In this document: positions 1 to 28,597 of the stretch, in pieces | Layout of the letters: each line of letters begins with the position of its first letter | How positions within the stretch are numbered: the first letter of the stretch is position 1 | Origin: a virus | IMG/VR virus record: IMGVR_UViG_3300025128_000232 | Span: 1-28,597 of that record | Reading direction: 5' to 3' (one strand) | Length of the DNA stretch: 28,597 bases | Notes under the pieces: model-generated | The model's input: only the letters and a program-made list of their open reading frames with translations | Told to the model about the DNA's origin: nothing | Databases searched by the model: none | Translations under genes and position numbers: made by a program

Positions 1-202
1 GTATCAATACAAGTGCATCACCAAAACCAGAATTGACACTACTTAAAACACCAGAACCATTACTTGTAAATAATGTATTACCACCAGCATCCTTATAGGT
101 GTTGGCCTTTACATCATCAGCTAAAACTACACTGTCACCAGATGCCCCAATGGTGAGTGTATTACCTGCCGGCTCAATTGTATTAACATTTAAAGTTGTC
201 AC
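1..202 (-). CDS. Fibre-like structural protein, 5' part only (runs off window)
   Basis: A reading frame opens at a GTG (200-202) and stays open to the window edge, giving about 67 residues. The GTG overlaps the TGA stop of the preceding 330-aa gene (GTGTGA), so the pair is probably translationally coupled. The N-terminus reads VTTLNVNTIEPAGNTLTIGA, a pattern I recognise from the start of marine phage tail-fibre and virion proteins (typically M-x-x-L-x-V-x-T-I-E-P). There is no in-frame ATG in the visible part and only a weak purine-rich stretch upstream, so the GTG start rests on the overlap and on the N-terminal pattern. The rest of the protein and its domains lie outside the window. Confidence 0.6.
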   Translation of the reverse strand, partial: MTTLNVNTIEPAGNTLTIGASGDSVVLADDVKANTYKDAGGNTLFTSNGSGVLSSVNSGFGDALVLI

Positions 203-1191
203 ACGATGACCCATGCCTGTCCAGCAGGAATGGTCACAGTCACACCGCTGGCAACTGTCACGGGCCCTGCACTGACGGCGTTGAAGTTAGTTGTTAAAGT
301 ATAGTTGGTATCTACAGAGTTTTCATTTTCATAAAACACTTTTTCAGATCCGCCGCCTGTTGGTGCACCAGCCGGAACAGCTGCCCAACTACTTACACCA
401 CTACCATTAGTCGTTAAGAATTCTCCAGAAGCACCATCTGTCCCTGGAAGTGTTAGTGTCCAACTGCCTCCAGTATATGCAGAGTGTGCCGCAGACTTGA
501 TAGAAACAGAATGAGCATTAGAACTTTCACAATACAGTTTTATATCAGATGCTGTACCAGCATTTTTGATATCTACAGTAGTTCCATCATAGGTAAGGTT
601 AGCCTCACCTTCTAATGTACCTGTAGTACCAGACCCAGTTATAACTCTATTGTTTGCATTGTTGTTGATAGTAGCACCGGCACCCCATACTGGAGCTGTA
701 GCACCACCGTTCATTACCAATGCTTGTGCTGCTGTGCCTTTTGCTAGTCTTACATAGTCAGTACCGTTGTAATACATAATATCACCAGCGGCATCAGAGC
801 CCATAGCAATCATGGCACCCGTAACAGCATTGTCAGCTATCTTTGTAGTAGTTACAGAATCATTTACCAGTTTAGCAGTTGTTATTGTATTATCCGCTGG
901 AGTTGAAGTCATCTGCGTGCGGAGAGAATTTAAAACATATATCTCTGCTAAGTTTGCCGGAGCAGCACTAAACGTAATACGTTTCATTGCACCACTACCA
1001 TCCACACCTAAAGTGAAAGCCTTTCCAGTACCCGGTTCTTGGCGAACATTGTCTACGAATACTTGAAGGGCATTTTCACTTGGTGCCTCAGATGTAATAT
1101 CAAAGGCAACGTCAGAACCGTCTCCAGTAAATACATTTTTTTCGTTTAAACCTAGAGTTCTATCTAAAGGTCCTTTCCCGATGTAAGGCAT
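199..1191 (-). CDS. Fibre-like virion protein (330 aa)
   Basis: Probable tail-fibre or other external virion protein. It begins MPYIGKGPLD and residues 20-95 resemble the small beta domain common at the N-terminus of marine phage fibre proteins (TGDGSDVAFDIT... LQVFVDNVRQEPG). Residues 95-125 are a repeat of the type ADNxITTAKLxNDSVTTTKIADNAV, a short periodic element typical of trimeric fibres. A module (GSDAAGDIMYYNGTDYVRLA) follows that is shared with the 254-aa protein at 6775-7539. The C-terminus (VTVASGVTVTIPAGQAWVIV) matches the usual closing segment of marine phage fibre-like proteins. The start has a good ribosome site (GGGAG, 8 nt before ATG). It lies 12 nt after the 121-aa gene and overlaps the next gene. 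The exact virion position is unknown. Confidence 0.75.
   Translation of the reverse strand: MPYIGKGPLDRTLGLNEKNVFTGDGSDVAFDITSEAPSENALQVFVDNVRQEPGTGKAFTLGVDGSGAMKRITFSAAPANLAEIYVLNSLRTQMTSTPADNTITTAKLVNDSVTTTKIADNAVTGAMIAMGSDAAGDIMYYNGTDYVRLAKGTAAQALVMNGGATAPVWGAGATINNNANNRVITGSGTTGTLEGEANLTYDGTTVDIKNAGTASDIKLYCESSNAHSVSIKSAAHSAYTGGSWTLTLPGTDGASGEFLTTNGSGVSSWAAVPAGAPTGGGSEKVFYENENSVDTNYTLTTNFNAVSAGPVTVASGVTVTIPAGQAWVIV
792..811. repeat. 20-bp direct repeat, copy 1 (fibre module)
   Basis: The 20 bases catcagagcccatagcaatc occur here and again, identical, at 7251-7270, inside the 330-aa and 254-aa fibre-like genes. The surrounding 30 or so bases are also nearly the same and encode the shared GSDAAGDI / GTDYVRL module. 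This is the part of the two genes most alike at the DNA level. Confidence 0.85.
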
Positions 1192-1203
1192 TTGTTATCT
1201 CCC

Positions 1204-1569
1204 TTATACGTCTTCCAGAACTGACACGACTGCGTCCAGTGCTGTTGCTGTACCGCAAGAGACTCTTATAGCATCGTGAGCAGAACCAGTACTTTGCAAT
1301 ACTACCTTACCACCAGACACTACTTCCAAAGCAGCCCCAGCAGGAATAGTAGCATCTTTCAACAAATAAACATCGGTACTCGTTCCTGCGTGTGTGTCAA
1401 GAAACACACTAGCCGTTACACCGTTTGCTGTTTTATTTGTTAGGTAGATGCCGATAACGACTGTCTCCATTGCAGAACCAGATCCTGGTACTGTATAGAC
1501 TACATCAGCCGAGGCTCCTGTGCTAGTTGTGCAACTAGCCTTTGTAAATCGTTTAAAATCGTTCGCCAT
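1204..1569 (-). CDS. Small probable virion protein (121 aa)
   Basis: Function not recognised with certainty. The protein starts MANDFKRFTKASCTTSTG and is rich in Thr, Val, Ala and Ser, looks all-beta, and has no signal peptide or membrane segment. Its length and composition are those of small structural proteins found beside fibre genes in marine T4-like phages. It has its own late promoter (octamer at 1595-1602) and an AGGA ribosome site about 9 nt before the ATG, so it heads a unit that continues into the 330-aa fibre-like gene. Being first in a late unit suggests abundant expression in the virion. A role in fibre attachment or as a capsid or tail decoration would fit equally well. Confidence 0.6.
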   Translation of the reverse strand: MANDFKRFTKASCTTSTGASADVVYTVPGSGSAMETVVIGIYLTNKTANGVTASVFLDTHAGTSTDVYLLKDATIPAGAALEVVSGGKVVLQSTGSAHDAIRVSCGTATALDAVVSVLEDV

Positions 1570-1594
1570 TTTAATTTTCCTAAAGTGTTTATAC

Positions 1595-1602
1595 TATTTA
1601 TA
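1595..1602 (-). promoter_or_regulatory. T4-type late promoter (TATAAATA)
   Basis: Exact TATAAATA on the minus strand, in the short gap between the 1720-aa gene and the 121-aa gene. It ends 25 nt before the 121-aa ATG, leaving a leader of about 20 nt that contains AGGA. The octamer is the T4 late promoter consensus read by gp55-type sigma. Confidence 0.75.
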
Positions 1603-1607
1603 CATTT

Positions 1608-4600
1608 CTATCGAGCGTTTGAAGTCTTGAATGGGCTTTCAGCAATAGCCAAGTAGAAGTAAGTTGCGTTAGCCGGATCGTTGTAACTACCAGATGTCGT
1701 TCTAACTTTAAATCCATTACTAAGAAAGTCTACCACTGCTATATTCTCACCAATACCAGTACCGTTTACGGCTAGTCTCCAACCTTGCGGGTTATAGGTA
1801 TTTCTGACTCCATCAGTTACGTCCCAAGACGCGGAAACAGAAGTGCTTTTGACTAAAAGATATGCTGGTTTAAATCCTGTGTATACAAACGGCCCGTCAG
1901 TTGCCGATCCGTTTGCGGTATAATCACCTACCTTGCTGTAGCCTTCTACTGAGTGCCAACAATAGGCTATGAAATCATCGCCAGAGTCATTAATCCCTTC
2001 TACCCCACCATCTAATGTAAAGACACTTGCTGTTGGGCTAGTGTTAACCCAATGACCAGTTGCCTGTTGATAGTAAGGATCATTTAATTCTAATCTCTTG
2101 GTATTTCCAAGAGGTCCTACATACACAGGCCAACTAACAGCAGCATCCAAATTCTTTATAAATATTAATTCTGGAGCCTGTGAAAGCCCATGCCCAACAG
2201 TTACGTCTGAAGCAGAACCCGGATATTTAACAATGCTAAATCCCGCAGTAGCATTTGCACTACCAGAGCCACTAGCCACGGTTCCCGCTGTAGCCGGATC
2301 AAATGAGGTTCCGGCTTTCCAGTTCCATGAAACCATAGTATTAGATGGATTTGAACCACTACCAGTACCAAGAGTAAACCCATCACTATCAAAAGATTTT
2401 AAAGACTGTGCATCTGTTACTTCTGCATTATTGACGTTTGTGTAAACTTCTTTTGTTACACCACGAACTACGTCAAATAATCTGTGGTTATACGTCAACG
2501 CCCTAGCCTTAATCCAAGTAAAGTCTGGTTGAAATCCTACACCAGTTACAGCTAATTCTGAACCAGTACCTGTATACGTCACCGTATTGAAATGCTTACT
2601 AGGATCAGTAATACTTGGGTTATCAAGATTGTCCGTACAAAGCGCAAGGTATCCTGACGGCGGAGCATAATAGAAGTCTCCTTTGTTGTTAGCGTCCTGA
2701 TTGCCTTGTGCTGTTACTGTTCCAGCAAATGAACTGTCTTGTCCAAAGTTTGCTACCGTATTAAACTGATTACTGCCATTACCTTCTGCTACTAGAGGAG
2801 CGACCTCAGCAATTATACCCGTAGCCATTTGACCTTGAGTTGCACTATTTTTATAAAATGTAATAGTTCCGTTATCCATATCCAGAGCAACACCAATAAT
2901 ATCTCCAGCAGTATAGGTTGCTCCGTAAGAACCAGTACTACCGGGAATAGTCTTTTGGCCATCAGCATCGTATGTATAAGAAACTCCCATATCTACTGGC
3001 CCAGTTCCAGAAGAAGTACCGTATGTATTGGTCTTACATACACCAGTCCTACAATTGGCCGGTGCTGCTGCAGCTATGATATATATTTCCCAGTACCATT
3101 TTCCAGACTTGAGGCCAAAGGTTCCTCTATAGGCAATATGATTAGTACTATCTACAATTTTAAGATTACCTTCAGATACAACACCTGCAAGATTTGCAGC
3201 AAAGATATCTATAGGATTCCAAGTACAAAAGTTATTCATAGGACTATCCAGCATCATATCATGTGATGATAAATTAGTCGGTGTGAAAGAATTGTAGTTC
3301 CCAGAATGGTCTGCACCTAGGCCACCATCTGCGAAATCAGAATTCAACAAGAATACAGTATTAGAATCAGAAGTTACTCTGTCTGTTGGTTTTGTGAAGG
3401 CACTAGTGTATCTTGCACTATTAGAAATACGAATATTATCCATACCACCATTCAAGTCACCAGGACCAGCATACGATATGTTACCACCTATCTCAACACC
3501 ATTTTTACCATCTTCAATATCTTCACCATTAAGATCCGTATCTACAGATGAAGATAATGCTCCGTTTATGAATATTCTTCCATTCCCACTGCCATCTCTA
3601 CAAAAGGCAACGTGATTCCATACACCACATTCAATCTTGGTGCCAGTGGAGTCTACACTACCAACAGCACCAGTGCCGTTGTAAACATTAAACCTTACTT
3701 CCTCTTGATAACAATCAAAGGCCCAGTTTCCATTATTACCACCCACATAATAGTTGTCAGAATGTATTAACGCAGTATGAGCGTGAGAATCTTTGACCCA
3801 GAACCAAAACTCTATTGCAAAGGCTCCTGTTCCAAAATCAAAATCAGAACTTCCCGGAAGACTAATATAATCTCCCGTCCCATCAAAGTTTATATTTGAC
3901 TTGTACTTTGGAAGATTATTCTCGTAGTAAATTGCGTTTGTGGCAGAGTCGTGATAGTAGGTGCCTTGACCAACATTAGTATCTGAACCAGCAGTACCAG
4001 GACCACCACCATCAAAGTGCATTAGTAACCGAGTATCTATGTCATCTGTGTATGCTGTTGTTGATGGTGTAAAGTTTGATGTGTATAGTGCTTTACCTGG
4101 AGTAATACGAACCTGATCCATAAACCCTGCTATATTCCCACCACTAGTATTATGACTACCTGTACCTGTACTGTAAGAAGCAATAAAGAGGGAAGCAGTT
4201 GCACTGTAGTCCTGTGTAGCACTACTGTTAGTTGCTACCACAGTTCCGTTTACAAATATTTTATTTACGCCTGAAGCTCTACTTGCGGCAATATGTACCC
4301 AAGTATTACTGGCCCAACCAGTTGTGCCGCCTTGTGATAGTGTGTTACTAGAACCTGACCATTGAAGTCCATTAGAAGAATCCCACCAAAACACCCAGTC
4401 GCCACTGTTTACACTATTTCTGTGTGTAAAGAATTGTTGGTTGTTTGTTGAGATATTGTCTAGTGATACCCAAGCTTCTACTGTGAAGTCTCCTGAACCA
4501 AACTCTGCCCACGGACAACTTGCACCGGGGATATAAAGGCCGTTATCTCCACCGTTAGTGCGGTTACAACCTGTTCCTATTTTTGGTGCGACAACTTTTG

Positions 4601-6770
4601 CGTTACCATTTGTAGTTATGCTATGAGTACCTGAACTAACATCAGTAAATGTAGTAGAAGCATGAGCACCATCACAATGCACTAATAGTTTTGTATTACT
4701 ATCATTAGAAAAGGCTGTTGTGGATGGGGTAAAACTTGTTCCCCCATAGCGAGCAGTATTGGATATTCTTATCTCATCCATATAACCTTTCAGTTCATTA
4801 TAGTTACCATCTCTATTGTTAGCAATACCAAGCACAGAAGATACTGCAGGCAACGCATCACCATCAGTTACAGTGGCATCAATAGTGCCATCTACATACC
4901 ATCTGAAAGTAGTACCCGATCTTTCTAAAGCCAAATGATACCATCTATGTGGTTGGAAACTTGTTGCTGTTGGAAAATCAGCAATCTCTGGTGAGTTGCA
5001 ATAAAACTTTACAACACTATTACTCTGATAGATAGACCATCTAGAACTTGATGATGCCCACTGACCTAGTAAACCAAAACCTGGATGACTAGTATGAATG
5101 TGGTCAAAGTTGACCCAAAATTCCATTGTGAAGTTATTAGTGCCAAAGTCCCAATCTGACGAATCGGCAACAGATAAACTATCCCCACTACCATCAAACA
5201 TTACACACCCAGTTCCAAATTTAGGTCCAATGATATGTTGACCACCAGTGGCATCTTCGACCCAACCTACTGGGTTGTTTACTACTCTTTTGTTCGCTGC
5301 GTTACCGTTAGCAGTTAGGCTATGTCCTGTTCCACCTACTCCAGTCCAACTACTATCTGTAAAACTAGTACCACCATTTGAACCATCCATATGTAGTAAT
5401 AGTTTAGTATCTTTGTCAGCAGTATAAGCTGCGGTCGGTACAGAAAACACATTTGAATAACGATTAATGTTAGAAATCCTTACTTCATCTACATAACCAT
5501 TCCAATATCCTGACAGAGTAGAATCATTTTCTTCAAAGGCTCCAATTAAAAGATCCCTAGACGAATTCCAAATAGTAGTCATATCTGAATCTACTGTGCT
5601 ATCCACCATTACACCATTCTTAAAAGCTCTTAAAGTAGTACCAGTTCTAGTCAAAGCAAAATGAGTCCAAGTATTTTGAGTCATGCAATTAGCAAAGTTC
5701 CAAGAGTGCTCATCACTACCAGTTTTACTCCATGTAAATCTACCTTGACTATCACTGGTGAGATATACATTCCATCCCTTCTTACCATTCACCGCATGAC
5801 TTGTATGAGAGAACAATCTTTGTGTTCCGCTAGCAGTTGTATTATATACCCAGGCCTCTATAGTAAAATCACCTGTTCCAAAGCTAAAATCTGAACTATC
5901 CGGAACTCTTAAATAATCCGAATCTCCATCGCATTGTAAAGATGCAGTTCCAAATTTCTTTACACCGGTATCTGTATGAGCAGTCCCTGCAGCAGTAAGA
6001 CTTGTATGAGGAACATGATAATCTGCATCAGTAAAACTAGTAGCAAGTACATCATTAGAGAATGGTAGATGAAAACCGTTTACACCAAATGTGACTGCTT
6101 CTTTTATGTCAGTAGGATTCTTTGGTTGCCACTGGTTTGTAAGTGTATTAGTTTCACCAAAGTATTCTGGACCTAGCGCTTGACCATCAATAAAATATAA
6201 TTCTGCAAGATAGGACGTATTCCATTGAGAACTGTCACCTTGTTGCCCAATCAACTGGATTACATTGTTGTTTATCTGAGACAGAGAATTAACCGCAGGA
6301 CTTAATAAAGTCGCTGATCTTATAGCCGCCCTTTCACCATTTACATATATAATGCTCCTATCAGCGGCCGTGGATAGAGTCGTATTCCATACCCACACGA
6401 TATGATACCAAGCTGTCGGATCATTGAATACCATTTCAGTATGTGCCCTACCCCTACCACTACCACCACCTTCATAAATCTCAGCAGAGAGATAATTATC
6501 AGGATCAGTACCCGCTCTAAATACTAATTCATCTTGGAGGCTTGAATTATTCCATGCGCCAAATATTGCACCATAATTCCCATCTGATACACCACCATTG
6601 CTCGTTCTCTTTACCCATGCACTATAAGTCCATGTCTTTCTATTACCAGCAGTCGCTGGTGTCCAACTTAAATAAGCACTACCTGAGTTATGAGCAACAT
6701 TTGGAAACCGCAACGACTTTAATTCAAACCCATCGGATGGTGTGGAGCCGCCAAGAACTATATTAGTCAT
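1608..6770 (-). CDS. Giant LamG-array / SPRY / DUF7483 virion protein (1720 aa)
   Basis: Probable adhesin or fibre protein that binds cell-surface glycan. Five concanavalin A-like (LamG, jelly-roll) units can be seen at about residues 40-200, 265-450, 515-690, 735-905 and 955-1125. Four share the pattern FDG-x-G-D-x-L-x-V-x-x-S-x-D-F-x-F-G-T-x-x-F-T-x-E-x-W-V, and each ends with a strand like NTKLLLHxDG. A SPRY-like domain follows at about 1195-1335 (SGKWYWEI; later GDIIGVALDMDNGTITFYKN). The C-terminus from about 1390 resembles DUF7483 (VTGVGFQPDFTWIKAR; SWNWKAG). It lies 4 nt after the 254-aa gene with no clear ribosome site of its own, so coupled translation is likely. Receptor binding is inferred from the folds; the ligand is unknown. 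Confidence 0.8.
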   Translation of the reverse strand: MTNIVLGGSTPSDGFELKSLRFPNVAHNSGSAYLSWTPATAGNRKTWTYSAWVKRTSNGGVSDGNYGAIFGAWNNSSLQDELVFRAGTDPDNYLSAEIYEGGGSGRGRAHTEMVFNDPTAWYHIVWVWNTTLSTAADRSIIYVNGERAAIRSATLLSPAVNSLSQINNNVIQLIGQQGDSSQWNTSYLAELYFIDGQALGPEYFGETNTLTNQWQPKNPTDIKEAVTFGVNGFHLPFSNDVLATSFTDADYHVPHTSLTAAGTAHTDTGVKKFGTASLQCDGDSDYLRVPDSSDFSFGTGDFTIEAWVYNTTASGTQRLFSHTSHAVNGKKGWNVYLTSDSQGRFTWSKTGSDEHSWNFANCMTQNTWTHFALTRTGTTLRAFKNGVMVDSTVDSDMTTIWNSSRDLLIGAFEENDSTLSGYWNGYVDEVRISNINRYSNVFSVPTAAYTADKDTKLLLHMDGSNGGTSFTDSSWTGVGGTGHSLTANGNAANKRVVNNPVGWVEDATGGQHIIGPKFGTGCVMFDGSGDSLSVADSSDWDFGTNNFTMEFWVNFDHIHTSHPGFGLLGQWASSSSRWSIYQSNSVVKFYCNSPEIADFPTATSFQPHRWYHLALERSGTTFRWYVDGTIDATVTDGDALPAVSSVLGIANNRDGNYNELKGYMDEIRISNTARYGGTSFTPSTTAFSNDSNTKLLVHCDGAHASTTFTDVSSGTHSITTNGNAKVVAPKIGTGCNRTNGGDNGLYIPGASCPWAEFGSGDFTVEAWVSLDNISTNNQQFFTHRNSVNSGDWVFWWDSSNGLQWSGSSNTLSQGGTTGWASNTWVHIAASRASGVNKIFVNGTVVATNSSATQDYSATASLFIASYSTGTGSHNTSGGNIAGFMDQVRITPGKALYTSNFTPSTTAYTDDIDTRLLMHFDGGGPGTAGSDTNVGQGTYYHDSATNAIYYENNLPKYKSNINFDGTGDYISLPGSSDFDFGTGAFAIEFWFWVKDSHAHTALIHSDNYYVGGNNGNWAFDCYQEEVRFNVYNGTGAVGSVDSTGTKIECGVWNHVAFCRDGSGNGRIFINGALSSSVDTDLNGEDIEDGKNGVEIGGNISYAGPGDLNGGMDNIRISNSARYTSAFTKPTDRVTSDSNTVFLLNSDFADGGLGADHSGNYNSFTPTNLSSHDMMLDSPMNNFCTWNPIDIFAANLAGVVSEGNLKIVDSTNHIAYRGTFGLKSGKWYWEIYIIAAAAPANCRTGVCKTNTYGTSSGTGPVDMGVSYTYDADGQKTIPGSTGSYGATYTAGDIIGVALDMDNGTITFYKNSATQGQMATGIIAEVAPLVAEGNGSNQFNTVANFGQDSSFAGTVTAQGNQDANNKGDFYYAPPSGYLALCTDNLDNPSITDPSKHFNTVTYTGTGSELAVTGVGFQPDFTWIKARALTYNHRLFDVVRGVTKEVYTNVNNAEVTDAQSLKSFDSDGFTLGTGSGSNPSNTMVSWNWKAGTSFDPATAGTVASGSGSANATAGFSIVKYPGSASDVTVGHGLSQAPELIFIKNLDAAVSWPVYVGPLGNTKRLELNDPYYQQATGHWVNTSPTASVFTLDGGVEGINDSGDDFIAYCWHSVEGYSKVGDYTANGSATDGPFVYTGFKPAYLLVKSTSVSASWDVTDGVRNTYNPQGWRLAVNGTGIGENIAVVDFLSNGFKVRTTSGSYNDPANATYFYLAIAESPFKTSNAR

Positions 6771-6774
6771 GCGG

Positions 6775-7539
6775 CTAACTCACATTCAGCTGTCGGCCTA
6801 CCTCATACATATTTGTGCCGTCACTTCTCCACACAAATATATCTTTTGCGGCTGCCGTAGTTGTTAGGGTAGGAGCAGTTCCTCCCGCCCATTTAAATAC
6901 TGTGTTCCAAGATGCTGTTCTGCCACCTGTGCCATCTTGGATAATAATAAGAGAATAAAAGGCACCATCAACCATTTGGCTGGGTGCATCAAAAGTAGTG
7001 TTAGCCGTAAGTGTTAGTGTAGCAACTTGATTGGCAGTAAGTGCCCAATCCTGTGTTGCATCAAAAGTGAGTGCCGTGTTATTGAAGTTCTGTTGTGCAG
7101 TCCATTCGTTTGCAGCTGCAGTAGAAACTGCTGTTACGGTTGCCCATTCAACAGCAGATGCACCACTATTCATCTTTAGAGTTTGACTAGCCGTTCCTTT
7201 AGGCAATCTCACATAGTCAGTGCCGGTGTAAGTTAAAATATCACCAGCAGCATCAGAGCCCATAGCAATCTTTGCACCAGTTACTTGATTATCACCAATG
7301 TGTGCTGTATCAATACTTCCGTCTGTATAGTGTTCTGAATTAACAGCGTTATCAGCTAACTTTGTGCCGTCAATAGCATCTGCTGCTATCTTTGCTGTTG
7401 TTACGGCAAGGTTAGCAATGGCTGCTGTATCTACTGCATCATCTGCTAACTCGCTTGCTGCTACGGAGTTTGCCGGGAGTAATGCTGATGTAATAGCATC
7501 ATCGGCTATACCAAGTGTACCTATCTTTGTTAGTGCCAT
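6775..7539 (-). CDS. Short fibre-like virion protein (254 aa)
   Basis: Residues 10-100 are a run of near-repeats of the form LADDAVxTAAIANLAVTTAKI, the periodic pattern of trimeric fibre shafts. They are followed by the GSDAAGDILTYTGTDYVRLP module shared with the 330-aa protein. The C-terminal part (about 140-254) is a compact beta domain with TFDATQDWALTANQVATLTL and a closing WRSDGTNMYEVGRQL, a pattern common at the ends of phage fibre-like proteins. The ribosome site is AGGATAGGA before the ATG. It sits between the 64-aa gene and the giant LamG protein, so it may be a short fibre or an adaptor for the large one; this is inference from order only. Confidence 0.7.
   Translation of the reverse strand: MALTKIGTLGIADDAITSALLPANSVAASELADDAVDTAAIANLAVTTAKIAADAIDGTKLADNAVNSEHYTDGSIDTAHIGDNQVTGAKIAMGSDAAGDILTYTGTDYVRLPKGTASQTLKMNSGASAVEWATVTAVSTAAANEWTAQQNFNNTALTFDATQDWALTANQVATLTLTANTTFDAPSQMVDGAFYSLIIIQDGTGGRTASWNTVFKWAGGTAPTLTTTAAAKDIFVWRSDGTNMYEVGRQLNVS
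7251..7270. repeat. 20-bp direct repeat, copy 2 (fibre module)
   Basis: Identical to 792-811. It lies in the module shared between the 254-aa and 330-aa fibre-like genes. Confidence 0.85.
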
Positions 7540-7549
7540 TTATATTTTC

Positions 7550-7744
7550 CTATCCTAAAGCAACAGCCATTGCTATTGAAAAGCCTTTACTTGATTTTGA
7601 ACCGACTGCCTCAACTAAATCTGTTGGAGTGCCAGAGAACTCTGCAGCGATATTAGCTATATCACCAACATCAGTAGCAAGTTCATTAAACTCTACTCGC
7701 CACTGCTCGATGGTCATTGTTTCGGGTGTGTTTCTATCAGCCAT
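7550..7744 (-). CDS. Small conserved-looking protein (64 aa)
   Basis: Unknown function. MADRNTPETMTIEQWRVEFN starts a mostly helical N-terminal half (WRVEFNELATDVGDI), and the C-terminus is a short Ala/Gly/Val-rich segment. I recall similar short proteins beside fibre genes in marine myoviruses but cannot name a family. The start overlaps the stop of the 66-aa gene by 8 bp and has AGGAG about 12 nt upstream. A late promoter octamer lies inside the 66-aa gene 54 nt ahead of this ATG, so this is probably the first gene of a unit with the 254-aa and 1720-aa proteins. It could be a chaperone or adaptor for those fibres. Confidence 0.55.
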   Translation of the reverse strand: MADRNTPETMTIEQWRVEFNELATDVGDIANIAAEFSGTPTDLVEAVGSKSSKGFSIAMAVALG

Positions 7745-7937
7745 TTTCTAATAAACTCCTGAGCATTCCTTTTAGTTCTGCTAGTTCTTCTTTAATACTA
7801 TTTATATCGTTTTCTCGTTGTTGGTTGTATAACCGTCTACGTTTGGAAGCAGTATAAGCAGATGTATTAGTATTCAACACTGCTCCACTTCTTGTGTCCT
7901 TAACCAAGTCGTTATTTTCTTCTACTTTTATTTCCAT
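7737..7937 (-). CDS. Small coiled-coil protein (66 aa)
   Basis: Unknown function. The N-terminal half is polar (MEIKVEENNDLVKDTRSGAV), then a basic stretch (SKRRRL), then a clear amphipathic heptad segment at about residues 44-64 (INSIKEELAELKGMLRSLLE) that should form a coiled coil. Short proteins of this plan occur beside large structural genes in marine T4-like phages and are usually left unnamed. The start overlaps the stop of the 2318-aa gene as TAATG, so translation is probably coupled. A late promoter for the next unit lies within its coding sequence. Confidence 0.6.
   Translation of the reverse strand: MEIKVEENNDLVKDTRSGAVLNTNTSAYTASKRRRLYNQQRENDINSIKEELAELKGMLRSLLENG
7799..7806 (-). 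promoter_or_regulatory. T4-type late promoter inside a gene
   Basis: Exact TATAAATA on the minus strand within the 66-aa coiled-coil gene. It ends 54 nt before the ATG of the 64-aa gene and is the nearest candidate promoter for the 64-aa / 254-aa / 1720-aa unit. Being inside a coding region it could be chance, but the spacing and order fit the other five copies. Confidence 0.55.
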
Positions 7938-10900
7938 TATTCAGCCAACGCCATAGTTCTAAAGTCTCTAAGAATAGGTGGTTTAGCTGTATTCAAACTT
8001 TTCATTACAATCTTAATAGCAAACGAACCAAAACCTTCTAATGGTAATGTTGTTGTAGCAACATCATCATTCTTACCAGCAGTATATTCATACTCACGAA
8101 AATCGTTTATATCTAGAGATAGTGGAGTAGTAACATCAGGAATACCCGTTGTATTAAAAGGCACCCATTCAATTTCCTCAAAAGGTGTTTCTGAGTTAGA
8201 CTGTGCTATCCTATAATAAACTTCTAGAGAAGCCCCTGACTGAACCGTTGCATCAAAAATAGTTTTGATAGCAGTCGCTTCCTGTTTCAAAGATATCTCT
8301 TTAGTTATATAGATGGCTACATTATTATCACCAGAAGGTTGTTTAGAATCCTTAAAGGTACTTAAACTACCTGAAAGAGTTCCCACATCGCTTGAAGAAT
8401 CAACCTGGTTGATTCTGTTAGCAATACAAATAACTCCCATCTGACCTGTGCCCAAATCAATAACAGGAGAAACAGAATCTTTATCAGTAGTCAATATCGT
8501 ATCAAACCGTAAAGACTTATTACCTGATAACTCGTTTGTCTCGTTTACCTGTGAGCAAATAACTTTTGGTGAACCAAACAAATAGTTTTCATACAAAGGA
8601 ACTTCAAAGGAATCAGCATTTGCTGTTCTAGAGAATGGTGTTTGTGTAGAACCCAAACTCATACCAGAAGTTACCTGAGCATTTGTAGTTGCCGTCGCAG
8701 TTGTAAACTCCATAACCTTAACTTTAGGATAGAATGTATCATAAGATATATTTTTAGTTATTAGTGCAGCACTCCCACCACCAGTAAAAGTCTTACTAGC
8801 ATTAGTAGTAGTTGTGATTTCAAAACTATCAAACTCTACACCAGAGATGGATGTATGTGTCTTGTTTATTTCTGTAAGCGGAATGCCTGCAAAGACATAA
8901 AACTTAACCACACTACCATCTTCGTGTGTAGTCGCTGTAGTACTATCTGAACCTCGTGTACAACCAGTCAAGTTATTACCTGACTTACCAGTATACTGAA
9001 TAACCTCATTGTCTATCTTAATAAATCCAGCCGATGCAAAGTTAGTCGCAGAGGATAATGTAATAGTTGTATCTGCCGCAGACAATTCACCACTCTCATT
9101 CAATGTCGTATCAGATATTTCAGATGCAACATCTCTAATAACAACATTGTTCAAAGTAGAGTGCATACCATGACTATAGTATTTGACTTTAACTTTATTT
9201 GAACCCGAGAAAGTTTCTAACGGATTCTTTGCAAGATATTTTGTTTTTCCATCAGACTTGGCAACAAACCCAGCTCGCCTATCCAACTCTTGGTTGACTG
9301 TATATACATGACCGGTTTTAGTTGTATCAAACTTTGCTCTGTATAAAGAAAACTTCAAATCTTCAAACTGCGATGTTGTCCATGCGGATGCGTTTTGAGA
9401 TTTAAACAGAGAACCCAGATACGGTTGTTCTGATACTAACTGAGTTCCACCAACATCTGTCTCAGTCAATCTTGATATCCAAATGTTGTAGTCCAGAGAA
9501 TCAGAAAAAAGAACTACGGCATATTCTGTAAATGACCTCAGATGTATCGGATAGTCAAATGTAAATGTTGTTGCAGTAGCTGCTGTGTCATCTGTATTTA
9601 CTGAAGATGCTGGTAATACTACTGTTGCCCCAGGGATAGCTTCCCAAGCAGGATAACCATTGACCACTGGCCGTAATTGTAATGTTACTGGTTTGGGATT
9701 AGTGGAGGTATCTTTAGTTGCAAAGAAAACATCTACCTTTGTTAGAAAAACTCCATCATCCTGAAACTCAGGATCTTCTATACGAATAGTCTGTGCCAAA
9801 GGATCTCTCCAACCATGAAACACATCCTTTTCGACCGTTGATACTCTGCCCGTGGTCGTATCTGTGCCCTTTCCTACGTTAGATTTGATCGTGCGCTCTT
9901 TGGTTTCAAGGTCTGTTCTTATAAGTTTGCCATTTCGTAGAGAGTTTACACGTTCTTGCTTAATCTGTTTCTGGCCAAACGCATTATACATAGCCTCACC
10001 AGAAGTAAATACTGTTCCAGCAATTCTATTATTAGAAGAACTATCGGTTAAACGGAAAGTTCCTTTACCCGTAGCAAAACGCATTTCATCACTATTAGGA
10101 ATCTTAAATACACACGCCAGTTGTCCCATGGAATCTGTAATAAGTGGTTGTCCATTAACACTATCAGATACCGTTGGATATATTGTAGTATTATATGTAG
10201 AACTAGTAGGTTCAGGATCTGTATAGGATTTATGCTCTGTTATCGTTGTGCCTTTTGAACCACGTGCGCTGATAGTAAATGTTGTACTAGTTTTAGCTGA
10301 ATATGTCATCGTTTCTGAACTTACATAAGTAGTTCCCGAAGTATTCTGCCAACGATGTTGATCACCCGAACCTGGTGAAAGGTCCCCGGCATCAAAGGTT
10401 CTTTCTCCATCAACGGCCGCAACAATTTGACTCAATGTAATCTCACCCGTATCAGGAAATCCTGCCGTAGAGGTTACACTAATTGTTGTATCTGTTTTGG
10501 ATACATTAGCAGTCAACGCGGTTGTTGTTTGAGAAACACCAATAGGTCTCACATGAGCATTTACATCACGTTCATTAAAGAAAGCATAAACCCGAGTATT
10601 CGGTTTCATGTTTGTAGCCGTTACTGTAACATCTCTCTCACGCATCCATGGAATAACTTCCATAGTCGTTTCATCACCAGCACTTCTATTCTGTCTGAAA
10701 GTCTCTAGGTCAAAACGCTCCCCTTGTCTTGATTGATTGAGAAAACTCTGAACCTTTACTGTGCCGGACGTCGTGACGCTAGTAGTAGTTTTAACATCGT
10801 TGCGCACGGCAAACAAGTTACCTTTAGCAGCCGAACCATTAGGATTTCTAGTACTAGTATCACGATACCGGGTACCCTTTACTGCCGAACTTTTTGATGT

Positions 10901-13900
10901 TACCTTGTTACTCAAGTTTAAAGCAGCTTTCATTCTTACCGAGTCCGTCTGCCAAGACTTCCAAACATCTCTTGACCATCTCGGCTGACCATTATCATCT
11001 TTACCCAACCATGACTGCCAAGCTTCCCAATCACCCTCAACATTTACAGAGAATGCCGCCTGCCGGTTTGTATCTATCCACAGGTCAGACTCGGGATCTA
11101 ACTCAACATTACCATTCCACAAAGTAACTGAGAATGGGTTGAGGTTTTCTTGTCTTGTAGCAAACTTATTAGAGTGTTGTAACATAGCCTCATCAGTATA
11201 TGGCAACATAGCCATGTCACCTTTCTTCATATAACCATCTGCTGTCCGCTCATCATCTGTTGTGTTTTCTTCTTTGAGTTCCACAGTCTGAACATCTAGT
11301 CCTGGACGAAACTCACCACGTTCTCTGTCTACAGAACCCGCATAGTCGGGATGCTGTGTGTTAGCAACTCCGTGGTCCTTAAACGAGTCAACAAGAAAAC
11401 CAGTTTTGAATCTATCAAAACCTTCGGCATCAAGAATTCTAAAGTTTTCTGTTTTCTTTTCTAGCAAAGATAGACTTATCGTTCTTTCCAAATTCTTGAG
11501 TCGTTTGGACAGACCGGTAATGTCTTTCATAGTCCATCGTCTGTGCGAGGGAATCTGAATATCTACTGCATCAGGACTAATCGTATAAGGGTATATCGTT
11601 AAAGCACCCAGCACCATTGTATCAGGCAACTCGTTAGTTGGGAACACCGGTTCATCGGCAGGTACTCCTTTAACAACTACAAACTTACCAGTATTAGTTA
11701 GCAACAGATAATCACAACGACCTTGATAATATTTAAAGTCTGCTAACATAGCATTACCCGGCCGGGGCATAAGTGTTTGTGACGAGTTAGTACCTTCAAA
11801 CTTTCTCACATTGAATGAGAATGGATTGTTAGAACCAGAAGTAGATACATCTGCTACTCTTGGTCGAAAGTCCATATAGTCAGAAAGACTATCATTTTCA
11901 TAAGCAGGTATCTGGTCATAATCTGTTTGGTTAGTATAAGAGTCTACATTAAAGAAGTTACCTGCACCGTGTGTGAAATAGTCAAATACTATTAACAACT
12001 GGCCCGTTGGTGCTGATTGATTTGCTCTCCTTCGTATTCTAGCGATATCATAAAATCCATCTCTCATACCACTATCAAAAGTATATTTGTATCCAACATC
12101 TGGATCGCCTGCAGTCACAGAACTAACCTGTGCTGTATAAGAGTTTGTCTGACCTGTTATCTGGTCTGATGCTGTGAATAAAGTATCTCCCTGATAAGCA
12201 AACTTTACTGTTGTTCCTGTGTGGTCTACAACAAGAGCCTTGGCACCTGAAGTATTTCCCACTATCTGCTCACCATCAACAAACACACCGGTCTGACTAG
12301 CAATGACCATAGTCGGTGTAACTGGAGTTGTACCAATAGCACCAGACTCATAAACAGCCCACGCACTATAACCATCAGCAACACCTAGTGATACTTCAAG
12401 GTCCTCTACTCTATGTCCATACACGCCACTAGAGGCTGCATTATTAGTAACGGTAACAGTCGCCATCTTCTGTCGTGTTTTTGTTTTATGTGTGGCAGCT
12501 GTTATTTCTAATGTTGCAATAAACTTTACGGCCGTATTAGTACCCAGATTTGTGTTTGTAATAGTTATAGTTTGGTTACTGTTAGATAATACAAAACCTG
12601 TGCCTGCCGATACGATGTCGCCCTGCGCAATACCCGTGGTACTAGATCCAAGAGCATCAATCTGGAGAGTGTAATCTTTCTCCGAATGGGTAACAAAGGT
12701 TTCACCTGATGGGGCGTTGAATGTAAGGACTCCACCAGAGGCAGTAATAACACTTCCACCAGAATACTGTCTACGAATTGTATGTTTAGTATCTGAGGGT
12801 AACATTGTTGAGGTATTGCTACGAGATGTTTCAAACAGCAATGTTGCAGCTGCAGGTTCTTTTATTTCACCTCGTTTTCGAGTTGCCGCAACATCATTAA
12901 CCAAACTACTATAACCACTATCCATGGTTATCAAGTTACCAGATACAGCAGTGACTCTACGTTGTTCCAGGGCACCGTTGTTTCCTGTGGGTAATGCAAT
13001 AACATCATTGACCACAATTTCTTCGTCCAACTCACCGTTTAGAGTTTGTATCAGAGTGCTTACACTTTCTCCAAGTAACCTATCTCCCAAACCTTCAGTA
13101 CCGGCAGCACCATCCTCTTGCATGAGTTGACCAGAACTATCTTCTAAAGTTATTGAGTCATTATTAGCAAACGAATAACTACCTGTCAATGTAAAGTTTA
13201 CATCAAGGTCTATATCTGCACTAAAGTCCTCACCGGCGTTTACCGTGTAAAGACCAAAGACCTGTTTCACATCTTGGTTAAACTTTCTCAAGGTAACTGT
13301 TGAAGATGTACCCGAAACTGTATCGCTTGATGTGCTACTGGTTATTGCTTCGCCTGTAGTAAAACGACCAACCACACCCTGTAGTTGAAAAGATGTACTA
13401 CCCGAGGTTGTTGCTACTACAAATCCTGTAGCACCAGTAGTTCCACCAGTGACCAAAGAGTTTACTGTAAGTGAGTTGTTTGCTGACATCGTAATATCAG
13501 TAAACATATTGATATCGAAAAGATGTAGATTATATTTTGATGTCGTGTTGGTTGAAGATGCACCTGCCGTGCCACCATAGTATTCAAATGCTCTTACTCT
13601 TGCATTACCAACATGACTACCAGAAGTCGAACCCCGTGTAGCAGTTTGTCTATTGTATAACTGAATCTCTTTGAAAGGATCTGTATCGGTGCCGTTTAGT
13701 GTAATATCAGGAGAGCCATAAACATTTGTAACTCTAACATACTGACCGTAATCAGCATTGATAGTTTCGTTATCTATTGTTGCAGTTGTTCTTGCTTTAT
13801 CAAACTCTACAACACTGGAAGAAACTCTTTCTGTTTCAAAACCAGAAACATATGCTTTACCTGGACCGATAACTGTACAAAACTTTGTAGAGTCTCCTGG

Positions 13901-14893
13901 TGTAGCAGCACTGGAAGTATAGAGTCCGTTATTGAACCCATCATCCAAATGTTCTTTTACTTCTATAGCAAAAGGCTTTACAATATAGTCACCAGACTCC
14001 TCTTCGGTTCGTCTGGCAAGCATATTCATAACTTCACTGTATTCTGGTTGACGAGTAGCAGATTTTAGAACACCATCCTCAAATCTCATCAACTCAATAA
14101 AGTTTGTATCTGTTGTTCCTGTAATTGTATGCTTTGCTAGTGTAAGGACAACCTTCAAACGATCCGCACCCTGCGCTGCAAAGTTAGATGCGCCCTGTGC
14201 ATTATCAAGCAAGGAACCATCATCAACGTCACTCACTAAACTTTCTGCAATATCAAACCCAACACGATAACTCGGTGTGTTCGTATATTTGTCTAGTATC
14301 AATGTTTGTGCCGCAACCCTAACAAACATACCACGAACAAAATAAACACCTTCAGTAATTGCTACAGAAGTACCTGTCGCTGCAGCATCTGTTGCCGCAG
14401 TCGTGGCCGAAGAAGTATTTGCACCAAAACTTCCAACAGCAGCATCGGCCTGGATATCTTCACCATTAGCAAATGCAGTAGTAGAAAAATCAGAACCAGT
14501 TGCAATATACTTAATATATAAAGTTTCTGGATCAGTTGTGGTAGCAGCTACCGATGCAATAACCCGAGCCTTAACGCCGGATGTAGCACCTGTTATTTCT
14601 TTACCAACATAGGAACTCAAATATGTACTGATAGCAGAGGAGTTATATGTGGACTGTAATTTTAATGCAAAGTATTCGTTATCAAAGTTTAGTGCCCCAG
14701 GAATAACTTGGGAGCCTTCCTTGAAAACGTGCCTACCAAATCTTTCGATTTGGTTTTGCATAATACTCTGAAGTTGCGTCAGTTCCCGTGCTTGAACAGC
14801 TTTACTAGGTTTGAATAATACTCTTTGAAAGTTGTCCGTTTCATCAAAGTCGTCATGGTAAGGGGTTACATTAAGATCAGTTTTTTGTGACAT
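7937..14893 (-). CDS. Giant DUF4815 virion structural protein (2318 aa)
   Basis: Large external tail or fibre protein of marine T4-like phages. The N-terminus (MSQKTDLNVTPYHDDFDETD; FKPSKAVQARELTQLQSIMQ; IERFGRHVFKEGSQVIPGA) is the recognisable start of the DUF4815 family. Several TGxTSGAxAxV beta modules are present (for example VSGNTSGAKALVVDHTG-like text near residues 880-900). A conserved C-terminal region begins near residue 1700 (DPLAQTIRIEDPEF), runs through DYNIWISRL and QPYLGSLFKSQNAS, and holds at about 1927-1999 a GKSGNNLTGCTRG module shared with the 997-aa protein. It starts at a TAATG junction with the preceding 133-aa gene. It occupies the place where T4 has gp9-gp12, so attachment of fibres at the baseplate rim is a fair guess. 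It has no enzyme motif that I can see. Confidence 0.85.
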   Translation of the reverse strand: MSQKTDLNVTPYHDDFDETDNFQRVLFKPSKAVQARELTQLQSIMQNQIERFGRHVFKEGSQVIPGALNFDNEYFALKLQSTYNSSAISTYLSSYVGKEITGATSGVKARVIASVAATTTDPETLYIKYIATGSDFSTTAFANGEDIQADAAVGSFGANTSSATTAATDAAATGTSVAITEGVYFVRGMFVRVAAQTLILDKYTNTPSYRVGFDIAESLVSDVDDGSLLDNAQGASNFAAQGADRLKVVLTLAKHTITGTTDTNFIELMRFEDGVLKSATRQPEYSEVMNMLARRTEEESGDYIVKPFAIEVKEHLDDGFNNGLYTSSAATPGDSTKFCTVIGPGKAYVSGFETERVSSSVVEFDKARTTATIDNETINADYGQYVRVTNVYGSPDITLNGTDTDPFKEIQLYNRQTATRGSTSGSHVGNARVRAFEYYGGTAGASSTNTTSKYNLHLFDINMFTDITMSANNSLTVNSLVTGGTTGATGFVVATTSGSTSFQLQGVVGRFTTGEAITSSTSSDTVSGTSSTVTLRKFNQDVKQVFGLYTVNAGEDFSADIDLDVNFTLTGSYSFANNDSITLEDSSGQLMQEDGAAGTEGLGDRLLGESVSTLIQTLNGELDEEIVVNDVIALPTGNNGALEQRRVTAVSGNLITMDSGYSSLVNDVAATRKRGEIKEPAAATLLFETSRSNTSTMLPSDTKHTIRRQYSGGSVITASGGVLTFNAPSGETFVTHSEKDYTLQIDALGSSTTGIAQGDIVSAGTGFVLSNSNQTITITNTNLGTNTAVKFIATLEITAATHKTKTRQKMATVTVTNNAASSGVYGHRVEDLEVSLGVADGYSAWAVYESGAIGTTPVTPTMVIASQTGVFVDGEQIVGNTSGAKALVVDHTGTTVKFAYQGDTLFTASDQITGQTNSYTAQVSSVTAGDPDVGYKYTFDSGMRDGFYDIARIRRRANQSAPTGQLLIVFDYFTHGAGNFFNVDSYTNQTDYDQIPAYENDSLSDYMDFRPRVADVSTSGSNNPFSFNVRKFEGTNSSQTLMPRPGNAMLADFKYYQGRCDYLLLTNTGKFVVVKGVPADEPVFPTNELPDTMVLGALTIYPYTISPDAVDIQIPSHRRWTMKDITGLSKRLKNLERTISLSLLEKKTENFRILDAEGFDRFKTGFLVDSFKDHGVANTQHPDYAGSVDRERGEFRPGLDVQTVELKEENTTDDERTADGYMKKGDMAMLPYTDEAMLQHSNKFATRQENLNPFSVTLWNGNVELDPESDLWIDTNRQAAFSVNVEGDWEAWQSWLGKDDNGQPRWSRDVWKSWQTDSVRMKAALNLSNKVTSKSSAVKGTRYRDTSTRNPNGSAAKGNLFAVRNDVKTTTSVTTSGTVKVQSFLNQSRQGERFDLETFRQNRSAGDETTMEVIPWMRERDVTVTATNMKPNTRVYAFFNERDVNAHVRPIGVSQTTTALTANVSKTDTTISVTSTAGFPDTGEITLSQIVAAVDGERTFDAGDLSPGSGDQHRWQNTSGTTYVSSETMTYSAKTSTTFTISARGSKGTTITEHKSYTDPEPTSSTYNTTIYPTVSDSVNGQPLITDSMGQLACVFKIPNSDEMRFATGKGTFRLTDSSSNNRIAGTVFTSGEAMYNAFGQKQIKQERVNSLRNGKLIRTDLETKERTIKSNVGKGTDTTTGRVSTVEKDVFHGWRDPLAQTIRIEDPEFQDDGVFLTKVDVFFATKDTSTNPKPVTLQLRPVVNGYPAWEAIPGATVVLPASSVNTDDTAATATTFTFDYPIHLRSFTEYAVVLFSDSLDYNIWISRLTETDVGGTQLVSEQPYLGSLFKSQNASAWTTSQFEDLKFSLYRAKFDTTKTGHVYTVNQELDRRAGFVAKSDGKTKYLAKNPLETFSGSNKVKVKYYSHGMHSTLNNVVIRDVASEISDTTLNESGELSAADTTITLSSATNFASAGFIKIDNEVIQYTGKSGNNLTGCTRGSDSTTATTHEDGSVVKFYVFAGIPLTEINKTHTSISGVEFDSFEITTTTNASKTFTGGGSAALITKNISYDTFYPKVKVMEFTTATATTNAQVTSGMSLGSTQTPFSRTANADSFEVPLYENYLFGSPKVICSQVNETNELSGNKSLRFDTILTTDKDSVSPVIDLGTGQMGVICIANRINQVDSSSDVGTLSGSLSTFKDSKQPSGDNNVAIYITKEISLKQEATAIKTIFDATVQSGASLEVYYRIAQSNSETPFEEIEWVPFNTTGIPDVTTPLSLDINDFREYEYTAGKNDDVATTTLPLEGFGSFAIKIVMKSLNTAKPPILRDFRTMALAE
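8895..9112 (-). repeat. Shared ~70-residue structural module, copy 1
   Basis: This segment of the 2318-aa protein (from TLNESGELS to GSVVKFY, with TGKSGNNLTGCTRG at its centre) is homologous to 16863-17080 in the 997-aa protein. Similarity is visible in both protein and DNA. A more diverged relative with an insertion appears near 10215-10520. Confidence 0.75.
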
Positions 14894-15276
14894 TATGCTG
14901 CCCTCTTCCGTGCTCTGTATTCTCGCATTTGCTTATTGTACGCATCTCTATCCTTATCCCTGTATGCTTGAGCTGACGCTCGAGATTTCTCATTATTCTT
15001 TTTACGATACTCTCTCTGGTATTCGTTATAAGCATCTCGGTTTTTCTCGCGATACTTTTCCATCCGTTTAGCACCTTTTTCTCTACCTTCTGGTGTTCGT
15101 CTTCCAGCATTTCGTCTAAGGCGAGATGCTTCTTCACCACCTGACCATCTCGGGTTTTTCTCTCCATCTTGAAATCCCCATCCCGATCCAGATACACCAC
15201 CTACAGTATAATCTTTTCCTTCTACAAGTTCATAATCCTTGCAAGTACCATACTTGATACCCAAGGCCTTTTCCAT
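14893..15276 (-). CDS. Basic repeat protein, possible homing-endonuclease relative
   Basis: About 127 aa from the ATG at 15276; an upstream TTG at 15294, overlapping the gp8 stop, would add six residues. The N-terminal third has GEKNPRWSGG, like the NPxWxGG element that precedes HNH domains in phage endonucleases. The C-terminal half is strongly basic with two tandem repeats of about 22 residues: YREKNRDAYNEYQREYRKKN and YRDKDRDAYNKQMREYRARK. Such charged Tyr/Arg repeats occur in homing-endonuclease-like phage proteins, but I see no HNH, GIY-YIG or other catalytic residues. It is squeezed between gp8 and the 2318-aa gene and joined to the latter by TAATG. It may be a relic of a mobile endonuclease or a DNA-binding protein. 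The function is unassigned. Confidence 0.65.
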   Translation of the reverse strand: MEKALGIKYGTCKDYELVEGKDYTVGGVSGSGWGFQDGEKNPRWSGGEEASRLRRNAGRRTPEGREKGAKRMEKYREKNRDAYNEYQREYRKKNNEKSRASAQAYRDKDRDAYNKQMREYRARKRAA

Positions 15277-15290
15277 TGCTTCGTATTTTC

Positions 15291-16694
15291 TCAAAATTCA
15301 ATTACCAGTTTCACGTTTTCTGTTTGGTCAGTCGCACGAACGATAGGTGCTCTGTGTTCGGTATAAAGGATATCGCCTGAATGATGTGCTATCTCAGGAT
15401 TGTTTACGGCAGACATCGTTCCTGTAGCACTTGAAGATGCACCAGTAACAACTTCTGTCCCAGCAAACGCTGTGATATTCTTATTAGCATCTATACCAGT
15501 ATAGTCACTTTGATAGTAAGACAAAACTCTAGTTGTAGCGTTCCAATCTACTACAACACCTTTCGCACCTGTTGTGCCACCAGTGATAATCTCATCATTA
15601 GTAAAAGTACCTGGTGTCGGTGAGGAGTTGAATGTAACTGACTTGAGAGCACTCAATGTACTTCCTGTTGAAACTGTAGTCGTACCATGGTTATAAGGAT
15701 TTCTTACTAGGCCGATTCTACGGAAGTCCTGATTAACTACAAAGTCGCCAGAACCTTCTGCACCAACCAGTGCTGTGTTAGTCATACAGTAAAATGCACC
15801 AAGTTCCTTGAGAGCATCTTTACCATGACCACCCCTTGGCCCGATGACAGGTGACAATACTGCTGCAGTACTCGGAGAGCCCACAGAAGTAATACCATTA
15901 ACGTGTACTGCACCGTATGTGTATCCTGTGCCCTGTGTTGTTACTGTAACTGTTGTAACAGCACCGCCAGCAATAACCACTGTACACTGACCACTAGTAC
16001 CATCTCCACGAATAGGCACTGCGGTATATGTACCGTTAGTATATCCTGCCCCTGCCGTTGTAATAGTAATTCTACGAACTTCACCATCAACTGCCGCCGC
16101 CGATACAGTAGAAGCCGAGGCCCCTGATACTGTTCCTTTAGTATCAACAACCGGCATAAAGTCAGTAGTCAAAAAGTTTTGTATTTGAGTAGAAGTTAGG
16201 GTATACATATATTTCCAAATGTAACCATCACCAGGATCAAACTCTGTATTGCCAGTGCCTGTAGGTTTGGTGGTAGAGGCTGTATTACCATCATTCCACA
16301 TACACTTATAAACTTTATTCTCGTCTGTCATAACAATAAAAGAGGAGGCAAACAAACTTGTTGCTCCACTGTTAGCAGTATTACTAGCACTATAGTCGTG
16401 CCTGTAGTAATCGTATGTTGTACCCGATGCCCAGTTTCGTCTTGGAATGACAAAGGAAACATCACTTGCCGATACACGTTTGGCTGCTATCATATCACGC
16501 CATTGACGTTCTTCTTCTTCTACGTTATCAGCTGGTGCGGGTGGAGCAGCATCTGACCCTCCACCTGTCGTGGAACTCCACTGCTGTGGTCGTCCAATAA
16601 ACATATAGTAATTGGTAGCAGCGGCCTCACCAAATGACTCATAAAACTGTTCAGCATTATGAATCCTAAATTTGTTTGAAATAATTGCAGCCAT
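15291..16694 (-). CDS. 8: Baseplate wedge protein gp8
   Basis: Structural protein of the T4-type baseplate wedge. From memory of T4 gp8, the matches are strong and ordered: FRIHNAEQFYESFG (T4 FRTEKMLNFYNSIG), IGRPQQWSS at 33-41 (T4 FGRSEPWSS), VIPRRNW at 82-88 (T4 VIPRRDW), DPGDGYIWKY at about 153-162 (T4 EPGDGYVWEY), and the C-terminal HHSGDILYTEHRAP...DQTENVKLVIEF (T4 RHSGEMIYMENRPP...DQTEEINILFTF). At 467 aa it is longer than T4 gp8 (334 aa). The extra length is in two places: GxGY beta repeats around 185-270 and TGGTTGAKG modules around 355-435. A late promoter lies just upstream and the ribosome site is GGAGAG. Confidence 0.93.
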   Translation of the reverse strand: MAAIISNKFRIHNAEQFYESFGEAAATNYYMFIGRPQQWSSTTGGGSDAAPPAPADNVEEEERQWRDMIAAKRVSASDVSFVIPRRNWASGTTYDYYRHDYSASNTANSGATSLFASSFIVMTDENKVYKCMWNDGNTASTTKPTGTGNTEFDPGDGYIWKYMYTLTSTQIQNFLTTDFMPVVDTKGTVSGASASTVSAAAVDGEVRRITITTAGAGYTNGTYTAVPIRGDGTSGQCTVVIAGGAVTTVTVTTQGTGYTYGAVHVNGITSVGSPSTAAVLSPVIGPRGGHGKDALKELGAFYCMTNTALVGAEGSGDFVVNQDFRRIGLVRNPYNHGTTTVSTGSTLSALKSVTFNSSPTPGTFTNDEIITGGTTGAKGVVVDWNATTRVLSYYQSDYTGIDANKNITAFAGTEVVTGASSSATGTMSAVNNPEIAHHSGDILYTEHRAPIVRATDQTENVKLVIEF

Positions 16695-16717
16695 TAAACT
16701 TCTCTCCGTTTTGTATA

Positions 16718-16725
16718 TATTTATA
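16718..16725 (-). promoter_or_regulatory. T4-type late promoter for gp8
   Basis: Exact TATAAATA on the minus strand in the 39-bp gap between the 997-aa gene and gp8. It ends 23 nt before the gp8 ATG, the same distance as for the synthetase-like gene, and leaves a short leader carrying GGAGAG. Confidence 0.8.
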
Positions 16726-16733
16726 CAAGTTTA

Positions 16734-19727
16734 CTAGGTTGATTTCCCAATACTTATTTCTGACGGGGCAGGAATATTATGTCTTACCGGTGTATTAAAC
16801 TCGGCAATAGTAAACCCTGTCCAATCTTGAATTCTGTACCCATGGTTCTGTGTAAAAATAAATTTGTAATTATGGACAACAGTACTATCTGCATGAGTAG
16901 CCGCACTAGTACTATTTGCCCCTCTGGTACAACCAGTTAGATTGTTACCAGATTTTCCTGTGTATGTTATTTGTTCATTCTCAATAACTATTGTTCCAGC
17001 CGTTGGGAACTGTGCACCCGAAGTCAATGTTATTGTCGTATCTGAATTGGAAAGTGTTCCACCTTCATTGAGTGTGGTAAATTCTCTCTTTTCATAGTAC
17101 CCAGCATGCCCACCGAATGTAGATGTGCTCGTTGCTGAACTCTGAAAACTAGGATCAAACATATGGTCATTTAGATTGGCAGTTGTCCAACCCATAGCAT
17201 CGAGATTTGTTGATGTAGAATTTCTAGCAATAGTCAAAGATAAGTTCAAAGTAAGAGAAACATCTTTAGCATTACTCAGTGCGGTGTCACGTCCTACACC
17301 AGTTGTAGGTGCTGTGGATATTGTTTCTGCGGCCGTGCCCAAACGTCTTCCAAACTTCGTTGTGAATATTGTCTTGAATAGGCTAAACAACTCAGGCGTT
17401 TTAGTTTCACGTCCATCAACCAGAAGTGAATCAGTTGAAGCCGTTTTGATTCTCATATTCAGATTCGCAACTGGATTTATTTCTCCAAATAAAGCAAACC
17501 CGGATGGGTGTGCTGTACCCAGTAATTCATTTCTCCACTCACCAATAGCAGTTGATGTTTTTACAACATAAGAAAAGTCTTGGTAGTAGAAACTATCTTG
17601 AATCTTTTTAGAGTCCTCAGATAACCAACCATCCTCATTTGCATACTTACCAAACTGTCCAGCAGTAATAGCAGTAGCAGTCAATACTGATTTTTCAACA
17701 GCCGTAACGGTTGCACTGAACCCGCCAGAGGCCGACACAGTTTCACCCACCGTGTAAGTTCCAGTCACCACCGTCAAAGTCAATAAGCCTAAAGTAGCAT
17801 CCCATGAGCTTATATTACCTGTTGCTGAACTAGTCCCACCTGTAGCAGTTGTAGCAGCAGTAGCACTACCCGTCACACCTGTTAGTAAAAGTCTAACGGG
17901 AGGTGTTACTGTAGGACCTTCTGCATATCCAACTCCAGACTCTGAAATTTCTACTCTACGAACATTACCCACATTGCCATCACCCCTAGCAATAACTTTA
18001 CCACCAGACCGACTACCTGTTGTGGGTAGTGTTAGTGTTGGTAGACTTGAATAGTTTGTGCCTATAGACAATACTCGTATATCTGTAATATCACCTGTGC
18101 CTGTAGCAGACTCTTGAGCAATCTTATTACCCAACCTATTTTCAAAATATACTGTTTGGTCTTCCATCACAATATGATCTGCTGCGGCCATATCATAATT
18201 TTCTTCTTGAGTAAAATAAAGAGGTACAGTATCTTCTGTTGTAAGTTCTCCGACTTCAGCTTCTAAAGTAATTCTAAACTCAGTAGATAACGATCCAGTT
18301 TCTGGAGCAAAACCACCATTGGCCACAGCAATTTCAGCAGTTAGTCCTGTACCAAAGGTACCTGTATTATCTACAGTAATAGTATCACCCATTTCATAAC
18401 CACTACCCACAGCAGAAACATCTACATTAGAAATACTACCGTAAGAAAGTTCATTGATACTTGCTGATGCACCTACACCACCATCAAACATTCTAGTTGT
18501 TACTGGTATAAGGTCTGTAGTTTTATAATACTGTCCCGGTGTAGTTTCTGTTATAGCAGAAAGTTGTCCAGTAAGTTTAGCATATAAAGTATTATTTGGA
18601 TTTGTGTTATCTATACCATATACTGTTTGACCATCAACAAAAGTTCCAACTATAGAATCTTTGTTGAGTATAATATCTTGCACCACAATACTACCCAGTT
18701 GAATTTCATTAATTGTTTCAACTGTAGCACTGGCCTTTTCTATAGCAGAGTATCCTCCTGTAGGTCCTTGATAGCCCGCAGTATCTGGATGATGTAATGC
18801 ACCTTCTAAAATAGTAACATCTCTAACAAGGTCTTGTGTGACAGTCTGTCCAATAAGATTTCTCAGATTGCCTGTGGTAAGTGTAGAGTCCTCTTGCTCA
18901 ATATGAGAACCATCCTCCATAGTCAAAAAGATATCTTGGTTAGTATCATCTTCCATAACCATACAGTCATTCACCTGTACCGCACGAATAACAAAATCGT
19001 TTGCCCAGTTACCATCCGAGACACGGAGCATATTTTGATTGGGATAGAATAGTTCGACATTCTCATCCAACAACAATCTAAAGAAAATCTCATGGCCTTT
19101 ACGAGTACCCTTTGCTCTATAAAGGTCCTTAATACTTTTTAAGATATTCCTTTGGTCAACACCTGTCGCCAAACTCCGAGGAATAGTTTTTAAAAATACT
19201 TCTTTGAATCTGTCAAAGAAAGTATCGACAGTATCATCCACGTTTGCATAAGACATTAAGTTGGATACATTCTCAACCGGGTTAGCACGATACTTACTTA
19301 TAGTTCCAGTAGCACCAGAAGTAGCACCAGTAATATCCTCGTCTATCACAAAAGAATTTGACGAGGATATAAAAAGTCTACTGTTAGCATTGATATCTTC
19401 AACAAGAACTGTGGCCGTTGCTTTAGAAGTAGATCCTGTTATAGTTTCACCATTTTGAAATACAGATATACCAGAGTCCTCAAGAACAACTTTATTATCC
19501 TGACGACCGGTAGGACCTTGATCCTCATTTTGTAATTGAATAAAGTTGACATCATCTTCCATCAGAAGTTGGTCAACAGCACCAACACTAGTTAGTGTAA
19601 GTTCAGCACTTTCCATAAACTCATAATATCGTTCTAGAAATGGAATTATCCCAGCGTTGTCCGCTCGGACAAACTCTGGAAACTGTTCCGCTATTCTTAC
19701 AGAAACTTTATTATCTAGTTTTTTCAT
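16734..19727 (-). CDS. Large baseplate/tail structural protein in gp7 position (997 aa)
   Basis: Virion structural protein. The N-terminus (KVSVRIAEQFPEFVRADNAG; FLERYYEFME) is a pattern I know from marine T4-like phage structural proteins. Residues 80-150 carry TGSTSKATATV and TGATSGATGTI modules, and the middle has GxGY beta repeats (SAVGSGYEMGDTITV; ISESGVGYAEGP). Residues 780-880 hold a conserved stretch with GRRLGTAAETIS, and the end has the GKSGNNLTGCTRG module shared with the 2318-aa protein. It starts at a TAATG junction with gp6. T4 has gp7 (1032 aa) between gp6 and gp8, and the size and place here agree, but I see no clear sequence match to T4 gp7. Treat gp7 equivalence as a positional inference. 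Confidence 0.75.
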   Translation of the reverse strand: MKKLDNKVSVRIAEQFPEFVRADNAGIIPFLERYYEFMESAELTLTSVGAVDQLLMEDDVNFIQLQNEDQGPTGRQDNKVVLEDSGISVFQNGETITGSTSKATATVLVEDINANSRLFISSSNSFVIDEDITGATSGATGTISKYRANPVENVSNLMSYANVDDTVDTFFDRFKEVFLKTIPRSLATGVDQRNILKSIKDLYRAKGTRKGHEIFFRLLLDENVELFYPNQNMLRVSDGNWANDFVIRAVQVNDCMVMEDDTNQDIFLTMEDGSHIEQEDSTLTTGNLRNLIGQTVTQDLVRDVTILEGALHHPDTAGYQGPTGGYSAIEKASATVETINEIQLGSIVVQDIILNKDSIVGTFVDGQTVYGIDNTNPNNTLYAKLTGQLSAITETTPGQYYKTTDLIPVTTRMFDGGVGASASINELSYGSISNVDVSAVGSGYEMGDTITVDNTGTFGTGLTAEIAVANGGFAPETGSLSTEFRITLEAEVGELTTEDTVPLYFTQEENYDMAAADHIVMEDQTVYFENRLGNKIAQESATGTGDITDIRVLSIGTNYSSLPTLTLPTTGSRSGGKVIARGDGNVGNVRRVEISESGVGYAEGPTVTPPVRLLLTGVTGSATAATTATGGTSSATGNISSWDATLGLLTLTVVTGTYTVGETVSASGGFSATVTAVEKSVLTATAITAGQFGKYANEDGWLSEDSKKIQDSFYYQDFSYVVKTSTAIGEWRNELLGTAHPSGFALFGEINPVANLNMRIKTASTDSLLVDGRETKTPELFSLFKTIFTTKFGRRLGTAAETISTAPTTGVGRDTALSNAKDVSLTLNLSLTIARNSTSTNLDAMGWTTANLNDHMFDPSFQSSATSTSTFGGHAGYYEKREFTTLNEGGTLSNSDTTITLTSGAQFPTAGTIVIENEQITYTGKSGNNLTGCTRGANSTSAATHADSTVVHNYKFIFTQNHGYRIQDWTGFTIAEFNTPVRHNIPAPSEISIGKST
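16863..17080 (-). repeat. Shared ~70-residue structural module, copy 2
   Basis: C-terminal part of the 997-aa protein (TLNEGGTLS to STVVHNY), homologous to 8895-9112 in the 2318-aa protein. Confidence 0.75.
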
Positions 19728-21574
19728 TAGTAAGAGGATGTAGTGTTATATGCTGTTCCGGCGTTTGATGTCCCGGCCGCAATAGTATCTACAGCAGCAG
19801 TAACAGTCATACTAGTAGTGTCTATCTGAAACACTTGATTTCTTACAGGGACCAAATCATTAGAAGCAGGTTTCATTGAGAATTTAATAGTTCCATCGGC
19901 ATTGACAACTTCAGTTATAGTTATAGAATCTATAGCAATCTTTCCAGTATTATAGTCAATTGTTCCGGCTTCACTATCTACTGTTGTTTTAGTTGAACCA
20001 GTAAGATAGTAAGTAAATATTTTACCAACACCATCGTCAGCGAAATACAGTGTATTAGCATTTCCTTCTATCTTGAAACCTGTGGACCATGCAACTATAC
20101 CCTGGCCTTCAATATCTCCAGCACTATGCTCAATACTATTTTCAAAAGCGATAGTATATTTTGTTGCTGTATCTAATGTAGGTGTTTGGTTATAAGATGC
20201 TCGAATAGTCGTTATGTTAGAAACGATAGCGGGATCCACTTGGTCTATCTTTGTTGTGAACTGAGAGAAACGAAATATCTTTTCAAACTTCTGCAAGTCA
20301 GTATCACTGTAACTGGTTATCATATCCGAAACCTCTGTTTCAAGGCCAGAACCAGTTTTGACTGTTGCCCCATCATTGAACTTGAAATTTACAAACGGAG
20401 TAATGAAAATAGTAACGGGATCAACAAACTCAGGTGTGATACTTGCAACCGTGTAGTCTTTTAGTGACTGTACCAAGGTTGCTTTTGTAGTTGTAGTTAG
20501 AGTGAAACCAGTCTTTGGACGAATACTCATAAACACCTTACCATACACAACTGGGTCTGCATATTCCCCACCCCACACAGCAACCGACTCGATGTTTGGA
20601 TATAACTGATGGAGTAGTGCTTTATAGTCAGCAGCAGTTACTGCTCTATTCTGTGTAGCATAACTAAACGGTGCATTGTATTTTATCGAATCTAAATTTT
20701 CAGGAATGGCACCACCTGACGCTGAAACTGATGTAGCAACTGTAATGTCTGTGGCCGTACCTATCGTACCAGACGATTGAAATACTGATGCTCCGTTACC
20801 TTCTGTTTCGTTTGTTATAACATAAGAGGCTTTGACGATATTACCATCCGTCAGTTTCTTACCAACAACACCATCACCAAAGTATATCTCCCATTCACCG
20901 TTAGTAGTTTCTTGAACAAAGAAAACTGTAGAGGTTGCAGTAATATCTACTAGAGTGTTTGCTTTAGTATATGTAACCGTTGTTGAATCAGATGCACTGG
21001 TTTGTACTGAAACGGCCAGAGTAGAAATATCTACACTATTATTATCAAGAATAAACTTCTCATCTGCATCAGAAGTATTATGAGTAAATTCGGTTGTTAT
21101 ATAAGTTCCTTCATAAGCAGCCACATTAGAAAAAGTATAAACACCATCACTGGGTTGAATAGTTCTTGAAATTATATTTACAAACTGATAAGATGTTCCA
21201 CTGATGGTAGTTGTAAAAATATGCCCGGCAGGCATAGTTAGCGATCCGCCTGTCGCATCGTTAGCAGTTACATTCAAATAAGCAACAGGTGCTTTAGATG
21301 ATGTTGGAGTATATCCCAAATGTTTAGCATGAGATACTACAGAGTTTCGTTTGACTGCTGTATCTAAAAACATTTCATTGGCAAGCATGTTTGCCATGAA
21401 AGCATTGTAGTGTGTATTGTATGCTAGAATATCTAACAGTGTAGAAAGACCTGAGCCTTCAAAATCATAGTCAGTAAATTCAGACTGACCCTTGAGGTAA
21501 GTTTTGAGATTTGATTTGATAGTATCAAAGTCTAAATCTGTAACTTCTAGTTTGCCTAATGTGTTTAGTGCCAT
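19727..21574 (-). CDS. 6: Baseplate wedge protein gp6
   Basis: Baseplate wedge subunit that in T4 forms the inner ring joining wedges around the hub. The N-terminus (LEVTDLDFDTIKSNLKTYLK; DFEGSGLSTLLDILAYNTHY; FLDTAVKRNSVVSHAKHLGY) is the characteristic gp6 pattern of T4-like phages. The middle (QNRAVTAADYKALLHQLYPN; FMSIRPKTG) is the baseplate J-like core. The length of 615 aa is close to T4 gp6 (660 aa). It starts at a TAATG junction with gp25 and ends at a TAATG junction with the 997-aa gene, so three proteins that would contact each other in the wedge appear translationally linked. Confidence 0.93.
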   Translation of the reverse strand: MALNTLGKLEVTDLDFDTIKSNLKTYLKGQSEFTDYDFEGSGLSTLLDILAYNTHYNAFMANMLANEMFLDTAVKRNSVVSHAKHLGYTPTSSKAPVAYLNVTANDATGGSLTMPAGHIFTTTISGTSYQFVNIISRTIQPSDGVYTFSNVAAYEGTYITTEFTHNTSDADEKFILDNNSVDISTLAVSVQTSASDSTTVTYTKANTLVDITATSTVFFVQETTNGEWEIYFGDGVVGKKLTDGNIVKASYVITNETEGNGASVFQSSGTIGTATDITVATSVSASGGAIPENLDSIKYNAPFSYATQNRAVTAADYKALLHQLYPNIESVAVWGGEYADPVVYGKVFMSIRPKTGFTLTTTTKATLVQSLKDYTVASITPEFVDPVTIFITPFVNFKFNDGATVKTGSGLETEVSDMITSYSDTDLQKFEKIFRFSQFTTKIDQVDPAIVSNITTIRASYNQTPTLDTATKYTIAFENSIEHSAGDIEGQGIVAWSTGFKIEGNANTLYFADDGVGKIFTYYLTGSTKTTVDSEAGTIDYNTGKIAIDSITITEVVNADGTIKFSMKPASNDLVPVRNQVFQIDTTSMTVTAAVDTIAAGTSNAGTAYNTTSSY

Positions 21575-22032
21575 TATCGTACCTTATTTAAAAATAACTC
21601 GACATCATGTATTACATTGGGAACATTGGCTATCGAGAAACTAACTGTTATGCCTAACTTGTTTTGATCCAGACTATATCCATCATCATCATTTACCTTT
21701 ACTTCTTCCACAATTACTCTAGGTTCCCATCTATTGAGAGTACCTTCTATTGCTACTTGTAATTCTACTTCGGTGATAGGCGAAAAGTTTTCAAATAAAG
21801 AACCATGGACGTTTCCCCCTATCTCTGGATGGAAAGGTTTTTCACCTTGGTTCAATAAAACTAAATTACGAACAGCACGTTTTATTGCTTGTACGTCCGT
21901 GACCTTACTCACATCTTTCGATGCGGGATGTTTAGTAAAAAACATATTGAGGTCCTTATAGATGAAAGTACTTCTAGGACTCTCGTTTACTGCTTGGGCA
22001 TCATCGTACCCTGTGTTATATGTAATAGGCAT
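21574..22032 (-). CDS. 25: Baseplate wedge protein gp25
   Basis: Baseplate wedge subunit of the GPW/gp25 family (152 aa; T4 gp25 is 132 aa), which in contractile tails contacts gp6 and helps nucleate the sheath. Visible family features are FTKHPASKDVSKVTDVQAIK, VRNLVLLNQGEKPFHPEIG, a Gly-rich turn (GGNVHGSLFE) and RWEPRVIVEEV. A late promoter octamer ends exactly 6 nt before the ATG, and no Shine-Dalgarno sequence is present in the last 14 nt, so the mRNA from that promoter would be leaderless or nearly so. The gene ends at a TAATG junction with gp6. Confidence 0.93.
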   Translation of the reverse strand: MPITYNTGYDDAQAVNESPRSTFIYKDLNMFFTKHPASKDVSKVTDVQAIKRAVRNLVLLNQGEKPFHPEIGGNVHGSLFENFSPITEVELQVAIEGTLNRWEPRVIVEEVKVNDDDGYSLDQNKLGITVSFSIANVPNVIHDVELFLNKVR

Positions 22033-22038
22033 ATCAAC

Positions 22039-22046
22039 TATTTATA
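22039..22046 (-). promoter_or_regulatory. T4-type late promoter abutting gp25 start
   Basis: Exact TATAAATA on the minus strand, followed by GTTGAT and then the gp25 ATG. With the usual T4 late start about 6 nt after the octamer, transcription would begin at or next to the start codon. The gp5 gene shows the same spacing. Confidence 0.75.
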
Positions 22047-22068
22047 CTCAGACTATTCATTCCCGCCA

Positions 22069-22710
22069 TCAGTTGCCGGGCCCGCCATCACCACCACCCT
22101 CGTTACCATCAGCTGCTCCACCCGGATCCCCGGCCGACCCGCTAGATGACCCACCACCGCCTTCGCCCGGTGCTGTTCCTTGAGAGCCAGGTGAAGTTCC
22201 TGCACTTCCAAACTCAGAACTTGGATCAATACCTGATGTAACATCAGCATTACCAGGAGATGTTCCTGAAGTGCCGCCAAATTCTCCTAGGCCAGTTGAT
22301 TGATCTCCATATCCACCTGGATCATAACCACCAACATTGTCATTACCATCGGGACGGTCACCACCCTGTATTTCTCTATCTCCAGAACTGGGTTTTTGTT
22401 TATGAGGTCCAAACCCAGTATTAGTAGAACCTGCAGGGGGCGTTGTTGAGGCCTCGCCGGCAATTGTTGCTATTACCAATCCAGGCTTATTAGTCCAAGT
22501 GCCATCTGCCCATTCACCTTGACCAAGTTTAGTTTTTTTCCAAGGTCCACCAGGCCTTCCATGGTTGCCCGCTTCCGATGCAGCGGCAGCTGCTGCAGCT
22601 GCTGCAGCTATACCTTCAAGATTGCCAGTCTCTCCGACACCGGCCGTGGGGTTACCACCATGAGTATTACCTGCTGGGGCTGAAGGATCTCCATGTGGGT
22701 TTCCTGCCAT
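22069..22710 (-). CDS. Gly-rich low-complexity protein after gp5 (213 aa)
   Basis: Unknown function. The protein is low in complexity: Gly, Ser, Pro, Asp and Asn dominate. It has a run of ten Ala at about residues 35-44, a short more ordered patch (WKKTKLGQGEWADGTWTNKP, IATIAGEAS), and a C-terminal tail of Gly/Ser/Pro repeats (GTSPGN, GSAGTSPGSQGTAPG). It starts at a TAATG junction with gp5 and is the only gene between gp5 and gp25. In many contractile-tail systems a spike-tip PAAR protein is encoded near the hub, and the early HGD and THG motifs invite that idea, but I see no recognisable PAAR fold. A flexible linker or tip accessory of the hub is possible. The reading frame is supported by the junction and by the absence of a better frame. 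Confidence 0.65.
   Translation of the reverse strand: MAGNPHGDPSAPAGNTHGGNPTAGVGETGNLEGIAAAAAAAAAASEAGNHGRPGGPWKKTKLGQGEWADGTWTNKPGLVIATIAGEASTTPPAGSTNTGFGPHKQKPSSGDREIQGGDRPDGNDNVGGYDPGGYGDQSTGLGEFGGTSGTSPGNADVTSGIDPSSEFGSAGTSPGSQGTAPGEGGGGSSSGSAGDPGGAADGNEGGGDGGPGN
22579..22609 (-). repeat. GCN trinucleotide tract (poly-Ala)
   Basis: A run of ten GCN codons, with a pattern close to GCT-GCA-GCA repeated, encodes ten Ala in the Gly-rich protein. Near-perfect trinucleotide repetition makes it prone to length change. Confidence 0.8.
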
Positions 22711-25277
22711 TAGTCTACGTCCTCGTTATGTAAGTTTCTAATCTTTTCAGCATTTACATTTACATCGGGTGCGGTACTTCCAGCAAACGGATTGTTTTGT
22801 GGTTTCTCTAATCTGAATCCAGGTATTGAACCACCAGTCATACCCTGACTATGTGTATGAGTTGCATCAACCAGTGAACCCCAAGTACCTATATCACCTT
22901 CGAGGTTTGTATATGGACCAGCCGTAAATGCTGTCACAGAGTCTGCTGCTTTGAAAGCAAAGTTTACTCTTGCCTGTAAAGTATTTCTAGACTTGGGTGA
23001 ATCGGTTAAGTCTACAGTGGTACCACCTTCATGTACTATAGCACCTCCAGGCAATTGTAGATTACCTGCAAAGTCACCACCACCAGCCATACCTGCAAAA
23101 GGATCACCATGAGGTACTTTCAAAAGTATTCTACCAGAGGAAGCTCCAAAGGCACCTGCCTCAAGATGTATCAAACCACCGAATGGTTCGTCTTGACCAC
23201 CCATGCCATTATAGCCTGTGCCGGGTTCTGTATCTGAAGCGTATCCATGTGCCTTTGCTGTTATTTGAGCAGCACTCATATTGATAGAGTTTTCCCGTGC
23301 CTCGATATTTACATTGTGACCTCTCAGGTTCAAGTCTCCCTTGGCGTGTATGTCGATGTTATGGTCAGACACTAAACGAATATTCCATTTGGCACCTAGA
23401 GTCATTTGGTCATTACACCTAATCATCATTTCATCATCGCCTGTCCAAAGTATCTGTCCCTTCACATAAAGGTAGTCATCATGGATAGTCAGGTTATGAT
23501 TGTCACCTGTAACCTTTGTAGTTTTATTACCACTGTCATCAATCTCGTAGTAAGTACCCGAGCGATGCATCTGGTTGATTCTCTCTGCTCCAGGAGTATC
23601 ATCATATTCCATGATGTGCCCCGACTCAGATTCATAGACATGGTTGAAGGGATATATTGCGGCATTCGCTGAAGTAGGCTCACTCCAGTAATGTGTCATT
23701 GTTTCTTGTGTGCGATCCCCACCACCAAAAGCATCTTTGCCCCCAGGGACAAACATACCATGTCCCATGTTTATCCACTTCTCTCTTGTCTCTGCTCTTG
23801 TCTCCAAAGAAACATGAGCATCCAGAAATACTGCACCGCCACCAAGATATTCAGAAAACTTTGGAGCCCCTACTGGATATTTCCAGTCAGCAGAAGTAGC
23901 TTGAGGATTGGTTTTGACATTAACAGAGTATTTTGTTAGTGGACTAGTTGAACCTATAGTCCCCGGACCACCAATACAACTACCATCAGACGAATTCAAA
24001 ACAAGAGTAAATCCCGTCACAGGATTACCGGTCGACGTTACTCTAAAACGTCTACCATTCAACTCTTGCATTCCCTTGACACCAGAGATAGTTACAACAT
24101 CATCTGTCTCTATAGGTTCATAAGATGACCCAGCTTGTGTGGTAACTGTTATAGGTGTGGTACTAGTTATATTAGTTATTTTCAACCCACCCTTGGCAAG
24201 TCTATTCACATCGTCTACAGGTATGGCAACTCTTTCAGATGCTTTCACATCAGAGAATTTTCTTTTACCACCCACCTTATCTCTTACAAACCCATCATCA
24301 TATAATGCCTTTATTCTGTTATACATAGAAGGACCATACAAGTCCTTTATAGATTTTTTCTGACAATACTCTAATCGTGGATATGGTGTTCTATGATTTA
24401 TACCAACCTCAGATATATAGGGATAAGTCATATCATCCCCATCATAATAACCTGTAGAAATAACATGACCCAGATTGACACTATTCTCGTTATCTGCGAA
24501 GCCAGTTTGATTCCAAAAGTTAGGTGAATCTGTAGGGGGACCAACTAGTCTCCTAGTAGTTCCAAAAGTTTCATATAGGGCATCAGTATGAGTTACTTGA
24601 GAAAAAGATTTTGCACTACCTTTAGGTAAATCAAGAGCGGCGTGTCTTGCTTTAGTATATGAAACAGCTGTACCATAAATTATCTCATCACCATACATCT
24701 TCATACGGTCGACTGCACCATCACCCCAGTTGGCGTGAGGTTCTAGATAATCTGCAACGGGAGTAATAGAACCACCGTCGGTAGATACGAAAGTAACTCT
24801 TGAAGGCGGGAATGGTAACTCATCCAAATATAGTTTCTGAACATTAGATCCTGTTTGAAATGTCGGGTCAAAGAAACCTTTTTTATCTGTATCTCTACTC
24901 TTACCCCAGGACCCCTTGATACCATCGCCCTTTAGAATCTCATCTTCACCTTGAGAAGGTCGCACGTTCTTACCAGGAAGAGTGCCCAACACAATCCAAT
25001 CTTGCATCAGGTCGACATCACGGGCGAACCCAACTACCCAAGTACCTGTCTCAATGCCGGGATTACTTTCACCCACCCCTGACATAGAATGACCACCTAC
25101 AGGCATCATGCACTGACACCAAGGTAAATCTTTTGTGGGAATTTTTATTTTATCTTCGGTGTGGTATCCAAGCCATCTGACTTTCACTCGACCCATCTTG
25201 CTCGGGTCATTACGATCTTCCACAACTCCCATTCCGAGTACAGTTCCATCACGTCCAAAGAATTCAGTATTATTCAT
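22710..25277 (-). CDS. 5: Baseplate hub spike protein gp5, without lysozyme domain
   Basis: Central spike of the baseplate hub (855 aa). The N-terminal OB-fold matches T4 gp5: GVVEDRNDPSKMGRVKVRWL, IPTKDLPW, MSGVGES, and W-IVLGTLPG near residue 100. The C-terminal part has HVYESESGHIMEYDDTPGAE and GTYYEIDDSG near 545-590 (T4 HTMETESGHIQEFDDTPGQE), followed by a beta-helix-like region. The T4 lysozyme domain is missing. In its place is a long region with, at about 365-455, a beta unit resembling FCCH-like phage repeats (ITNITSTTPITVTT; VKGMQELNGRRFRV). The start is taken as ATG 25277; a TTG at 25283 lies against the promoter. There is no Shine-Dalgarno, and the late octamer ends 6 nt before the ATG. 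It ends at TAATG with the Gly-rich gene. Confidence 0.92.
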   Translation of the reverse strand: MNNTEFFGRDGTVLGMGVVEDRNDPSKMGRVKVRWLGYHTEDKIKIPTKDLPWCQCMMPVGGHSMSGVGESNPGIETGTWVVGFARDVDLMQDWIVLGTLPGKNVRPSQGEDEILKGDGIKGSWGKSRDTDKKGFFDPTFQTGSNVQKLYLDELPFPPSRVTFVSTDGGSITPVADYLEPHANWGDGAVDRMKMYGDEIIYGTAVSYTKARHAALDLPKGSAKSFSQVTHTDALYETFGTTRRLVGPPTDSPNFWNQTGFADNENSVNLGHVISTGYYDGDDMTYPYISEVGINHRTPYPRLEYCQKKSIKDLYGPSMYNRIKALYDDGFVRDKVGGKRKFSDVKASERVAIPVDDVNRLAKGGLKITNITSTTPITVTTQAGSSYEPIETDDVVTISGVKGMQELNGRRFRVTSTGNPVTGFTLVLNSSDGSCIGGPGTIGSTSPLTKYSVNVKTNPQATSADWKYPVGAPKFSEYLGGGAVFLDAHVSLETRAETREKWINMGHGMFVPGGKDAFGGGDRTQETMTHYWSEPTSANAAIYPFNHVYESESGHIMEYDDTPGAERINQMHRSGTYYEIDDSGNKTTKVTGDNHNLTIHDDYLYVKGQILWTGDDEMMIRCNDQMTLGAKWNIRLVSDHNIDIHAKGDLNLRGHNVNIEARENSINMSAAQITAKAHGYASDTEPGTGYNGMGGQDEPFGGLIHLEAGAFGASSGRILLKVPHGDPFAGMAGGGDFAGNLQLPGGAIVHEGGTTVDLTDSPKSRNTLQARVNFAFKAADSVTAFTAGPYTNLEGDIGTWGSLVDATHTHSQGMTGGSIPGFRLEKPQNNPFAGSTAPDVNVNAEKIRNLHNEDVD

Positions 25278-25283
25278 ATACAA

Positions 25284-25291
25284 TATTTATA
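25284..25291 (-). promoter_or_regulatory. T4-type late promoter abutting gp5 start
   Basis: Exact TATAAATA on the minus strand followed by TTGTAT and the gp5 ATG. The 6-nt spacing is identical to that of gp25. It lies 22 nt after the CCA end of the tRNA-like gene. Confidence 0.75.
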
Positions 25292-25313
25292 ATGAAAATA
25301 CTAAATAGAGTTT

Positions 25314-25413
25314 TGGCTCCGGGAGGTTGGCTCGAACAACCACTTGACTGCTTTCGCAATAGTCAACACCCTATAAACGGTAGGGCTGCTTTACCAAGTT
25401 AGCATATCCCGGA
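25314..25413 (-). tRNA. tRNA-Asn-like (GUU) with 27-nt variable arm; noncanonical
   Basis: All tRNA elements fold without mismatch. Acceptor TCCGGGA pairs with TCCCGGA (7 bp), then G73 and encoded CCA. T8 A9 are followed by D stem TGCT/AGCA with a GG-containing loop, anticodon stem CCCTA/TAGGG, and T stem GGTTG/CAACC with loop TTCGAGC. The 7-nt anticodon loop CCGTTTA puts GTT at 25378-25376, the Asn anticodon. U1-A72 and G73, and the first three pairs TCC/GGA, agree with E. coli tRNA-Asn as I recall it. Three things are abnormal: C instead of U at 33, U instead of a purine at 37, and a 27-nt variable region (25368-25342) with a 6-bp stem TTGACT/AGTCAA capped by GCGAAAGC. Long variable arms belong to Ser, Leu, Tyr and Sec tRNAs, not Asn. 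It begins 8 nt after the stop of the synthetase-like gene, on the same strand. It could be a working tRNA or a tRNA mimic. Confidence 0.85.
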
Positions 25414-25421
25414 GTATTTTT

Positions 25422-26276
25422 TTAGTGCATATTTTTTATCACATCCCTAACATTATACATCTGCTTTGCTCGTATAAATCGGGTCATCCCAATGCCACCT
25501 CCGTATCTGGGAATAAAGTCGTGATCCAGAAACTCATCTAGTTCTTTCTCAACTCTATTCTTACCAAACAGTCCAAAAAGTAAGTTTGCATATAGTCCAT
25601 CAGATATAGTATGAAACATATTTCGCATCTCATCTTTATCTGACGACCTTTCAGCTGAACCTATAGTTTCCTGTTCCATGATGATAACATCTATCTTGGC
25701 GGCAGTTCCGTCACCGTTCTGTTTCATGTTCCAGAAGGGACTTGTATAGTTGGGGAAGTTCTTTATCATACAAGGGCGGCCACCCCAGCTACGACACATA
25801 TCTCTTTCGTGGTCGTGGTCTAACTCCTCAACATGAAATGTCTCGGCCCAGTCCTTGTAGTCCTTGGCCACCACTTGGTCTCTTGCACAGAACTGAACGT
25901 GCTCAAGAAGTTCCTTTTCAAGTTCCTCCAAATCCGACACAGTTCCGGGTGCCTCGAACTCAAACATGGGAAAAATAGTTTCGTGACGACCTTCTACTAT
26001 ATTTGGTTCTTGTCTATAAGATGTGCTCATACAAAAAAACCCCTTCGATGAGGGGTTTCGTAAAAGCTCATACTCCAACCACATTTGGCCGGTTTGTGGG
26101 AGAGGCCATACCTCTCCATTATAATTGTAAGTTGCTACAGTTTCCGGGTCTTCGCAGGCGGCCAGGATGCTCAATCTATTTTGTGTATGTACCTCTTGAA
26201 AGCCTTTGGCCAAAAAAAAACCACGTAGTAACGTGGCCGATTCAGTAAACTCTCTAGGTGAGATTATTGCAGTCAT
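25422..26276 (-). CDS. AspRS/AsnRS-family class II synthetase-like protein, catalytic core only
   Basis: 284 aa. Class II aminoacyl-tRNA synthetase fold. Motif 2 is YRQE (87-90) with R97-H98 and FPMFEFE (102-108). Motif 3 is GGGIGMTR (259-266). LPQTGQ (59-64), GSAER (206-210) and the ending NVRDVI (275-280) are AspRS/AsnRS features. The ATP-binding arginines of motifs 2 and 3 are present. The motif 1 region (AKGFQEVHTQN) has Gln where the family has its invariant Pro. There is no N-terminal OB-fold anticodon-binding domain; synthetases of this family usually exceed 400 aa. The GGGIG(x)(S/T)R form of motif 3 also resembles asparagine synthetase AsnA, so free-Asn synthesis is the main alternative to tRNA charging. 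It is driven by a late promoter, with GAGGA ahead of the ATG, and is followed at 8 nt by the tRNA-like gene. Two terminator-like hairpins lie in its coding sequence. Confidence 0.85.
   Translation of the reverse strand: MTAIISPREFTESATLLRGFFLAKGFQEVHTQNRLSILAACEDPETVATYNYNGEVWPLPQTGQMWLEYELLRNPSSKGFFCMSTSYRQEPNIVEGRHETIFPMFEFEAPGTVSDLEELEKELLEHVQFCARDQVVAKDYKDWAETFHVEELDHDHERDMCRSWGGRPCMIKNFPNYTSPFWNMKQNGDGTAAKIDVIIMEQETIGSAERSSDKDEMRNMFHTISDGLYANLLFGLFGKNRVEKELDEFLDHDFIPRYGGGIGMTRFIRAKQMYNVRDVIKNMH
26033..26058 (-). terminator. Terminator-like hairpin inside synthetase gene (2nd)
   Basis: On the coding strand AAACCCCT pairs with AGGGGTTT (8 bp, 6-nt loop), and the T run continues to seven T in total. 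This is the shape of an intrinsic terminator, placed at codons 73-82 of the synthetase-like protein. Whether it stops transcription while ribosomes are present is unknown. Confidence 0.55.
26212..26236 (-). terminator. Terminator-like hairpin inside synthetase gene (1st)
   Basis: On the coding strand CCACGT-TACT-ACGTGG (6 bp, 4-nt loop) is followed directly by nine T. It has textbook intrinsic-terminator form but lies at codons 14-22 of the synthetase-like protein, about 65 nt from the predicted transcription start. Confidence 0.6.
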
Positions 26277-26299
26277 ATATATGTCCTCAAAGTTTTATC

Positions 26300-26307
26300 T
26301 ATTTATA
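26300..26307 (-). promoter_or_regulatory. T4-type late promoter for synthetase-tRNA unit
   Basis: Exact TATAAATA on the minus strand, ending 23 nt before the synthetase-like ATG. The leader of about 18 nt carries GAGGA. This suggests the synthetase-like gene and the tRNA are made late, together with virion proteins, rather than early like most phage tRNAs. Confidence 0.75.
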
Positions 26308-26327
26308 CAAACCGCAGACGCAGCAAG

Positions 26328-26354
26328 GCCCCCAATCTTTACGGGAGAGGGGGC
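26328..26354. repeat. GC-rich inverted repeat (GCCCCC/GGGGGC)
   Basis: Six perfect G-C pairs closing a 15-nt loop, in the spacer between the His-rich gene and the late promoter of the synthetase-like gene. It lacks a U-tract. It might still act as a weak terminator or RNA-stability element for the His-rich gene transcript. Confidence 0.5.
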
Positions 26355-26370
26355 ACTTGAGGACTCACTG

Positions 26371-26406
26371 ATTATGTAGTTGGCCCGTGGCTCATCATTA
26401 CATAAT
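26371..26406. repeat. AT-rich inverted repeat (ATTATGTA/TACATAAT)
   Basis: Perfect 8-bp arms at 26371-26378 and 26399-26406 around a 20-nt spacer. Could be an operator-like palindrome or the base of an RNA hairpin. No protein partner can be named. Confidence 0.5.
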
Positions 26407-26530
26407 ACTCTAGGTAAGATTTTTCTCTATAATATTGCCTACTGTATGTGTAGGACTTTTATTCCTATTATTGCAATTTACAACTATCTAATGGGATCGC
26501 TACTCCCACTAGATTACTTTTCTCGTTTCA

Positions 26531-26977
26531 CTACCTATCTCCATGCCAATGTTGTTGGTGCCCATTCGTATGATGTGTGTGTGACATATGTCCATGCCAG
26601 TGCGGTTGATAACAGCTTGGACTATGTACATGGACAGTACCGTGATGGTCATATTGGGGCGGTATAACGTATGGACCGACAAACCGACCATTTACACATT
26701 GACTCTGCGGGTATCGTACACAGTTATAACCATACTGATTACAACCATGTGACATATAATAACTTACACAGTCAACATATGCAGAATGTCCGTGGCCATG
26801 ACCATGATTCGGAACGGGATGATGTGGATAGGGGTTGTGTGGAACACTAAACAACCAACCCAAGTTGATGCTCCACTGTACATCACCTGCCTTTGCCGTG
26901 CTCAAGTATAACATACTCAAGCTAAACAAAACAGAAACCAATAAGGCCTTGTAAAATTTCAAACTATTCAATCTCAC
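26531..26977 (-). CDS. Secreted His-rich protein
   Basis: Function unknown. The chosen GTG start at 26977 has GGAGA about 10 nt upstream; an ATG at 27007 would add ten residues and overlap the 98-aa gene further. The N-terminus is a clear signal peptide: basic residues, a hydrophobic core (ALLVSVLFSLSMLYL) and an AKA cleavage site before GDV. The mature part of about 118 residues contains 21 His, in clusters such as NHGHGHGH and HWHGHMSHTHH, with five Cys and many Tyr and Pro. Such composition suggests binding of Zn, Cu, Ni or Fe in the periplasm or on the envelope. The gene is the last of a run of small overlapping genes. A host-derived metal-binding protein or a periplasmic lysis or exclusion factor are alternatives. 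I recognise no named family. Confidence 0.7.
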   Translation of the reverse strand: MRLNSLKFYKALLVSVLFSLSMLYLSTAKAGDVQWSINLGWLFSVPHNPYPHHPVPNHGHGHGHSAYVDCVSYYMSHGCNQYGYNCVRYPQSQCVNGRFVGPYVIPPQYDHHGTVHVHSPSCYQPHWHGHMSHTHHTNGHQQHWHGDR

Positions 26978-27260
26978 CTTTCTTTTTTCTCCAATCTGTC
27001 CAGGCATCGCCGTTGTGAACTTCGCCTATTGTAACATCTTCTTTCAGGACCCAAACTTCACAACTAAGGTCCATATCTTTCACCTGATACTTTGTATCTT
27101 CTCTGTTTCTTGCTAAGACCAATCCACGTCTTACCAACTTCTTTTGTTGGACGACGGGCAAGTCCGCCAGTGAGTAGAGACCACCGGGACGGTCATACTC
27201 GTCTACAGGCCACTCGGCCGTATAGTAACATCTATATTTAGTTTCTTCACTTTCACTCAT
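26964..27260 (-). CDS. Hypothetical protein (98 aa)
   Basis: Not recognised. A mostly soluble, charged protein starting MSESEETKYRCYYTAEWPVD, with a central segment LADLPVVQQKKLVRRGLVLA and an acidic patch later (KEDVTIGEVHNGDAW). It has two Cys, no signal peptide and no membrane segment. Its ATG overlaps the stop of the metallopeptidase-like gene by 8 bp, and its own end overlaps the start of the His-rich gene, so the three are probably translated as a coupled set. No function is proposed. Confidence 0.65.
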   Translation of the reverse strand: MSESEETKYRCYYTAEWPVDEYDRPGGLYSLADLPVVQQKKLVRRGLVLARNREDTKYQVKDMDLSCEVWVLKEDVTIGEVHNGDAWTDWRKKKGEIE

Positions 27261-27720
27261 AATATTGCTCCATATATGCGTTGTATAACTTACCTTCTAA
27301 CTTATAGGCCTCTTTCTCCCACGGTGCTTCATCATATGTAATTGTGTTTAGTTTGTATCGTTTGGTTTTCCATTGTGTTGTGTTATCGTCGTAGTCATAA
27401 AGTTCTTTTCTCAAGAATTGTTTTAGATGAACAAACTCATGTGCTAACCAAGTCAAAAGATGCCCACGTTCATGTTCCATACTGCTATCAAGTTCGATTT
27501 GAAATTCTCTTGGTTTAGCCATGGTCCCCATAACAGAACAGAACCCATAAGCCTCTGTCTTTATTTTCATATCTTTGACTAACTGGATATCTACAAGGAG
27601 ACTATCAGAATTCATCATTCTATTACCGAGTAAAATAAAGGCATAATACCAGGATGCCTCTGTTAAGTCTCTTACCAAGTCCTTATTCTGACTACGAAAC
27701 CCATCAATGTAAAGTTGCAT
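27253..27720 (-). CDS. HEXXH metallopeptidase-like protein (155 aa)
   Basis: Putative small zinc metallopeptidase. The motif WLAHEFVHLKQF (HEFVH at 94-98) gives two His ligands and the catalytic Glu. A conserved-looking APWEKEAYKLEG follows about 40 residues later, where Glu137 is a candidate third ligand. Small phage and bacterial proteins with the plan LAHExxHxKQ...PWExEA are known, but their substrates are not. The start is the ATG at 27720, 10 nt after an AAGGAG ribosome site; a longer frame begins at a TTG (27744) with no such site. It overlaps the preceding 91-aa gene by 17 bp and the next gene by 8 bp. No signal peptide, so it acts in the cytoplasm. Confidence 0.75.
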   Translation of the reverse strand: MQLYIDGFRSQNKDLVRDLTEASWYYAFILLGNRMMNSDSLLVDIQLVKDMKIKTEAYGFCSVMGTMAKPREFQIELDSSMEHERGHLLTWLAHEFVHLKQFLRKELYDYDDNTTQWKTKRYKLNTITYDEAPWEKEAYKLEGKLYNAYMEQYYE

Positions 27721-27979
27721 CTGGTTCAAGCTCCTTGAACACAAAACGAATAATCAGGTGACCTGTTTCATAGACCCAGGGCTTATCTTCTCTCGGCAAA
27801 GCGTTTTCTTGAATGTACACCCGTGCCGCATCAATGTTGTCAAACTCTGCAACAACCTTGAACTTACGGTTGGCCAAAGTTTTAGTCAAAGCTTCTTTCG
27901 ACAGACTCGACCACTGAATAGCCTTGTTGGTGTATTCGCATACTTCGTACTTCTCTATTGTTGGCATAATAACCGACAT
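27704..27979 (-). CDS. Hypothetical protein (91 aa)
   Basis: Not recognised. A small soluble alpha/beta-looking protein (VVAEFDNIDAARVYIQENAL; GHLIIRFVFKEL). The ATG at 27979 has a strong ribosome site (TAGGAG, 6 nt upstream). A second in-frame ATG lies four codons later. It is the first gene after the terminator-like hairpin that follows the CobS-like gene, and it overlaps the metallopeptidase-like gene by 17 bp. With that gene and the 98-aa gene it forms a compact, probably co-translated set. Confidence 0.65.
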   Translation of the reverse strand: MSVIMPTIEKYEVCEYTNKAIQWSSLSKEALTKTLANRKFKVVAEFDNIDAARVYIQENALPREDKPWVYETGHLIIRFVFKELEPDATLH

Positions 27980-27992
27980 ATATAACTCCTAT

Positions 27993-28022
27993 AAAAAGTG
28001 GAGGGGCACAGGGCCCCCCCTG
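27993..28022 (-). terminator. Probable intrinsic terminator after CobS-like gene
   Basis: On the minus strand a G/C stem (GGGGC pairing with GCCCC, extendable past a one-base bulge) is followed shortly by five T. It starts about 7 nt after the TAA of the CobS-like gene. No promoter is visible between it and the 91-aa gene, so readthrough must be partial or a promoter must lie in the stem region. Confidence 0.5.
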
Positions 28023-28028
28023 TTCACA

Positions 28029-28597
28029 TTATGAGAACGAATAATCGTCGTCGTCGTTTTGGACATCTTCCTCATCAACATCATCGTCCTGATTCTGCTG
28101 TGACATAATGTCCTCGACACTTACACCACTGTCGACCTTGGTGTAGAGGTCCAGAAACGAGTCCTTCGTCTCCGTATCGAAACGTGACACGCACATCTCG
28201 ATAGACTTCAACTTGTTATCAAAGATACCATAGGCACCTACGATGTGTACCAGACGGCGGGTGGAGATAATCTCATCAACTCCTCCGTCCATAAACGTCT
28301 TGCGGATAACGTCCGCCCACTTGATAAGGTTACCGACGAACTCGCCGTCCACCTTGTCAATCTTCGCCAACTCGTTGACGAGAATCTTCTCCTCAACCTT
28401 GTTGGTCGGATACGACTGCTCCAGAGTAATCGGGAACCTTTCGAGGAATGCCTCATTCAACACGTTGGTGCCGATGAAACGACCGTCGTCAGACCCCTGG
28501 CCCTTGGTGTTCGCCGTAGCAATGACTGTGAAGCCAGGTGCCGGATGTACCCACTTGCCTATCTTCTTGATATAGACACTGGACCCCTCAAGGATAG
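28029..28597 (-). CDS. CobS/MoxR-type AAA+ ATPase, 3' part only
   Basis: The C-terminal 188 or so residues of an AAA+ ATPase that runs off the right edge. The visible part has FTVIATANTKGQG (sensor 1 region), GRFIGTNVLNEAFLERF (ending in the Arg-finger segment) and ITLEQSYPTNKVEEKIL, the pattern of CobS-like (cobaltochelatase subunit) ATPases carried by marine T4-like phages. The Walker motifs lie outside the window. The frame continues upstream of the GTG at 28463, which is therefore not the true start. The C-terminus is a strongly acidic tail (DDDVDEEDVQNDDDDYSFS). The gene looks richer in G+C, with more C-ending codons, than its neighbours. Whether it acts on a chelatase or on another substrate is unknown. 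Confidence 0.8.
   Translation of the reverse strand, partial: ILEGSSVYIKKIGKWVHPAPGFTVIATANTKGQGSDDGRFIGTNVLNEAFLERFPITLEQSYPTNKVEEKILVNELAKIDKVDGEFVGNLIKWADVIRKTFMDGGVDEIISTRRLVHIVGAYGIFDNKLKSIEMCVSRFDTETKDSFLDLYTKVDSGVSVEDIMSQQNQDDDVDEEDVQNDDDDYSFS

Follow-up and report, generated by a model that had tools for sequence, protein, structure and literature searches.

A gene for a compact, AsnRS-like class II synthetase core and, behind it, a gene for a long-armed tRNA-Asn-like RNA form a two-gene unit that is present in hundreds of marine virus contigs. The unit analyzed here lies in IMG/VR record IMGVR_UViG_3300025128_000232, whose positions 1 to 28,597 make up the window (28,597 nt in all). 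The pairing of enzyme and RNA is conserved whichever of the two genes is used to search, and is strongly supported. What does the unit do? The reading that we favor, drawn from sequence comparisons and in our judgment evenly poised between right and wrong, is that enzyme and RNA would be a dedicated pair, in which the enzyme charges the RNA by way of its acceptor end and arm.

Layout and distribution of the viral unit

The unit occupies the minus strand of the window, where promoter, GAGG, ORF, spacer, cloverleaf RNA and encoded CCA follow one another in that order:

26300..26307, minus strand: T4-type late promoter TATAAATA, 23 nt upstream of the start codon (sequence)
26285..26288, minus strand: GAGG, Shine-Dalgarno-like (sequence)
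25422..26276, minus strand: 284-aa class II (AsnRS/AspRS-type) catalytic core without OB-fold, phrog_29758 (ORF, ATG start)
25414..25421, minus strand: 8-nt spacer from stop codon to RNA (sequence)
25317..25413, minus strand: long-arm tRNA-Asn-like RNA, position 1 to G73 (fold, R1 match, covariation)
25376..25378, minus strand: anticodon GUU, positions 34-36 (sequence; GUU in 93 of 94 relatives)
25375..25375, minus strand: U37, where A37 is usual (U in 81 of 87 distinct long-arm RNAs)
25379..25379, minus strand: C33, where U33 is usual (non-U33 in 24 of 87 distinct RNAs)
25342..25368, minus strand: variable region of 27 nt with the long arm, stem GACT/AGTC plus flanking pairs (fold)
25314..25316, minus strand: encoded CCA (sequence; also encoded in 50 of 94 relatives)

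The tRNA-like gene 8 nt past the synthetase stop, first described in a sequence-only reading of this DNA, is thus confirmed, as is the late promoter claimed there. No terminator-like site was reported in a scan of the spacer. Among 124 distinct viral homologues, 48 have NATAAATA within 110 nt upstream, versus 184 of 6337 control stretches; late promoters before many viral copies imply that those copies are expressed late.

Scanning IMG/VR, phage records and genomes, we collected 129 distinct viral or phage-like enzymes. A cloverleaf lies no more than 260 nt downstream in 94 of the 119 with enough sequence past the stop, mostly at a gap of 4-12 nt, and at least five further viral enzymes have the same type of RNA downstream within about 1 kb (0.4-1 kb in some). 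About one fifth of viral enzymes have no RNA nearby. A search with the RNA only gave 118 loci, 109 of them with enough upstream sequence; the enzyme is upstream in 105 of these 109, and within 300 nt in 103. In most viral relatives the tRNA thus lies close downstream of the core, which the earlier reading had proposed to check. Homologues that commonly occur without the tRNA, named there as a refutation, are seen in cells, where none of 73 relatives has the RNA (see below), and not in viruses.

The surroundings of the viral unit vary from baseplate genes (the window) to capsid genes (P-SSM7) and nucleotide metabolism (P-SSM2). Because the other viral neighbors are random, enzyme and RNA move together as two genes. 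In a tree of 133 proteins, the RNA-linked viral enzymes fall into two clades, the main one with 53 viral rows and a smaller one (support 86). The two stand apart with cellular sequences between them, so the linkage either is old or has more than one origin. Elsewhere in the window, positions 14893-15294 encode a 133-aa protein with charged repeats (YREKNRDAYNEYQREYRKKN) and no Pfam match.

The unit has been glimpsed before. The cyanophage family T4-GC194, a 'tRNA ligase' of P-SSM2, P-SSM5 and P-SSM7 (PMC3037559), is the same gene with its RNA; in the passages found, that paper lists it by annotation only and does not discuss the pair itself. A blastn search with the P-SSM2 RNA against 50,697 phage records matched P-SSM2, P-SSM5 and P-SSM7 only, all of which carry the enzyme. 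Our search of the open-access literature found no description of the enzyme-RNA pair or of the cellular family. In the RefSeq record of P-SSM2 (NC_006883.2), tRNA-Asn PSSM2_199 is annotated at 164094-164179, within another gene; the RNA (L082) truly lies at 162083-162168, directly behind the enzyme gene.

The four RNA loci without the enzyme (L341, L378, L385 and L410) belong to a separate phage group, on contigs of 47-196 kb, and a whole-record search of all four, run without a positive control among the genomes, gave no enzyme match. They encode a long-arm tRNA-Asn with U37, and HNH-like and nucleotidyltransferase-like genes lie nearby. This group, in which an ordinary tRNA-Asn is near in three of the four loci, suits a reading in which the RNA is an ordinary phage translation supplement, charged by the host and altered in its loop against anticodon nucleases, the enzyme being unrelated. 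Some phage tRNAs are known to be protected from nucleases by changes in the anticodon loop (PMC10264068), and those tRNAs resemble the present RNA in being phage-encoded with an altered anticodon loop. The RNA described here, however, is accompanied by its own synthetase-like enzyme at nearly all testable loci. A supplement would also have no use for a long arm or for U37, and U37 should impair both charging by AsnRS and decoding. We consider this reading unlikely.

The RNA and its enzyme

The window RNA folds into a full cloverleaf (MFE -32.5, z -2.1), although neither ARAGORN nor Rfam, at gathering and relaxed thresholds, called it. In an alignment of 25 RNAs, the window RNA included, 100% of stem cells are paired, compensatory changes occur in 18 of 20 pairs, and 0 of 500 shuffles were equally good. 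The R1 RNA model built from these 25 sequences scores the window RNA, one of its own members, at 70.5 bits. The covarying relatives show that the window RNA is real despite the absence of an ARAGORN or Rfam call.

How much of a tRNA-Asn is it? The bacterial Asn identity elements are G73, G34, U35, U36 and A37 (PMC9976931). With canonical tRNA-Asn the phage RNA shares G34-U35-U36, G73 and U1-A72; among relatives, U1-A72 occurs in 90 of 94 (A1-U72 in three), G73 in all 94 and GUU in 93 of 94. These elements, in which the sequence-only reading had seen a pointer to Asn, are thus near constant while the remaining stem positions covary. Unlike canonical tRNA-Asn, the phage RNA has a long variable arm, U37, a tRNA-Leu-like D arm and, in the window, C33. 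The window anticodon loop, C32-C33-G34-U35-U36-U37-A38, lacks both U33 and a purine at 37. Of 87 distinct long-arm RNAs, 81 have U at position 37, versus a purine in 115 of 118 ordinary tRNAs from the same viral loci; U33 is replaced in 24 of the 87, chiefly in the window's clade. The t6A modification at position 37 requires A37. One relative (L017, just past position 3858) has the anticodon GTC (Asp), not GTT, together with G37.

The variable arm has at least 3 bp in 85 of 87 distinct relatives, and the variable region measures 12-38 nt in 93 of 94. Long variable regions are a feature of tRNAs for Leu, Ser and Tyr, and for LeuRS a G73 acts as an antideterminant (PMC9976931). The body is tRNA-Leu-like: when a dedicated long-arm tRNA-Asn was sought with the R1 model in 12 bacterial genomes, the top matches examined were ordinary tRNA-Leu, with one tRNA-Tyr, and a cellular RNA of this kind was rejected. 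The long variable arm and U37, joined in the window by the loss of U33, mark the RNA, as judged from its sequence, as something other than an ordinary tRNA-Asn.

Could the RNA instead act in cis, giving the enzyme mRNA a tRNA-like 3' end for its processing, protection or regulation? Its place directly behind the stop codon and the constancy of the tRNA shape would suit such a role. A processing signal, however, needs no constant GUU, G73 or U1-A72, nor a CCA, which is encoded in about half of relatives, and in some viruses the RNA stands 0.4-1 kb off. We regard a cis element as highly improbable.

The enzyme was correctly recognized at the outset as a 284-aa class II core of the AspRS/AsnRS family without an OB-fold: PF00152 matches residues 14-280 (6.4e-12, above the gathering score), and nothing N-terminal to the match could be an OB-fold. 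The protein also matches phrog_29758 (8e-121), a family annotated as of unknown function. An AlphaFold model built from 49 relatives (pLDDT 91.7, pTM 0.90) was compared with structures in the PDB, as had been proposed; the best match is AsnRS (Z 27.1), ahead of AspRS (25.9) and archaeal asparagine synthetase A (24.1). The AsnRS match covers 247 residues at 24% identity and is aligned on the catalytic part of AsnRS chains. Direct phmmer of the window protein against the PDB gave no match; matches came with the profile alone.

Like AsnRS, a class IIb enzyme, the window protein has the catalytic fold, class II motifs 2 and 3, and Leu at the site where AspRS has Lys (QMWLE versus QLYLE and QLYKQ). 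Unlike AsnRS, it has no OB-fold and scores 32.8 bits against TIGR00457, below the cut-off of 342.6. A Glu conserved among the aligned AsnRS and AspRS chains is Ile in the window protein, a replacement that speaks against a firm assignment of the amino acid used. By the model, then, the predicted fold is nearest AsnRS, yet the protein falls under the family cut-offs of both AsnRS and AsnA.

An AsnA-like enzyme was the alternative named in the earlier reading. In the form considered here, the enzyme would be a free asparagine synthetase of the AsnA or AS-AR kind, with the RNA adjacent since both aid asparagine supply. Archaeal asparagine synthetase A (AS-AR), an AsnRS paralogue, is likewise a free-standing core with no anticodon domain, and the structural match is close (Z 24). 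The window protein nevertheless lies far under the cut-off of that family (18.3 bits against 389), which disfavors the alternative; cellular genomes with a relative of the window protein often have AsnB as well (8 of 12 genomes) and sometimes AsnA (2 of 12), and the alternative gives no account of the loop and arm of the RNA. AS-AR is not known to have a tRNA partner. A free asparagine synthetase seems to us quite improbable.

Cellular relatives and pyrimidine genes

A scan of cellular genomes found at least 125 relatives, a few of them phage-like contigs in metagenome bins. Many belong to Patescibacteria and Bacteroidota, with others in Midichloriaceae, a Pasteurella chromosome, Dependentiae and a Nanoarchaeon; outside the phage-like contigs they are 49-61% identical to the window protein. 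None of the 73 cellular relatives examined has the RNA downstream. Cellular and viral enzymes have nearly all invariant residues in common, including most of motif 2.

The cellular genes often adjoin pyrD, pyrF or pyrE in several phyla (L139, L117, L123, L103, L140, L115 and others). A dihydroorotate dehydrogenase or OMP decarboxylase match, in some cases weak, lies in the fetched flank at 19 of 75 cellular loci, and at the Pasteurella, Midichloriaceae and Rhodospirillaceae loci the enzyme gene is followed by pyrF and then by a phosphoribosyltransferase-like gene. At three loci (L107, L129 and L166) the enzyme gene is preceded by one for an argininosuccinate-lyase-like protein, which in L107 scores 322 bits with the argH model.

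We tested 12 cellular genomes that carry the enzyme gene, several of them small or draft MAGs, alongside 14 control genomes. In these 12, several being small or draft, CarB was above cut-off in two, PyrB in two and the dihydroorotase pyrC_multi in two, with pyrC_dimer in none. DHODH was found in 9 of 12, and CarB, PyrB and DHODH were all found in 14 of 14 controls. The enzyme gene coexists with AsnRS above cut-off in 7 of 12 genomes, so the family does not serve as an AsnRS replacement in cells; the AsnB and AsnA counts given above likewise refer to matches above cut-off. We infer a role for the cellular enzyme in pyrimidine synthesis, and a pyrimidine route of a new kind in these cells is possible.

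This context raises another explanation of the viral unit. The enzyme may still do what its cellular relatives do, acting on Asn or Asp as small molecules to supply dihydroorotate with no need of carbamoyl phosphate. The RNA, aminoacylated either by host AsnRS or through AspRS plus GatCAB, would be the carrier or source of Asn. The pyr neighbors of the cellular genes, the rarity of CarB and PyrB matches beside frequent DHODH (controls 14 of 14) and the common invariant residues all speak for it, as do the place of the P-SSM2 unit in a nucleotide-metabolism region and U1-A72, on which tRNA-dependent amidotransferases rely for amidation (PMC9976931). Against it, the commonest families beside viral copies include no pyrimidine genes, the 12 genomes include several small or draft MAGs, the promoter is late, the RNA is without A37, an Asn determinant for AsnRS, and chemistry from aminoacyl-tRNA to dihydroorotate is not known. 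We hold this explanation to be unlikely, though it is the main contender. A broader version would make the family a so far undescribed enzyme, derived from AsnRS, by which cells obtain dihydroorotate while bypassing carbamoyl phosphate, and which in viruses is tied to a dedicated, non-decoding aminoacyl-RNA. This version strikes us as distinctly unlikely.

A possible dedicated synthetase-tRNA pair

The RNA is the sole constant companion of the viral enzyme, and the simplest reading is therefore that the enzyme charges it. Under the dedicated-pair reading, marine phages would possess a mobile unit of two genes that puts enzyme and RNA on one late transcript. The AsnRS-like enzyme would have lost anticodon reading, and the RNA behind it would be its dedicated substrate. 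The enzyme would adenylate asparagine, or a close aspartate derivative, and pass the amino acid to the 3' end of the RNA, which it would recognize by the acceptor end (U1-A72, G73) and probably also by the long arm. Host LeuRS, AsnRS and AspRS may be kept off by the RNA's long arm, its U37, its altered loop and a G73 set on a tRNA-Leu-like body, and enzyme and RNA would then be orthogonal to the host. The charged RNA might then decode AAY codons, perhaps resisting anticodon nucleases, or serve outside translation.

The closest parallel in working is PylRS/tRNA-Pyl, a dedicated synthetase-tRNA pair that ignores the anticodon, as we propose here. In that system the anticodon is unused and the acceptor end is a determinant (PMC9976931). 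The phage pair differs in having GUU rather than CUA, a long-arm tRNA-Leu-like body and an enzyme nearest AsnRS, and we do not propose that it belongs to the PylRS system.

Several observations count against a dedicated pair. The strongest, which keeps the carrier explanation alive, is that viral and cellular enzymes share their invariant residues, which argues against special tRNA charging in the viruses. In cells, the relatives stand without a neighboring tRNA and often among pyrimidine genes; there are RNA-less viral enzymes and the enzyme-less phage group; and the viral enzymes are strongly acidic (mean pI 4.8). An enzyme blind to the anticodon would not need a constant GUU, and that constancy favors decoding or recognition by an anticodon-reading enzyme. 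U37 and the window's C33, on the other hand, argue against efficient ordinary decoding. Of the original proposal of a dedicated pair, the part that stands as observed is that the two genes are conserved together (94 of 119 and 105 of 109); charging would follow if the dedicated-pair reading is right. Plain Asn-tRNA supply, one of the purposes first suggested, has U37 and the window's lost U33 against it. Asn-rich virion proteins were considered as the reason and rejected, Asn making up 6.3% across 11 window proteins, mostly structural.

What would such a pair mean? We think that the unit functions in the manner of a dedicated synthetase-tRNA pair, though the chance that it is something else is real. 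The cellular relatives, for their part, hint at a pyrimidine-synthesis enzyme in organisms that gave no match to carbamoyl-phosphate synthetase or aspartate carbamoyltransferase. With its tRNA-Leu-like body, long arm and U37, a tRNA-Asn of this kind departs from rules held to be general, and so unusual an RNA makes the purpose of phage tRNAs directly testable. If the enzyme does charge the RNA, hundreds of marine phage contigs would hold a natural, compact synthetase-tRNA pair that works without anticodon reading, and the unit would be a fresh case of rebuilt synthetase/tRNA identity as well as a candidate orthogonal pair.

Follow-up and report, generated by a model that had tools for sequence, protein, structure and literature searches.

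The class II tRNA with asparagine identity at positions 25,314 to 25,413 (minus strand) of the window, a stretch of viral DNA of 28,597 nt, belongs to a conserved gene–tRNA pair of phages, in which the tRNA follows a gene for an AsnRS-like catalytic core. It is tentatively proposed, at a likelihood that we put a little short of even, that this dedicated, Asn-carrying tRNA serves the AsnRS-core enzyme in the synthesis of pyrimidines, away from the ribosome. The best clue to function comes from the adjacent gene and its pyrimidine context, both of which were outside the view of a first-pass annotation made from the sequence alone. The source virus record is the window itself (28,597 bases), and the genome context is therefore that of the window.

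Structure of the Class II tRNA in the Window

On the minus strand, U1 of the tRNA corresponds to position 25,413 and A76 of the encoded CCA to position 25,314 (100 nt). The acceptor arm (TCCGGGA/TCCCGGA, with the pair U1-A72), a D stem of 4 bp, the anticodon stem (CCCTA/TAGGG, with the loop CCGTTTA) and the T arm (GGTTG/CAACC enclosing TTCGAGC) are followed by the discriminator G73 (25,317) and CCA. Within the anticodon loop (CCGUUUA in the RNA; 25,374–25,380, minus strand), C33 was located at 25,379, the anticodon G34-U35-U36 at 25,378–25,376 and U37 at 25,375, and the variable region of 27 nt (25,342–25,368, minus strand) forms a 6-bp stem with a GC-GAAA-GC cap. The first-pass annotation had described the Asn-type ends, the 27-nt arm with its 6-bp stem and cap, C33 and U37, and its letters and coordinates were correct.

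The minimum-energy fold was exactly the five-arm class II cloverleaf, at -32.5 kcal/mol, with a z-score of -1.93 against 200 shuffles of the window tRNA, 11 of which folded equally well. When standard ARAGORN was run over the whole window no tRNA was called, and when introns were allowed the tRNA was mistaken for a Lys(UUU) tRNA that contains an intron of 2 nt. The Rfam models gave no match to the window at the gathering threshold.

Conservation and Covariation of the tRNA Family

The 146 tRNAs of the cassettes were reduced to 116 distinct sequences, which were used for all counts out of 116. The anticodon was GUU in 115 and GUC in one, the discriminator was G73 in all 116, and the pair 1-72 was U1-A72 in 109, A1-U72 in six and U1-G72 in one; the Asn-type identity that had been read from the window is thus real and strongly conserved. 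In an alignment of 49 relatives (48 distinct; the window row was entered without its U1), 98.3% of the stem cells paired and two-sided changes were found at 23 of the 24 stem pairs, a level reached by none of 500 shuffles, and pairing fell to 41–50% when the structure was slid along the same 49 rows. The variable stem, for which a check for compensatory changes had been recommended, varies with compensation in the relatives. The reading that the window tRNA is decayed or misassembled, which C33 and U37 would suggest when viewed alone, is hardly credible, as it is refuted by the covariation, by the invariant G73 and by the repeated occurrence of the tRNA, both on numerous contigs and in cyanophage isolates; on this point the first-pass annotation, in which the gene was judged intact, was right.

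Position 37 was U in 100 of the 116 tRNAs (A in 10, C in four and G in two), compared with seven of 444 distinct other tRNAs, a control set of 457 from which 13 family members that had passed the filter were removed. Position 33 was U in 94, C in 11, A in nine and G in two, so that 22 tRNAs had a base other than U33. U37 is therefore a family trait, and the GUU-U37 loop recurs in separate enzyme clades; C33 is lineage-specific only. The variable region was at least 13 nt long in 115 of the 116 and its helix had at least 3 bp in 115 and at least 4 bp in 105, with a GNRA-like cap in only nine, a frequency that does not agree with the earlier idea of this loop as a general docking site. The suggestion that the RNA may not decode normally and may be specialised is in keeping with U37, with the long arm and with the linked enzyme, but C33, on which it had partly been based, is not a defining feature. 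The combination of U33, a purine at position 37 and a short arm in relatives, named beforehand as the mark of an aberrant window copy, was not the general picture: the long arm and U37 are conserved, and U33 is common.

The window tRNA has GUU, G73 and U1-A72 together, as bacterial tRNA-Asn does, whereas its family departs from the short class I variable loop and the A37 of bacterial tRNA-Asn. The signals for charging with Asn are preserved, and position 37 departs from ordinary tRNAs and is abnormal for decoding. The modification t6A, which is present on tRNAs for ANN codons, requires A37, and reading of ANN codons is disfavoured by U37. In our reading, most tRNA bodies of the family look tRNA-Leu-like (GGTGGCGGAATTGGTAGACGC). 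According to the accessible part of PMC9976931, bacterial Asn identity consists of the anticodon and G73, and U1-A72 is the amidotransferase signal; G73 is described as unfavourable for LeuRS recognition (accessible parts of PMC9976931 and PMC4206432).

Two variants were observed in the relatives. A lone partner tRNA (L017:3868-3966) had the anticodon GUC (Asp) with G37 instead of GUU with U37. A partner-tRNA relative of 149 nt (L361:38-186, minus strand; from the record of L093), roughly 0.5 kb downstream of the enzyme gene, contained an insertion in the anticodon region, with GGUUUA still present; it was missed by the strict tRNA parser, which accepted 7-nt anticodon loops only.

The Adjacent Gene Encodes an AsnRS-Like Catalytic Core

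The partner ORF (25,422–26,276, minus strand) encodes a protein of 284 amino acid residues and ends 8 nt before the start of the tRNA on the same strand. It matched phrog_29758 (8e-121), a PHROG that carries no function, and Pfam tRNA-synt_2 (6.4e-12; PF00152, 45.6 bits versus a gathering score of 25). Its best NCBIfam score was that of AsnRS (TIGR00457), at 32.8 bits and thus below the cut-off of 342.6, and it was also below the cut-off of the archaeal asparagine synthetase A model PRK06462 (18.3 versus 389 bits). The predicted structure (pLDDT 90, pTM 0.89) was closest in fold to the AsnRS catalytic domain of Brugia and human (Z 26.8), followed by archaeal asparagine synthetase A (PDB 3p8t, 3reu; Z 24.0, 21% identity) and EpmA/GenX (Z 23.7). 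All 284 residues aligned to the catalytic core only, by Pfam, structure and alignment, and the N-terminal OB-fold anticodon-binding domain is absent.

R88, E90 and R266 (class II motifs 2 and 3) were invariant in all 61 rows of the family alignment, in which four protein ranges (L046, L055, L066 and L074) were shortened. When the family was aligned with three AsnRS from cell genomes, the positions which we take to bind the amino acid and ATP in AsnRS were shared, and visual inspection of 16 family rows showed no active-site differences between the tRNA-linked and the cell enzymes. By alignment, the AsnRS-type active site of the partner enzyme is intact. Elsewhere in the window, an ORF at 28,029–28,463 (minus strand) matched the C-terminal part only of phrog_249 (2.7e-34), and its Pfam match to CbbQ_C was slightly under the cut-off.

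The Gene–tRNA Cassette Is Conserved Across Phages

Relatives on viral contigs were collected by three single-protein scans and one alignment scan (a fourth single-protein scan gave none) and are referred to as set A (L001–L083, L088–L095, L097–L181 and the window) and set B (L182–L252); the relatives in cells are L253–L332. By motif and length, the enzyme ORF could be identified at 174 of the 176 set-A loci, at 66 of the 71 set-B loci and at 71 of the 80 cell loci; set A then gained the window, and nine set-A loci, one set-B locus and one cell locus that ended too early for the downstream check were dropped. L095 and L174 provided just 186 nt of downstream sequence. A class II tRNA was found 3' of the enzyme gene in 146 of the 166 assessable set-A loci, with a gap of 0–30 nt in 127 of the 146 and an overlap with the ORF end in four. 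The remaining 20 set-A loci had no adjacent tRNA, one of them being a 187-kb record whose sole match was tRNA-Arg, and none was found at the 65 assessable loci of set-B phages or at the 70 assessable loci of cells (from the best 80 of 136 relatives). The cassette is securely established as a conserved gene–tRNA pair.

The enzyme gene was present in nine named phage records, and cyanophages P-SSM2, P-SSM5 and P-SSM7 carry the pair, annotated as 'tRNA ligase' and tRNA-Asn. In the accessible part of Sullivan et al. (2010; PMC3037559), P-SSM2 and P-SSM7 are listed with gene cluster 194 under the name 'tRNA ligase', a table gives P-SSM2 one tRNA in total, and no discussion of cluster 194 was met. 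In the P-SSM2 record (AY939844.2; L081:5814-5899), the GenBank tRNA-Asn at 164094–164179 is misplaced by about 2 kb; the real tRNA starts at about 162083, directly behind the 'tRNA ligase' gene. In the literature searched, to which subscription papers and bioRxiv largely did not belong, there was no report of a pair of an AsnRS-core enzyme and a class II Asn tRNA, with pyrimidine context.

An enzyme tree was built from 89 representatives (SH-aLRT support only, midpoint root). One clade of 24 rows (support 100) consisted mainly of tRNA-linked rows; other tRNA-linked rows were placed at two distant positions (L091/L092/L175 and L090), separated from it by cell rows. The tRNA linkage required at least seven state changes on this tree, and the association either arose more than once or is old and was often lost.

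Two other candidate partners were considered. An unlinked partner tRNA in cells, which may yet exist, was sought with the covariance model R1, which gave ordinary class II tRNAs in the 15 matches inspected (part of those in 20 genomes): the eight best loci were all tRNA-Leu, and the seven in Pasteurella atlantica were all Leu, Ser or Tyr. The hypervariable AGTCAGG...CCTGACT tRNA-likes of set-B phages were rejected as partners, since the enzyme occurred in none of the 25 large element records listed, a comparison that had no positive control; six enzyme-bearing records do contain the element. In these elements (L404–L483, also L382, L384, L386, L387 and L389; viral contigs), the acceptor, D and T arms (AGTCAGGTGGCGGAATTGG ... 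CCTGTCCTGACT) are nearly constant and enclose a hypervariable middle, and almost all of the elements are without a regular anticodon arm; of the 85 pattern matches listed, 63 were complete, with lengths of 70–162 nt. They look like a tRNA scaffold enclosing variable RNA.

Pyrimidine Context of the Enzyme Gene in Cells and Phages

From a scan of cell genomes, the best 80 of 136 enzyme relatives were kept (L253–L332), and their record titles included Patescibacteria, Dependentiae, Chlamydia, Woese-, Pace- and Nanoarchaeota, Chitinophagales, Proteobacteria and others. A pyrD, pyrE or pyrF gene was found at most 4 kb from the enzyme gene in 31 of these 80 loci, in gene orders such as enzyme-pyrF-pyrE-pyrD (L328), enzyme-pyrEF-pyrD (L310) and pyrD-pyrEF-enzyme (L278). 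Twenty of the 80 genomes, many of them draft or mixed assemblies, were picked by hand, mainly for long contigs or known names. Among these 20, CarB (the large subunit of carbamoyl-phosphate synthetase) was above the cut-off in one and PyrB (aspartate carbamoyltransferase) in two; the multifunctional type of PyrC was above the cut-off in two, with weaker matches in five more (seven of 20 in all). PyrD (dihydroorotate dehydrogenase) was matched in 14 and not in six, and AsnRS itself was above the cut-off in 10. All 14 control genomes matched the CarB, PyrB, PyrC and PyrD models, PyrC being above the cut-off in 11. The AsnRS-like core protein is encoded in pyrimidine operons of genomes mostly without CarB and PyrB, and quite apart from the phage cassette it is a candidate for a pyrimidine enzyme missing in these cells.

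In phages, the locus L146 had the order pyrD-like gene (PF01180, 1.4e-17), enzyme, tRNA and pyrE-like gene, and L129 and L137 were alike. The phage pyrE-like proteins were named solely by BLASTP, at 38–48% identity to the Pasteurella atlantica neighbour, whose own Pfam score was under the cut-off; Pfam gave no match to the phage pyrE-like proteins tested. In the flanks available, pyr genes were found at 12 of 176 set-A loci and at none of the 71 set-B loci, and no pyr gene was identified among the ORFs of the window. P-SSM2, P-SSM5 and P-SSM7 have pyrE, elsewhere in the genome than the cassette.

Discussion

In the reading that we prefer, the window RNA would be a working class II tRNA that can be charged with asparagine and is dedicated to the AsnRS-core enzyme of the preceding gene. 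Given the context of the family in cells, the enzymes would act in de novo pyrimidine synthesis. The host AsnRS, or AspRS together with GatCAB, would charge the tRNA, which would bring Asn as Asn-tRNA to the enzyme; the enzyme would act on Asn or Asn-tRNA and help to form dihydroorotate or a precursor of it. U37, with which t6A is impossible, the base other than U33 in some lineages and the long arm may keep the tRNA from ribosomal use. This chemistry is put forward as a proposal, built on the RNA fold, the Asn identity set, the cassette, the AsnRS-type active site and the pyrimidine operons. As we see it, dihydroorotate equals asparagine with one carbonyl placed between its two nitrogens, so that an enzyme with a site for Asn and ATP would be a plausible source of dihydroorotate in genomes without CarAB and PyrB. 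As cells and phages share the signature residues of the enzyme, they probably share its reaction too, for which the cell context points to pyrimidines. The fullest form of the proposal is that an AsnRS-derived enzyme makes dihydroorotate from tRNA-held Asn and bicarbonate, with no need for carbamoyl phosphate, and takes the place of CarAB and PyrB, perhaps also of PyrC, in many bacteria, and that phages took over the enzyme together with a dedicated non-ribosomal Asn tRNA; this we regard as doubtful.

The weakest step of the preferred reading is the tRNA as carrier of Asn. Since cells, set-B phages and 20 of 166 set-A loci have the enzyme without the tRNA, the enzyme does not depend on a dedicated tRNA, and elsewhere an ordinary tRNA-Asn could serve or no tRNA may be needed. 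Many copies could decode, given U33 in 94 of the 116 and a base other than U37 in 16 (A37 in 10). As the enzyme has no anticodon-binding domain, something else must keep GUU constant, and the anticodon is probably held by the host charging enzymes, the ribosome or both. The A1-U72 of a distant clade would not suit GatCAB. The six of 20 cell genomes without PyrD, the seven with some PyrC-like match and the scarcity of pyr genes in the phage flanks count against the pyrimidine reading.

The main rival, which we consider rather unlikely, is a self-contained translation pair, in which a mini-synthetase charges its own class II tRNA for decoding AAC and AAU, and the odd loop or body evades host nucleases of tRNA-Asn or gives freedom from the host AsnRS. 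It agrees with the intact active site and class II motifs, with a fold nearest to AsnRS and with the strict gene–tRNA linkage, and it gains from the retention of U33 in most copies and of GUU in all except one. In the accessible parts of PMC10264068 and PMC11555353, phage tRNAs whose anticodon loops are altered are predicted to escape host nucleases. However, the same enzyme and active site occur without the tRNA in pyrimidine operons of cells, where 10 of 20 genomes have a clear AsnRS too, and in phage operons the pair is flanked by pyrD-like and pyrE-like genes; U37, from what is generally known of t6A37, is unfavourable for ANN codons. The absence of an adjacent tRNA at all 70 assessable cell loci would instead fit an enzyme that uses free asparagine or aspartate, either in pyrimidine synthesis or as an asparagine synthetase of the AsnA type (the archaeal AsnA has the same fold without an anticodon domain), with a tRNA that supplements Asn decoding or senses Asn and is linked to the enzyme through Asn supply. 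This is distinctly unlikely in our estimate, as it leaves unexplained why the companion is nearly always one unusual tRNA with U37 recurring in separate clades. Four-base decoding, in which GUUU (34–37) would read AAAC or AAAU and shift the frame, could account for the GUUU kept in 100 of the 116, but is very improbable, since the parsed tRNAs have a normal 7-nt loop (the only length that the parser accepted) and 16 are without U37.

If the tRNA is a steady part of a metabolic cassette in widespread phages, the uses of tRNA outside the ribosome would grow by a new one, and the retention of just one tRNA gene in phages such as P-SSM2 would be explained. For bacteria that apparently have no carbamoyl-phosphate synthetase and aspartate carbamoyltransferase, the enzyme family suggests a route to pyrimidines.

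Among known systems, the anti-nuclease tRNAs are also phage tRNAs, with altered anticodon loops in PMC10264068; a link to an AsnRS-like gene was not met in the accessible parts of that paper or of PMC11555353. Bacterial tRNA-Asn shares GUU, G73 and U1-A72 with the phage tRNA, which differs in its long variable arm, its mostly Leu-like body, U37 in place of A37, C33 (in the window) and the dedicated enzyme gene alongside. AsnRS (TIGR00457) has the catalytic fold, the motifs and the Asn-type site residues in common with the partner enzyme, which differs in having no anticodon-binding domain and in its score far below the model cut-off. Archaeal asparagine synthetase A is likewise an AsnRS-derived core without an anticodon domain, at 21% identity and with the partner far under its model cut-off, and we know of no tie of it to a tRNA gene. 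EpmA/GenX, whose substrate is EF-P, is likewise a stand-alone class II core and differs in having no known tRNA partner. Non-ribosomal tRNAs are known in the staphylococcal tRNA-Gly for peptidoglycan and in Glu-tRNA for tetrapyrroles; in these an aminoacyl-tRNA is used in metabolism, as would be the case for the phage tRNA, with a different amino acid, enzyme and product.

Follow-up and report, generated by a model that had tools for sequence, protein, structure and literature searches.

Tandem terminator-like hairpins inside a synthetase-like gene of marine phages and distant bacteria point to a probable intragenic attenuator

A synthetase-like gene of a T4-like cyanophage carries within its own coding sequence two hairpins followed by U-tracts, T1 and T2, which are probably selected intrinsic terminators and are predicted to form an intragenic attenuator; we give this reading a probability of about 0.6. 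The gene lies in the window, the 28,597-nucleotide stretch of DNA analysed here (positions 1 to 28,597 of IMG/VR record IMGVR_UViG_3300025128_000232), whose phage origin is seen in gp5-, gp6- and gp8-type baseplate genes and a CobS-like gene. Observed here are the presence and positions of T1 and T2, their statistical excess, their covariation, their breadth of occurrence and the pyrimidine-gene neighbourhood of the cellular relatives. Intrinsic terminators inside working genes are usually taken as prediction noise, and here two appear to have been kept by selection in marine phages and distant bacteria. A compact attenuator that works without a leader peptide would offer a clean system for studying transcription-translation coupling in phage-infected cyanobacteria.

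The gene (25422..26276, minus strand) encodes a 284-aa protein with a class II aminoacyl-tRNA synthetase catalytic core of the AsnRS/archaeal-AsnA kind and without an anticodon-binding domain. It belongs to phrog_29758 (PHROG 8e-121) and matches Pfam tRNA-synt_2 (6e-12). The closest annotated relatives are those of Prochlorococcus phages P-SSM2, P-SSM5 and P-SSM7, and the homologue in P-SSM2 and P-SSM7 is annotated as 'tRNA ligase' (T4-GC 194). Motifs 2 and 3 of the class II core are present, as in AsnS, but the N-terminal anticodon-binding domain of AsnS is missing from this core-only protein, which scores 32.8 bits against an NCBIfam cut-off of 342.6. Its architecture resembles that of archaeal asparagine synthetase A, likewise a stand-alone AsnRS-like core, but the score for PRK06462 (18.3 bits against 389) does not reach the NCBIfam cut-off. 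An AlphaFold2 model (pLDDT 90.7) found human AsnRS as the top solved fold (VIA-align Z 27.6, 249 residues, rmsd 2.2, 24% identity) and archaeal AsnA as the best match among stand-alone cores (Z 24.4). PADLOC gave no match to the gene as a member of a defence system, and no plasmid relatives of it were found. Its location varies by phage: it follows gp23 and tRNAs in P-SSM7, lies in a metabolic region of P-SSM2 and precedes gp5 in the window.

The start codon is preceded by a T4-type late-promoter-like motif, TATAAATA (26300..26307, minus strand), 24-31 nt upstream of the ATG, and by a Shine-Dalgarno-like GAGGA (26284..26288, minus strand) between that motif and the ATG. In 47 of 70 homologues, TATAAATA or a CTAAATA-like motif occurs no further than 65 nt from the ATG. 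In 17 of 70 phage loci the late-promoter-like motif is immediately preceded by a strong ordinary terminator, about 24-43 nt before the ATG, so the cassette is in many cases shielded from transcription that arrives from upstream. In the window the gene is preceded by some 250 nt of sequence (26277-26530) that appears to be non-coding and contains a GC-rich hairpin, GCCCCC...GGGGGC, without a U-tract.

Both elements consist of a G+C-rich stem directly followed by a U-tract, and both lie in frame within the ORF, whose translated frame thus runs through them in the manner of pyrBI. T1 (26212..26238, minus strand; codons 13-22, ORF nt 39-65) is composed of a hairpin at 26238-26219, GGCCACGT-TACT-ACGTGGTT, and a T9 run at 26220-26212; its 8-bp stem overlaps the T run by 2 nt, and the segment has a minimum free energy (MFE) of -11.0 kcal/mol (z -3.7). 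T2 (26033..26059, minus strand; codons 73-82, ORF nt 218-244) has a hairpin at 26059-26036, (G)AAACCCCT-CATCGA-AGGGGTTT(T), with a stem of 8-9 bp, and a T7 run at 26039-26033 (MFE -12.2, z -2.7). The U-tracts thus occupy ORF nt 57-65 and 238-244. An earlier note on this DNA had described these hairpins and U-tracts on the coding strand, and its positions, codon numbers and the Gly-Phe-Phe encoded at each are all correct. Rfam gave no match at gathering score in the window, including to PyrR, T-box or riboswitch attenuators, and a relaxed search of 25200-26600 returned only a sub-threshold STnc100 match, on T2. Another strong hairpin in the gene, GGAGAGG...CCTCTCC at about 26117-26099, was not conserved as such by RNAalifold across 58 homologues.

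Such elements are nearly absent from the other phage coding sequence examined. A scan of the window yielded only three strong minus-strand terminator-like sites, namely T1, T2 and one that is intergenic. The P-SSM7 genome (182 kb) has a dozen clear hairpins with T runs of at least 6 between genes, and its T1 is the only hairpin of -6 kcal/mol or lower with such a run inside an established gene, the other two sites in coding sequence falling in hypothetical ORFs only about 25 and 44 codons long. Other ORFs of at least 150 aa in the fetched phage and cellular loci served as controls. In the phage loci these controls held one site in 126 kb and the target gene 97 in 51 kb, which makes T1/T2-like elements about 240-fold rarer in neighbouring ORFs; in the cellular loci the controls held two in 188 kb and the target gene 26 in 52 kb. 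In a published survey of the genomes of these phages, a terminator prediction was accepted only if it was intergenic or lay no more than 10 bp from the end of an ORF (PMC3037559).

Conservation was assessed in 71 phage homologues below 97% identity, drawn from 80 IMG/VR loci and named phages, of which the 65 genes of the main clade were used. Under the null model synonymous codons were permuted within each gene, keeping the protein and the gene's codon usage, and a T1 call required a T run of at least 6 and a stem of -4 kcal/mol or lower at homologous codons. By these shuffles, which like the pair counts below remove relatedness among the homologues only in part, T1 is present in 65 of 65 genes against 1.55 expected, T2 in 44 against 6.5, and both together in 44 against 0.15. 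The Phe codons at T1 are TTT in 130 of 130 cases, as compared with 574 TTT and 335 TTC (63% TTT) elsewhere in the same genes. Neither element occurs in a small clade of three homologues (L032-L034) or in the jumbo-phage homologues L084 and L085; the L085 protein as a query of viral contigs found no relatives.

Covariation was examined in 59 homologues below 88% identity. The T2 helix is paired in 90% of cells, with 60 double-change cells against 24 ± 6 in shuffled alignments (none of 500 as high), and sliding its 3' arm by one column lowers pairing to 61-67%. In its main register T1 is paired in 97% of cells, with 15 double changes against 2.5 ± 1.3 (again none of 500 as high). Slid registers covary far worse than the true one, and a mixed set that includes other T1 registers is weaker in any single register, as expected. 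T1 is diverse (registers 97-100, 35 distinct stems), and the hairpin is kept as the peptide over it changes, for instance among VDLLRSFF, VGRLRSFF, VTLLRDFF, TTALRSFF and TGSLRAFF; the T run is 8 long in 50 of the 59 relatives. Covariation, together with stems kept under changed peptides, is strong evidence for selection on an RNA structure that stands directly before a U-tract, the signature of a terminator. The loss of stems in homologues, which the earlier note had named as speaking against its reading, did not occur, since pairing persists with different codons and even different amino acids. Its argument that two such structures were unlikely to arise by chance is likewise borne out by the shuffles, the covariation and the control ORFs. 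In most phages the T1 stem is modest (-6.5 kcal/mol) beside the intergenic terminators of the same phages (mostly -12 to -16), so termination at T1 may be weak.

GTDB genomes yielded homologues of about 50-60% identity, many of them from Patescibacteria and the rest from Bacteroidota (Aureispira), Alphaproteobacteria (Midichloriaceae), Dependentiae, Pasteurella atlantica and further groups. Some of the best GTDB matches (L171-L175, L236) resemble phage contigs in MAGs. Among 66 non-redundant cellular genes, elements of T1 type occur at the homologous position in 11 (0.48 expected) and of T2 type in 14 (0.61 expected), and many cellular homologues carry neither. On the protein tree with alignment-based labels, T1 requires at least 12 changes and T2 at least 22; shuffled means are 30 and 32, so the trait is patchy but clustered. 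In Midichloriaceae a T1 with T9 (-11 to -12 kcal/mol) stands in the gene that opens a run with pyrF-pyrE-pyrD-prs.

In the proposed mechanism, polymerase would start at the promoter just upstream and reach T1 after about 60 nt of the ORF, normally too early for a ribosome to have caught up, and a fraction of transcripts would end there; with its modest stem and long U-tract, T1 would act as a partial throttle. Surviving transcripts would reach T2 about 180 nt later, where a close ribosome would melt the hairpin, making T2 a coupling-dependent gate that lets transcription continue only if translation keeps pace. The gene would in this way throttle its own output, with a separate leader peptide unneeded. 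In the E. coli measurements of Li et al., translation cost a terminator placed 30 bp into an ORF only about 10% of its efficiency, and terminators in the first ~100 bp stayed mostly effective even when translated; the first ribosome caught polymerase after about 100-200 nt, and terminators further on were repressed by coupling (PMC4824070). The U-tracts of T1 and T2 fall on either side of this boundary, which suggests the two-stage device. The idea in the earlier note of an attenuator built from the gene itself stands in outline as the best reading; its relief of termination by a trailing ribosome suits T2 and, by these measurements, suits T1 less well unless RNA polymerase pauses. RNAalifold on 58 homologues gave no clear conserved alternative (antiterminator) pairing, with T2 strongly supported and T1 blurred by register shifts.

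Several known systems share parts of this arrangement. In E. coli pyrBI, low UTP slows polymerase and the ribosome keeps up, and in E. coli rph-pyrE an ordinary protein-coding gene is the translated leader of a pyrimidine attenuator. As in rph-pyrE, a normal coding gene is translated through ahead of or at the attenuator, but there the terminator follows the end of rph, whereas here the terminators lie 20 to 80 codons into the gene, and terminated transcripts would therefore be non-stop mRNAs. With pyrBI the shared features are a translated frame (pyrL) overlapping an intrinsic terminator, prevention of termination by a close ribosome, as predicted here, and a pyrimidine context, here that of the cellular relatives; transcription-translation coupling at pyrL has been described (PMC5021804). 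Unlike pyrBI, in which a short leader ORF of its own precedes the enzyme genes, the window gene has two tandem terminators inside the enzyme's own ORF, the only frame over T1 and T2 taken as coding, whose ATG lies 24 nt behind the late-promoter-like motif. Terminator-like signals inside the coding regions of E. coli narY and rsxC have been studied with ribosome stalling (PMC5021804), but those are single genes of one species, whereas here two covarying sites span phages and bacteria. Salmonella mgtCBR also has two attenuators in series that are read by translation, but within a long leader region with small ORFs (PMC3641672).

The pyrimidine context of the cellular relatives makes UTP the likeliest signal for the attenuator, although we put this forward tentatively, at rather less than even odds; low UTP would then slow polymerase, let the ribosome catch up and allow the gene to be expressed, as in E. 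coli pyrBI. A UTP-responsive attenuator of the pyrBI type is plausible by analogy, given the pyr clusters and the genomes that have PyrF and mostly no PyrB or carbamoyl-phosphate synthetase. Against the attenuator model, the neighbours of the window gene are the tRNA-like gene described below and baseplate genes (gp5), not pyr genes, and a UTP-sensitive pause site was not identified.

Other explanations of T1 and T2 differ in how much of this evidence they accommodate. The terminators might merely cap expression or block upstream read-through wherever the gene lands, its enzyme being wanted at a low level, with no regulation by translation or UTP. The position of T1, where ribosomes cannot relieve termination (PMC4824070), and the different genomic places of the gene in P-SSM7, P-SSM2 and the window would suit such a constant cap. 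We nevertheless consider it unlikely, as a strong ordinary terminator is already in place just upstream at 17 of 70 loci, T2 sits where coupling normally suppresses termination and would be a poor constant cap, and low expression could evolve more simply through a weak promoter or ribosome-binding site. Programmed transcriptional slippage, giving frameshifted products or restoring the frame, is far less probable. T8-T9 runs after a hairpin do resemble known slippage stimulators, and the T1 run of P-SSM5 is T7 where the near-identical P-SSM2 has T8. In that record (L083, HQ632825, ~6010-6060) the T7 breaks the reading frame and the deposited CDS starts after the break; the T7 may reflect a sequencing error in the homopolymer or a genuine off-variant. 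Apart from this one broken record, however, the in-frame run is kept across relatives, the T7 runs at T2, frequently broken up (TTTTTC), make poor slippage sites, and slippage does not require hairpins at two sites. Least credible is the view that the elements have no RNA function and arise by coincidence from constraint on the protein (Pro...Gly-Phe-Phe and Leu-Arg-x-Phe-Phe codons in AT-rich genomes): conserved Phe-Phe pairs give T6 for free, but shuffles that preserve the protein expect 1.6 T1 where 65 were observed, and the amino acids of the T1 stem vary while pairing is kept. This explanation is refuted for T1 in phages and is possible for cellular T2 in single genomes.

It is also improbable that T1 and T2 serve to tie expression of the tRNA-like gene that follows the ORF to translation of the partner synthetase. 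This class II tRNA-like gene (25314..25413, minus strand), with GUU in the anticodon position and a long variable arm, was missed by ARAGORN and found by a covariance model built from relatives' tRNAs (CM R1, 56.1 bits). Such a tRNA-like gene, seen at homologous sites in about 55 phage loci, begins no more than about 15 nt from the stop codon of most phage homologues, which favours such coupling. The earlier note had proposed that the elements make the downstream tRNA dependent on translation, a purpose that is not supported, since T1/T2 are present in phages that lack an adjacent tRNA (L009, L026, L027, L062) as well as in cellular homologues, and T1 is missing from distant phages that do have the tRNA. 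As its presence does not track T1/T2, the tRNA-like gene is probably not part of the attenuator. Its cloverleaf is 99% paired across 23 relatives and combines a Leu-like body with GUU at 34-36, G73, A, C, G or U at position 33 and always U at position 37 (our own numbering); the variable position 33 and constant U37 are unlike ordinary elongator tRNAs, and the RNA may be non-decoding, with the neighbouring enzyme charging it. For cells, a tRNA-dependent pathway was considered and rejected: in four cellular genomes the phage tRNA model found no class II tRNA-Asn(GUU), only ordinary class II tRNAs, with an ordinary 75-nt tRNA-Asn in two. In P-SSM2 (L081, AY939844) the tRNA-Asn PSSM2_199, annotated at 8825-8910, appears misplaced by ~2 kb; the tRNA-like gene actually lies at ~6813-6900, directly behind the 'tRNA ligase'.

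The intragenic attenuator that we favour is accompanied in cells by a recurrent pyrimidine neighbourhood. Neighbours of the cellular homologues include OMP decarboxylase/orotate phosphoribosyltransferase (19 loci), PyrD (11), PyrE (5) and PRPP synthetase (3); in Midichloriaceae (L200, L201, L206) the gene is followed by pyrF-pyrE-pyrD-prs, and in P. atlantica it lies between pyrD and pyrF-pyrE. Neighbourhoods with pyrD, pyrE, pyrF or prs were also noted in L221, L186, L189, L198, L222 and others. Among 34 host genomes PyrF was kept in 27 and PyrD in 19, and the early steps exceeded the cut-off in two (PyrB), one (carbamoyl-phosphate synthetase) and one (PyrC); PyrB and carbamoyl-phosphate synthetase were found in 14 of 14 control genomes. 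Several Bacteroidota have PyrC-like proteins below the cut-off (200-261 bits), which makes the loss of PyrC less sure. AsnS was over the cut-off in 5 of 11 genomes. These bacterial relatives hint that the gene makes pyrimidines rather than being an ordinary tRNA synthetase, and its AsnRS/AsnA-like core might supply N-carbamoyl-aspartate or dihydroorotate by an unrecognised reaction. The gene would then point to an unrecognised route into UMP synthesis in genomes without its first enzymes. The sober alternative is that genome reduction alone, with salvage, explains the missing early steps; Haemophilus has lost the first pyrimidine steps and retained pyrDEF. On a joint reading, which is speculative and rather doubtful as a whole, an AsnRS/AsnA-core enzyme would replace carbamoyl-phosphate synthetase and aspartate carbamoyltransferase, and perhaps dihydroorotase, in many reduced-genome bacteria, marine phages would carry its gene, and a tandem UTP-sensing intragenic attenuator would be common to phages and cells. 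A PyrD homologue lies just upstream of the synthetase-like gene in five phage-like contigs (L070, L079, L112, L123, L174). A lyase_1 (argininosuccinate-lyase family) gene adjoins the homologue in L190, L212, L245 and L247, with an amidohydrolase as well in L190 and L245, and these neighbours could be part of the same pathway.
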